Below, piece after piece: positions 1-52,047 of a DNA stretch of 52,047 nt. Position numbers and translations under genes: made by a program. Under the pieces are notes generated by a model. The model had not been told where the DNA came from. It searched no databases and worked only from the letters and a program-made list of their open reading frames with translations. The DNA is from a virus, in the IMG/VR virus record IMGVR_UViG_3300042475_001650, positions 1 to 52,047 of that record; one strand, 5' to 3'. Each line of letters starts with the position of its first letter. The first letter of the stretch is position 1.

Positions 1-344
1 AATTTGCAAACCGGCTCTCGCTTGAGGTCGTGCGGGGCACGCCGGTGAAGACCGGGAGGCTCAGAGCGTCGTGGTTTCTCTCCCCGACGCTTACCGGGTC
101 TCCCGGCGCTTCTCCCGGCGAGGCGACCGCAGGTGCGCCCGGCGCGACGCTCGCGCGCCTCTCTGGGCAAGCCGGATCTCTCGCGAACCTCGACGGCTCG
201 ATCTACCTCCTCAACGGCGCGAACTATGCGATCTTCGTCGAGGCAAAGACGCAGTTCCTCCGCAAGGTGCTGGCGAGATCCTCGGCGATCGCCGCCGACG
301 TCGTGACCGAGATCCGCAACATCAAGGCGACGGGGATCCCATGA
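1..344 (+). CDS. Tail-completion / head-tail joining protein (HK97 gp10-like), 5' truncated
   Basis: Only the last 113 codons are present; the reading frame is open from base 3 and the start lies outside the window. The complete version is at 36644-37081 (145 aa). The motif GTPVKTGRLRASW is the signature of HK97 gp10-like neck proteins, which sit between the portal-side connector and the tail terminator. The stop overlaps the next start (ATGA), indicating translational coupling. Function is from family knowledge and from its position before the terminator and tube genes. Confidence 0.85.
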   Translation, partial: FANRLSLEVVRGTPVKTGRLRASWFLSPTLTGSPGASPGEATAGAPGATLARLSGQAGSLANLDGSIYLLNGANYAIFVEAKTQFLRKVLARSSAIAADVVTEIRNIKATGIP

Positions 345-760
345 CCGTGATGAACGACATCCGCGCGGCGCTCGAGCAACAGATCGCCAACGTCTCGGGG
401 ATCCCGTCGACGGCAAACCGCGCTTGGGAGAACGTCCGCTTCACGCCGACGACTAACACCGCTTGGGTCCGCATGGCGCTCGTCCCGGTGACGAGCCGAC
501 CGGCCGTGCGCGGGCCGAACCCGCAGATCCGGCACGACGGGAGCTTCCTCGTGACCGCGCACCTCCCAGAGGGAGCAGGACCGGCGGCAGCGGACGCTCT
601 GGCCGACGCGATCCGCGCGGCGTTCACGGTCGATACCGGTCTAACCTCGGGCGGCGTGACCGTCCGCTTCAACTACGCCGAACGCGGGGTCGCGGTGCTC
701 GATACGCCGTGGTATATCGTCACCGTCTCGATCTCGTGGTATACATACACCAGCTCATAA
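341..760 (+). CDS. Tail terminator protein
   Basis: This 139-aa protein occupies the tail-terminator position between the gp10-like protein and the tube protein and resembles small phage terminator/DUF4128-type proteins: an N-terminal helix (DIRAALEQQIANVSGIP), a basic beta-rich middle and a C-terminal strand series ending WYIVTVSISWYTYTSS. The family caps the tail tube at its head-proximal end and stops polymerisation. It starts at an ATG coupled to the upstream stop. It differs from its second copy at only four residues (5, 24, 25 and 60). Confidence 0.75.
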   Translation: MTVMNDIRAALEQQIANVSGIPSTANRAWENVRFTPTTNTAWVRMALVPVTSRPAVRGPNPQIRHDGSFLVTAHLPEGAGPAAADALADAIRAAFTVDTGLTSGGVTVRFNYAERGVAVLDTPWYIVTVSISWYTYTSS

Positions 761-775
761 AAGGAGGGCTCAGAA

Positions 776-1681
776 ATGCCTTTTGCACAGGGTTCCAGAA
801 CGCAGCTCGCCTACATCTCAGAGGTGACCTACGGAACGACACCAGCATCGCCAGCGATGATCGCGCTCCCGTTCAACACGCACTCGCTCGATCTCACCAA
901 GACGCGCGTTCAGTCGGCGGAGATCACTCCCGACCGTATGCCTCGGATCGATCGGCACGGGCAGCGCACCGTCTCGGGCGACATCGTCGTCGAGATGCGT
1001 CCGGCGGACTATGACTTCCTCCTCGAGGCTGCGCTTTTCGGCACCTTCGCGACCAACATCCTGAACACCGGCACGACCGTGAAGTCGTTCACCGCCGAGG
1101 ACGGCGCGCTCGACATCACGCAGTTTCGCGCCTTCAGCGGCTGCATGGTAAACACGATGCAGATCTCGATCGCTCCGAACCAGATGACGACGGCGACCTT
1201 CGGGATCATCGGCCGCAACATGACCCAGAGCATAACCCCGCTGGATGCGAGCTTGACCGCAGCCTCCGGGAATGAGCCCTTCGACAGCTTTTCCGGCGCG
1301 ATCACCGAAGGCGGCAGCGCGATCGCTTATGTGAATTCGATCGATTTCACGCTCAACAACAACCTGAACCCATCCTTCGTGCTGGGATCGGTGACAACTC
1401 CTCAAATGGAATTCGGGCAATCGACGCTCGAGGGCACGATGACCGTCTACTATCAGGACAAGGCGCTGATCGATAAGTTCCTCGGGGAGACCGAGAGCTC
1501 GCTCTCGATCGTGCTGGACGACCGCGTCGCCGGTCTGAACTACACGCTCCTCATGCCTCGGATCAAAATCAACGGCGCGGCCGTCCCGGTCTCGAGCCCT
1601 CAATCCCGGCTCATCACGATCCCGTTCGTCGCCCTGCGCGACAGCTCGACCGGGACGCAGCTCCGGATCACCAAGACATAA
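776..1681 (+). CDS. Major tail tube protein
   Basis: A 301-aa protein with a strong ribosome binding site (AAAGGAGG, about 8 nt before the ATG), as expected for an abundant structural protein. N-terminal TQLAYISEVTYGTTPASPA and the later TMTVYYQDKALIDKFL segment resemble long siphophage tube proteins. It follows the terminator gene and precedes the frameshifted chaperones, which is the classic siphovirus order. It should polymerise around the tape measure to form the tail tube. The second copy is 303 aa and differs mainly near residues 14-28 and at the C-terminus. Confidence 0.85.
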   Translation: MPFAQGSRTQLAYISEVTYGTTPASPAMIALPFNTHSLDLTKTRVQSAEITPDRMPRIDRHGQRTVSGDIVVEMRPADYDFLLEAALFGTFATNILNTGTTVKSFTAEDGALDITQFRAFSGCMVNTMQISIAPNQMTTATFGIIGRNMTQSITPLDASLTAASGNEPFDSFSGAITEGGSAIAYVNSIDFTLNNNLNPSFVLGSVTTPQMEFGQSTLEGTMTVYYQDKALIDKFLGETESSLSIVLDDRVAGLNYTLLMPRIKINGAAVPVSSPQSRLITIPFVALRDSSTGTQLRITKT

Positions 1682-1692
1682 TAAGGCATCGC

Positions 1693-2058
1693 ATGGACCT
1701 CTACGACCTCACCTTCCGCGACACCTACACTTATCAGATCCTGCACCCGATCACCAAGGAACCCGTCCCGCACGCGGACGGGTCTCCTCAGTGGATCGAG
1801 CTCTATGGATCCGACACCCGGCAATATCGCAACGCGCTGGCCGAGGTCGCTCGGCTCGATCTTGCGGATCCGACCGAAAAGCTGATCGCGTTCCTCGGCC
1901 GGATCACGGCGCGCTGGCATATCGAAGTCGGAGGCGCGACACCGAAGATCGAGGACGCTCCCGAGATCTTCGGGAAGCTCCCGTCGTGGCTGCGCGATGA
2001 CGTCTTCGCGGCGGCGTCGGACCGCGCTAATTTTTTCGGCGCAGCCTCGGGGAGCTGA
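1693..2058 (+). CDS. Tail assembly chaperone, short form (lambda gpG-like)
   Basis: This 121-aa protein lies between the tube and tape-measure genes. Its last 20 codons contain a T TTT TTC heptamer, and the -1 frame continues open for 116 codons, which is the lambda G/GT arrangement. In that family the short form is made in excess and the long form links the tape measure to tube subunits; neither stays in the virion. The second copy differs by a single residue (Leu/Ile near residue 57), so this is among the most conserved proteins of the module. Confidence 0.88.
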   Translation: MDLYDLTFRDTYTYQILHPITKEPVPHADGSPQWIELYGSDTRQYRNALAEVARLDLADPTEKLIAFLGRITARWHIEVGGATPKIEDAPEIFGKLPSWLRDDVFAAASDRANFFGAASGS

Positions 2059-2381
2059 TCGCGCACGCCGGGGCGGTTTTTCTGCTCGCGCAGAAGGACA
2101 AGGATGGGATCACGCTGCGCGAGCATTACGAGCAGGCCGCGAAGGCAACGGGGGTTCGACCACCAGAGCTCGACGTCCCGCCCTTACCGGAGACGATGAC
2201 CGAGTTCTGGGGCGTTTTTCTGCGCTTGCACCGGGCTCGACAGGCGGACGCGCCGATAGCCTTTTCCGAGGTCTTGGCGTATAGTTCGCTCACGGGGCGG
2301 GTCTTCACGCCGCTCGAGGTCGATGCGATCTCCGAACTCGATGCTCTATGGCACCAAGAGAGGGCTAAGAAATGGACGTGA
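1693..2381 (+). CDS. Tail assembly chaperone, frameshifted long form (lambda gpGT-like)
   Basis: If the ribosome slips -1 at 2031-2037, the product is 229 aa: 114 codons in frame 0, then the -1 frame to the stop at 2379-2381. The extension reads GELIAHAGAVFLLAQKDKDG and ends DALWHQERAKKWT, a plausible globular T domain. It has no usable start of its own at the point where homology between the two copies begins, supporting expression by frameshift. Its stop overlaps the tape-measure start by 10 bases. The second copy has the same site and an extension of nearly the same sequence. Confidence 0.87.
2031..2037 (+). promoter_or_regulatory. -1 programmed frameshift slippery heptamer T TTT TTC
   Basis: Frame-0 codons read AAT TTT TTC GGC, giving a canonical X XXY YYZ heptamer with X and Y both T. 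The same heptamer is retained at the homologous position in the second copy (38774-38780). Lambda-like G/GT genes use this kind of site. I did not identify a clear downstream pseudoknot. Confidence 0.88.
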
Positions 2382-4534
2382 TCTCCCTCGGCGTCGAGGT
2401 CCAAACCAAAGGCGCGGCGCAGTCGGCGCAACAGCTCGGGCAGTTCACCAGCGCCACCAAGGGCGCGGCAGGCGCGGCCGACACGCTCGAGGATCAGCTC
2501 CGGCGCACCGACGCGGCTCAGAAGCAAGTCGCAAGCACCGCTCGACCGCTCGTCGGCGCGATGGGCGGCGTAGGGCAGGCGTTTAAGAACAACGCAAGCG
2601 GGATCCAGAACGCGAGCTTCCAGCTTCAAGACATCCTCGTCCAGATGGAGATGGGCGTTCCTATCACGCGCACGCTCGGACAACAGCTCCCGCAGCTCCT
2701 CGGGGGCTTCGGTGCGATCGGCGCGGTCGTCGGTCTTGCCGTAGGTGCACTCCTGACATTCGCTCCCGCGCTGTTCGACACCGGCGAGGCTGCAGATGAT
2801 CTCACCGACAAGCTCGACGCGCTGTCATCTGTCATGCAGAGGCTCAACGCCGCGCAGAAGGGGCAGAGTTTAGCGGATCTTACGGGCCAATATGGCGCGC
2901 AGGCAGCGGCGGCACAGGAGCTGCTCAACATCCAGCGGCAGATCGCGCAAATTGAGGCGGATCGTGCCTTCCGCGCGGCCTCTGGCGCGGTCGTCGGGGC
3001 TATGGGGCCGGGGCTCGAGGCTCAGACATTTCAGAGCGCGCTCGACAACGCGACGGCCCTCAATTTCGCTCTGCGAGAGCAGGCCGAGGTGGCGAAGGTC
3101 ACGCAACAGATCCAAGAGGGGAGCCTCACGCTAAACGAGGAAGAAGCGGCAGCTCTCGGCCGTCGTCGCCGCGCTTACGAAGATGTCCTCGGCATGATCG
3201 GACCCTATCGTCGCGGGCTTGAGGCGATCACCGAACAGTTCGGGCTTACCGAGCAATCGGCGGCGAACCTCGTTATCCAGATGACGGCGGTCAAAGAGGC
3301 CGACACGACCGAGAGCCGCGTCGCCGCGACGCAAGCGCTCGCCACGGCGATCGACGAGGCCACCGGCGGGCTAAACATGGCCTCCGACGAGGGGATAAAG
3401 CTCTACAACGCCCTTCTCGAGGCCGCGCTCGCCGGGCTCGATCTAAAGAACTTGGATCTTCCGGGCGCGCTAAGTTCGGCAGCCAGCGAGGCTTCTCGCA
3501 TAGCGGACGAGATGGGGCGGGCCGCGACGAACGCGATCACAATGGCGGAAAATGCTGCGGTCGCACAGCGGCGCGCAGAGATCCGACAGCAGTTCGCCGG
3601 GAACCCCGTCGGATTGGCTGGGGCAATGGCCGAGTTCGAGTTCCGGCAAGGCGCGGGAGCCGCGCTCAACGCTCCCGTCGGGGGCACCTTCTTTGAGGGA
3701 GAGCTGCGGAGGACGATTAACGCCGCAGAGGACACGGCAAGAACAGAAGAAGAAACCCGCAAACTCTTTGAGACGATAAAGGGCGGAGCTGCTTCGGCGA
3801 GCGACCTCGAGCAGGCTGCGGCGCGCCTTTACGAGAGCACCCGCACCGAGGCGGAACGCTACGCCGCAGAGCTCGAGAAGGTCGAGGCGCTGTTCGCGGT
3901 CGGTGCGATCAACGGCGAAGTCTACAGCCGCGCGCTCGAGGATCTGAACGCTAAGTTCGACCCGTTCACGAAGCTGATGATCGGCGTCGCAGGCACCATC
4001 GAGAACGAGCTCAACAACGCCTTCGCGTCCGTCCTCAAGGGAACCGCCGATCTCGGGGACGCGCTGCTCTCGTTCGCCTCGAACGTCCTCGCCAAGGTCG
4101 CGCAGGATCTGTTCGCCCAGCAATTCGCAGGGCCGATCGCATCCGGGATCTCGGCTATATTCTCGGCCAACGGCAACGTCTTCGACGCCGGTGGCGTCAC
4201 CGCCTTCGCCAAGGGCGGCGTCGTCGGCGGGCCGACGGTCTTCCCGTTCGCCAACGGGATCGGGCTCATGGGCGAGGCCGGGCCGGAGGCGATCATGCCG
4301 CTCTCGCGGGGCGCAGACGGCAAGCTGGGCGTCATCGCAAGCGGTGGCGGCGCGCCGAGCGTCACGATCAACAATTACAGCGGGCAAGAGGCCAGCGCCT
4401 CGAGCGACAGCGCCGGGAACATCGTCATCGAAATCGGACGCGCGATCGCGCAGGACATCACGTCCGGCGGGCCAAGCTACCGGGCGATCCGCAGCACGTT
4501 CGGGCTGTCAAACCGCTTGCAGCAAAGGGGCTAA
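2372..4534 (+). CDS. Tail tape measure protein (720 aa)
   Basis: Its position after the G/GT genes and its length support a tape measure. It has an N-terminal AQSAQQLGQFTSATKGAAGAA helix-rich region, a hydrophobic stretch around residues 115-130 (IGAVVGLAVGALLTFAPAL), a long Ala-rich coiled-coil middle, and a C-terminal Gly-rich domain with FAKGGVVGGPTVFPFANG and LMGEAGPEAIMPLSRG, typical of lambda-type tape measures. The family sets tail length and is ejected with the DNA. The middle (about residues 135-400) is unlike the second copy, which is 50 aa shorter, while both ends are conserved. The start is an ATG overlapping the GT stop. Confidence 0.93.
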   Translation: MDVISLGVEVQTKGAAQSAQQLGQFTSATKGAAGAADTLEDQLRRTDAAQKQVASTARPLVGAMGGVGQAFKNNASGIQNASFQLQDILVQMEMGVPITRTLGQQLPQLLGGFGAIGAVVGLAVGALLTFAPALFDTGEAADDLTDKLDALSSVMQRLNAAQKGQSLADLTGQYGAQAAAAQELLNIQRQIAQIEADRAFRAASGAVVGAMGPGLEAQTFQSALDNATALNFALREQAEVAKVTQQIQEGSLTLNEEEAAALGRRRRAYEDVLGMIGPYRRGLEAITEQFGLTEQSAANLVIQMTAVKEADTTESRVAATQALATAIDEATGGLNMASDEGIKLYNALLEAALAGLDLKNLDLPGALSSAASEASRIADEMGRAATNAITMAENAAVAQRRAEIRQQFAGNPVGLAGAMAEFEFRQGAGAALNAPVGGTFFEGELRRTINAAEDTARTEEETRKLFETIKGGAASASDLEQAAARLYESTRTEAERYAAELEKVEALFAVGAINGEVYSRALEDLNAKFDPFTKLMIGVAGTIENELNNAFASVLKGTADLGDALLSFASNVLAKVAQDLFAQQFAGPIASGISAIFSANGNVFDAGGVTAFAKGGVVGGPTVFPFANGIGLMGEAGPEAIMPLSRGADGKLGVIASGGGAPSVTINNYSGQEASASSDSAGNIVIEIGRAIAQDITSGGPSYRAIRSTFGLSNRLQQRG

Positions 4535-4537
4535 GGT

Positions 4538-4906
4538 ATGTCGACCATCTGGCCGGGAACGCTTCCGCAATACTTCGAGGTCGGCGTGCAGGACACGCGG
4601 CAGCAGGGCTTCATCCGCTCGCAGACCGACACGGGGCCTTATAAGCAGCGCAAGCGGTTCACCGCGACGGCGCGGTTCCTCTCCGGGACGATGCTGTTCA
4701 CCGGCACGCAGCGCGCGACGTTCGAGACATTCTACAAGACGACGCTCTCCGAGGGGACCGACGCCTTCGACTTCATCGATCCGGCGGACTTCTCGACCGC
4801 CTCGGTGCGCTTCGTGCAGCCTCCGACGCTCTCGGCCGTCGCTGGTGGCGGCACCGCAGGAACGGCGCAATGGCGCATCGACCTCGCGCTCGAGGTGCTC
4901 CCGTAA
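4538..4906 (+). CDS. Minor tail protein (lambda gpM position)
   Basis: A 122-aa protein in the order tape measure - this gene - DUF1833 - NlpC/P60 - J, which matches lambda H-M-L-K-J. It begins MSTIWPGTLPQYF and contains KQRKRFTATARFLSG and FYKTTLSEGTDAFDFIDP, common in small tail-tip proteins of alphaproteobacterial phages. I infer a role in tail-tip assembly around the tape-measure C-terminus. The stop overlaps the next start (TAATG). The second copy is 121 aa with only scattered changes. Confidence 0.72.
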   Translation: MSTIWPGTLPQYFEVGVQDTRQQGFIRSQTDTGPYKQRKRFTATARFLSGTMLFTGTQRATFETFYKTTLSEGTDAFDFIDPADFSTASVRFVQPPTLSAVAGGGTAGTAQWRIDLALEVLP

Positions 4907-5382
4907 TGCCGCGCACACTTCCGACGACGGTCATCACGGCCGTTAACTCCCAGACGACGACGAACGCCTTTCTCGTGCTGCTCGAGGTCTCGCACAGCGC
5001 GATCGGCACATATTATTTCGTCAACAACACCGAAAACATAACATCCGGCGCGAACACCTACATCGCCTTCCCGTTCTCGGTCACGCTCCCGCCGGATGAC
5101 CCCGAGCTGCAAGTTCGGGCACGGCTCACGCTCTCGCACGTTACGAGCGAGCTCAACATCTTGCGGACGATCGCAGGACAGCGCGAGCGCGCGGCCTTCT
5201 CGCTCAAGGTCATCGAGGCCACCGCGCCGACGGTCATCTTGCAGAGCGTCTCCGGGCTGGTGGCTGCATCGGTAAGCTATAACGCGGACGTGATGGACAT
5301 TGACCTCACGATCGACAACTTTCTGACGGAGCCCTTCCCAAGTGCAACCTTCGCGCCTTCCAATTTCCCCGGCATCTTCTAA
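4906..5382 (+). CDS. DUF1833-type tail-tip protein (lambda gpL position)
   Basis: A 158-aa protein starting at the ATG that overlaps the upstream stop; an upstream in-frame start exists but would run deep into the preceding gene. The LPPDDPELQVRARL segment, the ILQSVSGLVAASVSYNADVMDIDL segment and the terminal EPFPSATFAPSNFPGIF fit the DUF1833 family found before NlpC/P60 genes in siphophages. It is presumed to form part of the tail-tip hub. Its 3' end overlaps the next gene by 41 bp. Confidence 0.75.
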   Translation: MPRTLPTTVITAVNSQTTTNAFLVLLEVSHSAIGTYYFVNNTENITSGANTYIAFPFSVTLPPDDPELQVRARLTLSHVTSELNILRTIAGQRERAAFSLKVIEATAPTVILQSVSGLVAASVSYNADVMDIDLTIDNFLTEPFPSATFAPSNFPGIF

Positions 5383-5779
5383 CTGGTGGAACGCCTATGT
5401 CGGGATCCCGTTCGCATGGAACGGGTCGACGCGCGACGGGACGTCGTGCTGGGGGCTCGTTTGCATGGTCTACAGCGAGGTCTTCGGGATCCGGCTCCCG
5501 CGCTTCGACGAGCTCGAGGAGCAGATCGAGGGCGGCGCGGAGAGCGTCGCGGACTTCGCCTCGACCGGGCGCGAGATCCCGCTCGAGGAGGCGCGCTCCG
5601 GGGACGTGCTTCACATGTGGGGGATGCACCGGGGCAAGCGGCGCGCGACCCATTGCGGGATCGTCACCGAGCCCGGCTTCGTTCTTCATGCGGAAGCAGT
5701 CGTAGGATCTTGCATTTCGCGCTATAAGGGGGACAACCGTTTCTTGCAGCGCGTGATCGGAGCTTATCGCCTTGAATGA
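5342..5779 (+). CDS. NlpC/P60-family tail peptidase (lambda gpK-like)
   Basis: A 145-aa cysteine peptidase-like tail protein with the C40 pattern: Cys36 in GTSCWGLVCMVY, His104 in THCGIV and His115 in FVLHAEA, plus NWW..Y.G.PF at the N-terminus. Family members are tail-tip assembly proteins that may cleave peptidoglycan during DNA entry. No ATG lies before the catalytic Cys, so the GTG at 5342 (GGAG about 10 nt upstream) is the only reasonable start, and it overlaps the previous gene. The downstream J-like gene starts inside its last codons. Confidence 0.9.
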   Translation: MQPSRLPISPASSNWWNAYVGIPFAWNGSTRDGTSCWGLVCMVYSEVFGIRLPRFDELEEQIEGGAESVADFASTGREIPLEEARSGDVLHMWGMHRGKRRATHCGIVTEPGFVLHAEAVVGSCISRYKGDNRFLQRVIGAYRLE

Positions 5780-8700
5780 TCTGACCCCCCACAGAGAGAG
5801 CGCGCTGGCCGAATACATCGAGGTCACGCTGGTCTTGAACCCGCTCGCGCAAGGCGACCGGCTCGTCGTGCGCGTCTCGCCTTCCGGCACACTCGCGGAG
5901 CTGATCTCGGCGCTGGTCCCGGACGAGCTCGATCGCGAGCATATCAGCGCCTTTCTCGGCGGCGATTATATCGAGCCGCAGCTCTGGTCGAAGATCCGCC
6001 CGAAGTCGGGCTCCTCGGTCTATTTGCGGATGGTCCCGCAGGATCCGGTCTCGATCATCGCGGTCCTCGCGACCGCAGCCGCGCCAGCGATCACGACGGC
6101 AATCGGGTTCACCGCCGGAACGCTCGCGGCCTCTATCGCGGGCGCGGCGATCGCGATGGCGATTACTTATGCCGCCTCGGCGTTGATTGCACCACGCACG
6201 CGACCGAGCGGCAACGCAGGGCGTGCCGAGAGCCCGCATTACGCGATCAGCGCAGCGCGCAACGGGATCTCGCCCTTTCAGACCGTCCCCGTCGTGCTCG
6301 GGACGCACCGGATGGTCCCGCCTTACGGCGCGGCACCTTACACCGAGATCGACGGGAATAATCAATTCCTGCGCTTCGTTCTGATCTGGGGTTATGGCCC
6401 GGTTTCTGTCTCGCAGATCAAGATCGGAAATACTCCTCTTGAGGATTATACCGACGTCGATGTCGAGCACGATTTCGCTGGCAGTGCGTCGACGCTCGGG
6501 CTCTATCCCGGAGACGCTTCGCAGGAAGATCTCTCGATCCGCATGACGACGAGCTTCGTATCGCGGACGACCGCGCTCAACACCACAGAAATCGGTCTCA
6601 CAATTACGTTCCCGACGGGGCTGTTCTTAAACACCCCGGAGGGGCGACAGAACGCTTCGGTGCGCATCGTCGGTCAATATAGGCTTGTCGGCGCTGGCTC
6701 GTGGACTTCGTGGTTCGATCGGACATACACGGACGACACCGCACAAGTGAAGCGCGTCTCGCAACGCCAAACTGGATTGGCCTCGGGGCAATATGAGGTG
6801 CAAGTCCGGCGCACTTCGGCAGAGCAAAATCTCTCGAACGAGACGATCTTGGATCGAGCAGATTGGACAGATCTGCGCTCGTTCAATACCAACACGCAAC
6901 CCGTGCTCTTGCCGGGCATCGCGAAAAGCGCGTTCAGGATCAAGGCGACCGACCAGCTCAACGGCGTCGTCGATCAGCTCAACGCGGTCGTCTCGCTCCT
7001 GATCCCGACGTGGAACGGCTCGGCGTGGACGACAGCGACCAGCGCGACCTCGAACCCGGCCGCGATCTTCCGCTATGTCCTCATGGGCGCGCCGAACAAG
7101 AAGCCTGTCGCGGCGGCGAACATCAACGACGCCGCTCTCGGCGCGTGGTTCACCTTCTGCCAGACGAACGGCTTCGCCTTCGATCAGGTGATCGACTTCC
7201 AGCTCTCGGTCCGGGATCTCTTGCAGGACGTGGCGAACGCGGGCAAGGCGAGCCCGGCCTATGTCGATGACAAATGGACCGTCGTCATCGAGCAGCCGCG
7301 CTCGACCGTCGTCCAGCACTTCACGCCGCGCAACACCCGCAACTTCTCCGGGCGGATCCTCTACAACGAGATCCCAGACGCGCTGCGGATCCGGTTCTTT
7401 AATCGAAACGCAGACTATCGCGAGGACGAGCGCGTCGTCTACGACGACGGCTTCAACGAGGCGAACGCGACGAACTTTCAGGTGATCGACCTTCCCGGAC
7501 AGACGAACCCGGACAACGTCTACAAGCTCGGGAGGCATTACATCGCCTCGGCGCGCCTTCGGCCGGAGATCTTCACGTTCGAGGTGGACATCGAGCATCT
7601 CGTCGCGCTGCGCGGCGACTTGTGCAGGCTCACGCACGACGTGCCGGGGATCGGCCAGATGTCCGGGCGCGTTGTCTCGCGCTCGACGAACACGATCGTC
7701 CTCGACGAGCCGGTGACGCGGGAGGCGGGAAAGGTCTACACGCTGCGCGTCCGGGTGACCACCACCGGCGCGACGCTCGCGCTCACGGTCGCGGCGTCCT
7801 CGACGACCGTCACGAGCGACACCGTGACCGTCACGAGCGGCGGAGCGTCGGTCAACGTCGGCGATCTCTACCAGTTCGGCGAGCAGAACATCGAGAGCCT
7901 CGAGGTGCTGGTCGCGGCGATCGAATACATCGACGACCTCGCGGCAAGCGTGACGTGCGTCCCTTACTCCCCGGCGGTCTATAACTCGGCCGCGACGATC
8001 CCGCCTTACACGACAGTGCTATCTGCTCCGGTTTCGGCATCGTTTATCGGACCACCGATCCCGAAGATCTCGCAGGTGATCTCGGACGAAACCGCCCTGC
8101 AAGTCACCTCGAGCGGTGCGGTCGTTCCCTCGATCTTCCTCTATGTGCAGCCCGGCAAGACCGCCAAGACCAACGACGGCACCGTGACCCGGACGGCGTT
8201 CTTCCAAGCGCGCTTTCGGAGATCCGGCTCAGAAGATCCGTTTACTTACATGCCTTACAGCGCAGTCGATACTCAATACGTCCAGATCTTCCCGGTCGAA
8301 AGCGGCATCAACTACGACATCGGCGTGCGAGCGATCGGGCCGGACGAGGCGACGACGAGCGCCTTCGCCGAAATTGCGAACCACCAAGTGATCGGCGCGA
8401 GCGCCAAGCCGCCGCAGGTCGACACCTTCTCGCTCAACACGATCGGGGAGCACACCTACGTCGAATGGACCTACCCGTCGATCGCGGTTGACGTGATCGG
8501 CTACGAGATCCGCTATTCGGCAGACCAAAACAATACCGCATGGACATCGATGACCGTTCTCTCGGACGCGATCCCGCGCGAGGCGCGCTCGTTCACCGTT
8601 CCGAGCCGCTCTGGATCCTATGGCATCAAGGCGATTGATTTCCTCGGAAACCGCTCGGCCTTGGCGATCTTTATCAACGCCTCGCTCGAAGACCCGGCCG

Positions 8701-9470
8701 CGCAGAACGTGATCGAGACGCTCACGCAAGAGCCGAGCTGGACGGGCACGAAGACCGACGTCGATGTAAACGGCGCGGTCATCCAGCTCTCGAGCACAAA
8801 CTACATGGCAAGCTGGGCGACGCTCGCATCGGTCCCGATCATCGGGTTTACGGCCGAGACGGGTTACGAGGCGACGGGCTTCTATGAGTTCGGGGAGACG
8901 GACCTCGGCGAGGTCTACTCCTCGCGCGTGATCGTCAACGCCGTCGTCTCGACGTCCGGAGGTCTCTCGACGATGGCCGGGTGGCTCACACTTGCGGGCA
9001 TTTCCGATCTAACAGGCAATGACACCGGTGACGAGGTGACGGTCGAGCTGCAAGTAAACTACTCGATCGTGGACAGCGCGACGCCGGTCTATCAGGGGTG
9101 GCGGCGCTTCGTCGTCGGGGATTACACGGCGCGCCACCTCAAGTTCCGCGCTGTCTTGACGACCCGGTTCTCGACGATCACGCCGATTATCAGCGGCTTG
9201 ACCGCCGTCATCGACATGCCGGATCGCGTCGATTATGGGAACGACCTCGTCACCGGCGCGGGCACTTACTCGGTCGCGTTCTCCCCGTGGTTCAAGGAGC
9301 TCAGATCTGTTACTATCGCCGCGCAGAATATGGCGACCGGGGACTTTTACACGATTTCGGGCAAGACGCGCACCGGCTTCGATGTTACATTCCGCAACAG
9401 CGCCGGGACGGCGATCAGTCGATCCTTCGACTATCAGGCGATCGGCTACGGCAGAGAGAGGGCTACCTAA
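5772..9470 (+). CDS. Tail tip / host-specificity protein (I-J fusion-like, 1232 aa)
   Basis: The largest gene of the module. Residues 1-60 resemble the ubiquitin-like start of lambda gpI (LNPLAQGDRLVVRVSPSGTLAEL); residues about 90-140 are hydrophobic (TAGTLAASIAGAAIAMAITYAASAL), also typical of gpI; the rest matches J-type central tip proteins, with fibronectin-III-like modules near residues 880-970 (VIGYEIRYSADQ, GSYGIKAIDFLGNRS). It should form the tail-tip hub and contact the receptor. Translation must start at TTG 5772: the nearby ATG at 5776 is out of frame and stops at once. The same TTG is kept in the second copy. Confidence 0.88.
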   Translation: MNDLTPHRESALAEYIEVTLVLNPLAQGDRLVVRVSPSGTLAELISALVPDELDREHISAFLGGDYIEPQLWSKIRPKSGSSVYLRMVPQDPVSIIAVLATAAAPAITTAIGFTAGTLAASIAGAAIAMAITYAASALIAPRTRPSGNAGRAESPHYAISAARNGISPFQTVPVVLGTHRMVPPYGAAPYTEIDGNNQFLRFVLIWGYGPVSVSQIKIGNTPLEDYTDVDVEHDFAGSASTLGLYPGDASQEDLSIRMTTSFVSRTTALNTTEIGLTITFPTGLFLNTPEGRQNASVRIVGQYRLVGAGSWTSWFDRTYTDDTAQVKRVSQRQTGLASGQYEVQVRRTSAEQNLSNETILDRADWTDLRSFNTNTQPVLLPGIAKSAFRIKATDQLNGVVDQLNAVVSLLIPTWNGSAWTTATSATSNPAAIFRYVLMGAPNKKPVAAANINDAALGAWFTFCQTNGFAFDQVIDFQLSVRDLLQDVANAGKASPAYVDDKWTVVIEQPRSTVVQHFTPRNTRNFSGRILYNEIPDALRIRFFNRNADYREDERVVYDDGFNEANATNFQVIDLPGQTNPDNVYKLGRHYIASARLRPEIFTFEVDIEHLVALRGDLCRLTHDVPGIGQMSGRVVSRSTNTIVLDEPVTREAGKVYTLRVRVTTTGATLALTVAASSTTVTSDTVTVTSGGASVNVGDLYQFGEQNIESLEVLVAAIEYIDDLAASVTCVPYSPAVYNSAATIPPYTTVLSAPVSASFIGPPIPKISQVISDETALQVTSSGAVVPSIFLYVQPGKTAKTNDGTVTRTAFFQARFRRSGSEDPFTYMPYSAVDTQYVQIFPVESGINYDIGVRAIGPDEATTSAFAEIANHQVIGASAKPPQVDTFSLNTIGEHTYVEWTYPSIAVDVIGYEIRYSADQNNTAWTSMTVLSDAIPREARSFTVPSRSGSYGIKAIDFLGNRSALAIFINASLEDPAAQNVIETLTQEPSWTGTKTDVDVNGAVIQLSSTNYMASWATLASVPIIGFTAETGYEATGFYEFGETDLGEVYSSRVIVNAVVSTSGGLSTMAGWLTLAGISDLTGNDTGDEVTVELQVNYSIVDSATPVYQGWRRFVVGDYTARHLKFRAVLTTRFSTITPIISGLTAVIDMPDRVDYGNDLVTGAGTYSVAFSPWFKELRSVTIAAQNMATGDFYTISGKTRTGFDVTFRNSAGTAISRSFDYQAIGYGRERAT

Positions 9471-10765
9471 TGGCGCAGTATAGTTTCGGGACGATCGACC
9501 CGAACACCAAGAGCGGGACCGCGCTCGCGACAGATCTGAACTCATGGCGGGACGCCGTCAACTCGACGCACTCGGGATCGACAGCGCCGAGCTACGTCAC
9601 GAGCTCGATGCTCTGGTCGGACACGACCTCGGCGAACTTCGAGCTCAAGATGTATGACGGCGCGCAATGGATCCCGGTCGCGGTGCTCGATGCGACGAAC
9701 AACGTCGCTCGGGTCGCGGTCGACAGCGCGGAGACGAGCTACATCACCTCGACGACCGCAGGGCAGATCCGCCATGTGATCGCGAACACGACCGTCGCGA
9801 CGATGCGATCCACCGGCTTGCAGTTCAACATTGCCGCGCCGGTGATCTCGGACAGCAACGCGAACGAGCTGCTCTCGTTCACGACGGTCGCGAGCGCGGT
9901 GAACCACATCGACATCGCGAACGCTGCGACCGGGGGCCGACCGACGATCTCGACGATCGGAAGCGACACGAACATCGATCTGTTCATCACGGCCAAGGGA
10001 ACGGGCATCGTCTACGCCTACTCGGAGACGGCCGCGACGAACACCGTGATCGATGTCGCGCGCCTCGAGAGCCGCAGCACCGGGACACCGGCGGCGGGCA
10101 TCGGCGCGGGCCTCCTGTTCGCGGTCGAGACGGCCGCAAATAACTTCGAGATCGGCGCGCGCATCGAGGCGATCACGACCGACGTCACAGGGGCCTCGGA
10201 GGACTTCGACCTCGTTTTCAAGACGATGGCCGCAGGCGCGGCAGCGGCCGAGAGGATGCGGATCGGCTCGACCGGTCTCGTCAACGTCACCTCGCTTGCG
10301 ATCGGGGGGACGACAATTACCTCAACGGCCGCAGAGCTGAACTTTATGGACGGGGTCACCTCGAACGTCCAAACCCAGCTCAATGCGAAGGCGAACCTCG
10401 CGTCGCCGACGTTCACGGGCGTCCCGGCCGCGCCGACAGCAGCGGTCGGGACCAACACAACTCAGCTTGCAACGACCGCCTTTGTCGGAGCGGAGATCGC
10501 GGCAGATCTTGCAGGGCTCGCCGCTGGGGCAGTCGGAAGCTACGCGTTCTTGAGAGACCAATCCAATAACGCAGACACCGCCTTTGGAACCACGTTGGCT
10601 GGCAGCAATTTATTCCCCGCAGGTTTACGGGCTCTCACCACCGGTACTCCTACAATAGTTGAGGAAGCCACCGCCGTATCAGGCACATGGCGCTGCATGG
10701 GTTTCTCTGACTACCTAAGTATTGGTCCCCAACGACCGGTAACCCTCTGGCTAAGGATTTCGTGA
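9470..10765 (+). CDS. Tail fibre protein, version A
   Basis: A 431-aa protein that starts at an ATG overlapping the J stop (TAATG). The first ~105 residues (FGTIDPNTKSGTALATDLNSW to TSTTAGQI) match the second-version fibre at 46055 and probably attach it to the tip. After that the two diverge completely. The body is Thr/Ala/Ser-rich with fibre-type phrases (TITSTAAELNFMDGVTSNV, SPTFTGVPAAPTAAVGTNTTQLATTAFV). The last ~70 codons are visibly lower in GC, as expected for an exchanged receptor-binding tip. No S74 autochaperone is present; a separate chaperone-like gene follows. Confidence 0.85.
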   Translation: MAQYSFGTIDPNTKSGTALATDLNSWRDAVNSTHSGSTAPSYVTSSMLWSDTTSANFELKMYDGAQWIPVAVLDATNNVARVAVDSAETSYITSTTAGQIRHVIANTTVATMRSTGLQFNIAAPVISDSNANELLSFTTVASAVNHIDIANAATGGRPTISTIGSDTNIDLFITAKGTGIVYAYSETAATNTVIDVARLESRSTGTPAAGIGAGLLFAVETAANNFEIGARIEAITTDVTGASEDFDLVFKTMAAGAAAAERMRIGSTGLVNVTSLAIGGTTITSTAAELNFMDGVTSNVQTQLNAKANLASPTFTGVPAAPTAAVGTNTTQLATTAFVGAEIAADLAGLAAGAVGSYAFLRDQSNNADTAFGTTLAGSNLFPAGLRALTTGTPTIVEEATAVSGTWRCMGFSDYLSIGPQRPVTLWLRIS

Positions 10766-11166
10766 TGAACTATCGCAACGCAAAACGCCTCGCAAACGGT
10801 TGGATCGACTGCGAGATTGAGCATCCCGATCACGGATGGATACCCTTTACTTGCGACCCCAGCGATACCGGCGCGCAGCTCGACGTGGCCGCGCTTCACG
10901 CTCAGATGGACGCAGACCCGGAGACCGCAGCCTATGTTCCGCCCACGCAGGCAGAGCTTGACGCCGCAGCCGCGGATGCTGTTCGTGCAGAACGGGACTA
11001 CAAGCTGGCGTTCGAGGTTGACCCCGTGGTGACTAACCCGCTCCGTTGGGCCGACCTGACCGCAGAGACGCAGGCTGAATGGGCGACTTACCGCCGCGCA
11101 CTTCTCGACATCACGACGCAGGCTGGCTTCCCGCACAGCGTGGTCTGGCCCACAAAGCCGGAGTAA
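10765..11166 (+). CDS. Tail fibre assembly / tail assembly chaperone-like protein
   Basis: A 133-aa protein coupled to the fibre (TGATG overlap) with AAGGA about 8 nt upstream of the ATG. The C-terminal half, RAERDYKLAFEVDPVVTNPLRW followed by EWATYRRALLDITTQAGFPHSVVWPTKP, has the pattern of the Phage_tail_APC family of chaperone-like proteins encoded behind fibres. The N-terminus (NYRNAKRLANGWIDCEIEHPDHG) recalls small fibre-adjacent proteins. It is absent from the second version, whose fibres carry built-in S74 chaperones, so the chaperone and fibre seem to be exchanged together. Confidence 0.75.
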   Translation: MNYRNAKRLANGWIDCEIEHPDHGWIPFTCDPSDTGAQLDVAALHAQMDADPETAAYVPPTQAELDAAAADAVRAERDYKLAFEVDPVVTNPLRWADLTAETQAEWATYRRALLDITTQAGFPHSVVWPTKPE

Positions 11167-11169
11167 GAC

Positions 11170-11412
11170 ATGACCCCGGAAACGCTTTGGAGCCTCGTTC
11201 TCAGCGGCGCGCTCGGCCTCGTAGGCTGGATCCTCAAGTCGCACGTCGACGAGCTGAAACGCTTGCAGATCCTGCTCAACCGCACCCGCGAGGAAGTAGC
11301 CCGTGACTACGTTACGCGCGCCGACATGCACGCCGACATCAACCGCGTCCTCGTCCGGCTCGACAACCTCGACAAGAAGATCGACGAGCTGATGCGGAGC
11401 TTGGCAAAATGA
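11170..11412 (+). CDS. Small membrane-anchored coiled-coil protein (lysis cassette)
   Basis: An 80-aa protein with one N-terminal hydrophobic segment (about residues 6-22, LWSLVLSGALGLVGWIL) followed by a charged helical coiled coil (ELKRLQILLNRTREEVARDY, then DKKIDELMRSLAK). This shape is common in phage lysis regions, where such proteins are annotated as holin-accessory or spanin-like. I cannot assign a specific role. The protein is identical in the two versions although the DNA differs silently, which shows strong purifying selection. It overlaps the next gene by ATGA. Confidence 0.7.
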   Translation: MTPETLWSLVLSGALGLVGWILKSHVDELKRLQILLNRTREEVARDYVTRADMHADINRVLVRLDNLDKKIDELMRSLAK

Positions 11413-11624
11413 GGCTTGCGCTCCTGCTCTTGGTCGCGGGCTGCGGGCCTGTGACGGTCTCCTCGGTGGCCTACACCACCGCTTGCCCGAAGGGGGACGC
11501 GCAATGCGAGATCCGGCAGAACGCAGAAACGCTCTACTACATGGCAATGCCGGACGCAGCGAACGAGCTGCTCTGCTCGGGCGATACGCGCGACGTCATG
11601 GGGGCGCTCTGCTCGGTCTACTGA
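11409..11624 (+). CDS. Small lipoprotein (possible outer-membrane lysis lipoprotein)
   Basis: A 71-aa protein with a type II signal: MRLALLLLVAGC has a hydrophobic core and a lipobox (LVAGC), so Cys12 should be lipidated. Four further Cys residues follow (ACPKGDAQC, LLCSGD, ALCSVY). Size and position inside a lysis cassette suggest an o-spanin-like role, but I see no clear Rz1-type proline-rich region, so this is a guess. It is coupled to the upstream gene by ATGA and its 3' part overlaps the next gene out of frame. Confidence 0.7.
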   Translation: MRLALLLLVAGCGPVTVSSVAYTTACPKGDAQCEIRQNAETLYYMAMPDAANELLCSGDTRDVMGALCSVY

Positions 11625-12289
11625 TGGCCTTGCCGGTGTCCGCGCAGGTCACCGGCGACCTCAACACAAACAGCGGCAACACGAACTCGACGATCGACAG
11701 CGGCAACGTCTCAAGCACCGAGACGCGGAACTATAACGGCGCGGGGAGCGCGCCGTTCTCGACGCCGGTCCCGACGGCCGCAGCTCCGACGGTCATGGGC
11801 GGGGGCGGGAACGATAGCTGTCTGATCCCGACGCAGAGCGCCTTCCAGATCAGCATCCTTGGTCGCGCCAAGGGCAGCATGGAACAAGATCCCGAATGTA
11901 ACCGGCGCAAGGACGCCCGTCTCCTCGGCACGCCGCAAGAGCAGGGGGGGCTCGGTCTACAGGTCTCCGGGATCTCGATCATGTGCGACAGCCCGGACGT
12001 CTTCCGCGCGATGGCGCTCGCGAGCACGCCGTGCCCGATCTACTCGATCGAGAGCGGCAAGCTCCTCGTTGGGCGCGACGCCTACATGGCGATGCGTTCC
12101 CAGCCCTCGATTTATGTGATAGGGTATGCCAGCGACCCAGCCTTCTGGGACGCGTTCCTGATGATGGGCGAGGAGCTCCCAGATGTCCTACCTCAAGAGA
12201 ATAGCGGTCCTCTTTTGTCTGAACGCTTCCGTCGTTCACGCAGACCCGACGATGACGGCTCTACAGGGATCAGCTCAGACAATCCTTGA
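11504..12289 (+). CDS. Exported protein of unknown function, overlapping the lipoprotein gene
   Basis: The mature part begins QVTGDLNTNSGNTNS and has a Gly/Thr/Asn-rich N-terminal stretch and a Cys-containing domain (CLIPTQSAFQISILG, SIMCDSP). Just before it both versions encode GALLGLLMAxxxxAQ with an A-x-A cleavage site (VSA-Q here, AGA-Q in the other version), so a signal peptide is likely. That requires a start upstream of ATG 11624; ATG 11504 is the nearest in-frame one, giving 261 aa with an unusually long basic n-region. The alternative is ATG 11624, coupled to the lipoprotein stop, which would lose the signal. Function not recognised. Confidence 0.6.
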   Translation: MRDPAERRNALLHGNAGRSERAALLGRYARRHGGALLGLLMALPVSAQVTGDLNTNSGNTNSTIDSGNVSSTETRNYNGAGSAPFSTPVPTAAAPTVMGGGGNDSCLIPTQSAFQISILGRAKGSMEQDPECNRRKDARLLGTPQEQGGLGLQVSGISIMCDSPDVFRAMALASTPCPIYSIESGKLLVGRDAYMAMRSQPSIYVIGYASDPAFWDAFLMMGEELPDVLPQENSGPLLSERFRRSRRPDDDGSTGISSDNP

Positions 12290-12932
12290 CCAGCTCTCCG
12301 CGTCGCAGGATCTGACCGCAGGCGCGGTCTACAGCGCCGGGCAGGGCGACATCCTCGCGCCCGGCGTGATGCAGGACGCCGCGATCACCGAGCAGATGCG
12401 GGTGGACTATAACGCCGACATTCAGGACGTCATCGACGCGACCTATTACGACGCGCAGATGCTGTTCGAGGATCAGCACGATCAAGCGATGGCGAACCTC
12501 GACACGGCGGTCGACAACCTCGTCGCCGCGACGCTCGTCCTGATGGAAGTGCAAGCGGTCGCGAACATGGCCGCGAACGCCGACACCGTGCAGGAGCAGC
12601 TCGCCTTTCAGTCGATCCTCTCGAGCAACGACATGACGATCAGCGCGGGCGATGTCAGTTCCTACAACTCGGCCCTCGGCGCAGTGCAGACCTACGCTCG
12701 AGAGGCGGGCGCGTTTCTCGCTGCGTCGCGGAACATCTCGCTCACCGATCAGACTAACGCCTTCGCGGCCAACAGCGGAACGAGCCTCTACGGCGCGAAC
12801 GTGGCTTACAGCGCGACGGCCGACATCATCAACATCTCGGCCGGATCCGCGTTCGGGGTCGGCTTCCAAGGCTTCCTCACCTCGAACGTCGTGACGCTCG
12901 AGGAGGTCTACGCCGCCGGGTATGGCTCTTGA
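12183..12932 (+). CDS. Exported helical protein of unknown function
   Basis: A 249-aa protein with a clear signal peptide (MSYLKRIAVLFCLNASVVHA, cleavage before DP). The mature part is Ala-rich and largely helical, with MANLDTAVDNLVAATLVLMEV and NMAANADTVQEQLAF. It overlaps the previous gene by 107 bp in another frame. It is found between exported and membrane proteins of the lysis/export cassette and has a close counterpart at 49890. I do not recognise the family; periplasmic or virion-associated roles are both possible. Confidence 0.7.
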   Translation: MSYLKRIAVLFCLNASVVHADPTMTALQGSAQTILDQLSASQDLTAGAVYSAGQGDILAPGVMQDAAITEQMRVDYNADIQDVIDATYYDAQMLFEDQHDQAMANLDTAVDNLVAATLVLMEVQAVANMAANADTVQEQLAFQSILSSNDMTISAGDVSSYNSALGAVQTYAREAGAFLAASRNISLTDQTNAFAANSGTSLYGANVAYSATADIINISAGSAFGVGFQGFLTSNVVTLEEVYAAGYGS

Positions 12933-13360
12933 GCGAGGAGCCCGAAGCCAACGGCCTGCGGATAGCAGGGATCGACGTCAAGGGCTGGTGGCTCGCCGCC
13001 GCCCTTCCCGCGCTCTCGGGGATCAGCGGCGCGGTCTACGTCGGCTATGACACCGTCAACCGCTTCTGGGCCGTCGAGGAGAGCGTCGAGGGCGTGCTGG
13101 GCGTCGAGAGCCGCGTCCAGACCCTCGAGCAGGCGATCCAAGACAATGACGTTCGCGGGCTCGCGCCGAAGCTCTCCTCGATCTCGACGCAGATGGGCAC
13201 GATCCTCGAGCAGCAAAAGGAGCTTCTCGAGCTGCGCTCGCTGGTCGAGAAGTCGGACGCGGTGACGAGCGGGCTCGCTGGCAAGCTCGAGAAATACGAC
13301 GCGGAGATCGAGGATCTCTGGAAGGCAATGGACGATCTGGTAAGGAACCCCATGAGATGA
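12929..13360 (+). CDS. Membrane-anchored coiled-coil protein (spanin-like topology)
   Basis: The start is TTG overlapping the previous stop (CTTGAG); no ATG is available before the conserved N-terminus in either version. The 143-aa product has a short cytoplasmic N-terminus, one transmembrane segment (about residues 19-41, GWWLAAALPALSGISGAVYVG) and a long coiled coil (VESRVQTLEQAIQDND to KLEKYDAEIEDLWKAMDDL). This is the topology of an inner-membrane spanin, but the role is only inferred from shape and the lysis context. The stop overlaps the next ATG. Confidence 0.68.
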   Translation: MSEEPEANGLRIAGIDVKGWWLAAALPALSGISGAVYVGYDTVNRFWAVEESVEGVLGVESRVQTLEQAIQDNDVRGLAPKLSSISTQMGTILEQQKELLELRSLVEKSDAVTSGLAGKLEKYDAEIEDLWKAMDDLVRNPMR

Positions 13361-13554
13361 TCGAGAAACTAGTCTGGGTGGCTTTCATCGCCGCGATCGC
13401 CGGGATCTTCTACCTGTCCGGGGACGGCTTCTACCGTTATCCCTGCATGGATCCGGCGAAGGTCGAGACGCCGCAATGCAAACCGCCGATCTGTTCGGCA
13501 ACCCGGACGTGCCCGTCCGATCTCACAGGAGGCTCAGCCTATGTCACGCAATAA
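13357..13554 (+). CDS. Single-TM Cys-rich small protein (FYRYPC family)
   Basis: A 65-aa protein: an N-terminal membrane segment (LVWVAFIAAIAGIFYL) followed by the periplasmic signature DGFYRYPCMDP, TPQC, PPIC and TRTCPSDL. Four regularly spaced Cys residues suggest disulfides or metal binding. Small proteins with this pattern recur near lysis genes in aquatic phages as far as I recall, without known function. The second version changes several membrane residues but keeps every Cys. Confidence 0.68.
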   Translation: MIEKLVWVAFIAAIAGIFYLSGDGFYRYPCMDPAKVETPQCKPPICSATRTCPSDLTGGSAYVTQ

Positions 13555-13828
13555 GAACGACCCGGAAATGCTCGAGGCGCGCCTGCGCTATTTCATCGGC
13601 TGCTCGCTGGTCGTGATCCTCGGGGGCACGATCTTCGCGGTGCTCTACTCGCTGGTCTTTATCACGCAGCCGCTCGAGGTCTCGCCGAACGACCAGAAAT
13701 TCTTTGAGCTCCTCACCCCGCTCGCCTCGTTCATCGTCGGCGCGCTGGGCGGCGTGATGGCGGCAGGCAACAACCGCAGCAAAGGCGGCAACGATGACGA
13801 GCCGCCGAGACAGGAGATCCAAGAATGA
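13541..13828 (+). CDS. Putative holin-like protein with two membrane segments
   Basis: A 95-aa protein with a strong ribosome binding site (CAGGAGG inside the upstream gene). Two membrane segments are visible: about residues 16-42 (YFIGCSLVVILGGTIFAVLY) and 57-78 (LLTPLASFIVGALGGVMAAG), separated by a polar loop, with a charged C-terminus (GGNDDEPPRQEIQE). This size and topology fit a class II-type holin, which would release the endolysin encoded downstream. The protein is identical in both versions. Confidence 0.6.
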   Translation: MSRNKNDPEMLEARLRYFIGCSLVVILGGTIFAVLYSLVFITQPLEVSPNDQKFFELLTPLASFIVGALGGVMAAGNNRSKGGNDDEPPRQEIQE

Positions 13829-14001
13829 TCGGGATGAAGCTGGTCGGCGCGCTCGTCGGGCGCAAGGTGAAAGAGAAGGCGGTCGAGGCCGTCCTCGATA
13901 AGGTGGATCTGCCAGCTCCGATCGAGAAGGCGATCGAGGCGTCCGTCACCGGCTCCCCTTTGGGCATGCTGGGCAAGCTCGGGAAGGTCTTAAAGAAATG
14001 A
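13825..14001 (+). CDS. Small amphipathic protein (58 aa)
   Basis: The ATG overlaps the upstream stop (ATGA), and the stop overlaps the next start (ATGATG), so it is locked into the operon. The product MIGMKLVGALVGRKVKEKAV and onward is a short amphipathic, Lys- and Val-rich helix ending KLGKVLKK, suggestive of membrane association. It is identical in the second version. I infer a membrane or lysis accessory role; no family recognised. Confidence 0.65.
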   Translation: MIGMKLVGALVGRKVKEKAVEAVLDKVDLPAPIEKAIEASVTGSPLGMLGKLGKVLKK

Positions 14002-14411
14002 TGCTCCGGGTCGCAGCCGCGCTCGTCGTCCTCGCGGCTCCCGCGCTTGCGGAGCAATACAAGATCAACCGCGTGATCGACGGCGACACCGTCGAGATCG
14101 CGGTCGACTTCTTGCCGGATCCGCTCCCGCCGAAGCTCTCGATCCGCGTCCTCGGGATCGACACGCCGGAGAAGGCACCGCGCGCTCAGTGCGAGGCGGA
14201 GGCCAAGAAGGCGGCGGAGGCGAGCGCGTTCACTAAGAGCGCGGTCGCGATGGCGCAGAGCGTCGAGATCCAGATCGAGAAGTGGGACAAATACGGCGGG
14301 CGCGTCCTCGGGCACGTCCTCCTCGACGGGCACAGCCTGTCCGAGATGCTGATCGGCGCGGGCCTCGCCCGGCCTTACAAAGGCGAGGCTAAGACCTCTT
14401 GGTGCGAATAG
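13998..14411 (+). CDS. Exported staphylococcal-nuclease-like (SNase) thermonuclease
   Basis: A 137-aa nuclease with an N-terminal signal peptide (RVAAALVVLAAPALA, cleavage near residue 18). The SNase motifs are present: VIDGDTVEI (Asp28/Asp30), SIRVLGIDTPE (Arg50, Asp55, Glu58) and DKYGGRVLGHV (Arg102), followed by LSEMLIGAGLARPY. The family hydrolyses DNA and RNA in a Ca-dependent reaction. The signal peptide places it in the periplasm or medium, where it might degrade host or competitor DNA at lysis. It sits between the small membrane proteins and the endolysin. A truncated second version ends the window. Confidence 0.9.
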   Translation: MMLRVAAALVVLAAPALAEQYKINRVIDGDTVEIAVDFLPDPLPPKLSIRVLGIDTPEKAPRAQCEAEAKKAAEASAFTKSAVAMAQSVEIQIEKWDKYGGRVLGHVLLDGHSLSEMLIGAGLARPYKGEAKTSWCE

Positions 14412-14421
14412 GAGATAGAAC

Positions 14422-15291
14422 ATGAGCCTTTTGACCGAAGCCCAGCTCGCGGCGATGATCCCGACGAACAAGGAGATCCCCGGTTGGTGCGCCGCGCTGA
14501 ACGAGATGCTCCCGAAGTATGAGATCACGACCGACCGGCGGATCGCCGGGTTCGTGGCTCAGTGCGCGCACGAGAGCGCGGACTTCAAGCTCCTCGAGGA
14601 GAACCTCAACTATCGCGAGGCGACGCTCCTGAAGGTCTTCCCGCGCTATTTCGGGCCGGGCAAGCAGAGCCCGGCCGAGTATGCGGGCAAGCCCGAGAAG
14701 ATCGCGAACTATGTCTACATGGACAAACACCGCTCGGCCGGTGGCGCGCTCGGCAATGTGAACGAGGGAGACGGGTGGCTGTTCCGGGGCAAGGGGCTCA
14801 AGCAGGTCACCGGCCGGGCAAATCACGCGGCCTTTGGCAAGACGATCGGCATGACCGCAGAGCAGGCGGCAGAGTATCTCCTCACCAAGAAAGGCGCGCT
14901 CGAGAGCGCGCTCTGGTTCTGGGGATCTCGGAACCTGAACGCGGTCGCGGACACCGGCGACGTCGTGAAGCTCACGAAGATCATCAACGGGGGCGACATC
15001 GGCCTCGCCGATCGCCAAGCACGCTATGCGAAGGCGATGGCGGTCCTCGGGGGTAAGGTCGACGCTCCCGCGCCGACTTCGGCCTCTGCGGCCGCTCCTG
15101 CGGCGTCTGCGACGCTCCGCGTCGGATCGAAGGGGGATCTGGTGGAGCGCGTGCAGAAGGCGCTCGGGATCGCTGCGGACGGGGACTTCGGTCCCGGCAC
15201 CGAGCGCGCGGTCAAGGCGTGGCAACAGGCGAACGGCTTGACAGCGGACGGGATCGTCGGCCCGAAGACGCTCGAGAAGCTGATCGGCTGA
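14422..15291 (+). CDS. Endolysin: GH19 chitinase-like catalytic domain plus peptidoglycan-binding domain
   Basis: A 289-aa lysin. The GH19-type domain (about 1-205) has the catalytic Glu51 in AQCAHESADF and a second Glu near residue 60 in EENLNY, then GNVNEGDGWLFRGKGLKQVTG. A Pro/Ala/Ser linker (APAPTSASAAAPAASA) leads to a C-terminal PG_binding_1 domain (about 228-289: LRVGSKGDLVERVQKALG, FGPGTERAVKAWQQANG, DGIVGPKTLEKLIG). There is no signal peptide, so it needs the holin. It is the last plus-strand gene before a hairpin terminator. Its second copy would lie beyond the window end. Confidence 0.93.
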   Translation: MSLLTEAQLAAMIPTNKEIPGWCAALNEMLPKYEITTDRRIAGFVAQCAHESADFKLLEENLNYREATLLKVFPRYFGPGKQSPAEYAGKPEKIANYVYMDKHRSAGGALGNVNEGDGWLFRGKGLKQVTGRANHAAFGKTIGMTAEQAAEYLLTKKGALESALWFWGSRNLNAVADTGDVVKLTKIINGGDIGLADRQARYAKAMAVLGGKVDAPAPTSASAAAPAASATLRVGSKGDLVERVQKALGIAADGDFGPGTERAVKAWQQANGLTADGIVGPKTLEKLIG

Positions 15292-15298
15292 CGAAGAA

Positions 15299-15324
15299 GG
15301 CCCTCGGGGTTATCCCCGGGGGCC
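15299..15324. terminator. Bidirectional hairpin terminator between late and recombination operons
   Basis: An 11-bp stem (GGCCCTCGGGG and CCCCGGGGGCC, with one T-G wobble) and a 4-nt loop begin 8 nt after the endolysin stop. Convergent operons end on either side. There is no long T-run, so the termination role rests on the stem and the location. The 83 bases between this stem and the next gene show nothing else I can call. Confidence 0.65.
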
Positions 15325-15407
15325 AGATCTTAGTGCGCGACGAGGACGATGGAGGTGACATGCCTCGTCGCGCGGCGCGCGTTACAAAGCCACCGCGTGC
15401 TGGGCGG

Positions 15408-15734
15408 TCACTCTATACCACGCAGCCAACGATCCACCAACGGCAGAAAGCCGTGATCCGGCCCGTGCTTCTCGACCCACGACGCCTTGCCGTTATGGAT
15501 CGCTTCCGGCCCGTCTTGGTGATGGGGTTTGCAAAGTGGGATCACGTCGTAATCGCTCGATTTCTCCTGCCCGTATCGGTCGCAGATTATGTGGTGCGCG
15601 TCTGATGGTCCGGGCTTTCGGCAGATAACGCAGGGCAACAACTTGACGCGGGCAATGTGTGCCCGCGCCTTATTTGTGCCTCTTTCTGGCTTTGGCTTCT
15701 TTAGACCAAGCGGCCCTCGGCCGGTCAGGTTCAC
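15408..15734 (-). CDS. HNH-type protein (DUF968/Ref-like recombination nuclease)
   Basis: About 108 aa. The motif CVICRKPGPSDAHHII, then GQEKSSDYDVIPLCKPHH and further His residues is a zinc-HNH layout typical of DUF968/Ref-type proteins that lie in NinB/ERF-containing recombination operons. I chose GTG 15734 because it overlaps the upstream stop (GTGA) and has GGGAG 8 nt before it; an upstream GTG at 15758 would add 8 residues. It is the last gene of the minus-strand operon. A role in recombination-linked cleavage is inferred from family and context. Confidence 0.78.
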   Translation of the reverse strand: MNLTGRGPLGLKKPKPERGTNKARAHIARVKLLPCVICRKPGPSDAHHIICDRYGQEKSSDYDVIPLCKPHHQDGPEAIHNGKASWVEKHGPDHGFLPLVDRWLRGIE

Positions 15735-15919
15735 GTCCAGCGCTCCCAAAGATGGCACTCGCGATTGGTCCGCTTCGCGAGCTCGTAAAGATCCGACACC
15801 CGAGACTTGGACTTCCGCGCGCTATTGATCGCCTTTTGGATCCGGTCCCGGTCGGCGTAGAGTTCGACCAACCGGCGTTTGGCGATCGGGCGCATGATCG
15901 GGATCAAAAGCCACCGCAT
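15731..15919 (-). CDS. Small basic protein, unknown
   Basis: A 62-aa Arg/Lys-rich protein (MRPIAKRRLVELYADRDRIQ, ARKSKSRVSDLYELAKR) whose ATG overlaps the stop of the GapR-like gene (TGATG) and whose stop overlaps the next GTG. The coupling on both sides supports a real gene. The charge pattern suggests nucleic-acid binding or a helical partner protein, but I recognise no family. Confidence 0.6.
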   Translation of the reverse strand: MRWLLIPIMRPIAKRRLVELYADRDRIQKAINSARKSKSRVSDLYELAKRTNRECHLWERWT

Positions 15920-16164
15920 CAATCCATCCCCAAGGCGGCGCGATACATGCTCTCAATCGCCTCCTCCTCTGCGATGTCGTCGGCGCGCTTCTTACGCAGC
16001 GCCACGATCTTGCGGATCGTCTTGGTGCAGTATCCGCGGCCCTTCGCCTCGGAATAGATCTCTTTGCGCGCCTCGGTCTCGTCGGCGATCGCCGCGTTTT
16101 GGGTCTCGATCCGCTCGATGAACTGAAGCAGCTCCTCGGCGGTTACTTCGTATGCGTCGGCCAT
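15919..16164 (-). CDS. GapR-like (DUF2312) DNA-binding protein
   Basis: An 81-aa helical protein that matches the DUF2312/GapR pattern: LLQFIERIETQNAAIADETE, then IYSEAKGRGYCTKTIRKIVALRKK and a C-terminal EEEAIESMYRAALG. GapR of alphaproteobacteria binds overtwisted, AT-rich DNA ahead of replication forks and stimulates type II topoisomerases. In a phage recombination/replication operon it may help fork progress or bind viral DNA. The ATG follows GAGGAGA directly behind the upstream stop. The family is the best evidence here for an alphaproteobacterial host. Confidence 0.88.
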   Translation of the reverse strand: MADAYEVTAEELLQFIERIETQNAAIADETEARKEIYSEAKGRGYCTKTIRKIVALRKKRADDIAEEEAIESMYRAALGMD

Positions 16165-16425
16165 TTACATTCTCCTCGGTGGTTCTTGTGGCAATACCGC
16201 GATGACGTCGCGGCCCGTTTCAGTCACGCGCCAGTGGTGCCCTTGCGTCGCCACGGCAAAGGGCAGATCCTCGGGCGGATCTGCGCGTTCGATCCAGCCG
16301 CACTCCTCGAGGCTGAAAAGCGACGCTCCGTGCACGTCGGCCTCCCCAGCGGTAAAGACCCGGTCTTGGAACGGCTCGAGCTTCTTGATGGTCCTCCACC
16401 GGACCACAGTCAATTTCGGTTTCAT
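16165..16425 (-). CDS. Hypothetical protein, 86 aa
   Basis: The start is the ATG at 16425, preceded by AAGGAGGAAGC and overlapping the NinB stop (ATGA); an in-frame start 7 codons upstream is less likely. Visible features: KPKLTVVRWRTIKKLEPFQ and a central SLFSLEECGWIERADPPEDL that resembles a small winged-helix-like fold. It lies between NinB and the GapR-like gene. No family recognised. Confidence 0.65.
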   Translation of the reverse strand: MKPKLTVVRWRTIKKLEPFQDRVFTAGEADVHGASLFSLEECGWIERADPPEDLPFAVATQGHHWRVTETGRDVIAVLPQEPPRRM

Positions 16426-16808
16426 GCTTCCTCCTTTTCGCTCCATTGGATCCCGTGGCGGGCTCCATATTCATAAATCAACTCGATCAGGTCGCTCATC
16501 TGCGCCTTCGAGAGTTTCGAGGATCTGAACCCAAGCGGGAACGGACCCGCGCCGTCTAGGCCTTCGGCAAACTGCACTTGATGCCCGAGGGAGTGCATGA
16601 ACGCCGACTTCCATGTTTCCGGTGTCCATTTGCGACCTTCCGGCCTCGCAAGAGCGACATCGGTAAGCATCGCCCACATCTTTGCGTTTTGGTCGGCCGT
16701 TCGATCGCCGCCGATAATCTGGACCGTCGAATAATCCGGCGCTGCGTCGATTAGCTGGTGCGCATAAGCGCGTTGGCGCAGGCCGGTCAGTCTGACCCGG
16801 TAAGGCAT
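16422..16808 (-). CDS. ninB: NinB-like recombination protein
   Basis: A 128-aa protein with the NinB pattern: YRVRLTGLRQRAYAHQLIDA, the hallmark DRTADQNAKMWAMLTDVA, then WTPETWKSAFMHSLGHQVQF, and C-terminal SSKLSKAQMSDLIELIYEYG. NinB (lambda Orf) binds single-stranded DNA and mediates loading of recombination proteins. It is in one operon with the ERF annealing protein. The start ATG 16808 has GGGAGG upstream and overlaps the previous stop (TGATG); longer upstream in-frame extension is unlike protein sequence. Confidence 0.92.
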   Translation of the reverse strand: MPYRVRLTGLRQRAYAHQLIDAAPDYSTVQIIGGDRTADQNAKMWAMLTDVALARPEGRKWTPETWKSAFMHSLGHQVQFAEGLDGAGPFPLGFRSSKLSKAQMSDLIELIYEYGARHGIQWSEKEEA

Positions 16809-16981
16809 CACCCGCCTCCCTGCATCGTCCAGTGATCGATCATCACCGAGCGAACCAGCTCGCGCGAAAGCTCGAGCTCGATCGCCGTTTTGCTTACGGT
16901 CAGGCTTGCCTCCATCTTGGCAAGCCCTCCGCCCTCGCGCTCGATCCGCTCGAAGGTCTCGACGATCTTCTTGCGATCCAT
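16808..16981 (-). CDS. Micro-protein (57 aa) between coiled-coil protein and NinB
   Basis: A short gene, open from ATG 16981 to TGA 16808-16810, with TGATG overlaps at both ends, so it is translationally coupled on both sides. The product begins MDRKKIVETFERIEREGGGL and has a second helix, VSKTAIELELSRELVRSVMI. It looks fully helical. No family recognised. Without this gene there would be an unexplained gap in an otherwise seamless operon. Confidence 0.7.
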   Translation of the reverse strand: MDRKKIVETFERIEREGGGLAKMEASLTVSKTAIELELSRELVRSVMIDHWTMQGGG

Positions 16982-17661
16982 CAGAAGGCCTCCTTTTCGG
17001 TCCAGCGACGCACACCGGCAATCTCGGCGTCCTTGTGGTTTTTAGCGACGTATGCCTCGATAAAGGCGGTCATTGCTTCCCGGTCGTTCTGCGCGATCCA
17101 ATGCAGCGCCGCGCGATGGTCCTCGATCTCGTAAAGGTGAACCGTCCGCATCCCCTTCACTTTGTCTTTTTGCTTTGCGCTCGCCTCCTCGGCCGCGCGC
17201 TGCGCGAGAGCCGCCTTTTCCGCAGCATCTCGCTGCGCCTCGATGTCCGACGCTTTGGCGGAGAGAGCCGCTTCCTCGGCCGCTTTTCGCGCCTTTTCGG
17301 CGGCTTCCCAAGCCGCGCGCTTCTCCGCCTCTTTCTTGGCGGCGAGGGCGCGCTTGAAGGGATCCTGCGCCGCAACGATCCCCTTGGAGATCCTCTCGAG
17401 GTCGTCCTGCGTTGGCTTCCAGCGCGCGATCTCGGCCTTCCATGCTTCGTGCAGCGGCTTGGTCGCTTCGTCGCGAGCGGCGTTCAGCTCTTTGATCGCG
17501 GTCTTGATCGTCTTGAGGAGTTCGTCCGTCGCGCGGAGCTGCTCCTCGTTTTCGATCGGCTGGCCGTCGAGCCAGTTCTGCGCTTCCTCGATCGCGTCGC
17601 CGAACGGGTCGAGCGCGGTGTCGATCGGGTCGGGCGGGTTGTTGTGGCCTATCGTGCTCAT
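16981..17661 (-). CDS. Long coiled-coil protein associated with the ERF gene
   Basis: A 226-aa protein with MSTIGHNNPPDPIDTALDPF at the N-terminus, a long Ala/Lys/Glu-rich coiled coil (about 60-165) and a compact C-terminal region (TVHLYEIEDHRAALHWIAQN). Proteins of this type are often encoded next to phage annealing proteins. A partner or regulator of recombination is a reasonable inference, but I do not know a demonstrated function. GGAGGAAC sits before the ATG. Confidence 0.7.
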   Translation of the reverse strand: MSTIGHNNPPDPIDTALDPFGDAIEEAQNWLDGQPIENEEQLRATDELLKTIKTAIKELNAARDEATKPLHEAWKAEIARWKPTQDDLERISKGIVAAQDPFKRALAAKKEAEKRAAWEAAEKARKAAEEAALSAKASDIEAQRDAAEKAALAQRAAEEASAKQKDKVKGMRTVHLYEIEDHRAALHWIAQNDREAMTAFIEAYVAKNHKDAEIAGVRRWTEKEAF

Positions 17662-17691
17662 TTGTTCCTCCGGTTTCGGTTGCGAGATCCC

Positions 17692-18285
17692 CTAGTAGGG
17701 GATCTCGTCATCAAGGATCGGCTTGCTGAGGCTGGCCTTCGCCGCGTCCTTTGCGGCGATCACGAGCTCGTGCGCCGCGACGGCCGATGGCACGTTTTTC
17801 CAGCGAGCCTTGAGGTCGTCCAGACTTTCGGCGTCGCCGAGGTAAGAGATCGCCTTCCCGACTGCCTCCGCGCTCGGGCCTTGTGGCTTCTCGGCTTCGC
17901 GTTTTGGAGCCGCTGCCGAAGCGGCGTTGCCGTCGTCGTCCTCGGGCGCGATCCCGGCCATTGCCATGAGCCCGTATCTCCGGGCGTAGGTGACGGCGGA
18001 TCCAAACCCTTGCATGTCGTTCTTGCCGAGGATCAGCGGGACGCGGCAGGCGAGCTGCTCGCCGCTTTCTCCGTGGATCAAGATCGTCTCCACAAAGCTA
18101 CCGTGCTCGTCGGTGCCGGTGGGCTGGATCAAAGCAATTCCGGCCTCGTTCAGTGCCGGAAGGCAGGCGTCCATCACGTTGCCGAGATCCGCGTATTTGC
18201 TGCGAAAGTGCGGGTTGTTGGCCTGCTTGAGTGCCTTGCCCATGTTCGCCTGCGCTTTAGCGAGAGCTGTTGCTATTCCCTTCAT
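17692..18285 (-). CDS. erf: ERF-family single-strand annealing protein
   Basis: A 197-aa protein. The N-terminal ~120 residues have the ERF pattern: ALAKAQANMGKALKQANNPHF, the hallmark SKYADLGNVMDACLPALNEAG, ALIQPTG, then AVTYARRYGLMAMAGIAPED. A variable linker and a C-terminal acidic DDEIPY, which resembles the SSB tail (DDEIPF at 22014), follow. ERF proteins anneal complementary strands in phage recombination and genome circularisation. It pairs functionally with NinB and SSB in this genome. Confidence 0.93.
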   Translation of the reverse strand: MKGIATALAKAQANMGKALKQANNPHFRSKYADLGNVMDACLPALNEAGIALIQPTGTDEHGSFVETILIHGESGEQLACRVPLILGKNDMQGFGSAVTYARRYGLMAMAGIAPEDDDGNAASAAAPKREAEKPQGPSAEAVGKAISYLGDAESLDDLKARWKNVPSAVAAHELVIAAKDAAKASLSKPILDDEIPY

Positions 18286-18286
18286 T

Positions 18287-18385
18287 TTACCACCCCAGCC
18301 CGTGCCCGATCACGAGCGCGCCATAACCCACCCCAAACAAAGCCGCCGCGCCGATCGCGTCCGCGATGATGTCCCTAATCCGCAT
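18287..18385 (-). CDS. 32-aa membrane micro-protein
   Basis: ATG 18385 has CGGAGGA 7 nt upstream; the stop is one base before the ERF start region (TAAAATG). The product is MRIRDIIADAIGAAALFGVG and continues hydrophobic to HGLGW, so about one membrane span. The gene-like spacing and ribosome binding site support it, but such a short frame could be chance. Confidence 0.5.
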   Translation of the reverse strand: MRIRDIIADAIGAAALFGVGYGALVIGHGLGW

Positions 18386-18441
18386 TGTCGTTCCTCCGGT
18401 TGTTGGCGCGAGCGTTATTGCCCTATATGCGCCGGTTTCGT

Positions 18442-18675
18442 TCATTCCCAATCAAGCCCGTCGGAGAGCCCGAGAATTGCGTCTTGTAGTTCTTTCGGCA
18501 GATACGCGAGGTGCTTGACCTGAACACCAAGGATCTCGATCGAGGCAACCCGGATCGAAGTGGGGTCGATCTCCTCCCAAACCGGGGAACCGGGCACACC
18601 GTAGTCGGTGCGCTCGGTCTCGGCGGTGAAGGAGACCTCGATCTCCTCCCCTCGGTATGTGGCTGATGCGGTCAT
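18442..18675 (-). CDS. Hypothetical acidic protein, 77 aa
   Basis: ATG 18675 overlaps the upstream stop (ATGA). The product has beta-rich TASATYRGEEIEVSFTAETE, then VWEEIDPTSIRVASIEILG and a helical C-terminus. It is an early gene of the minus-strand operon, function unknown. The 56 bases between its stop and the next gene contain no feature I can identify except the downstream ribosome binding site. Confidence 0.65.
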   Translation of the reverse strand: MTASATYRGEEIEVSFTAETERTDYGVPGSPVWEEIDPTSIRVASIEILGVQVKHLAYLPKELQDAILGLSDGLDWE

Positions 18676-18851
18676 GCTGCCACCCATTCTAATCTCGTTT
18701 CGCCGCCGCACGTTTCGCAAATCACGGCATCAAACAAAGAGGAAAGCTCCCAACGTTGCTCGTCTTTGTTCCACGCGGCATAGGCGTCCATCAAAACCTC
18801 TGAGCCTTTGCAGTATTTGCAAACAGGGTTTTCTTTTTCGGTGTGGTTCAT
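18672..18851 (-). CDS. Small zinc-ribbon-like protein, 59 aa
   Basis: A short gene read from ATG 18851 to TGA 18672-18674, with ATGA overlaps at both ends. The product contains two CxxC knuckles: PVCKYCKGSEV near the N-terminus and VICETCGGETR near the C-terminus, separated by about 35 residues with WNKDEQRWEL. This is a typical four-Cys zinc-binding layout. It may be a small nucleic-acid- or protein-binding early protein; the role is unknown. Confidence 0.75.
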   Translation of the reverse strand: MNHTEKENPVCKYCKGSEVLMDAYAAWNKDEQRWELSSLFDAVICETCGGETRLEWVAA

Positions 18852-19048
18852 GCTGCGACCCTCTCGCGCAAGGCCCGCACACGCTCCGTTGCATCCGCCA
18901 TCGTTTCTGCAATCTCAATCGTGCCGCGCTCGTCGGCCAGCACGATGAACGTATCGCCAAAGCGCGAGGCGCGTTCGATCATCCGAAGCGTGCCGTGCTC
19001 GTCGGCCAAAGCAATTGCGAGGCAAGAAGAAGAAAGAGAAAAAGCCAT
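18848..19048 (-). CDS. Hypothetical first gene of the minus-strand operon, 66 aa
   Basis: ATG 19048 has GGGAGG 6 nt upstream. The protein begins MAFSLSSSCLAIALADEHGT and contains two similar strands, RFGDTFIVLADERGTIEIAE, followed by a C-terminal helix. It is the promoter-proximal gene of the recombination operon. No family recognised. Confidence 0.65.
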   Translation of the reverse strand: MAFSLSSSCLAIALADEHGTLRMIERASRFGDTFIVLADERGTIEIAETMADATERVRALRERVAA

Positions 19049-19152
19049 CAGAACCTCCCGTGTCCGTGCGCTGCTCGGCGGGTTTGCCGCGCTTTGCGCT
19101 GTGTTTCTTGTGACTTTTTTCTAGCTTGGTTCCGTGTCGATTGAAAGCGAAA

Positions 19153-19171
19153 TCTTGCGATGGACGCAAGA
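19153..19171. promoter_or_regulatory. Palindromic operator candidate in the divergent intergenic region
   Basis: Perfect 7-bp inverted arms TCTTGCG and CGCAAGA around a 5-nt spacer lie between the divergent minus-strand operon (start 19048) and the Cro-like gene (start 19195). A small DNA-binding protein encoded next to a palindrome in a divergent promoter region is the usual autoregulatory layout. I could not fix a convincing -35/-10 pair in either direction. The half-site CTTGCG recurs twice in the promoter at 24358-24372. Confidence 0.5.
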
Positions 19172-19194
19172 AAAGCGCCGGGATAAGATATGGC

Positions 19195-19398
19195 ATGGAA
19201 AACAAACCCGCCCGCATCGCCCTCGCGGATCACATCCGGTCTATGGGCTTGAAAAAACAGGACTTCGCAAAGATCGTCGGGGTTCGCAGCGATCATCTTT
19301 CCCGGTGGCTCTCCGGGACCGTCCGGCCCGAACGGCCGACGCGGAAGTATATCGCCTTCATTACGAACGGATCCGTCGGCGAGGACGATTGGGAATGA
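19195..19398 (+). CDS. Cro-like helix-turn-helix regulator (67 aa)
   Basis: A small protein with a single HTH: LADHIRSMGLKKQDFAKIVG followed by the recognition helix VRSDHLSRWLSGTVRP. It begins at ATG 19195, 23 bp after a palindromic operator candidate, and its stop overlaps the next start (ATGA). It likely controls the divergent early promoters. No longer CI-like partner is seen in the window. Confidence 0.75.
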   Translation: MENKPARIALADHIRSMGLKKQDFAKIVGVRSDHLSRWLSGTVRPERPTRKYIAFITNGSVGEDDWE

Positions 19399-19790
19399 AG
19401 ATTGTGCCCAGCGGGTTCCGGCGCGGATCAAAGAATAAATATGGCGCGAAGCCGACGCAGATCGGGGACATCACGTTCGACAGCAAGCTCGAAGCCCAGC
19501 GATGGTGCGAGCTCCAACTCCTCGAGCGGGGCCGGGAGATCTCGGATCTTCGGCGGCAGGTGGCGATCGAGCTCCTGGGTCAGTTTCGCCCGCTATTCAC
19601 GCGCACCGGGCGCAAGATGAAGCTAACGTTCGACTTCGCCTATATCGAGGACGGCGTGCAGATCTATGAAGATGCTAAGGGGATGCCGACGCGCGACTAT
19701 GAGGTCCGCGTGGCCGTGGCCCGCGCGATGGGTCTCGAGATCCGCGAGGTGACAAAAACAAAGCTGGAACCGACCGGCAGACGAAGGTAA
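19395..19790 (+). CDS. DUF1064 nuclease-like protein
   Basis: A 131-aa protein matching DUF1064: NKYGAKPTQIGDITFDSKLEAQRW near the N-terminus, then LTFDFAYIEDGVQIYEDAKG. The last segment gives a PD-(D/E)xK-type core (Asp in FDF, Glu-Asp-Ala-Lys), consistent with a restriction-endonuclease-like fold reported for phage proteins of this family. It is encoded in the early replication region, so a Holliday-junction or replication-linked nuclease is plausible. Coupled to the HTH gene. Confidence 0.82.
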   Translation: MKIVPSGFRRGSKNKYGAKPTQIGDITFDSKLEAQRWCELQLLERGREISDLRRQVAIELLGQFRPLFTRTGRKMKLTFDFAYIEDGVQIYEDAKGMPTRDYEVRVAVARAMGLEIREVTKTKLEPTGRRR

Positions 19791-19796
19791 AGTATC

Positions 19797-19912
19797 GGTG
19801 CGGGGAGCGTTCTGGCAGGCGCTCGACCCGCACCAATGCCGCAGCGGGGGAGAAACCGCTGATCTCGGCAAAGCGCATGGAAGGGATGCGCTGCTCGCAA
19901 GATAGCATTGCG
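19797..19912 (+). ncRNA. Structured non-coding segment with four consecutive stem-loops
   Basis: The 157-base gap before the replication gene holds no convincing reading frame but four stems in a row. P1 at 19797-19834: 8 bp GGTGCGGG/CCCGCACC plus 5 bp GAGCG/CGCTC with a 2-nt GA bulge and 10-nt loop. P2 at 19837-19870: TGCCG/CGGCA then CAGCGG/CCGCTG with a 4-nt bulge. P3 at 19872-19892: AGCGCAT/ATGCGCT. P4 at 19896-19912: CGCAA/TTGCG. A ribosome binding site (AAAGGAGG) follows. It could be a leader RNA, an antiterminator-type RNA or part of a replication origin; I recognise no known RNA family. Confidence 0.5.
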
Positions 19913-19947
19913 GGTGGTGTCTCCACAACAATAAAGGAGGTGCCAAG

Positions 19948-20664
19948 ATGCACAGTTTCGATCCACAGATAGCAGCGCGCGTCGGCGTCAATGCTGCCGT
20001 GCTTTATCAGAATATAGTCTGGTGGTGCGCTAAGAACGCCGCGAACAGACATAACCAGCACGACGGCAGGTTCTGGACCTACAACAGCGTCAAGGCATGG
20101 GCAGAGCTCTTTCCGTATCTCTCAGCGAAACAGATCAGATCTTCGCTCGATCGGCTGGAGGAGGAGAAGCTGATTTTGTCAGGATGCTTTAACGCCTCGG
20201 CCTATGATCGGACCAAATGGTATTGCCCAGAGACGCAACCCGATTTGCCCATAAAGGCAAATGAAGTTGACCTACTGGGCGAACCAATACCAGATATTAA
20301 CCCAGATATAAAACCAGATCTTAAAACACGAGGGGAGCAGATCCAGATCTCGGCGACGTTATCGCTTTGGGCTTCTCCAGAGGCCGTTGCGAGCTTCATC
20401 GCTTATCGCAAGCGGTCTAAGGCAAAGGCGCTGACCGTCACCGCAGCCAAGAGGCTAGCGGCAAACCTTCAGGAAATATTCAACGCCGGTGGAGATACGG
20501 ATGACGCACTTGGTCTCGCAGAAGAACGCGGTTGGCAATCAATCAAGCCGGAGTGGTATTTCAACGACAAGCAGCGAGCTCAGCGAGGAGCAGATCGACA
20601 AGGGTCTGGAATGGCTGCGGCGTTTGCCGCAGTTGCCGCGCGATCAACTCCCCGCGAAGGTTGA
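19948..20664 (+). CDS. Phage replication protein with winged-helix domain (initiator-like)
   Basis: A 238-aa protein with a strong ribosome binding site. N-terminal LYQNIVWWCAKNAANRH, FWTYNSVKAWAELFPYLSAK and RSSLDRLEEEKLIL form the winged-helix domain seen in phage replication (replisome organiser-like) proteins. A variable linker (PDINPDIKPDLKTRG) precedes a C-terminal domain with EERGWQSIKPEWYFND. It is preceded by the hairpin-rich segment and followed by genes for DNA metabolism. The last 164 bp overlap the next gene in another frame, which is unusual. Confidence 0.75.
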   Translation: MHSFDPQIAARVGVNAAVLYQNIVWWCAKNAANRHNQHDGRFWTYNSVKAWAELFPYLSAKQIRSSLDRLEEEKLILSGCFNASAYDRTKWYCPETQPDLPIKANEVDLLGEPIPDINPDIKPDLKTRGEQIQISATLSLWASPEAVASFIAYRKRSKAKALTVTAAKRLAANLQEIFNAGGDTDDALGLAEERGWQSIKPEWYFNDKQRAQRGADRQGSGMAAAFAAVAARSTPREG

Positions 20665-21088
20665 CGTCGAGCGCGTCTCGGGCAGGCTGCTCGTGCCAAC
20701 GGATCCCGTTTGGTGCCTTGCCCGCGTCGCAGCCCTTCTCCTGCCATACTACGAGAAGGACACGCCGCAGGCCGTGCGCGAGATGGAGGCCGAGGATTGG
20801 CGCGAGGCGCTGGGCGAGTTCCCACGCTGGGCGATCGAGCGAGCCGTTCGCTGGTGGAAAAGCGACGCAAACCCAGATCGGCGAAAGCGGCCGCTCGAGG
20901 GCGATATTGCCGCTCGATGCCGTGTCGAGATGAACGGCGTGCCATCGGCCGTCCAGATGCTCGAGCTTCGTCGCAATGGCCGAGACTTCTCGACGCCGCA
21001 GCTCCCGCGCGAGAGGATCTCGGCAGAACGCGCGGCCGAGATCTTGGCCGAGGCAGGATTATCGCCGCAAAGGATGCCGCAAGAATGA
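20501..21088 (+). CDS. Hypothetical replication-associated protein (195 aa)
   Basis: Starts at ATG 20501 with GGAG 6 nt upstream; it is the only ATG before the well-formed part of the protein. That part includes DPVWCLARVAALLLPYYEKD, EDWREALGEFPRWAIERAVRWW and RKRPLEGDIAARCRVEM, and it is predicted helical. It overlaps the replication protein by 164 bp in the +1 frame. Context suggests a helicase-loader-like or primosomal accessory role; I see no Walker motif, so that is only a guess. Confidence 0.65.
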   Translation: MTHLVSQKNAVGNQSSRSGISTTSSELSEEQIDKGLEWLRRLPQLPRDQLPAKVDVERVSGRLLVPTDPVWCLARVAALLLPYYEKDTPQAVREMEAEDWREALGEFPRWAIERAVRWWKSDANPDRRKRPLEGDIAARCRVEMNGVPSAVQMLELRRNGRDFSTPQLPRERISAERAAEILAEAGLSPQRMPQE

Positions 21089-21125
21089 GATTGATCTCAT
21101 GCCATCTGCGTGGCATTGTGTGAGC

Positions 21126-21593
21126 ATGAGAAAGCACATCAAAAACAAATATGCTCGCTTTTTGGCCAAGGTTTCCGTGCGGGACTTTGCGTCGGATGAG
21201 TGCTGGCAGTGGACTGGGGCCACAAAGGGCAATGGATATGGCCACCTCACACTTGAAAGGAAAAGTGTTCCGGCACACCGGGCCGCTTATATGCTTTTCG
21301 TCGGTGAAATTCATGAAGGTTCTGACGTTTGCCACACATGCGATAATCGATCGTGTGTGAACCCAGATCACCTTTTCATCGGAACCAGAAAACAGAACAT
21401 GGAAGACATGTCCGCCAAGGGGCGTGGCGCTGGCGGCGTTCGGAAGCACCTTACGGAAGCAATTGTGCAGGAGATCAGGCTTCGGCTTGCCTCAGGTCAC
21501 AGCCCTCGGAAAATCGCAAACTCAATGCGCGTCAACTATTCAACTGTTGTCGCCATCAAAGCAGGGAGGTCCTATGTCGGGATCAGTAAATAA
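21126..21593 (+). CDS. HNH homing-type endonuclease with C-terminal HTH
   Basis: A 155-aa protein (start 21126; 21099 is an alternative). The HNH_3-like core is clear: [62 protein letters not shown]. The C-terminus is HTH-like ([19 protein letters not shown]). This is the layout of freestanding phage homing endonucleases. It is more AT-rich than its neighbours, has no clear ribosome binding site, and its 3' end overlaps the SSB start, all consistent with an inserted selfish gene. Its target is probably the homologous locus in sister phages. Confidence 0.88.
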
Positions 21594-22014
21594 AGTTACA
21601 ATCCTCGGAAACCTCGGGCGCGATCCAGAGGTTAGGTCATTTCAAAACGGCGGAAAGGTTTGCAACCTGCGCGTGGCGACCAGCGAAACTTGGCGCGACA
21701 AGCAGTCCGGCGAACGCAAAGAGCGTGTCGAATGGCATAGCGTTTCGATCATGGTCGAAGGCCTAGTGAAGATCGCGGAGCAGTATCTTCGCAAGGGGTC
21801 TAAGGTCTATATCGAGGGCCAACTTGAAACCCGCAAGTGGCAGGATCAGTCTGGCTCAGATCGCTACAGCACCGAGATTGTGCTTCGTCCTTTCAACGGA
21901 TCTCTGGTGCTTCTCGATAAGCGCGAAGGCGATGGTGGATCGCGTGACGAGCAGGCTAGTGAATATGACCAACCCGCGCCGCGCAATGATCTCGACGATG
22001 AGATCCCGTTCTGA
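21574..22014 (+). CDS. ssb: Single-stranded DNA-binding protein
   Basis: A 146-aa SSB: OB-fold signatures [52 protein letters not shown] and [17 protein letters not shown], followed by an acidic linker and the terminal DLDDEIPF protein-interaction tail. It coats single-stranded DNA in replication and recombination and should work with ERF and NinB. The start has GGGAGG 5 nt upstream, inside the HNH gene. The stop and next start overlap (TGATGG). Confidence 0.96.
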
Positions 22015-22232
22015 TGGCGCAGATCGACATCACAAAGCAGCGCACGGGCATGTTCGTTCATGCCCTTGCGGATGCCCAGCCGGGCGACGAGATCATCTAT
22101 CACGTCGGCGAATATGCGGGCGGGTGCCACAAGCACGACGCGGCCGCAGCGGCGGAGGCAAAGCTCTGCCTGCTTTACCAGCGCCGAGCTGGAAAGCTCT
22201 TTGCCTATATCGCCCGGAAGCCGCTCAAATGA
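22014..22232 (+). CDS. Hypothetical protein, 72 aa
   Basis: Coupled to ssb (TGATG) and to the next gene (ATGA). The product [20 protein letters not shown], then GDEIIYHVGEYAGGCHKHDA and LCLLYQRRAGKLFAYIARK, looks like a small alpha/beta protein common in early phage regions. Function unknown. Confidence 0.7.
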   Translation: MAQIDITKQRTGMFVHALADAQPGDEIIYHVGEYAGGCHKHDAAAAAEAKLCLLYQRRAGKLFAYIARKPLK

Positions 22233-22477
22233 AAGCGTGGCGCGAGGGAGACGCGATCGGTGTTGGCGAGGTTTACTTGCCAACGCAGAAGATCCGGGAC
22301 GCCTATGGCAAGGCGTGCCGGGATGCGCAAATCGACAGCGCAGCGGCTCATGCGATCGAGCTCTCGACGCTCGCGGCGCGACGGGAGTTTATCGAAACCT
22401 ATCCGGCGGCTCGGCGCGACGCGCTCAAAGCCCGGATCAAAATTCTTTGGGAGAAGAAAAATGTGGCTACTTCGTAA
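22229..22477 (+). CDS. Hypothetical protein, 82 aa
   Basis: Starts at the ATG overlapping the previous stop. Contains AYGKACRDAQIDSAAAHAIE and ARREFIETYPAARRDALKAR; helical and rich in Ala/Arg. It overlaps the next gene by 17 bp. No family recognised. Confidence 0.68.
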   Translation: MKAWREGDAIGVGEVYLPTQKIRDAYGKACRDAQIDSAAAHAIELSTLAARREFIETYPAARRDALKARIKILWEKKNVATS

Positions 22478-22679
22478 GAAGCATGAGGAGCTGCCGCACA
22501 GAGACGTGCAGGCAGAGGCGGCACTGGCGATCAACAACGCGGCGCAGGTTCTGCCAGCAGGGCGTTTCATGGCCCTCGTTTACTGGGCCATCGTGGAGAA
22601 TCGCCAGATCAGCGTCGAGGACATCGACGCGCTGGCCAACCGCCTGTCGCGGGCGGCTTGGGAACGGGGGCGGAAATGA
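22461..22679 (+). CDS. Hypothetical protein, 72 aa
   Basis: Begins at ATG 22461 within the end of the previous gene, after GGAGAAGAAA. Contains VQAEAALAINNAAQVLPAGR and WAIVENRQISVEDIDALANR; helical. Coupled to the next short gene by ATGA. Function unknown. Confidence 0.65.
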   Translation: MWLLRKKHEELPHRDVQAEAALAINNAAQVLPAGRFMALVYWAIVENRQISVEDIDALANRLSRAAWERGRK

Positions 22680-22744
22680 CCTGCCCACCCTGCACACACG
22701 ACTGCAACCAAGGCCGAGATTGCCCACTGAGGAGGCCGAAATGA
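22676..22744 (+). CDS. 22-aa Cys-rich micro-protein (HDCNQGRDCP type)
   Basis: Read from ATG 22676 to TGA 22742-22744, with ATGA overlaps at both ends. The product has five Cys-related positions: TCPPCTHDCNQGRDCPLRRP. Very short peptides with C-NQGR-CP recur in many phages and plasmids, which makes this more than a chance frame. The Cys pairs could bind a metal ion. Function unknown. Confidence 0.65.
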   Translation: MTCPPCTHDCNQGRDCPLRRPK

Positions 22745-23154
22745 ATGACGAAGAACTGGTGAAGCGGCTGCGAAGGTATGCAAAGGATCAGGGTGGCTGG
22801 CATAACATTGACGACACTTGCGAAGAGGCCGCCGACCGCATCGAAGCCCTGACCGCCGAGCGTGACGATCATTGGAAGTCGTTTGTGCATTGGCGGAAAG
22901 AAGCGGACGACCGCGCCGAGCAACTCGAAGCCGCCCGTGCTGACGCCAAGGAGGCCGAGGCATATGCGGAGGAGTTGGAGAAGGAAAACGAGAGACTTCG
23001 TCGCACGATAGGTGCAGCAGGTAAACTTGGCCGTATCATCGGTTTCCTTGGCGACGATGAGGAACGCATTGCCGCTTTTCTGGAAGCCTGCGGACCTGAA
23101 CTAATCAATAGCGCCCGCGTCACGCTGGCCGAGATTGAGGGAGGGAAGGGATGA
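22741..23154 (+). CDS. Hypothetical coiled-coil early protein (137 aa)
   Basis: The start overlaps the stop of the micro-protein. The N-terminus EELVKRLRRYAKDQGGWHNI and TCEEAADRIEALTAERDDHW resembles small lambdoid-type early proteins; a coiled coil runs to about residue 95. The C-terminal TLAEIEGGKG and the following ribosome binding site belong to a 35-bp direct repeat shared with the next gene. Confidence 0.68.
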   Translation: MNDEELVKRLRRYAKDQGGWHNIDDTCEEAADRIEALTAERDDHWKSFVHWRKEADDRAEQLEAARADAKEAEAYAEELEKENERLRRTIGAAGKLGRIIGFLGDDEERIAAFLEACGPELINSARVTLAEIEGGKG

Positions 23155-23155
23155 G
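23121..23155 (+). repeat. 35-bp direct repeat, left unit
   Basis: CACGCTGGCCGAGATTGAGG continues to ATGAG at 23155. It matches 23321-23355 with one mismatch (at 23144), exactly 200 bp away. It covers the 3' end of one gene, the ribosome binding site and the start of the next. Confidence 0.9.
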
Positions 23156-23354
23156 TGCCTTGACCACCTTCGACCGAGAGATACTGAGAGAGATTGCCGA
23201 TCCGGGTTCTGTCGGTGGCCTGAGTTGGGGCGCTGCGATGGGCGTGTCCCTTGAGTGGCTGCAGGGCCACGGCTACGTCACCAGAGGACCGTTCCCGCAG
23301 ATCACGGACAAGGGCCGCACCACGCTGGCCGAGATTGAGGGAGAGAAGGGATGA
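23151..23354 (+). CDS. Hypothetical protein, 67 aa (repeat-flanked cassette)
   Basis: Starts at an ATG overlapping the previous stop. The product (ILREIADPGSVGGLSWGAAM, EWLQGHGYVTRGPFPQITDK) looks like a small winged-helix-type protein. The C-terminal TLAEIEGEKG repeats the end of the upstream protein. Recombination between the flanking 35-bp repeats would remove this gene and keep the operon in frame. Confidence 0.65.
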   Translation: MSALTTFDREILREIADPGSVGGLSWGAAMGVSLEWLQGHGYVTRGPFPQITDKGRTTLAEIEGEKG

Positions 23355-23355
23355 G
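23321..23355 (+). repeat. 35-bp direct repeat, right unit
   Basis: Second unit of the repeat at 23121-23155, one mismatch. It ends one gene and carries the ribosome binding site and start for the next (ATGAG). Confidence 0.9.
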
Positions 23356-23659
23356 CAGTCTAAAACTATACAGAACGACCAAAGGCGAGATGGAGCGAAT
23401 TTTGTGCGACATCACCTATCCGCATCCTGTCTACTTCGACCGACCTTCTAAGCGGCTTGCAAAGCATGATCTCAAGGCAATGCTGCACGAGCGGGCGGAG
23501 GAGGCCAAACGCATCATTGATATGATGGAGCGCATGGCCGAGGCTAATGTCGAGAACGCGAGGCTTCGAGATTATATCAACGCTCTGCATGACTTTCACA
23601 ACGCGTTTGGTTTTTTCACTACGGAAGCGCCCGGCAGGCCGCATCTATGGGAGGTGTAA
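23351..23659 (+). CDS. Hypothetical helical protein, 102 aa
   Basis: Starts in the right repeat unit. The product contains MLHERAEEAKRIIDMMERMA and NARLRDYINALHDFHNAF; mostly helical. Slightly lower GC than the structural genes. No family recognised. Confidence 0.62.
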   Translation: MSSLKLYRTTKGEMERILCDITYPHPVYFDRPSKRLAKHDLKAMLHERAEEAKRIIDMMERMAEANVENARLRDYINALHDFHNAFGFFTTEAPGRPHLWEV

Positions 23660-23662
23660 GCG

Positions 23663-23875
23663 ATGCCAAAATATCTTACCGAGAACGACGTGGCTTCCAT
23701 GCTCCTCGAGCTGGCCAGAAATCGAACGCAGGCTGCGCTTGCCGAGGAGATCGGAGTTTCTCGCAGCTTTCTAAACGAGGTCATTCGAGGAAATCGCGCG
23801 CCCACCGGCGAGATCCTCCGCTTTCTCAACCTGCACCGGAAGGTGATTTATATCAGCTTGGAGCCGACAAAATGA
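23663..23875 (+). CDS. Small helix-turn-helix regulator (70 aa)
   Basis: A 70-aa XRE-type HTH protein: MLLELARNRTQAALAEEIGV, then recognition helix SRSFLNEVIRGNRAP and a C-terminal strand. It is coupled to the HD hydrolase gene by ATGA. It is the second small regulator in the window and may act on the downstream promoter at 24359. Confidence 0.72.
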   Translation: MPKYLTENDVASMLLELARNRTQAALAEEIGVSRSFLNEVIRGNRAPTGEILRFLNLHRKVIYISLEPTK

Positions 23876-24354
23876 ATGATTACCGCGTCGTCGGGATCCA
23901 CCCGATCTATCGCTCCGGCTCCGTCCGGCGCTGGCACGCAAACCCAGACGTCCCGGCCCAGACACTCGCCGACCATCAAGGCCGCGTCGCGCAGATCATC
24001 TTCTTCTTCTGGCCGGATGCTTCTGTGGATCTAATCTACGCCGCGCTGCACCACGATTGCGGAGAGCTTTACGTCGGGGACGTTCCGGGACCGATCAAGG
24101 AGCAAAACTCCGCTTTGGCTTTCACCGTGTCGCAGGCGGAAAAACATGCCAGAGCAAAGATGGAGATCCGCCCGATCGACGGCCGCGACCATCGCTTGCG
24201 GTTCGCCGATCATCTCGAGGCCTATACTTACGTCGCACTGCGGAACCCGCTCGTCCTCGCCGATGCGGAGTGGATCCGCGCGCTCCACGAGCTGGGCGTG
24301 ATCGCGGGGAACCTCGGCGTGGCTGATCGGCTCGCCGAGTGGTGGCAGAGGTGA
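23872..24354 (+). CDS. HD-domain phosphohydrolase (YfbR-like)
   Basis: A 160-aa protein with HD-domain signatures: RRWHANPDVPAQTLADHQGR, then LIYAALHHDCGELYVGDVPG and later FADHLEAYTYVAL. YfbR-like proteins are metal-dependent 5'-deoxynucleotidases. In phages they may adjust deoxynucleotide pools or prepare modified-nucleotide synthesis; the latter would fit the DNA-modification genes just downstream. The nucleotide specificity cannot be read from the sequence. Confidence 0.78.
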   Translation: MNDYRVVGIHPIYRSGSVRRWHANPDVPAQTLADHQGRVAQIIFFFWPDASVDLIYAALHHDCGELYVGDVPGPIKEQNSALAFTVSQAEKHARAKMEIRPIDGRDHRLRFADHLEAYTYVALRNPLVLADAEWIRALHELGVIAGNLGVADRLAEWWQR

Positions 24355-24358
24355 ACGC

Positions 24359-24387
24359 TTGCGAAACTTGCGCGAGACGCATATGAT
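24359..24387 (+). promoter_or_regulatory. Sigma70-type promoter for the ParB/Mom-like operon
   Basis: TTGCGA, a 17-bp spacer and TATGAT lie 46 bp upstream of the ParB-like gene, in the only sizeable gap of the region (78 bp). This is the best promoter I could find in the window. Two CTTGCG half-sites (24358-24363 and 24367-24372) overlap the -35 region and match the arms of the palindrome at 19153-19171, so repression by the Cro-like protein is possible. Confidence 0.65.
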
Positions 24388-24432
24388 TTTCGCATCCGCC
24401 CAGCATTGGATCCGGGCGACCACGGGGGAAGC

Positions 24433-25044
24433 ATGAGCCTTATCTTCGAGAACTGGCCGATCGATCGCCTTGTTTTTTATGCGCGAAACCCGCGCAAAAA
24501 CGACCACGCCGTCGATAAGGTCGCGGCCGCGATCCGGGAGTTTGGCTTCCGCGTTCCAATCTGCGCCAAGAGCGACGGAACCGTCGTGGACGGCCACCTC
24601 CGCCTCAAGGCGGCAAAGAAGCTCGGGCTGGCCGAGGTGCCGGTCGTGCTGGCCGATGATATGAGCGAAGCGCAGATCAAAGCGTTCCGCCTTAGCGTCA
24701 ACAAGATGGCCGAGCTCGCCGAGTGGGACACCGAGCTTTTGCGCCTCGAGTTCTTGGATCTTGAGGGAGATGGCTTCGACCTCGAGCTTACTGGCTTCGA
24801 TGCGGACGAGATTGCGGAGCTGCAATTTGACGACGATGCCGAAACCGACATGCCGGAGCTTGCCGAGGGCGATCGGGAGCCTTTCCAAGACATGACGTTC
24901 AATCTCCACGACGACCAAGCCGAGGTCGTGAAAGAAGCGATCGCAAAGTCAAAAGCGATGGGCGACTTTGGCGATACCGGAAACGAGAACTCGAACGCGA
25001 ACGCTCTCGCCCGCATTTGCGAGGTTTTCAATGGTCTCCGCTAA
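24433..25044 (+). CDS. ParB-like nuclease-domain protein
   Basis: A 203-aa protein. The N-terminal ~95 residues match the ParB/Srx-like domain: PIDRLVFYARNPRKNDHAVD, IREFGFRVPI, then the hallmark TVVDGHLRLKAAKKLGLAEV. The rest is acidic and helical. In phages such genes often sit beside terminase and DNA-modification genes; ParB-like domains of this type can bind CTP or nucleic acid, or act as nucleases. Preceded by GGGGGAAGC. It overlaps the Mom-like gene by 14 bp, implying a functional pair. Confidence 0.85.
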   Translation: MSLIFENWPIDRLVFYARNPRKNDHAVDKVAAAIREFGFRVPICAKSDGTVVDGHLRLKAAKKLGLAEVPVVLADDMSEAQIKAFRLSVNKMAELAEWDTELLRLEFLDLEGDGFDLELTGFDADEIAELQFDDDAETDMPELAEGDREPFQDMTFNLHDDQAEVVKEAIAKSKAMGDFGDTGNENSNANALARICEVFNGLR

Positions 25045-25822
25045 GGACATTGTCGTTAAACCGATCTCGGCAAAGGCCGCGAATGAGGTCGTGAAGTCGG
25101 TGCACTACAGCGGCAAGATCGTCCCAAATAGCACGCTCCACTTTGGAGTTTTCCTCGGAGCTCGCCTCGAGGGCGTGATGTCGTTTGGCCCGTCAATGGA
25201 CAAACGCAAAAGCTTGGCCTTCGTCGAGGGGACGCAATGGAACGGATTTCTTGAGCTGAACCGCATGGCGTTTTCGGAAGCTCTGCCAAAGAACAGCGAG
25301 AGCCGTGCGTTGGGTGTCGCCTTGAGGCTAATCAGAAAGCACTATCCGCATATCGAGTGGGTCGTGTCATATGCCGACGGAGCCCAATGCGGAGATGGGA
25401 CTATCTATCGCGCAAGCGGTTTCCTTCTTACGAGCATCAAGAAAAACACCAGCATGCTCCGATTTCCGGACGGCGAGGTCTACGCGACGCTTTCTATCAC
25501 CAACGGATCTAGCGCCGTCAAAAAGAGGCTTTGCGAAAAATGGGGTTTGCCGCTCTACGGAGCCGCAAGTGTCGCGCCCTTTAAAAAGATCGGCGCGGAA
25601 TTGATACCGGGCTTCCAGCTCCGTTATATCTATTTTCTAAACCCAGAAGCGCGCCAGCGCCTCACCGTGCCGGTCCTGCCTTTCAGCAAGATTGACGAGA
25701 TGGGCGCTGGTATGTATCGTGGCAAAACGCGTGTGAAGCAGGCATCCACCGAGGTCCACTCGGAAGGGCGACGGGGCGGCACCGATCCACACGCTCCAAT
25801 CTCCGAGGGTCAGCCGTTGTGA
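25031..25822 (+). CDS. Mom-like DNA adenine modification protein (GNAT-fold)
   Basis: A 263-aa protein with the layout of the phage Mu Mom family: VKSVHYSGKIVPNSTLHFGV, LEGVMSFGPSMDKRKSL, TQWNGFLELNRMAFSEALPK, SRALGVALRLIRKHYPHIEW, VVSYADGAQCGDGTIYRASG. Mom converts adenine in DNA to N6-carbamoylmethyladenine and protects Mu from many restriction enzymes. The Mom-type fold is acetyltransferase-like. I infer that this phage chemically modifies its DNA; the exact modification cannot be deduced. No separate com-like zinc-finger regulator is next to it. Confidence 0.8.
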   Translation: MVSAKDIVVKPISAKAANEVVKSVHYSGKIVPNSTLHFGVFLGARLEGVMSFGPSMDKRKSLAFVEGTQWNGFLELNRMAFSEALPKNSESRALGVALRLIRKHYPHIEWVVSYADGAQCGDGTIYRASGFLLTSIKKNTSMLRFPDGEVYATLSITNGSSAVKKRLCEKWGLPLYGAASVAPFKKIGAELIPGFQLRYIYFLNPEARQRLTVPVLPFSKIDEMGAGMYRGKTRVKQASTEVHSEGRRGGTDPHAPISEGQPL

Positions 25823-26136
25823 AGCAGATGACCCATCCCGAGCTTTCTAAACTTGATCGCCAGAGTTTCGCCGAGGCCGGGGTCAATCCGGCCGTCCCAA
25901 GCGGCGCAAAAGTCGTCGAGCTCGTTTCCAAACTCAATCGGACCATCGCATTTTTTGCGGGTCAGATCCCCTTCCGCAAACTCGACAATCTCAAGAGTTT
26001 CGGGGTTGCACCAAACCCCGAAGTAGGAGGCGTCCTGGTTGGTATCAACCTGCGCCCAGCCGAGCGCGTAAGCGCACTCGCCAAAGTCAAAGTCATACCG
26101 TGTGGCGTCGGGCAAAAAGTCCGTGTCAACGATCAT
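25810..26136 (-). CDS. Hypothetical acidic protein, 108 aa
   Basis: Minus strand, with GAGGAGG 9 nt upstream of ATG 26136. The product is acidic and well formed: TDFLPDATRYDFDFGECAYA, LGWAQVDTNQDASYFGVWCN, LEIVEFAEGDLTRKKCDGP. The plus-strand frame in the same place has no such composition. Its 3' end overlaps the Mom-like gene by 13 bp in a tail-to-tail manner. Acidic small proteins in this position are sometimes anti-defence or DNA-mimic proteins; I have no direct evidence for that. Confidence 0.68.
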   Translation of the reverse strand: MIVDTDFLPDATRYDFDFGECAYALGWAQVDTNQDASYFGVWCNPETLEIVEFAEGDLTRKKCDGPIEFGNELDDFCAAWDGRIDPGLGETLAIKFRKLGMGHLLHNG

Positions 26137-26148
26137 CTTCTATCCTCC

Positions 26149-26358
26149 TCAAGCGTTGGTAATGTGGGCGGTCATGCCCGCGCCGGTCACGGCGTAAACC
26201 ATCGTGCGGCCGTCGCCGAAAGTTGCGGCGTGGCCGAGGGCTTCGTCGTAGGTGGCAAAGTCGGCCCGGATCCGGCTTGCGCCGCGACCGCGAACGGCCG
26301 TGAAAGAAACCGCATCGCGCAGGCATTTTGCTTCGTAGTCGTTCAGCTTCGGGCTCAT
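26149..26358 (-). CDS. Hypothetical protein, 69 aa
   Basis: Minus strand, first gene of a two-gene unit, with CGGAGGA 5 nt before ATG 26358. The product (LNDYEAKCLRDAVSFTAVRG, IRADFATYDEALGHAATFGD, MVYAVTGAGMTAHITN) looks like a small alpha/beta protein. It diverges from the terminase gene, so the 92-bp gap 26359-26450 should contain promoters; I could not locate a clear pair. Confidence 0.66.
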   Translation of the reverse strand: MSPKLNDYEAKCLRDAVSFTAVRGRGASRIRADFATYDEALGHAATFGDGRTMVYAVTGAGMTAHITNA

Positions 26359-26450
26359 CGTTTCCTCCGTGTTTCGCCTGTCTTGTGTCTACCGGACCCG
26401 TGGGGCGTGGGAAGCAAAAACGTCATGAAATGTCGCAAAATGAGGGCCGC

Positions 26451-26906
26451 ATGAAACCGCCTCGCAAGAAAACCGGACCCAAGGGACCGAGCAAGCCGAT
26501 GACCGCAAAGGAGCTCGGCCAGCTCGTTGCGATGATCAGGATCCATTGCACCCGCGACGAGATCTGCGACGTTTTGGGGATGAGCGACACCACGCTAAAC
26601 CGCCGGATCGCCGAGCAAGGCATCCCCGGCGTCGAAAATTTTGAAGCCCTCTATCAAAAGCACGCCGCCACCGGCAAAGCCTCCCTGCGCCGGATGCAGT
26701 GGAAAGCGGCCGAGGAAGGCAACGTCACGGCGCTGATTTGGCTGGGCAAGCAGGTGCTGGGCCAAAGCGATCAGATCAAGCAGCAGCTCAACGTGGCTGC
26801 GCGCGTCGAGACAATCGACTATACTAGGCTCTCAACCGAGGCCCTCCTCGAACTCTCAACCGCGATGGCAAATGCAGCTCCCGAGGATAACGACAGCGGA
26901 TCGTGA
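26451..26906 (+). CDS. terS: Terminase small subunit
   Basis: A 151-aa protein directly upstream of and overlapping the large terminase gene by 35 bp. It has a basic N-terminus (KPPRKKTGPKGPSK), an HTH (QLVAMIRIHCTRDEICDVLG, then MSDTTLNRRIAEQG) and a helical oligomerisation region. TerS recognises the packaging site and stimulates TerL. ATG 26451 is preferred because of GAGGG 4 nt upstream; ATG 26430 would add seven residues. Confidence 0.83.
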   Translation: MKPPRKKTGPKGPSKPMTAKELGQLVAMIRIHCTRDEICDVLGMSDTTLNRRIAEQGIPGVENFEALYQKHAATGKASLRRMQWKAAEEGNVTALIWLGKQVLGQSDQIKQQLNVAARVETIDYTRLSTEALLELSTAMANAAPEDNDSGS

Positions 26907-28338
26907 CTTGATCGACGCCGAGCTATGCCGTCGCTCGGTGCTTCACTTTGCGCGGACTTTCTGGCCGGTGCTCGAGCCCGGTCGCAGGCTCGTGACCGGC
27001 TGGCCGATCGAGGCGATCGCAGAGCACCTCGAGGCCGTTACGCGCGGCGAGATCCGGAAGCTCCTGATCACGGTCCCTCCGGGCTCGATGAAGTCGCTGA
27101 TGACCCGCGCCTTCTGGCCAACGTGGAGTTGGATCTCGAACCCATCGCTTCGGTATATCGGCGCGTCCTATGCCGAGGCTCTGGCCGCGCGAGATAACCG
27201 CCGGGCAAAAATGATCGTCGAGAGCGACCGATATCGCCGCCTCTTTCCGCAGGTGCAGCTCTCAAGCGATCAGGCGCAGAAGGTGAACTTCGCAAACACC
27301 GAGACCGGGTCGATGATGGCGACGTCCGTGAAGGGCCGAGCCACCGGCGAACGGGGTGACGTTTTCGTGATCGACGATCCGCACAACGTCCTCGAGGCCG
27401 AGAGCGAGGCGATCCGGGGCGAGACGCTGCAATGGTTCCGCGAGGTCGTCCCGAGCCGCGTGAACGATCTCGATCGCAGCGCCTTCGTTTGCATTATGCA
27501 GCGCGTGCATCACGAGGATGTCGCCGCCGCGGCGATCGAGCAGGGCTACGAGCACCTCTTGATCCCGATGCACTACGACGCCTTGCGATCTCGCACGACA
27601 TCGATCGGCTGGACGGACCCGCGCCGCGAGGAAGGCGAGCTGATGTGGCCGGAGCGGTTCTCGCAGAGGGCCGTCGATGATCTCGTTAAAACGCTCGGTC
27701 CTTATGCGTCCTCGGCCCAGCTCGAGCAGCGACCAACGCCGCGCGAAGGTGGCCTTTTCAAGGCAGATCGGATCCACAAAATCGCGGCCGTCCCGGACGA
27801 AGAAATCGTCTGGTGCCGCGCGTGGGATTTGGCCGCGACGGACGGCGGCGGCGCATATACCGCCGGGATCCTCGTCGGCTGGCGCGTCGAGGCGCAGCGC
27901 GTCATTATCGCGGACGTGAAACGCGCTCGGCTTGGCCCGGAGGGCGTTCGCAAACTGGTCGCGGACACCGCCGACTTCGATGGCGCGGCCGTTCCTATTT
28001 CTTTGCCGCAAGATCCGGGACAGGCAGGCAAGGTGCAGGCTCGTGACTTCACAGTGCGGCTTGCAGGCTATCGCGTGCGGATCGAACCGCAGAGCGGATC
28101 GAAGGAAACGCGAGCCGAGCCGCTGGCCGCCCAGGTCGAAGCTGGGAACGTCGATATCGTCGAAGCCGATTGGAACCGCGACTTCATCGAGGAGCTTCGA
28201 CATTTCCCCAAGGGCGTGTATAAGGATCAAGCAGACGCTGCGAGCTCGGGGTTTAATGCCGTCGCGCCGAAGCGGCAGAAGAAGTCCGGTCTTTTCGCGA
28301 TCGGCGATCATGTGGGCAATAAAGCGAGGCCGCTCTGA
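26872..28338 (+). CDS. terL: Terminase large subunit
   Basis: A 488-aa terminase. ATPase: Walker A-like PPGSMKS (69-75) and Walker B VFVIDD (164-169). Nuclease: Asp319 in RAWDLAATDGG, Asp381 in SLPQDPG and Asp452/Asp455 in VYKDQADA are candidates for the metal-binding set. TerL pumps DNA into the prohead through the portal and cuts the concatemer. It starts at ATG 26872 inside terS and its stop overlaps the portal start. The subfamily would help decide between headful and cohesive-end packaging; I could not run that comparison. Confidence 0.96.
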   Translation: MQLPRITTADRDLIDAELCRRSVLHFARTFWPVLEPGRRLVTGWPIEAIAEHLEAVTRGEIRKLLITVPPGSMKSLMTRAFWPTWSWISNPSLRYIGASYAEALAARDNRRAKMIVESDRYRRLFPQVQLSSDQAQKVNFANTETGSMMATSVKGRATGERGDVFVIDDPHNVLEAESEAIRGETLQWFREVVPSRVNDLDRSAFVCIMQRVHHEDVAAAAIEQGYEHLLIPMHYDALRSRTTSIGWTDPRREEGELMWPERFSQRAVDDLVKTLGPYASSAQLEQRPTPREGGLFKADRIHKIAAVPDEEIVWCRAWDLAATDGGGAYTAGILVGWRVEAQRVIIADVKRARLGPEGVRKLVADTADFDGAAVPISLPQDPGQAGKVQARDFTVRLAGYRVRIEPQSGSKETRAEPLAAQVEAGNVDIVEADWNRDFIEELRHFPKGVYKDQADAASSGFNAVAPKRQKKSGLFAIGDHVGNKARPL

Positions 28339-29699
28339 TGGCAAAAGCACCAACGAAGGCAACGGCGACGCGCGAGCTGGGAGCGGCTGGCAACTATGGC
28401 CGGGACGACCAGCTCCGGCCGGACGAGTTCCTCCCGAAGCTGCGCGGGATCAACGCGACGCGGACGTTCCGGGAGATGAAGGACAACGACCCGATCATCG
28501 GCGCGATCCTCATGGCCTTCGAGATGCTCCTGCGCGCGGCGGAGTTCAGGATCGACGCATCCAACGACAGCCCGGAGGCCGAGGAGGCGAAGGTCTTTGT
28601 CGAGCAATGCTTCGCGGACATGGAAGGAACAGTCGACGACTTCCTCGCCGAGGTTCTGACGTTCCTTCCGTTTGGCTTCTCGGTTTTCGAGGTGGTCTAC
28701 AAGACCAGATCCGGGCGCAACACCGACGACCCGGCGCGCTATTCGCAGTTTGATGATGGACGCTACGGGATCCGCAAGCTGGCGCCGCGTGCCCAGTGGA
28801 CGATCGACCGCTTCCTGACCGACGAGAACGGGACGATCACCGGCGTGCGGCAGACCGCCCTTTCGCTCAAGCTCGGATCGGTCGACATCCCTGCCTCGAA
28901 GATGCTGCACTTCCGCACCTCGACTGTGAACAACGACCCGAGCGGACGCTCGCTTCTTCGCAACGCCTTCACCTCCTACCACTACTCCTCGCATATTCAG
29001 ATGATCGAGGCGATCGCGGTCGAGCGCGAGATGAACGGTATCCCGATCGGAAAGATCCCGTCCGAATACCTTGGCGAAAGCGCAAGCGGCGCACAGCAGG
29101 GCTTTACCAACGCCTTCAAAAAGATCCTGCGCGACGTCAAGTTTAACGATCAGGGTTTCATCCTGATCCCGAGCGACGTCTACGAGAACGACGACGGCAC
29201 CAAGACCTCAATTCCGATGGTCGAGTTCGACCTCATCAGCGCCAAGGGAACTCGCTCGATCCCGACGGGCGAGGTGATCCTCCGGCATCAAGAGAATATC
29301 GCCCGGTCGGTGCTGGCCGACTTCCTGATGCTTGGCAGCGGCAAAACCGGATCCTTCGCGCTATCGAAAAGCAAGACGGACCTTTTCCTGAAGGCAGCGA
29401 GCGGATTTACGGAGGCGATCGCCGCCGTGCTAAACCGACAGCTCTTGCCTCGGCTTTGGGAGATCAACGGCTTCGACCCGGATGCTATGCCGACGATTGC
29501 CTTTGGCGAGATCGCGCCGGTCGATCTGGCCGAGCTGGGCGCGTTCGTCCGCGACATCGCAGGCGCAGGTATGCCGCTGTTCCCGGACGACGACACCGAG
29601 AACACTCTCCGGCGCGCCGCCGGGTTCCCGGAAAAGAGCGTCGACCCAGATCTTCTGGGTGGGCAGGTTCAACCGATCGACGAGGGGGTCGAAGAATGA
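28338..29699 (+). CDS. Portal protein (Mu gp29/DUF935-like)
   Basis: A 453-aa protein directly after terL. Typical features: LRGINATRTFREMKDNDPII, EVLTFLPFGFSVFEVVYK, KMLHFRTSTVNNDPSGRSLL, VEREMNGIPIGKIPSEY and the later GSGKTGSFALSKSKTDLF. It should form the dodecameric ring through which DNA is packaged and ejected. Its stop overlaps the next start (ATGA). Confidence 0.92.
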   Translation: MAKAPTKATATRELGAAGNYGRDDQLRPDEFLPKLRGINATRTFREMKDNDPIIGAILMAFEMLLRAAEFRIDASNDSPEAEEAKVFVEQCFADMEGTVDDFLAEVLTFLPFGFSVFEVVYKTRSGRNTDDPARYSQFDDGRYGIRKLAPRAQWTIDRFLTDENGTITGVRQTALSLKLGSVDIPASKMLHFRTSTVNNDPSGRSLLRNAFTSYHYSSHIQMIEAIAVEREMNGIPIGKIPSEYLGESASGAQQGFTNAFKKILRDVKFNDQGFILIPSDVYENDDGTKTSIPMVEFDLISAKGTRSIPTGEVILRHQENIARSVLADFLMLGSGKTGSFALSKSKTDLFLKAASGFTEAIAAVLNRQLLPRLWEINGFDPDAMPTIAFGEIAPVDLAELGAFVRDIAGAGMPLFPDDDTENTLRRAAGFPEKSVDPDLLGGQVQPIDEGVEE

Positions 29700-30079
29700 G
29701 GTTTCAAGTCTATCCCAAAGGTATCTGGATCGAGATCGAGGACTTCAACGTCCAAGCGATCGAGACCTCGATGTCGGGCGAGACGATGATCGTGCACGCG
29801 CCGGGCTTGCAGTTCCCGGTTCTGAACGGCGTCGAGTTCATCGAGAGCGACGCCTTCGCGCGCGACTTCGTCGAGATGAGCCCGCAGCGGTGGATCCGCG
29901 TTTCGGCCGTGCGGTCGATCCAGCGCGTTGGGGACGACTACGTCCGGGTCACGCTCGATGGCGTGCGACAGTTCTTTGACCTGTTTCCGGGCGACGCCTC
30001 GCTCAAGCAGGTCTACAAGGAGTTTCAGAACAAGCTCCCCGGCGCGCCGTCGTTCCTCTCGCTCGAGGTCGCCGCATGA
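29696..30079 (+). CDS. Small protein between portal and head morphogenesis genes (127 aa)
   Basis: Starts at the ATG overlapping the portal stop. The product is beta-rich: MRFQVYPKGIWIEIEDFNVQ, HAPGLQFPVLNGVEFI, WIRVSAVRSIQRVGDDYVRV. The KQVYKEFQNKLPG segment is helical. Position suggests a structural or assembly role in the head, but the family is not known to me. It also overlaps the next start. Confidence 0.68.
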   Translation: MRFQVYPKGIWIEIEDFNVQAIETSMSGETMIVHAPGLQFPVLNGVEFIESDAFARDFVEMSPQRWIRVSAVRSIQRVGDDYVRVTLDGVRQFFDLFPGDASLKQVYKEFQNKLPGAPSFLSLEVAA

Positions 30080-31137
30080 ACGCCGTGCTCCGCAAGATGA
30101 CCGCCTCGGATGCGGTGGCCGTCTTTTTGCGGGCTGCGGAGAAGATGGAGCCGCGAATTGCTCGCGCCTTCATCGCGGCGATCGAAGCGATCCGAACTCG
30201 CATCCCGGCCGAGAACCTCGCGAGGATGATCGAACGTCGCGATTTCACGTCGCTCGAAAACGCCTTTTCCGCGTTCTTCACATCGGAGGAGTGGGCGCAA
30301 TATCGGGCGGCGATCGAGCAGGCTGTTCTCGAGGGCGTGCGTGCGACAAGCGAGACCCAAGGAATAATCAACGGCGCGCAGGAAGATTTCCAGATCGCCG
30401 TTGGCCTAAACCCTCGCCTCTCGCAATTCGCGGTGACGATGACTTCGACGCGCATCCGCGAGATCGACCAAAGCATCCGAGACACGGTGCGCCAAGTCTT
30501 GCAAACCGGCCTGACCGACGGCGACGACCCGTTTGCGATTGCTCGCCGCGTTCGAAACAGCGTTGGCCTCACGCGCAGGCAGGAGGCGGCGGTCTCGAAC
30601 TATGAGCGGATGCTGCGCGCCCTTGATCCAGAGGCGCTCGATCGCAGACTGCGCGATCGGCGCAGCGACGGCACCGTCGAGCGCGCGATCCGCAACGACA
30701 AGTTGCTCACCGAGGCGCAGATCCGATCGCTCGTCGATCGGTATCGGGACCGTTACGTCAAATACCGGGCGAACGTCATCTCCCGGACCGAGAGCATCCG
30801 CGCCGTGCAAGGGGCGCAATGGGAGCTCTTTCAGGACATGATCAACAAAGGCCAGATCGACGCGCGGCAGGTGCGGCGGACTTGGATCAACACAGGCGAC
30901 GATCATGTCCGCAACTCGCACGTCGAGATCCCGCTCCTGAACCCGCGCGGCGTCGGGCAGAGCGAGACCTTCACCAGCCCGCTTGGGCCGATCCTCTATC
31001 CGGGCGACCCGAGCGCGACGGCTGCAAATACGATACAGTGCCGGTGCGCGGTGTTCTCGCGCATCATCGACCGCAGCCTGCTCCCGGCTTCTCTGGGCGC
31101 GCAAATACCGCAAGGGAAGCCGAGGAAAAACCAATGA
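30076..31137 (+). CDS. Head morphogenesis protein (SPP1 gp7 / Mu gpF-like)
   Basis: A 353-aa protein, mostly helical at the N-terminus. The C-terminal third has the signature of the SPP1 gp7/Mu F family: VISRTESIRAVQGAQWELFQ, RTWINTGDDHVRNSHV and ANTIQCRCAVFSR. Members are minor head proteins bound to the portal and present in few copies per virion. The gene follows portal as in other Mu-like and SPP1-like modules. Confidence 0.88.
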   Translation: MNAVLRKMTASDAVAVFLRAAEKMEPRIARAFIAAIEAIRTRIPAENLARMIERRDFTSLENAFSAFFTSEEWAQYRAAIEQAVLEGVRATSETQGIINGAQEDFQIAVGLNPRLSQFAVTMTSTRIREIDQSIRDTVRQVLQTGLTDGDDPFAIARRVRNSVGLTRRQEAAVSNYERMLRALDPEALDRRLRDRRSDGTVERAIRNDKLLTEAQIRSLVDRYRDRYVKYRANVISRTESIRAVQGAQWELFQDMINKGQIDARQVRRTWINTGDDHVRNSHVEIPLLNPRGVGQSETFTSPLGPILYPGDPSATAANTIQCRCAVFSRIIDRSLLPASLGAQIPQGKPRKNQ

Positions 31138-31952
31138 CGACAGTCGGTTACACCAAGACGCTCAAGCCGGTGCGAGATTGGTCGCAACGGATCTGGCGGC
31201 TCCTGTTCGATCAGCAGCTCGAGATCACGCGCGGGCGCGTCGACGGGGCTTATCCGGTCGTCCTCGACGGCCATCTGGTGACCTCGGGCGCGGCGACCAA
31301 CGTCCTGATCCTCGAGGGCTCGACGATCAAGGATCCGTCCGTCGCACCGGCGGCGGGCTTGCAGATGTCGATCGTCTCGACCAGCGCGCAGGACGGGGTC
31401 AACGGGACAGGCGTCCGCTCGATCGTCCTGAACTACCTCGACGCGGATCTGATGCCGCACAGCGAGACGATCACGCTCAACGGCACGACGCCGGTCCTCA
31501 CGACCGCGACGAATATTAGGTGGGTCGGCGAGATCCACCTCCTGACCTACGGATCCGGAAAGGCGTTCGCCGGGGATCTGGCCGTGACGAACGGGGGCAC
31601 GCGATACAAGTTCATCACCGCCGGATCTCGGACGACGCGCAGCTCCGCCTATCGCGTCCCGGCAGGCAAGCGGCTGATCGTTCACACGCTCTACGCCGGG
31701 GCGACCTCGGGAACATCGGCCGCGCGGGTGTCCGTCGACTTCGTTGCATCCCGCATCAACAACGAGAGCTTCGCGGACGTCGGGCTGCTCATCACGCAGG
31801 GGTCGATCGCGCTGCAAGACAGCTCGGTGATCCTCTCGGACGGCGCGCTCTACGCGATCCCAGCGGGCGAGATCGTCGCTCTGCGCGCCACGACGGACAA
31901 GAGCGCGATAATCACCGGAGGGATGTATGGGTGGCTCGAAGATGCAGATTGA
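31134..31952 (+). CDS. Beta-rich protein in the head module, unknown (possible capsid spike)
   Basis: A 272-aa protein coupled to the previous gene (ATGA). The N-terminus has DWSQRIWRLLFDQQLEITRG, the rest is dominated by short strands with Thr/Ser/Gly: IVSTSAQDGVNGTGVRSIVL, HSETITLNGTTPVLTTATNI, YRVPAGKRLIVHTLYAGA. The fold looks like a virion surface or decoration protein. It is the last gene before a 192-bp non-coding gap. I could not match it to a named family. Confidence 0.65.
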   Translation: MTTVGYTKTLKPVRDWSQRIWRLLFDQQLEITRGRVDGAYPVVLDGHLVTSGAATNVLILEGSTIKDPSVAPAAGLQMSIVSTSAQDGVNGTGVRSIVLNYLDADLMPHSETITLNGTTPVLTTATNIRWVGEIHLLTYGSGKAFAGDLAVTNGGTRYKFITAGSRTTRSSAYRVPAGKRLIVHTLYAGATSGTSAARVSVDFVASRINNESFADVGLLITQGSIALQDSSVILSDGALYAIPAGEIVALRATTDKSAIITGGMYGWLEDAD

Positions 31953-31973
31953 GCGCGCCAAAAAAGTCGGAGT

Positions 31974-32010
31974 AGAGGACAGGTTTCCCTATAGTATTCT
32001 CCTGTCCTCT
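31974..32010 (+). repeat. 10-bp perfect inverted repeat in the gap upstream of the protease gene
   Basis: AGAGGACAGG (31974-31983) and CCTGTCCTCT (32001-32010) are separated by 17 bases that contain TATAGTATT. The gap 31953-32144 contains no gene. The AT-rich loop could hold a -10 element, in which case the arms could be operator half-sites. No good -35 was found. Confidence 0.5.
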
Positions 32011-32032
32011 CCTCACTCTGGATCTTCGGGTG

Positions 32033-32080
32033 GAACCCCAAGGGGAGCCCTGCTATCGCAGGGTCACCCCTCGGAGGTTC
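32033..32080 (+). terminator. Long imperfect stem-loop before the protease-capsid genes
   Basis: Outer arms GAACC (32033-32037) and GGTTC (32076-32080), middle arms GGGG (32042-32045) and CCCC (32067-32070), inner arms GCCCTGC (32047-32053) and GCAGGGT (32058-32064, one G-T pair), loop TATC. Five Ts follow at 32087-32091 and seven at 32104-32110. It may terminate or attenuate transcription between the portal group and the capsid group, or mark an RNA-processing site. A classical intrinsic terminator would have the T-run closer to the stem. Confidence 0.5.
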
Positions 32081-32144
32081 TGGCCGTTTTTGAGCCCTCC
32101 TCGTTTTTTTGTCCTCCCGCGTCCACCATGAGAAGGATCTGACA

Positions 32145-33302
32145 ATGCCCTACGCGACGAACGACGATCTCCCGGACGCGGTGAAGCGCGTCCTGACATC
32201 GGACAAGGCGCGCTCGATCTGGCGGCGCGTCTTCAACGAGAGCATGGACAGCGGCTATCAAGAGGGCCGGGCGTTCGGCGCGGCCTATGCTGCGATCGAG
32301 AGCGCGGGCTACAAGAAGGGCGAGGACGGGGTCTACATCGAGAAGGCGCAGTATGAGGGCCGCGACGTCGAGCTCGACAAGCCCTTCCGGCTCCCGCGCG
32401 GCGCGACCAAGAAGTTCGGGGTCTACGTCAAGGACGGCGAGCGCGTGCGCCGGGTCACGTTCGGGGATCCGAAGATGGAGATCCGCCGGGACGACCCCGA
32501 AGCCCGCGCCAATTTCCGCGCGCGGCACTCATGCGACAGCGCGACCGACAAGACCTCGGCGCGGTATTGGTCCTGCAAGATGTGGGAAAGTGGCACCTCA
32601 GTATCGGAGATGACGAAGATGGAAAACATCGGCAAGCGGCAGATCTCGGACGACGTCTTCACGACGCCGATCGAGGCCGTGCAGCGCGCGCACCAGCTCG
32701 GGCTCGGGCTCGTCGCGCATATGACCGAAGGGCCGGACGGGCAGGCGTTCTACATGCCGGGCGCGACCCACGAGGCTTATCTCGAGATGGTCGGAGAGGC
32801 CGGGCTTATCATGCCGGAGAGCCTAGATCCGGAGCAGCCCGAAGTCGAGGATCCGACCGAGGATCTGATCGAGACCGTGATCGAGGCCGCGATCGGCGCG
32901 ATCCTCGAGGCGCGGGTCGAGAAGCGCGCAGCCAAGATCCTCAAAATGGACGACGAAGCGCGGATCGTCTGGGGCTGGGCTTCGGTCGTCTCGATCGACG
33001 GCAAGCCAATGGTCGACCGGCAAGGCGACATCATCTCGCCCGAGGTCATGACGAAGGCCGCAGACAATTTCATGGCCGACGTCCGCACCGCGAAAGCGAT
33101 GCACGAAGGGGGCAAGATCGGGGAGGTGATCCACTCCTTCCCGCTCACAAAGGAGCTCGGAGCAGCCCTTGGGATACATTCTGCGCTCGAGGGCTGGGTC
33201 GTAGCTATGAAAGTGCACGACGATAGTGTATGGAATAGGGTTAAGAGCGGAGAGCTCGCCGCCTTTAGCATCGGGGGCATGGGGAAAAGAAATGCCGTTT
33301 AA
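32145..33302 (+). CDS. ChaB-XkdF-like prohead protease, C-terminus in the next frame
   Basis: A 385-aa protein from ATG 32145 (GAAGGAT upstream; a TTG at 32109 is less likely). Residues about 1-65 match ChaB (DLPDAVKRVLTSDKARSIWR, EGRAFGAAYAAIESAGYKKG). Residues about 65-155 form a domain with KKFGVYVKDGERVRRVTFGD and RARHSCDSATD. Residues about 265-385 match the XkdF-like serine protease (DRQGDIISPEVMTKAADNFM, GWVVAMKVHDDSVWNRVKSG, FSIGG). The usual family ending (ELSLVDEPANP) lies in the overlapping +1 frame of the next gene. Maturation protease of the prohead is inferred. Confidence 0.83.
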   Translation: MPYATNDDLPDAVKRVLTSDKARSIWRRVFNESMDSGYQEGRAFGAAYAAIESAGYKKGEDGVYIEKAQYEGRDVELDKPFRLPRGATKKFGVYVKDGERVRRVTFGDPKMEIRRDDPEARANFRARHSCDSATDKTSARYWSCKMWESGTSVSEMTKMENIGKRQISDDVFTTPIEAVQRAHQLGLGLVAHMTEGPDGQAFYMPGATHEAYLEMVGEAGLIMPESLDPEQPEVEDPTEDLIETVIEAAIGAILEARVEKRAAKILKMDDEARIVWGWASVVSIDGKPMVDRQGDIISPEVMTKAADNFMADVRTAKAMHEGGKIGEVIHSFPLTKELGAALGIHSALEGWVVAMKVHDDSVWNRVKSGELAAFSIGGMGKRNAV

Positions 33303-34128
33303 CGTCACGGACCTCGAATTGATCGAGCTCTCGCTCGTCGACGAGCCCGCCAACCCCGCAGCGCGCGTCGTCATGTTTAAGCGCGACAGCGCGCCGGACG
33401 AGATGAAAATCAAAGAATTGATCGAGGGGGGGATGTCCGAGGACGAAGCCCGCGAGCAAGTTGCGCGTATGAGGCGCAACAAGGGGGCCGGACCGACCGG
33501 CGATCTGGACAAAGGAGACAACTCGATGTCCGATCAAGAGAAGCGCCTCGAGGATCTCGAGGCCGCGAACAAGCGTCTCTCGGCTTCCGTCGAAACGCTT
33601 GCGAAGTCGCTGGAAGGCGAAGGCTTCGTCGTGCAGATCGCCGACGACGCCGTCACCGTCGAAAAGCGCAAGGCTGAAGACTACATCGAGGTCGGCGGCG
33701 AGATGGTCCTCAAGAGCGTGCTCCCTGCGAGCGTCCTCTCGGTGATCGCCAAGCAGGCCGACGAGCTGGCCGAGGTCAACAAGCGCCTCGCCGCCGAGGA
33801 GCTGACGAAGCGCGTGAGCGCCGAGATCCCGCACCTCGCAGGCGACGCAGCGACCAAGGGCGCGGTCCTCAAGGCGATCGACGCGATCGCGGACGAGGCC
33901 GTTCGCAAGGCCGCTCATGCCATGCTGAAAGGCGCGAACTCCGTCGCCTCGAAGCTGACCCGCGAGTTCGGCACCGTCGCTCCGCAAGAGACCGACGCGA
34001 TGACCGAGCTCAACAAAATGGCCGAAGACTACTCCGCCGAAAAGAAGGTCACGTTCGCCAAGGCGTTTGCCGAGGTGACCAAGACCGGACGCGGCGCGGA
34101 ACTCTTTGCCAAGCGCAACGTGCAGTAA
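33292..34128 (+). CDS. Protease C-terminal segment fused to scaffold
   Basis: A 278-aa frame that overlaps the protease by 11 bp. It begins MPFNVTDLELIELSLVDEPA and NPAARVVMFKR, which is the normal C-terminal part of XkdF-like proteases, then a linker and a long helical scaffold. Either it is made by reinitiation at ATG 33292 (weak ribosome binding site), or the two frames are joined by +1 slippage at AAA AGA (33285-33290), where AAA can re-pair on the adjacent AAA and the A-site codon AGA is rare in this GC-rich sequence. Confidence 0.75.
   Translation: MPFNVTDLELIELSLVDEPANPAARVVMFKRDSAPDEMKIKELIEGGMSEDEAREQVARMRRNKGAGPTGDLDKGDNSMSDQEKRLEDLEAANKRLSASVETLAKSLEGEGFVVQIADDAVTVEKRKAEDYIEVGGEMVLKSVLPASVLSVIAKQADELAEVNKRLAAEELTKRVSAEIPHLAGDAATKGAVLKAIDAIADEAVRKAAHAMLKGANSVASKLTREFGTVAPQETDAMTELNKMAEDYSAEKKVTFAKAFAEVTKTGRGAELFAKRNVQ
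33526..34128 (+). CDS. Internal in-frame scaffolding protein (lambda Nu3-like)
   Basis: Inside the previous gene, ATG 33526 has a very good ribosome binding site (AAAGGAG, 8 nt spacing) and opens a 200-aa product: MSDQEKRLEDLEAANKRLSA, a coiled coil, then EVNKRLAAEELTKRVSAEIP and KVTFAKAFAEVTKTGRGAEL. It should be more strongly translated than the upstream start. A free scaffold nested at the end of a protease gene is the lambda C/Nu3 arrangement. It directly precedes the decoration and capsid genes. Confidence 0.78.
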   Translation: MSDQEKRLEDLEAANKRLSASVETLAKSLEGEGFVVQIADDAVTVEKRKAEDYIEVGGEMVLKSVLPASVLSVIAKQADELAEVNKRLAAEELTKRVSAEIPHLAGDAATKGAVLKAIDAIADEAVRKAAHAMLKGANSVASKLTREFGTVAPQETDAMTELNKMAEDYSAEKKVTFAKAFAEVTKTGRGAELFAKRNVQ

Positions 34129-34140
34129 GGAGGCCCACAG

Positions 34141-34512
34141 ATGGCAACTCAAGACAACATGCTCTGCGTCACTCTGGAGGCCGGTGCTGACCTCTCGACG
34201 AAGCAGTTCTATTTCGTAAGCGTCGCAGCGGATGGTCAGATCGACCCCACCGGCGACGGTCTCGATGCGGACGGCGTCCTGCAAGACGCTCCCGCCGCCG
34301 CCGGGCGCGCTGCGCTCGTGGCGATCGCTGGTAAGGTCAAGGTCGTTTGCGGTGGCGTCGTCACCCGTGGCGGTCCCGTGGCCTCGGACGCGAACGGCAC
34401 CGCAGTAAACGCCGCAACCGGGGACATCATCCTCGGCGTGGCTCTTGAAACCGGCGCTTCTGGGCGGATCATCGAGATCCTGTTCCAGCCGCGCGGCGCA
34501 GTTCCAGCATAA
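34141..34512 (+). CDS. Capsid decoration protein (DUF2190-like)
   Basis: A 123-aa beta-rich protein with AAGGAGG upstream. LCVTLEAGADLSTKQFYFVS, DADGVLQDAPAAAGRAALVA, GKVKVVCGGVVTRGG and ATGDIILGVALETGASGRII fit the DUF2190-type trimeric head-decoration proteins that bind the outside of HK97-fold capsids. It lies directly before the major capsid gene, the common order. Confidence 0.82.
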   Translation: MATQDNMLCVTLEAGADLSTKQFYFVSVAADGQIDPTGDGLDADGVLQDAPAAAGRAALVAIAGKVKVVCGGVVTRGGPVASDANGTAVNAATGDIILGVALETGASGRIIEILFQPRGAVPA

Positions 34513-34529
34513 GGCAGGGGATTTAGATC

Positions 34530-35522
34530 ATGACCCAACCCACCGTCGGCTCGTTCCACATTGACGCAGCCCTTACCAACATCTCCTTGGCGCTCCTCCA
34601 AAACCCGCAGAGCTTCGTCGCTTCGCGCGTTTTCCAGAACGTGCCGGTGCAGAAGCAGTCGGACAAATACTTCACGTTCGATCGCTCGCATTTCAACCGC
34701 AACGGCGCTAAGAAGCGCGCCGCCGGTGCTCGCGTGTCCGAGGTGGGCTACGCCCTCTCGAACGACAGCTATTTCTGCGAGGAATATGGCGTCGCGATCC
34801 CGATCCCCGATCAGGTCCGCTCTAACGCAGATCCGGCCGCAGACCCCGCTCGCGCAGCCGCCGAGCTGGCGACGCACCAGATGCTGATCCAGAAGGAAGC
34901 CGACTTCTCGTCGTCGTTCTTCTCGACCGGGCTCTGGGGAACCGACGTCACCGGCGTCGCTTCTTCGCCGTCGACCGGGCAGGTCATCCGCTGGTCGGAC
35001 ACCACCTCGGGCGACCCGATCGGCAACGTCCGCACCGGGATCGACACGATCCTCGGTTCGACCGGCATCAAGCCGAACGTGATGGTCATGGGCCGTCAAG
35101 TTTACTCGGCGCTGATCGATCACCCGGACGTGCAGGGTCGCATCAACGGCGGCGCGACCACCTCCCAGCCCTCGATCGCCTCCTTGAACCTGCTCGCGCA
35201 GATCTTCGAGGTCGACGAGGTCATGGTCGGCGAAGCGATCCAGAACACCGCAGCAGAGGGCGACACCGCCGCTCACTCGTTCATTCTGGGCAAGAAGTGC
35301 TTGCTGACCTACCGTCCGGCAGCTCCGGGCATCATGACCCCGGCCGCAGGCTACACCTTCTCGTGGGCAGGCTATCTGGGCGGCACGAACGAGTATGGCT
35401 TCGTCATCGACACCAAGCGTCGCGATGAAGAAGACACGGACGTGATCCGCGCTCGCGCGCACTACGACCACAAGCTCGTCTCCTCGGCTCTGGGCTTCTT
35501 CTGGGACGCGATCGTCGCATGA
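34530..35522 (+). CDS. Major capsid protein
   Basis: A 330-aa protein after scaffold and decoration. It has VASRVFQNVPVQKQSDKYFT, QVRSNADPAADPARAAAELA, IRWSDTTSGDPIGNVRTGID, VMVMGRQVYSALIDHPDVQG and KKCLLTYRPAAPGIMTPAAG, typical of HK97-fold coat proteins of the P22/E-type superfamily. An upstream GGGGAT is present. Its stop overlaps the next start (ATGA). No internal protease site can be fixed by eye. Confidence 0.92.
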   Translation: MTQPTVGSFHIDAALTNISLALLQNPQSFVASRVFQNVPVQKQSDKYFTFDRSHFNRNGAKKRAAGARVSEVGYALSNDSYFCEEYGVAIPIPDQVRSNADPAADPARAAAELATHQMLIQKEADFSSSFFSTGLWGTDVTGVASSPSTGQVIRWSDTTSGDPIGNVRTGIDTILGSTGIKPNVMVMGRQVYSALIDHPDVQGRINGGATTSQPSIASLNLLAQIFEVDEVMVGEAIQNTAAEGDTAAHSFILGKKCLLTYRPAAPGIMTPAAGYTFSWAGYLGGTNEYGFVIDTKRRDEEDTDVIRARAHYDHKLVSSALGFFWDAIVA

Positions 35523-35809
35523 TGAAAGTCGAGCAGAGATCTTTCCAGAAGTCGGACCCGCTCTTTGCGTTCCGCTCGTTCGTGGCTCACGGGCGGCGGT
35601 TCAACAGAGGCGCGGCGTTTGATTGGCAGGCCCTTGGCATTGCCGCAGAGAAGGTCGAGCTCCTATTCCGGGCGGGTAAGGTCCGCCATTACGCGCCCGG
35701 AAATCCTGAAATCGACCTCACAGACGAAGGCCTCGGCGAAAAGCTCGCCGAGGACGTTCCTGATCCCGCACCGGCTAAGAAGGCCAAAGCGAAGAAGGTG
35801 GCAGAATGA
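35519..35809 (+). CDS. Small protein after the capsid gene (96 aa)
   Basis: Coupled to the capsid gene (GCATGATG; two adjacent ATGs). It has VEQRSFQKSDPLFAFRSFVA and a Lys/Ala-rich tail PAPAKKAKAKKVAE. A small connector or head-tail linker is likely from position; no family assigned. Confidence 0.68.
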   Translation: MMKVEQRSFQKSDPLFAFRSFVAHGRRFNRGAAFDWQALGIAAEKVELLFRAGKVRHYAPGNPEIDLTDEGLGEKLAEDVPDPAPAKKAKAKKVAE

Positions 35810-36264
35810 CGTGGACCTACGGGGGCGCGCCCGGCACAACGACCTCGGCGACGCGGCGCGACGCCGTGCGCCTCCTCGTAGGTGACACCGACACCACCGA
35901 TCAGCAGGTCACCGACGAGGAGATCGCTTTCGCGCTCTCGCAGACGTCGGATGACATCTACAACGCAGGCGCGCTCATGTGCCGGACGATCGCCGGGAAA
36001 TACTCCCGGCTCGTCGACACCAGCATCGAGAGCGTCTCCTCCTCCTATTCCCAGCGCGCCAAGCAATACTCGGAGCTCGCCGTTCGCCTCGTAAAAGAGG
36101 GCAAGCGGCTGGGGTCCGTCGGGCTCGGCGTGCCGGTCGCGGGCGGGATGTCGATTTCGGAGATGGAAAGCGTCGAGGACGATCTCGATCGCGTCCCGTC
36201 GGCCTTCCGGGTCGACCAGTTCTCGAACCCGCCGCGCTTCGACCCCATGCTTGACGAGGACTGA
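35806..36264 (+). CDS. Head-tail connector (adaptor) protein
   Basis: A 152-aa protein overlapping the previous gene by ATGA. The helical SATRRDAVRLLVGDTDTTDQ, TDEEIAFALSQTSDDIYNAG and AKQYSELAVRLVKEGKRLGS fit the gp6/gp15-type adaptor that binds the portal ring after DNA packaging. Position after the capsid gene supports this. Confidence 0.75.
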   Translation: MTWTYGGAPGTTTSATRRDAVRLLVGDTDTTDQQVTDEEIAFALSQTSDDIYNAGALMCRTIAGKYSRLVDTSIESVSSSYSQRAKQYSELAVRLVKEGKRLGSVGLGVPVAGGMSISEMESVEDDLDRVPSAFRVDQFSNPPRFDPMLDED

Positions 36265-36269
36265 TCGCA

Positions 36270-36647
36270 ATGCCGACCGGAGCGGAGATGCAACGGGATG
36301 TCGTCGCGCTCCTCCGGGAGCACGGCTACAATCTGACTTTCCGGCGTCCGGGCAATGGCGGATCCTACAACCCGGGGACCGGCGCGGTCTCGGGCGGGTC
36401 GAACGCCGACGAGACGGCGCGCGTCGTCTTTCTCAATTACACCTCGCGCGACATCGACGGGACGCTCGTCCAGCGCGGAGACCGCAAGGCGGTGATGGCC
36501 GCGACCTATAACGGGACCGCGCTCTCGAAGACACCGCAGATCGACGACGAGCTGCGCGGAGAGGGCGACGCGGTGCGGGTCGTCTCGGTCCAGACGATCA
36601 AGAGCGGCGCGACGATCCTCGCCTATATCTGCCAAGCGAGGGAATGA
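36270..36647 (+). CDS. Head closure (stopper) protein
   Basis: A 125-aa beta-rich protein: LREHGYNLTFRRPGNGGSYN, GSNADETARVVFLNYTSRDI, IQRGDRK-like VQRGDRKAVMAATY and VVSVQTIKSGATILAYICQA. This fits small stopper proteins that close the connector. Its stop overlaps the gp10-like gene start (ATGA). Confidence 0.72.
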   Translation: MPTGAEMQRDVVALLREHGYNLTFRRPGNGGSYNPGTGAVSGGSNADETARVVFLNYTSRDIDGTLVQRGDRKAVMAATYNGTALSKTPQIDDELRGEGDAVRVVSVQTIKSGATILAYICQARE

Positions 36648-37081
36648 TGGCGAACGGGCAGATCCTTCAACAGATCACAGTCGACCTCGACAAGCTCGCC
36701 GAGAAGGCGGGCGTCACGGTCGCGCAGGCGCGCAATGAATTTGCAAACCGGCTCTCGCTTGAGGTCGTGCGGGGCACGCCGGTGAAGACCGGGAGGCTCA
36801 GAGCGTCGTGGTTTCTCTCCCCGACGCTTACCGGGTCTCCCGGCGCTTCTCCCGGCGAGGCGACAGCAGGCGCGCCCGGAGCGACGCTCGCTCGCCTCTC
36901 TGGGCAAGCCGGATCTATCGCAAACCTCGACGGCTCGATCTACCTCCTCAACGGCGCGAACTATGCGATCTTCGTCGAGGCGAAGACGCAGTTCCTCCGC
37001 AAGGTGCTGGCGCGGTCCTCGGCGATCGCCGCCGACGTCGTGACCGAGATCCGAAACATCAAGGCGACGGGGATCCCATGA
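36644..37081 (+). CDS. Tail-completion protein (HK97 gp10-like), complete
   Basis: The complete 145-aa counterpart of the fragment at window position 1. It starts MMANGQILQQITVDLDKLAE, with the gp10 signature GTPVKTGRLRASW in the middle. From base 36738 on it aligns with base 1 of the window. Coding continues without a break from the head genes into the second tail module, so the join to version B is intact at this end. Confidence 0.87.
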   Translation: MMANGQILQQITVDLDKLAEKAGVTVAQARNEFANRLSLEVVRGTPVKTGRLRASWFLSPTLTGSPGASPGEATAGAPGATLARLSGQAGSIANLDGSIYLLNGANYAIFVEAKTQFLRKVLARSSAIAADVVTEIRNIKATGIP

Positions 37082-37497
37082 CCGTTATGCAGGACATCCG
37101 CGCGGCGCTTGAACAGCAGATCGCAAACGTCTCGGGGATCCCGTCCTCGAGCAATCGCGCTTGGGAGAACGTCCGCTTCACGCCGACGACCAACACCGCT
37201 TGGGTCCGGATGGCGCTCGTCCCGGTGACGAGCCGCCCGGCCGTGCGCGGGCCGAGCCCGCAGATCCGGCACGACGGGAGCTTCCTCGTGACCGCGCACC
37301 TCCCAGAGGGAGCAGGACCGGCGGCAGCGGACGCTCTGGCCGACGCGATCCGCGCGGCGTTCACGGTCGACACCGGTCTAACCTCGGGCGGCGTGACCGT
37401 CCGCTTCAACTATGCCGAACGCGGGGTCGCGGTGCTCGATACGCCGTGGTATATCGTCACCGTCTCGATCTCGTGGTATACCTACACCAGCTCATAA
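37078..37497 (+). CDS. Tail terminator protein, version B
   Basis: A 139-aa counterpart of 341-760 with four substitutions (residues 5, 24, 25 and 60). Coupled to the gp10-like gene by ATGA. Role inferred as for version A: capping of the tail tube. Confidence 0.75.
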   Translation: MTVMQDIRAALEQQIANVSGIPSSSNRAWENVRFTPTTNTAWVRMALVPVTSRPAVRGPSPQIRHDGSFLVTAHLPEGAGPAAADALADAIRAAFTVDTGLTSGGVTVRFNYAERGVAVLDTPWYIVTVSISWYTYTSS

Positions 37498-37512
37498 TAG
37501 GAGGGCTCAGAA

Positions 37513-38424
37513 ATGGCTTTTGCACAGGGTTCCAGAACGCAGCTCGCCTATGTGGTCGAGAGCACTTACGGCACGACACCGGGCACCCCGGCAATGGTCG
37601 CGCTTCCGTTCAACACTCACTCGCTCGATCTCACCAAGACGCGCGTTCAATCGGCAGAGATCACTCCCGACCGTATGCCTCGGATCGACCGGCACGGGCA
37701 GCGCACCGTCTCGGGCGACATCGTCGTCGAGATGCGCCCGGCGGACTATGATTTCCTTCTCGAGGCTGCGCTGTTCGGCGCGTTTTCGACCAACGTCCTA
37801 AACACCGGCACGACCGTGAAGTCGTTCACCGCCGAAGACGGCGCGCTCGACATCACACAGTATCGCGCGTTCAGTGGCTGCATGGTCAACACGATGCAGA
37901 TGTCGATCGCACCGAACCAGATGACGACCGCGACCTTCGGGATCATCGGCAAGAATATGACCCAGAGCACGAGCCCGCTCGACGCGACCTTGACCGCCGC
38001 CTCGGGCAACGAGCCTTTCGACAGCTTTTCCGGCGCGATCGAAGAAGGCGGGAGCGCGATCGCCTATGTGAACGCGATTGATTTCACGCTCAACAACAAC
38101 CTGAACCCGTCCTTCGTTCTGGGCGCGACGACCACTCCTCAGATGGAGTTCGGGATGTCGACGCTCGAGGGCACGATGACCGTCTACTATCAGGACAAGG
38201 CGCTGATCGATAAGTTCCTCGGGGAGACCGAGAGCTCGCTCTCGATCGTGCTGGACGACCGCGTCGCCGGGCTGAACTACACGCTCCTCATGCCTCGGAT
38301 CAAGATCAACGGCGCGGCCGTCCCGGTGGCAAACCCGCAATCCCGGCTTATCACGATCCCGTTCGTCGCCTTGCGCGACAGCTCGACCGGGACGCAGCTC
38401 CGGATCACCCGCACGACCTCCTGA
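37513..38424 (+). CDS. Major tail tube protein, version B
   Basis: A 303-aa counterpart of 776-1681. Changes cluster at residues 14-30 (VVESTYGTTPGTPAMV), around residue 150 and at the C-terminus (TRTTS instead of TKT). The core strands and the YYQDKALIDKFLGETESS region are the same. AGGAGG precedes the ATG. Confidence 0.85.
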   Translation: MAFAQGSRTQLAYVVESTYGTTPGTPAMVALPFNTHSLDLTKTRVQSAEITPDRMPRIDRHGQRTVSGDIVVEMRPADYDFLLEAALFGAFSTNVLNTGTTVKSFTAEDGALDITQYRAFSGCMVNTMQMSIAPNQMTTATFGIIGKNMTQSTSPLDATLTAASGNEPFDSFSGAIEEGGSAIAYVNAIDFTLNNNLNPSFVLGATTTPQMEFGMSTLEGTMTVYYQDKALIDKFLGETESSLSIVLDDRVAGLNYTLLMPRIKINGAAVPVANPQSRLITIPFVALRDSSTGTQLRITRTTS

Positions 38425-38435
38425 TAGGGCATCGC

Positions 38436-38801
38436 ATGGACCTCTACGACCTCACCTTCCGCGACACCTACACTTATCAGATCCTGCATCCGATCACCAA
38501 GGAACCCGTCCCGCACGCGGACGGGTCTCCTCAGTGGATCGAGCTCTATGGATCCGACACCCGGCAATATCGCAACGCTCTGGCCGAGGTCGCTCGGCTC
38601 GACATCGCCGACCCGACCGAGAAGCTGATCGCGTTCCTCGGCCGGATCACGGCGCGCTGGCATATTGAAGTCGGAGGCGCGACACCGAAAATCGAGGACG
38701 CGCCCGAGATCTTCGGGAAGCTCCCGTCGTGGCTGCGCGATGATGTCTTCGCGGCGGCGTCGGACCGCGCCAATTTTTTCGGCGCAGCCTCGGGGAGCTG
38801 A
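38436..38801 (+). CDS. Tail assembly chaperone, short form, version B
   Basis: 121 aa, one residue different from version A (Ile for Leu in ARLDIADP). The -1 slippery heptamer is kept at 38774-38780. Confidence 0.88.
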   Translation: MDLYDLTFRDTYTYQILHPITKEPVPHADGSPQWIELYGSDTRQYRNALAEVARLDIADPTEKLIAFLGRITARWHIEVGGATPKIEDAPEIFGKLPSWLRDDVFAAASDRANFFGAASGS

Positions 38802-39127
38802 TCGCGCACGCCGGGGCGGTTTTTCTGCTCGCGCAGAAGGACAAGGACGGGATCACGCTGCGCGAGCATTACGAGCAGGCCGCGAAGGCGACGGGGATCC
38901 GGCCACCAGAGCTCGACGTCCCGCCCTTGCCGGAGGCGCTGACCGAGTTCTGGGGCGTTTTCTTGCGCTTGCACCGCGCTCGACAGGCCGACGCGCCAAT
39001 AGCCTTTTCCGAGGTCTTGGCGTATAGTTCGCTCACGGGGCGGATCTTCACGCCGCTCGAGGTCGACGCGATCTCCGAACTGGACGCTCTATGGCACCAA
39101 GAGAGGGCTAAGAAGTGGCAGACATAG
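38436..39127 (+). CDS. Tail assembly chaperone, frameshifted long form, version B
   Basis: With -1 slippage the product is 230 aa, ending in ALWHQERAKKWQT with stop TAG at 39125-39127. The extension is one codon longer than in version A because the end of the gene and the start of the tape measure differ. The T-domain residues are otherwise nearly the same. Confidence 0.87.
38774..38780 (+). promoter_or_regulatory. -1 frameshift heptamer T TTT TTC, version B
   Basis: Same frame position as in version A (AAT TTT TTC). Third-position changes in the neighbouring codons (GCT to GCC) leave the heptamer untouched. Confidence 0.88.
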
Positions 39128-41127
39128 TCAATCTCGGCGTCGAGGTCCAAACCAAGGGCGCGGCGCAGTCGGCCCAGCAGCTCGGGCAGTTCCAGAACGC
39201 TGCAAAGGGCGCGGCGGGCGCGGCCGACACGCTCGAGGATCAGCTCCGCGCTACGGCGAGCGCCCAGACGCAGGTCGCGAGCACCGCTCGACCCATGACA
39301 GGGGCGGTGCAGGGGCTGGGGCAGGCGTTTAGCCGCAACTCGTCGGCGATCCAGAACGCGAGCTTCCAGCTTCAAGACATCATCGTCCAGCTATCGATGG
39401 GCGTCCCGGTCACGCGCACGCTCGGGCAACAACTTCCGCAGCTTGTCGGAGGTTTTGGCCCGCTCGGGGCCGTCGTCGGCGTCGCGGCAGGCGCGTTCCT
39501 CTCGTTCTTGCCCATGCTTATGAGCACGGCGGCGGACGCGAAGACGCTGCAAGAAACGCTCGACGATCTCTCCGACACGATCGGCTCGATGCGAGACCTA
39601 TCGCAGGAGATGGCGAGCCTCGAGGGGCTGGCCGAAAAATACGGGATGATCGACGCGGAGCTGGTGAAGCTCCTCGGGCATATGCGAGATCAGCAGGCGC
39701 TCGCCGCGCAGAACCAAGCGGCCGACGCCGTCAAAGCGATCGCGGACGAATACCGGATCGCAAGCTCTGCGGTGAACATCTTCAAGATCACCGGCACCGG
39801 CGCGGCGGCAGAGCTCGCCGACGAGCTCGGGCTCACGAAGAACGCTTTTCTCGCGCTGCAAGCCGGGATCCGGGAGGCGGAGGCGGCGACGACGCTTGAG
39901 GATCAGGCGACAGCGGTCGCCAAGATCGCCGACGTGCTATCCCGCGCCACCGGCGCGAACGAGGATCTCGTCGCGTCCGCGATCGAGACCGCGCTCAAGC
40001 TGCGCGAGGCTGCAAAGGCCGGGCAGGATCTCGACAACGTCGACCTCGAGGGCGCGCTGGGCGGCGCAGCCAATCAAGCGGCGCGGATCGCTGACGAGCT
40101 CGGCCGAGCTGCGGGCAACGCTCTTTCTGCGGCCGCGAACGCCTCCGCCGCGCTTCAAGACGCGCAGATCCGGCGGCAGTTCGCCGGAGATCCGGTCGGG
40201 CAGGCGGGCGCGCTCGCGGCCGCGCAGTTCCAGAGATCCGCCGGGGCTCTGCGGGGCTCACAGGACGCGATCCTGCGCGGGCAGTTCACCAGTATGCAGG
40301 GGCAGGTCGTCGCCGACGCAGAGGCCACGGCGCGGCTCAACGCAGAGACCGCCAAGCTCAACGAGACAATGAGGGGCGGAGCGAAGACGATCAGCGACGT
40401 CGAGAGAGAGGCAGCGCGTCTCTACGAGAGCACCCGCACCGAGGCGGAACGCTACGCCGCAAAGCTCGAGAAGGTCGAGGCGCTGTTCGCGGTCGGCGCG
40501 ATCAACGGCGAAGTCTACAGCCGCGCGCTCGAGGATCTGAACGCTAAGTTCGACCCGTTCACGAAGCTGGTGGCAGGGGTCGCAGACACGATCGAAAACG
40601 AGCTCAACAGCGCCTTCGCGTCCGTCCTCAAGGGGACCGCAGATCTCGGGGACGCGCTCCTCTCCTTCGCCTCGAACGTCCTTGCCAAGGTCGCGCAGGA
40701 TCTGTTCGCGCAGCAATTCGCGGGGCCGATCGCGGAGGGCATCAAGGGGATCTTCTCGGCCAACGGAAACGTCTTCGACGCCGGAGGCGTCACAGCCTTC
40801 GCCAAGGGCGGCGTCGTCGGCGGGCCGACGGTCTTCCCGTTTGCTAACGGGATCGGGCTCATGGGCGAGGCCGGGCCGGAAGCGATCATGCCGCTCTCGC
40901 GCGGCGCAGACGGCAAGCTGGGCGTCATCGCAAGCGGAGGCGGCGCGCCGAGCATCACGATCAACAATTACAGCGGGCAAGAGGCCACCGCCTCGAGCGA
41001 CAGCGCCGGGAACATCGTGGTCGAGATCGGGCGCGCGATCGCGCAAGACATCACGTCCGGCGGGCCGAGCTATCGGGCGATCCGCACGACCTTTGGTCTC
41101 TCAAACCGCTTGCAGCAGAGGGGTTAA
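39115..41127 (+). CDS. Tail tape measure protein, version B (670 aa)
   Basis: Starts with GTG (MADIVNLGVEVQTKG) instead of ATG in version A. The first ~110 residues and the last ~270 are close to version A; the middle is different (SQEMASLEGLAEKYGMIDAE, DEYRIASSAVNIFKITGTGA) and 50 residues shorter. The hydrophobic segment is kept (GPLGAVVGVAAGAFLSFLPM). Since tape length sets tail length, this version should build a slightly shorter tail. Confidence 0.93.
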   Translation: MADIVNLGVEVQTKGAAQSAQQLGQFQNAAKGAAGAADTLEDQLRATASAQTQVASTARPMTGAVQGLGQAFSRNSSAIQNASFQLQDIIVQLSMGVPVTRTLGQQLPQLVGGFGPLGAVVGVAAGAFLSFLPMLMSTAADAKTLQETLDDLSDTIGSMRDLSQEMASLEGLAEKYGMIDAELVKLLGHMRDQQALAAQNQAADAVKAIADEYRIASSAVNIFKITGTGAAAELADELGLTKNAFLALQAGIREAEAATTLEDQATAVAKIADVLSRATGANEDLVASAIETALKLREAAKAGQDLDNVDLEGALGGAANQAARIADELGRAAGNALSAAANASAALQDAQIRRQFAGDPVGQAGALAAAQFQRSAGALRGSQDAILRGQFTSMQGQVVADAEATARLNAETAKLNETMRGGAKTISDVEREAARLYESTRTEAERYAAKLEKVEALFAVGAINGEVYSRALEDLNAKFDPFTKLVAGVADTIENELNSAFASVLKGTADLGDALLSFASNVLAKVAQDLFAQQFAGPIAEGIKGIFSANGNVFDAGGVTAFAKGGVVGGPTVFPFANGIGLMGEAGPEAIMPLSRGADGKLGVIASGGGAPSITINNYSGQEATASSDSAGNIVVEIGRAIAQDITSGGPSYRAIRTTFGLSNRLQQRG

Positions 41128-41130
41128 AAG

Positions 41131-41496
41131 ATGGCGATCTGGCCGGGAACACTTCCGCAATACTTCGAGGTCGGCGTGCAGGATACGCGACAGCAGGGCT
41201 TTATCCGCTCGCAGACTGACACCGGGCCTTATAAGCAGCGCAAGCGGTTCACCGCGACGGCGCGCTTCCTTTCCGGGACGATGCTGTTCACCGGCACCGA
41301 GCGCGCGACGTTCGAGACCTTCTACAAGACGACGATCTCCGAAGGGACGGACGAGTTCGATTTCATCGATCCGGCCGACTTCTCGACGATCTCGGCGCGC
41401 TTCGTGCAGCCTCCGACCCTTTCGGCCGTCGCAGGCGGGGGCACCGCCGGGACGGCGCAATGGCGCATCGACCTCGCGCTCGAGGTGCTCCCGTAA
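41131..41496 (+). CDS. Minor tail protein (gpM position), version B
   Basis: 121 aa (MAIWPGTLPQYFEVGVQDTR), counterpart of 4538-4906. One residue shorter at the N-terminus. The stop overlaps the next ATG. Confidence 0.72.
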   Translation: MAIWPGTLPQYFEVGVQDTRQQGFIRSQTDTGPYKQRKRFTATARFLSGTMLFTGTERATFETFYKTTISEGTDEFDFIDPADFSTISARFVQPPTLSAVAGGGTAGTAQWRIDLALEVLP

Positions 41497-41972
41497 TGCC
41501 GCGCACGCTCCCGACGACGGTCATCACGGCCGTCAACTCCCAGACGACGAGCCGCGCGTTTCTTGTGCTCCTCGACGTCTATCACAGCGATATCGGGACG
41601 TTCCGCTTCGTGAACAACACCGAGAACGTCACCTCCGACGGGGACACCTACACCGCATATCCCTTCTCGATCACGATCCCACCAGACGATCCGGATCTAC
41701 AGATCAGGGCGCGCCTTCGCATCTCGCACGTCACGAGCGAGCTCAATGTGCTGCGAACGGTCGCCGGGCAGCGCGAGCGCGCGACAGTCGCGATCAAGGT
41801 AATCGACGCAGCCGACCCGGACACCATCTTGCAGTCTATCTCCGGGCTGGTGATGGCCTCGGTCGCCTATAACGCGGATGTGATGGACATCGATCTGACG
41901 ATCGACAACTTTCTGACGGAGCCCTTCCCAAGTGCAACCTTCTCGCCCGCTACTTTCCCCGGCATCTTCTAA
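41496..41972 (+). CDS. DUF1833-type tail-tip protein, version B
   Basis: 158 aa, counterpart of 4906-5382. More diverged than its neighbours in residues 20-60 (SRAFLVLLDVYHSDIGTFRF) but with the same C-terminal EPFPSATFSPATFPGIF. Overlaps the peptidase gene by 41 bp, as in version A. Confidence 0.75.
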   Translation: MPRTLPTTVITAVNSQTTSRAFLVLLDVYHSDIGTFRFVNNTENVTSDGDTYTAYPFSITIPPDDPDLQIRARLRISHVTSELNVLRTVAGQRERATVAIKVIDAADPDTILQSISGLVMASVAYNADVMDIDLTIDNFLTEPFPSATFSPATFPGIF

Positions 41973-42369
41973 CTGGTGGAACGACTATGTCGGTCTCCCG
42001 TTCGAATGGAACGGCTCGACGCGCGACGGCGTGTCGTGCTGGGGGCTCGTTTGCATGGTCTACAGCGAGGTCTTCGGGATCCGGCTCCCGCGCTTCAATG
42101 AGCTCGAGGAGCAGATCGAGGGCGGCGCAGAGACCGTCGCGGACTTCGCCTCGACGGGACGCGAGATCCCGCTCGAGCAGGCGCGCTCCGGGGATGTGCT
42201 GCATATGTGGGGGGTTCACCGGGGCAAGCGGCGTCCGACCCATTGCGGGATCGTCACCGAGCCGGGTTTCGTTCTTCATGCAGAAGCAGTCGTCGGCTCG
42301 TGTATTTCGCGCTATAAGGGGGACAACCGTTTCTTGCAGCGCGTGATCGGAGCTTATCGCCTTGAATGA
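41932..42369 (+). CDS. NlpC/P60-family tail peptidase, version B
   Basis: 145 aa from GTG 41932. The catalytic Cys36 (GVSCWGLVCMVY), His104 (THCGIV) and His115 (FVLHAEA) are kept. The same non-ATG start and the same long overlap in both versions support the start call. Confidence 0.9.
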   Translation: MQPSRPLLSPASSNWWNDYVGLPFEWNGSTRDGVSCWGLVCMVYSEVFGIRLPRFNELEEQIEGGAETVADFASTGREIPLEQARSGDVLHMWGVHRGKRRPTHCGIVTEPGFVLHAEAVVGSCISRYKGDNRFLQRVIGAYRLE

Positions 42370-45300
42370 TCTCACCCCATACAGAGAGAGCGCGCTCACC
42401 GAATATATCGAGGTGACGCTGGTCCTGAACCCGCTCGCGCAGGGCGACCGGCTCGTCGTGCGCGTCTCGCCTTCCGGCACGCTCGCGGAGCTGATCGAGG
42501 CGCTTGTCCCGAACGAGCTCGATCGGGATCATATCAGCGCCTTTCTTGGCGGGGATTATATCGAGCCGCAGCTCTGGTCGAAGATCCGGCCGAAGTCGGG
42601 CTCGTCGGTTTTCTTGCGGCTCGTTCCGCAAGACCCTGTCACGATCATCTCGATCCTCGCGTCCGCCGCAGCTCCGACAATTGCGGGAGCGGTCTTGGGA
42701 GCCGGCGCGTCGGCCTTCGCTTTGGCGGTCGCTGGGGCCGCGATCTCGATCGCGATCACCTACGCCGCATCAGCTCTATTCGGGCCGCGCCAAAGCCAAA
42801 ACCGCGCCGAGAGCCCGACCTATGCGATCTCCGCAGCGCGCAATAATATTGCGCCGTTCGCGCCGGTCCCGGTCGTGCTCGGCACGCATAAAATGGTCCC
42901 GCCTTATGGCGCGACGCCTTACACCGAGGTCGCAGCCAATAACCAATATCTGCGCTTCGTCGTGATCTGGGGCTACGGGCCGGTCTCAGTTTCGCAGATC
43001 AAGATCGGCAACACTCCGATCGCGGATTATGAGGACGTCGAAACCGAGCACGATTTCGATGGCTCGGCCACCGAACTCGATCTTTATCCGGCGGATGCTT
43101 CGCAAGAGGACCTGTCTCTCCTCCTGACGACCACTTACGACGAGCGCCGCACCGCAGCTAATACGACAGAGATAGGGGTGACGATCACATTCCCCTCCGG
43201 CCTTTGCTCGTTCAACAAAAAGGGCGCGCGGGTCAACGCCTCGGCGACGATCAAGGGGCAGTATAAGCTCGCAAGCTCCGGGACTTGGACCGATTGGTTC
43301 GAGACCACCTATACAGACGACACCGCGCAGCCGAAGCGCGTGGCAAAGCGCGTTCGCGGGCTCACTCAGGGGGAGTATGATGTCCGGATCAAGCGGACAT
43401 CGGCAGAGCAGGGACTGACCAACGCCAAGATCGTCGACCGCGCCTTCTGGACAGATCTCAGCTCGTTCAACACTCGGGCGGAGCCGGTGAAGCTTTCGGG
43501 CATTGCGAAAAGCGCGTTCCGGATCAAGGCGACCGACCAGCTTAACGGCGTCGTCGATCAGCTCAACGCGGTCGTCTCGCTAAAGATCCCGACGTGGAAC
43601 GGTTCGGCGTGGACGACCGCGACGAGCGTGACCTCGAACCCGGCCGCGATCTTCCGCTATGTCCTCAAGGGCGCGCCGAACAAGAAGCCCGTCGCGGCCG
43701 CGAACGTCAACGACGCTGATCTTGGCGCGTGGTATGAGTTCTGCTCGACGAACGGGCTGGCCTTCGATCAGGTCATCGACTTCCAGCTCTCTGTCCGAGA
43801 TCTCTTGCAGGATGTGGCGAACGCAGGGAAGGCGAGCCCGGCCTATGTCGACGACAAATGGACGGTCATCATCGAGAAGCCGCGAACGACCGTCGTCCAG
43901 CACTTCACGCCGCGCAACACTCGCAATTTCTCCGGGCGGATCATCTACAACGAGATCCCGGACGCGCTGCGGATCCGGTTCTTCAACAAGGATCGGGGCT
44001 ATCGGGAGGACGAGCGCGTCGTCTATGACGACGGGTTCAATGCGAACAACGCGACGACCTTTCAGGTGATCGATCTTCCCGGGCAGACAGACCCGGACAA
44101 CGTCTACAAGCTCGGGCGGCACTATATCGCCTCGGCACGCCTCCGGCCGGAGATCTTCACGTTTGAGGTGGACATCGAGCACCTCGTCGCGCTGCGCGGC
44201 GACTTGTGCAGGCTCACGCATGACGTGCCGGGGATCGGGCAGATGTCCGGGCGCGTCGTCTCTCGCTCGACGAACACGATCGTCCTCGACGAGCCGGTGA
44301 CGCGGGAGGCGGGGAAGACCTACACGCTGCGCGTCCGGGAGACGACCACCGGAGACACGCTCGCGCTCACGGTCGCCGCATCCTCGACCACCGACACGAG
44401 CTCGACCGTCGTCGTGACGAGCGGGGGGACGTCGGTCAACCCCGGGGATCTCTATCAGTTCGGCGAGCAGAACATCGAGAGCCTCGAGGTCATCATCTCG
44501 GCGATCGAATATATCGATGATCTCGGCGCGCAAGTCACCTGCGTGCCCTACTCTCCCGAGATCTACAACTCGGCCACCTCGATCCCCGTCTATACGACCG
44601 TGCTTTCGGAGCCGATCTCGACGTCGTTTGTCGGACCACCCCGGCCGTCTATCAAGAGTATCGTATCGGACGCGCGCGCCTTGCAGGTCACCTCGAGCGG
44701 CGCGGTCGTCCCGTCGATCTATCTTTATGTGCAGGCAGGAAAGACGGCAAAGAGCAACGACGGCACCGTCACGCGCACCGAGTTTTTCCAAGCGCGCTTT
44801 CGCAGATCGGGCTCGGATGATCCGTTCACCTATATGCCATATAGCCCGATCGATAGCCCTTATGTTCCGCTCTTTCCGGTCGAGAGCAATATCGACTATG
44901 ACCTCGGCGTGCGCGCTATCGGCCCAGATCAATCGTCGACGAGCGCCTTCGTAAACGTCGCGAACCACCAAGTCATCGGGGCATCGGCAAAACCTCCGGC
45001 CGTCGACACCTTCACGATCAACACGATCGGGGAGCATACCTATGTCCAGTGGACCTATCCCTCAATCCCGGTCGACGTGATCGGTTACGAGATCCGCTAC
45101 TCTGCGGATCAAGACAATACAAACTGGTCGACGATGACCACGATCTCGAACAGTATCCCGAGAGAGACGCGCTCGTTCACGGTCCCGAGCCGCTCGGGAT
45201 CCTACGCGATCAAGGCGATCGACGTCCTGCAAAACAGATCGAGCGCCGCAAAGTATATCAACGCTTCTCTCGAGGATCCGGCCGCGCAAAACGTGATCGA

Positions 45301-46054
45301 GACGATCACCGAGAACCCGGCATGGTCTGGGACTATGACCTCGGTCCAAGTCTATGACGGGAACCTACATCTCGAGAGCCAAAACTTTATGGCAGGATGG
45401 ACGACGCTCGCCGCCGTCCAGTATATCGGTTTCACGGGCGATACGGGGTATGCCGACGAAGGGTATTATGAGTTCGGAGAGACGGATCTCACCGAGGTCT
45501 ATAGTTCGCGGGTGACGTTCGACGCCGTCACCGCGACAGCGGGCGGCTTGTTTACGATGTCGACGTGGACGACCCTGTCCGAGATCGCAACTATCGCCGG
45601 AACAGACAATGGCGACGACGTCTTCGTCGAGCTGCAAATCAACTATTCGATCGTCGACAGCGCGACGCCGGTTTACCAAGGATGGCGGAGGTTCGTCGTC
45701 GGGGACTACACCGCGCGCCATATCAAGTTCCGCGTTTATATGAGCTCGCTCTCGTTGACCCTAAGCCCGACCGTGACCGCGTTGAGCGCGACGATCGATA
45801 TGCCGGATCGCGTCGCCAAGGGGAACGACATCACCTCCGGCGCGGGCACATACTCGGTCGTCTTCTCGCCTAAGTTCAAGGAGGTGCGCTCGGTGACGAT
45901 CGCCGCTCAGAACATGCAGACCGGCGATTATTACGAGATTTCTGGCAAGACGCGCTCGGGTTTCGATGTTATCTTCCGCAACAGCGCCGGAACCGCGATA
46001 AGTCGGTCCTTCGACTATCAAGCGATCGGGTTCGGCAGAGAGAGGAGCACTTAA
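42362..46054 (+). CDS. Tail tip / host-specificity protein, version B (1230 aa)
   Basis: Counterpart of 5772-9470, TTG start kept. N-terminal gpI-like and hydrophobic regions are present with different hydrophobic residues (AGAVLGAGASAFALAVAGAA). Divergence is highest at residues about 100-150, 215-330 and 1035-1060; the central hub (VVDQLNAVVSLKIPTWNGSA to LARHYIASARLRPEIFTFEV-like region) is well conserved. The variable patches are candidates for surface-exposed loops. Confidence 0.88.
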   Translation: MNDLTPYRESALTEYIEVTLVLNPLAQGDRLVVRVSPSGTLAELIEALVPNELDRDHISAFLGGDYIEPQLWSKIRPKSGSSVFLRLVPQDPVTIISILASAAAPTIAGAVLGAGASAFALAVAGAAISIAITYAASALFGPRQSQNRAESPTYAISAARNNIAPFAPVPVVLGTHKMVPPYGATPYTEVAANNQYLRFVVIWGYGPVSVSQIKIGNTPIADYEDVETEHDFDGSATELDLYPADASQEDLSLLLTTTYDERRTAANTTEIGVTITFPSGLCSFNKKGARVNASATIKGQYKLASSGTWTDWFETTYTDDTAQPKRVAKRVRGLTQGEYDVRIKRTSAEQGLTNAKIVDRAFWTDLSSFNTRAEPVKLSGIAKSAFRIKATDQLNGVVDQLNAVVSLKIPTWNGSAWTTATSVTSNPAAIFRYVLKGAPNKKPVAAANVNDADLGAWYEFCSTNGLAFDQVIDFQLSVRDLLQDVANAGKASPAYVDDKWTVIIEKPRTTVVQHFTPRNTRNFSGRIIYNEIPDALRIRFFNKDRGYREDERVVYDDGFNANNATTFQVIDLPGQTDPDNVYKLGRHYIASARLRPEIFTFEVDIEHLVALRGDLCRLTHDVPGIGQMSGRVVSRSTNTIVLDEPVTREAGKTYTLRVRETTTGDTLALTVAASSTTDTSSTVVVTSGGTSVNPGDLYQFGEQNIESLEVIISAIEYIDDLGAQVTCVPYSPEIYNSATSIPVYTTVLSEPISTSFVGPPRPSIKSIVSDARALQVTSSGAVVPSIYLYVQAGKTAKSNDGTVTRTEFFQARFRRSGSDDPFTYMPYSPIDSPYVPLFPVESNIDYDLGVRAIGPDQSSTSAFVNVANHQVIGASAKPPAVDTFTINTIGEHTYVQWTYPSIPVDVIGYEIRYSADQDNTNWSTMTTISNSIPRETRSFTVPSRSGSYAIKAIDVLQNRSSAAKYINASLEDPAAQNVIETITENPAWSGTMTSVQVYDGNLHLESQNFMAGWTTLAAVQYIGFTGDTGYADEGYYEFGETDLTEVYSSRVTFDAVTATAGGLFTMSTWTTLSEIATIAGTDNGDDVFVELQINYSIVDSATPVYQGWRRFVVGDYTARHIKFRVYMSSLSLTLSPTVTALSATIDMPDRVAKGNDITSGAGTYSVVFSPKFKEVRSVTIAAQNMQTGDYYEISGKTRSGFDVIFRNSAGTAISRSFDYQAIGFGRERST

Positions 46055-47488
46055 ATGTCGCAATATGATTTCGGGACAATTGATCCGAACACCAAGAGCG
46101 GGACCGCGCTCGCGACCGATCTGAACTCATGGCGGAACGCGCTGCACTCGACCCACGGCGGCTCGAGCGCGCCCAGCTACATCACGGCCGGGATGCTTTG
46201 GGCCGACACCACGTCGGCGAACTATGAGCTCAAGATGTATGACGGCGCGCAATCGATCACCGTCGCGGTGATCGACGCGACGAACAACGTCGCGCGCGTC
46301 GCGGTCGACAGCGCGGAGACGAGCTACATCACCTCAACCACCGCAGGGCAGATCCAGCATATAATCTCGGGTTCGGCTATGGTGACGGTAAATTCGACCG
46401 GCGTGGGGATCGGGACGAGTTCGCCTACATCCCTTGGAACGGGCATTACAACGCTTGAGTTGAAGGGCAACAGCGCATCTCAAACAGATCGTGCTGGCGG
46501 CATTAACTTTATGAGATACGATGGCAATCCGGGCATGTATGTCTACCATTCGGATGACGCCAGTTATATCTCCAGCCTATCTACCTATCCTTTGTTGATC
46601 GAAACAAATGGCGCAGAACGTATGCGTATCAACAGCGCAGGCAACGTGGGGATTGGCCTAACGCCATCCACAAGCGCCCCCCTGACAAACGTTTCGGCAG
46701 GCCTTCTCCAAGTAAATGGAAACGTCGAACTTAGATACGAAGGAGCAAACGTTGATCCATCTGGAGCGAGATACTTCAACATCGTCAATACTGACACCAC
46801 GCTTGTTGCTGACCAGCCTTTGGGCGGTATCCAATGGGTAGGTCTGGATACTGACAATCCTAATAGTAACATGGCGTCGATTACGTCATATTGTTCCGGC
46901 AATACTGGAACCACTGGCGATCTGCGGTTTAAGATTGCTGGCACCGAACGCGCCCGCATCGACAGCAGCGGGAACCTGCTGGTTGCAACAACGGCAACTG
47001 ATCCTATTTCCAGCAATGTTGGAGGCATTTCTTTAGGCTCGGATAATATTATTCGCGCTATGTGTTCTGGTGGGCCAGCCGGGGTTTTGGGGCGCAAGAC
47101 CAGCACTGGAGACATTGTTAGGTTCTACTACAACGGACCAACTCAAGTCGGCTCCATTAGCACTAACGGCACATCCACCGCCTACAACACCTCCTCCGAC
47201 TACCGCCTGAAAGAGAACGTCCAGCCCATGCAGGATGCTCTGGCGGTTATCGCCCAGTTGAACCCTGTGACTTACACATGGAAGGCTGACGGCTCGGACG
47301 GCCAAGGCTTCATCGCGCATGAACTGCAAGCTGTCGTGCCTGATTGCGTGTCGGGTGAGAAGGACGCTGTAGATGCCGAGGGCAACCCGCAGTATCAGGG
47401 CGTAGACACCTCGTTCTTGGTCGCCACGTTGGTGAAAGCCGTTCAGGAACTTACCGCCCGCATCGCCGCACTGGAGGCCGCACAATGA
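46055..47488 (+). CDS. Tail fibre with C-terminal S74 autochaperone, version B
   Basis: A 477-aa fibre. Residues 1-~105 match version A; then a lower-GC, unrelated body with repeated ERMRINSAGNVGIG-type phrases. The C-terminal ~110 residues are a Peptidase_S74 intramolecular chaperone: TSSDYRLKENVQPMQDALAV, TYTWKADGSDGQGFIAHELQ, AVVPDCVSGEKDAVD, ending in a trimerising coiled coil (TLVKAVQELTARIAALEAAQ). The Ser-Lys dyad (SSDYRLK) supports self-cleavage. It overlaps the next fibre gene by ATGA. Confidence 0.9.
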   Translation: MSQYDFGTIDPNTKSGTALATDLNSWRNALHSTHGGSSAPSYITAGMLWADTTSANYELKMYDGAQSITVAVIDATNNVARVAVDSAETSYITSTTAGQIQHIISGSAMVTVNSTGVGIGTSSPTSLGTGITTLELKGNSASQTDRAGGINFMRYDGNPGMYVYHSDDASYISSLSTYPLLIETNGAERMRINSAGNVGIGLTPSTSAPLTNVSAGLLQVNGNVELRYEGANVDPSGARYFNIVNTDTTLVADQPLGGIQWVGLDTDNPNSNMASITSYCSGNTGTTGDLRFKIAGTERARIDSSGNLLVATTATDPISSNVGGISLGSDNIIRAMCSGGPAGVLGRKTSTGDIVRFYYNGPTQVGSISTNGTSTAYNTSSDYRLKENVQPMQDALAVIAQLNPVTYTWKADGSDGQGFIAHELQAVVPDCVSGEKDAVDAEGNPQYQGVDTSFLVATLVKAVQELTARIAALEAAQ

Positions 47489-48294
47489 GCCGCATCACAC
47501 TTTCGGGCAATGCCTCTGGCACGGGGAACTTCACCCTCGCCTCGCCCAATAGCAACACGGATCGGACGTTGACGCTGCCGGATGCGACGGGGACTGTGAA
47601 CGTCTCGGGTCTCGCCAACGAGGTGCCAGCGGGCAGCGCGGGTGCGCCTGCGATCTACCCCACGGGTGACAGCAACACGGGTATCTTCTTCCCGGATGCG
47701 GATACGATTGCCTTCGCTGAGGGTGGGGCTGAAATCATGCGGATTGACAACGCTGGGAGGTTGCTGGTTGGGACGACGGCGTTCAGTAATATTACTGCCG
47801 GGAATTTAGCAGATGGCTGCGCCCTGCAAGCCGCTGGTACGGTTTGGGGTTCTCGTTCAGGCGATGTTAGTGGTGTGTTTAATCGTCGAACCAGCAATGG
47901 GTCTTGTGTGGAGTTCCGCAGGGACGGCACCACTGTAGGCTCTGTTTCTGTCACCACAACCGCCACCGCCTACAACACCTCTTCTGACTACCGCCTGAAA
48001 GAAGATTGGCAACCCATGTCAGGTGCATCTGAGCGCCTCATGGGCCTCAAGCCTGTCAACTTTGCGTGGAAGGCTGATGGCTCCCGTGTCGATGGCTTCA
48101 TTGCCCACGAGGCACAGGCTGTTGTTCCTGAAGCTGTCACTGGCGAGAAAGACGCTGTGGATGCTGACGGCAACCCGCAATACCAAGGCATCGACCAGAG
48201 CAAGCTGGTGCCTCTGCTGACCGCTGCGCTGCAAGAGGCCTTGACTGAGATCGCCAGCATGAAAGCCCGCATCACCGCATTGGAGGCCAACTGA
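47485..48294 (+). CDS. Second S74-type fibre protein, version B only
   Basis: A 269-aa protein with MSRITLSGNASGTGNFTLAS, SNTDRTLTLPDATGTVNVSG, IYPTGDSNTGIFFPDADTIA and RIDNAGRLLVGTTA, typical of phage fibre N-terminal modules. The C-terminus is another S74 chaperone (TSSDYRLKEDWQPMSGASER, GFIAHEAQAVVPEAVTGEKD, LTEIASMKARITALEAN). It is absent from version A. Two fibres with chaperones in tandem suggest either a two-fibre tip or a duplicated, diverging receptor-binding gene. Confidence 0.87.
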   Translation: MSRITLSGNASGTGNFTLASPNSNTDRTLTLPDATGTVNVSGLANEVPAGSAGAPAIYPTGDSNTGIFFPDADTIAFAEGGAEIMRIDNAGRLLVGTTAFSNITAGNLADGCALQAAGTVWGSRSGDVSGVFNRRTSNGSCVEFRRDGTTVGSVSVTTTATAYNTSSDYRLKEDWQPMSGASERLMGLKPVNFAWKADGSRVDGFIAHEAQAVVPEAVTGEKDAVDADGNPQYQGIDQSKLVPLLTAALQEALTEIASMKARITALEAN

Positions 48295-48371
48295 TGTCCG
48301 AAATTCGCGCAAACTCGATCACCTACGCGGATGGCTCCTACGCTGTCCCGTGCGTGTTGATGGCTTGCTAA
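48294..48371 (+). pseudogene. 25-codon remnant of a fibre gene start
   Basis: ATG 48294 overlaps the previous stop, and the frame MSEIRANSITYADGSYAVPC runs to TAA 48369-48371. MSEIRANSIT is a common start of phage fibre proteins, but the frame ends after 25 codons, so this is probably the leftover of a larger fibre gene removed during exchange of the locus. It sits at the exact point where versions A and B become similar again. Confidence 0.5.
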
Positions 48372-48372
48372 C

Positions 48373-48615
48373 ATGACCCCGGAAACGCTTTGGAGCCTCG
48401 TTCTCAGCGGCGCGCTCGGTCTCGTCGGCTGGATCCTCAAGTCGCACGTCGACGAGCTGAAACGCTTGCAGATCCTCCTTAACCGGACGCGCGAGGAAGT
48501 AGCCCGTGACTACGTTACGCGCGCCGACATGCACGCGGACATCAACCGCGTTCTCGTGCGGCTCGACAACCTCGACAAGAAGATCGACGAGCTGATGCGG
48601 AGCTTGGCAAAATGA
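48373..48615 (+). CDS. Small membrane-anchored coiled-coil protein, version B
   Basis: Protein identical to that of 11170-11412 (80 aa), with silent DNA differences. The stop overlaps AAAATGAG, which is also the right-hand junction of the extra gene that follows. Confidence 0.7.
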   Translation: MTPETLWSLVLSGALGLVGWILKSHVDELKRLQILLNRTREEVARDYVTRADMHADINRVLVRLDNLDKKIDELMRSLAK

Positions 48616-48622
48616 GACCGCG

Positions 48623-49114
48623 ATGTTCGACCCGGCCAGCATAGGGATCGCCCTCAGTATCGGGAGCAAAGCCTTCTCGATGCTCAAGCAGGGCATCGCG
48701 GCCGGGCGCGAGATCCAAGACATGGCTTCGCAGCTCTCCGAATGGGGCAAGGCGGTCTCGGATATTGCCTATGCTGCGGAGCGCGCCAACGAGCCGCCGG
48801 GGGTCTTCAAGACCCTGTTCGGGAGCACCTCCCAGCAAAGCGCGATCGACATCTTCGCCGCCCAGAAGCAATGCGAGCAGCAAAGGCGGGAGCTCCGCCA
48901 GCTCATTAGCTTTTCATATGGGAACGACGCATGGCTAGAGTTTCAGGCCATTGAGCGCCGCGTGAGGGAGCAACAGCGCGAACAGGTTTACCGCCGCCGC
49001 GAGATCATCGAGGGGCTGGTCGAGTTCGCGCTCTGGACCGGCATCATCGCGGTGGCGATCGTCGTCTCTGGCATTGGTCTATATTTCTGGGGGCGCTATC
49101 TTGGGAGATGGTAA
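48623..49114 (+). CDS. Extra membrane protein present only in version B (163 aa)
   Basis: A 163-aa protein: MFDPASIGIALSIGSKAFSM, then GREIQDMASQLSEWGKAVSD, FKTLFGSTSQQSAIDIFAAQ, ISFSYGNDAWLEFQAIERRV and a C-terminal membrane segment (FALWTGIIAVAIVVSGIGLY) ending FWGRYLGRW. Hypothetical proteins of this shape occur near lysis genes in other aquatic phages, as far as I recall; the role is unknown. Version A lacks it exactly between two AAAATGAG copies. Lysis-timing or superinfection-related roles are conceivable. Confidence 0.75.
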   Translation: MFDPASIGIALSIGSKAFSMLKQGIAAGREIQDMASQLSEWGKAVSDIAYAAERANEPPGVFKTLFGSTSQQSAIDIFAAQKQCEQQRRELRQLISFSYGNDAWLEFQAIERRVREQQREQVYRRREIIEGLVEFALWTGIIAVAIVVSGIGLYFWGRYLGRW

Positions 49115-49115
49115 A

Positions 49116-49331
49116 ATGAGGCTGGCACTGGTTCTATTGGTCGCGGGCTGCGGGCCTGTTACCGTCTCCTCGGTGGCCTATACCACCGCTTGCCCAAAGG
49201 GGGACGCGCAATGCGAGATCCGGCAGAACGCGGAGACGCTCTACTATATGGCGCACGAGGACGCGGCGAACGAGCTCCTCTGCTCCGGCGATACGCGCGA
49301 CGTCATGGGGGCGCTCTGCTCGGTCTACTGA
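49116..49331 (+). CDS. Small lipoprotein, version B
   Basis: 71 aa, counterpart of 11409-11624. The lipobox (LVLLVAGC) and all Cys residues are kept; the differences are at residues 6 and 47-48 (AHED for AMPD). The start is an ATG 4 nt after the preceding stop. Confidence 0.7.
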   Translation: MRLALVLLVAGCGPVTVSSVAYTTACPKGDAQCEIRQNAETLYYMAHEDAANELLCSGDTRDVMGALCSVY

Positions 49332-49996
49332 TGGCGACGAGCGCCGGGGCGCAGGTCACCGGCGACCTTAACACCAACAGCGGCAACACGAACTCGACGA
49401 TCGGGTCGAACAATAACACCGCGGAGAGCACGACGAACTATAACGGATCCGGGAGCGCGCCCTTCTCGACGCCGGTCCCGACGGCCGCAGCTCCGACGGT
49501 CATGGGTGGCGGCGGGAACGATAGCTGTTTGATCCCGGTGCAGAACGCTTTCCAGATCTCGATCTTCGGGCGCGCCGAGGGGCGCATGGAGCAAGATGTG
49601 GCGTGCAACCGCAGGAAAGACGCGAGGCTCCTCGGCACGCCGCAGGAGACCGGCGGGCTCGGTCTACAGGTCTCGGGGATCTCGGTCATGTGCAGCAGCG
49701 CGGAGGTCTTTCGGGCGATGGCGCTCGCGAGCACGCCTTGCCCGATCTACTCGATCGAGACCGGCAAGCTCCTCACCGGGCGCGACGCCTACATGGCGAT
49801 GCGTTCCCAGCCCGCGATTTATGTGGTAGGATACGCGGGCGACCCGGGCTTCTGGGACGCTTTTCTGATGATGGGCGAGGAGCTCCCGGATGTCCTACCT
49901 CAAGAAAGCAGCGGTCCTCTTCTTTCTGAACGCTTCCGCCGTTCACGCCGAGGAGACGATGGAGAACCTTCAGGGGTCGGCGCAGGCAATCCTTGA
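49211..49996 (+). CDS. Exported protein of unknown function, version B
   Basis: Counterpart of 11504-12289. The overlapping signal-like segment GALLGLLMATSAGAQ keeps an A-x-A site before QVTGDLNTNSG although the amino acids around it changed. This conservation of signal-peptide character in both versions supports a start upstream of ATG 49331. Function unknown. Confidence 0.6.
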   Translation: MRDPAERGDALLYGARGRGERAPLLRRYARRHGGALLGLLMATSAGAQVTGDLNTNSGNTNSTIGSNNNTAESTTNYNGSGSAPFSTPVPTAAAPTVMGGGGNDSCLIPVQNAFQISIFGRAEGRMEQDVACNRRKDARLLGTPQETGGLGLQVSGISVMCSSAEVFRAMALASTPCPIYSIETGKLLTGRDAYMAMRSQPAIYVVGYAGDPGFWDAFLMMGEELPDVLPQESSGPLLSERFRRSRRGDDGEPSGVGAGNP

Positions 49997-50639
49997 CCAG
50001 CTCTCCGCCGCGCAGGATCTCACGGTCGGCGCGGTCTACAGCGCCGGGCAGGGCGACATCATCGCGGCAGGCGTGATGCAGGACGCCGCAATCTCCGCGC
50101 AGATGGTCACGGCCTATAACAGCGCGATCGACGACGTGATCGACGCGACCTATTACAACGCCGCCATGCTCTTCGAAGATCAGCACACGGCCGCGATGGC
50201 GAACCTCGATCTCGCCGTCGACGATCTCGTGGCAGCGACGGCCGTCCTGATGACGGTGCAGGCGATCGCCAATATGGCCGCGAACGCCGACACCGTGCAG
50301 GAGCAGCTCGTCGTGCAGGTCGCGCTCGAGAACACCGACATGACGATCAGCTCGGCCGACGTCTCGAGCTATAACAGCGCGCTCGGCGCGGTGCAGACCT
50401 ATGCCCGGGATGCGGGCGCGTTCCTCGCTGCGTCGCGGAACACCACGATGACCGGGACGCTCGACGCCTACGCCTCGACCAGCGGCGCGAGCCTCTACGG
50501 CGCGACAGCGGTTTACAGCGCAACGGCCGACATCATGAACATCACGGGAGCGGACGCCTTCGGGATCGGGCTTACCGGGCTCCTCGGCGCGAACCTCGTG
50601 ACGCTCGAGGATGTCTATGCGGCAGAGTATGGCTCTTGA
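49890..50639 (+). CDS. Exported helical protein, version B
   Basis: 249 aa, counterpart of 12183-12932, signal peptide MSYLKKAAVLFFLNASAVHA. It is one of the more diverged genes of the lysis cassette (for example TYNSAIDDVIDATYYNAAML-type changes), which suggests an external, rapidly changing protein. Confidence 0.7.
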   Translation: MSYLKKAAVLFFLNASAVHAEETMENLQGSAQAILDQLSAAQDLTVGAVYSAGQGDIIAAGVMQDAAISAQMVTAYNSAIDDVIDATYYNAAMLFEDQHTAAMANLDLAVDDLVAATAVLMTVQAIANMAANADTVQEQLVVQVALENTDMTISSADVSSYNSALGAVQTYARDAGAFLAASRNTTMTGTLDAYASTSGASLYGATAVYSATADIMNITGADAFGIGLTGLLGANLVTLEDVYAAEYGS

Positions 50640-51067
50640 GCGAGGAGCCCGAAGCCAACGGCCTGCGGATAGCAGGGATCGACGTCAAGGGCTGGTGGCT
50701 CGCCGCAGCCCTTCCCGCGCTCTCGGGGATCAGCGGCGCGGTTTACGTCGGCTATGACACGGTCAACCGCTTCTGGGCCGTCGAGGAGAGCGTCGAGGGC
50801 GTGCTGGGCGTCGAGAGCCGCGTCCAGACCCTCGAGCAGGCGATCCAAGACAATGACGTGCGCGGGCTCGCGCCGAAGCTCTCCGCGATCAGCACGCAGA
50901 TGTCGACGATCCTCGAGCAGCAAAAGGAGCTCCTCGAGCTCCGCTCGATGGTCGAGAAGTCGGACGCGGTCACGAGCGGGCTCGCGGGCAAGCTCGAGAA
51001 ATACGACGCGGAGATCGAGGATCTCTGGAAGGCGATGGACGATCTAGTAAGGAACCCCATGCGATGA
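50636..51067 (+). CDS. Membrane-anchored coiled-coil protein, version B
   Basis: 143 aa from TTG 50636, as in version A. Only a few residues differ in the coiled coil (SAISTQMSTIL for SSISTQMGTIL, RSMVEK for RSLVEK). The TM segment is the same. Confidence 0.68.
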   Translation: MSEEPEANGLRIAGIDVKGWWLAAALPALSGISGAVYVGYDTVNRFWAVEESVEGVLGVESRVQTLEQAIQDNDVRGLAPKLSAISTQMSTILEQQKELLELRSMVEKSDAVTSGLAGKLEKYDAEIEDLWKAMDDLVRNPMR

Positions 51068-51261
51068 TCGAAAAACTGGTCTGGATAGGCTTCGTCGGCG
51101 CGCTCGCCGGGATCTTCTATGTCTCAGGGGACGGCTTCTACCGCTACCCGTGCATGGATCCGGCTAACGTCGAAACGCCGCAATGCTCACCGCCGATATG
51201 CTCGGCAACCCGGACGTGCCCGTCCGATCTCACAGGAGGCTCAAGCTATGTCACGCAATAA
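51064..51261 (+). CDS. Single-TM Cys-rich small protein, version B
   Basis: 65 aa, counterpart of 13357-13554. The membrane segment is changed (WIGFVGALAGIFYVSG) but DGFYRYPC and all four Cys are kept. Confidence 0.68.
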   Translation: MIEKLVWIGFVGALAGIFYVSGDGFYRYPCMDPANVETPQCSPPICSATRTCPSDLTGGSSYVTQ

Positions 51262-51535
51262 GAACGACCCGGAAATGCTCGAGGCGCGCCTGCGCTATTT
51301 CATCGGGTGCTCGCTGGTCGTGATCCTTGGGGGCACGATCTTCGCGGTGCTCTACTCTCTGGTCTTCATCACGCAGCCGCTCGAGGTCTCGCCGAACGAT
51401 CAGAAGTTCTTTGAGCTCCTCACCCCGCTCGCCTCGTTCATCGTCGGCGCGCTGGGCGGCGTGATGGCGGCAGGAAACAACCGCAGCAAAGGCGGCAACG
51501 ATGACGAGCCGCCGAGACAGGAGATCCAAGAATGA
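51248..51535 (+). CDS. Putative holin-like protein, version B
   Basis: Protein identical to 13541-13828 (95 aa) with a few silent changes. Two membrane segments. Confidence 0.6.
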   Translation: MSRNKNDPEMLEARLRYFIGCSLVVILGGTIFAVLYSLVFITQPLEVSPNDQKFFELLTPLASFIVGALGGVMAAGNNRSKGGNDDEPPRQEIQE

Positions 51536-51708
51536 TCGGGATGAAGCTGGTCGGTGCGCTCGTCGGGCGCAAGGTGAAAGAGAAGGCGGTCGAGGCCGTC
51601 CTCGATAAGGTGGATCTGCCAGCTCCGATCGAGAAGGCGATCGAGGCGTCCGTCACCGGCTCCCCTTTGGGGATGCTTGGCAAGCTCGGGAAGGTCTTAA
51701 AGAAATGA
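51532..51708 (+). CDS. Small amphipathic protein, version B
   Basis: 58 aa, identical protein to 13825-14001. Coupled at both ends as in version A. Confidence 0.65.
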   Translation: MIGMKLVGALVGRKVKEKAVEAVLDKVDLPAPIEKAIEASVTGSPLGMLGKLGKVLKK

Positions 51709-52047
51709 TGCTCCGGGTCGCAGCCGCGCTCGTCGTCCTCGCGGCTCCCGCGCTCGCGGAGCAATACAAGATCAACCGCGTGATCGATGGCGACACCGTC
51801 GAGATCGCGGTCGGCTTCTTGCCGGATCCGCTCCCTCCGAAGCTCTCGATCCGCGTCCTCGGGATCGACACGCCGGAGAAGGCACCGCGCGCCCAGTGCG
51901 AGGCGGAGGCCAAGAAGGCGGCGGAGGCGAGCGCGTTCACCAAGAGCGCGGTCGCGATGGCGCAGAGCGTCGAGATCCAGATCGAGAAGTGGGACAAATA
52001 CGGCGGGCGCGTCCTCGGGCACGTCCTCCTCGACGGGCACAGCCTGT
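51705..52047 (+). CDS. Exported SNase-like nuclease, version B, 3' truncated by the window
   Basis: The first 114 codons of the nuclease are present. Only one residue differs from version A in this part (Gly for Asp at residue 37, EIAVGFLPD). The signal peptide and the SNase motifs (VIDGDTVEI, RVLGIDTPE, KYGGRVLG) are present. The truncation is due to the window end. Confidence 0.88.
   Translation, partial: MMLRVAAALVVLAAPALAEQYKINRVIDGDTVEIAVGFLPDPLPPKLSIRVLGIDTPEKAPRAQCEAEAKKAAEASAFTKSAVAMAQSVEIQIEKWDKYGGRVLGHVLLDGHSL

Follow-up and report, generated by a model that had tools for sequence, protein, structure and literature searches.

A conserved five-hairpin leader RNA encloses the Shine-Dalgarno sequence of a phage replication initiator gene and probably controls its translation

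The level of the initiator commonly sets the timing and the copy number of phage replication. A ribosome standby site has been described in the tisB mRNA of E. coli, which belongs to a chromosomal toxin gene and uses a single-stranded standby region together with a pseudoknot. In phage T4 the replication gene 32 is translationally and autogenously controlled via its mRNA leader (PMC535899). The put RNA of phage HK022 is an early-operon leader RNA of about 70 nt with two promoter-proximal stem-loops and a stem bulge, and putL lies just 3' of the promoter PL (PMC9378689). Here we describe a leader RNA in a 52,047-nt virus sequence (IMG/VR record IMGVR_UViG_3300042475_001650, hereafter the window) which resembles put as a probable leader of a phage early operon with a bulged stem and two stem-loops close to a promoter-like sequence, and which resembles the gene 32 leader in that a phage replication gene would be controlled translationally via its mRNA leader. 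It differs from put in having a third, fourth and fifth hairpin, in sequestering the Shine-Dalgarno (SD) sequence and in carrying an SD-like loop on the second hairpin, and an effect on polymerase is hypothetical here. Unlike tisB, it precedes a phage replication gene, its candidate SD-like element is a hairpin loop, and a pseudoknot found no support. Unlike the autogenous gene 32 system, it is retained when the type of initiator switches, and binding of the initiator is not indicated.

The window is a phage contig, and among phages its DNA matched only Ruegeria phage 45A6. The replication module lies on the + strand in the order HTH regulator, DUF1064/Holliday-junction-resolvase-like nuclease, 157-nt gap and initiator, followed 3' by an unknown gene, an HNH gene and SSB; the Erf and exonuclease genes are on the opposite strand. 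No coding sequence occupies the gap (19791-19947) on the + strand, and the initiator starts with the ATG at 19948.

The MFE fold of the leader (19797-19944, + strand) was a row of five hairpins, P1 to P5, with linkers nearly absent (Table 1). A sequence-only reading of the window had listed four stem-loops in this gap; all four are present, but P4 has 8 bp rather than 5, and the fifth hairpin, P5, which holds the SD, had been missed. In the comparison with shuffles that this reading proposed, the leader had an energy of -75.9 kcal/mol against -56.2 +/- 4.2 kcal/mol in dinucleotide shuffles (z = -4.67), and with their conservation in relatives the stem-loops before the replication gene proved real. 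The z value was -4.20 for the minus strand and -5.08 when the leader was folded as DNA. The density of structure had also been judged far above that of the rest of the window. The leader does belong to the top one percent by z, but it ranks 6th among 658 segments of the same size, ten of which have z <= -4 and 17 of which are more stable in raw energy. The decisive evidence for the leader is conservation and compensatory change, not hairpin density. Better z values than that of the leader were obtained for segments 9560-9716 and 35630-35786 (-6.4 and -5.7), and segment 15248-15404 contains a very stable hairpin, GGCCCTCGGGG..CCCCGGGGGCC, just 3' of an ORF ending at 15291, which is perhaps a terminator.

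Table 1. Positions of the leader hairpins, neighbouring elements and related short reading frames. Positions refer to the window unless a contig is named.
Feature	Position	Strand	Remark
Weak promoter-like sequence TGGAAC, 17 bp, TAAAGT	19765..19793	+	Ends 3 nt 5' of P1; shares sequence with the 3' end of the preceding gene
P1 hairpin, 8+7 bp, 2-nt GA bulge	19797..19834	+	Predicted 5' end of transcript; common to all leader classes
P2 two-part hairpin, 5+6 bp, 4-nt bulge	19837..19870	+	Purine loop GGGAGAAA, SD-like
P3 hairpin, 7 bp	19872..19892	+	MFE and alignment
P4 hairpin, 8 bp	19893..19915	+	MFE and alignment
P5 hairpin, 9 bp	19916..19944	+	GGUGUCUCC (19916-19924) pairs with GGAGGUGCC (19936-19944), enclosing the SD
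SD GGAGG of the replication initiator gene	19936..19940	+	Inside P5, paired with upstream CUCC
Replication initiator, O-like/DnaD-like	19948..20664	+	PHROG 11233, 678, 6493; gene led by the RNA
Candidate origin	20222..20325	+	Within initiator gene, outside leader; ATTTGCC/GGCAAAT repeats and AT-rich repeats
ATTTGCC..GGCAAAT palindrome	20243-20262		Inside initiator gene
Three 12-bp AT-rich tandem repeats	20289-20325		Inside initiator gene
Class B-type 16-codon uORFs	L160:1999-2150, L188:6232-6307, L190:127-201, L191:8556-8662, L337, L340, L342		SD in hairpin loop

The first relatives, with 26 distinct leaders, came from pattern scans of IMG/VR and from a search that used the initiator protein as query, and 26/26 gave the same row of hairpins when folded unconstrained. 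A covariance model (R1) recovered these 26 and, with added scans, also L140, L151, L155 and L204. The divergent leaders L271, L295 and L291 were matched by the covariance model at 74-89 bits. Together these leaders, referred to as class A, comprise 33 distinct sequences in viral contigs with identical P1-P5 architecture in all. L348, L350 and L351 were found by a later pattern scan.

In a structure-blind MAFFT alignment 97.6% of the cells were paired and 13 pairs showed two-sided change; such compensatory changes had been named beforehand as support for an RNA and their absence as speaking against it. The covariation score was 0.215 as compared to 0.113 in shuffles (0/500 as good) and 0.02-0.07 with the partners slid. 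Against a tree-based null, paired cells reached 95% with a null maximum of 72%, and three pairs were individually significant, which were also the top three among all column pairs. One pair reached E <= 0.05 in an earlier weighted covariation test of little power. The covariation tests had limited sensitivity, since much of the sample consists of close relatives and P2 shows little variation; the pairs of P2, nearly invariant in the close relatives, are therefore weakly tested.

At the level of single hairpins, the outer pairs of P1 swap between G-C, A-U, U-A and C-G among 32 distinct P1 sequences. The P1 bulge was GA or AA in 32/32 of them; the scan pattern fixes the bulge, and the structure-blind alignment shows it likewise. 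P2 has a compensatory change in L155 and L204 (CAGCGG:CCGCTG to CAGCAG:CTGCTG), and P3 exchanges GCGCA:TGCGC with GCACA:TGTGC and ACGCA:TGCGT. The arms of P4 are wholly replaced between relatives, with 29 G.U cells against 1 A.C; P4 and P5 together have 47 G.U against 1 A.C cells, G.U and A.C having been treated alike when P4 was registered. This excess of G.U over A.C indicates that the form under selection is the + strand as RNA, rather than its complement or a palindrome in the DNA. Judged from these comparisons between relatives, selection acts on the P1-P5 fold of the + strand RNA.

The leader precedes initiators starting with MHSFD, MSHYM (HTH_36) and MDD, and in L044 it is followed by a GIY-YIG-like (T5orf172/MUG113) gene at 2222-2506 and then by an MSHYM initiator. 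Being kept across initiator types, it is unlikely to be the binding site of one particular initiator, and its persistence through replacement of the initiator gene and of the DNA-binding domain encoded there gives it the look of a portable control module. The sequence-only reading had offered four options, a cis-acting leader, an antitermination RNA, a small RNA and the replication origin. The first is supported by the covariation, the strand-specific G.U wobbling and the conserved SD-sequestering hairpin, and the last is disfavoured. An origin, or a single-stranded DNA structure to which the neighbouring winged-helix initiator binds, would fit the position directly 5' of the initiator gene and the ability of the leader to fold as DNA. 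However, the variation in the leader is G.U-biased, the leader stays when the DNA-binding domain is exchanged, and no iterons or initiator binding sites were found in the leader itself. The iteron-like and AT-rich repeats lie instead within the rep gene, as they do in L020 and L021, where no leader match was found, and we regard an origin within the leader as extremely improbable. In lambda O the repeats are likewise mid-gene in the initiator. Similar repeats occur in many relatives, and L271, L295 and L291 are without the ATTTGCC/GGCAAAT repeat; as the repeats are in coding sequence, protein constraint contributes to their conservation.

In every relative the SD of the replication initiator lies within P5. 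The SD was paired with a probability of 0.75-1.00 in 33/33 leaders, and the energy of P5 ranged from -9.5 to -14.9 kcal/mol across them. In L295, L291, L348, L350 and L351 the SD is GGAAA and its partner UUUCC (GGAAAU:GUUUCC), so that SD and anti-SD have changed together; the SD is thus in a conserved helix with compensatory change, as in an SD-sequestering leader. Sequestered SDs are common and regulation need not follow. As the last hairpin hides the ribosome-binding site, the timing of initiator production is what the leader most likely controls, and we conclude that the phage replication operon probably begins with this RNA as a cis-acting 5' leader, which holds initiator translation off until P5 opens.

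Sequestration of the SD by the last hairpin is also a usual expression platform of riboswitches, and the loops and bulges are conserved, as they would be if a bound nucleotide or metabolite opened P5. The leader consists, however, of simple tandem hairpins with no multi-helix junction, the covariation scan detected no conserved alternative pairing, and class A was found in viral contigs only, which makes a riboswitch very improbable. A small RNA acting in trans, or a leader processed to a 3'-truncated form, is in our view nearly as improbable. The hairpins are dense and stable enough for it, and P1-P2 units in L358, L363 and L392 (isolate-derived contigs) have no obvious gene directly 3', but P5 with the SD is conserved in structure to within a few nt of the start codon, and no terminator-like U tract was seen 3' of the hairpins.

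Pairing of the P2 loop with the 16S tail has an energy of -6.9 kcal/mol in the window, and the loop is SD-like in nearly all relatives, with a match of about -10 kcal/mol in L295, L271 and L350. In L295 the 16S tail is matched better by the P2 loop (-10.4 kcal/mol) than by the real SD (-5.5 kcal/mol), which, in a small sample, fits ribosome standby. The loop is not SD-like in L023 and poor in L015, and this counts against standby. Most sequences, though not L023, would allow the P2 loop to form a pseudoknot with the P5 anti-SD; it was considered and dropped, as covariation gave no support. A uORF was sought within the class A leaders and was not conserved.

From these observations we infer translational control of the initiator by the leader, with P1 as the 5'-terminal element and the P2 loop as the standby site. 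Transcription would begin at about the 5' foot of P1, and P1 may cap and protect, or mark, the 5' end of the transcript. The closed P5 (about -10 to -15 kcal/mol) would hold initiator translation low. The SD-like P2 loop may offer the ribosome a place for standby or loading, and 30S would move in from there on opening of P5; alternatively, some factor may open P5. The expected outcome is a low and timed output of initiator, the protein that governs when the phage starts to replicate its DNA. With the ribosome-binding site of the initiator buried in a conserved RNA, the replication decision would gain an RNA-level switch, and P1 with its constant bulge is a concrete candidate binding site.

The promoter match of the window itself is weak. 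In 23 distinct upstream sequences, promoter-like hexamer pairs were enriched 5' of P1 (mean 7.8/12 as compared to 6.7/12 in shuffles), and T[AG]TA[AG]A was observed 10 times against 0.85 expected, which makes a transcription start at the 5' foot of P1 likely. This layout, with two stem-loops just 3' of a promoter-like sequence, resembles that of put 3' of its early promoter, and the bulge of P1 is constant whichever replication gene comes next. The put RNA binds the zinc-binding domain of the RNA polymerase beta' subunit and makes the enzyme read through terminators. P1 and P2 could accordingly form a put-like antitermination RNA that would bind RNA polymerase while nascent and allow read-through of the long replication operon, with P3-P5 as a separate translation module, and the promoter-proximal two-stem layout keeps this open for P1 and P2. 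On the other hand, P2 varies greatly between classes and its loop resembles an SD, the window has a single copy of the leader and not one per early operon, and the leader model finds no match in the put region of HK022, its best hit in that genome (11.9 bits, 1844-1983) falling within the gene for the terminase large subunit. Antitermination is therefore unlikely, though less so than the small RNA. By analogy with put, P1 could act on RNA polymerase in addition to the translational control that we favour.

With Rfam 15, no match at gathering score was found in the leader of the window or of the relatives, the only matches being tRNAs elsewhere; permissive settings added two chance matches far under the gathering score. 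A DNA search did not find the leader in cultured phages or plasmids. The P2-core pattern gave 79 matches in 84,980 genomes, and those inspected among the listed ones were chance hits that lay in coding sequence and had neither P1 nor P5. In about 800 Rhodobacteraceae and other order-level genomes the covariance model gave weak chance matches without the P1 core, a weak negative owing to stricter filters, and a P1-plus-GCAGC pattern gave 0 matches in 398 genomes, a set overlapping those 800. Within these negatives, all of them limited by filters and sampling, the leader family is unregistered and so far found in uncultured phages only.

Scans with P1 alone gave further arrangements. In class B, P1 is followed by a small hairpin with an SD-like loop, the counterpart of P2, and then by a uORF of 16-20 codons (e.g. 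MPKIYHNRLLPRKVAP), whose SD is supplied by the hairpin loop and whose stop overlaps the start of an O-like or DUF1376 replication gene. The 16-codon uORFs between P1 and the replication gene begin with M[PS]K[IL]YH in most cases and have an ATGA stop/start overlap. In class C, among the matches listed, P1 and an SD-loop hairpin are followed by the start codon, and the genes include Prim-Pol primases. Some P1-only matches may be due to chance or unrelated because the scan pattern fixes much of P1; the second hairpin with its SD-like loop recurs though it is absent from that pattern. We tentatively propose, as a possibility short of even odds, that mRNAs of phage replication operons widely begin with a modular unit of P1 and an SD-loop hairpin, in which P1 would be a new element recognized by the ribosome, by RNA polymerase or by an RNA-binding protein of the host. 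On this tentative proposal the unit would be common to O-like initiators, DUF1376 primosomal proteins and Prim-Pol primases, replication systems that are unrelated to one another, and would be followed by at least three arrangements, namely SD-sequestering P3-P5, an overlapping uORF of 16-20 codons, or the start codon directly. That P1 extends to replication systems of unrelated type suggests a host target common to them.

Near-identical P1-P2 units with the loop GAGGAGAAA were seen in isolate-derived viral contigs (L358, L363, L371, L377, L392, L402 and others). Their flanks vary, some are beside tRNA genes, no obvious gene lies directly 3', and they are possibly a repeated element. C4 antisense RNA was considered for these copies and gave no Rfam match, and this type of P1-P2 was found in 0 of 121 genomes. 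In L356, L362, L378, L381 and L383, P1 is followed by a hairpin of the type GGGGUGC-UGGGAGACUU-GCACCCC and AT-rich sequence, which looks like a separate P1 group.
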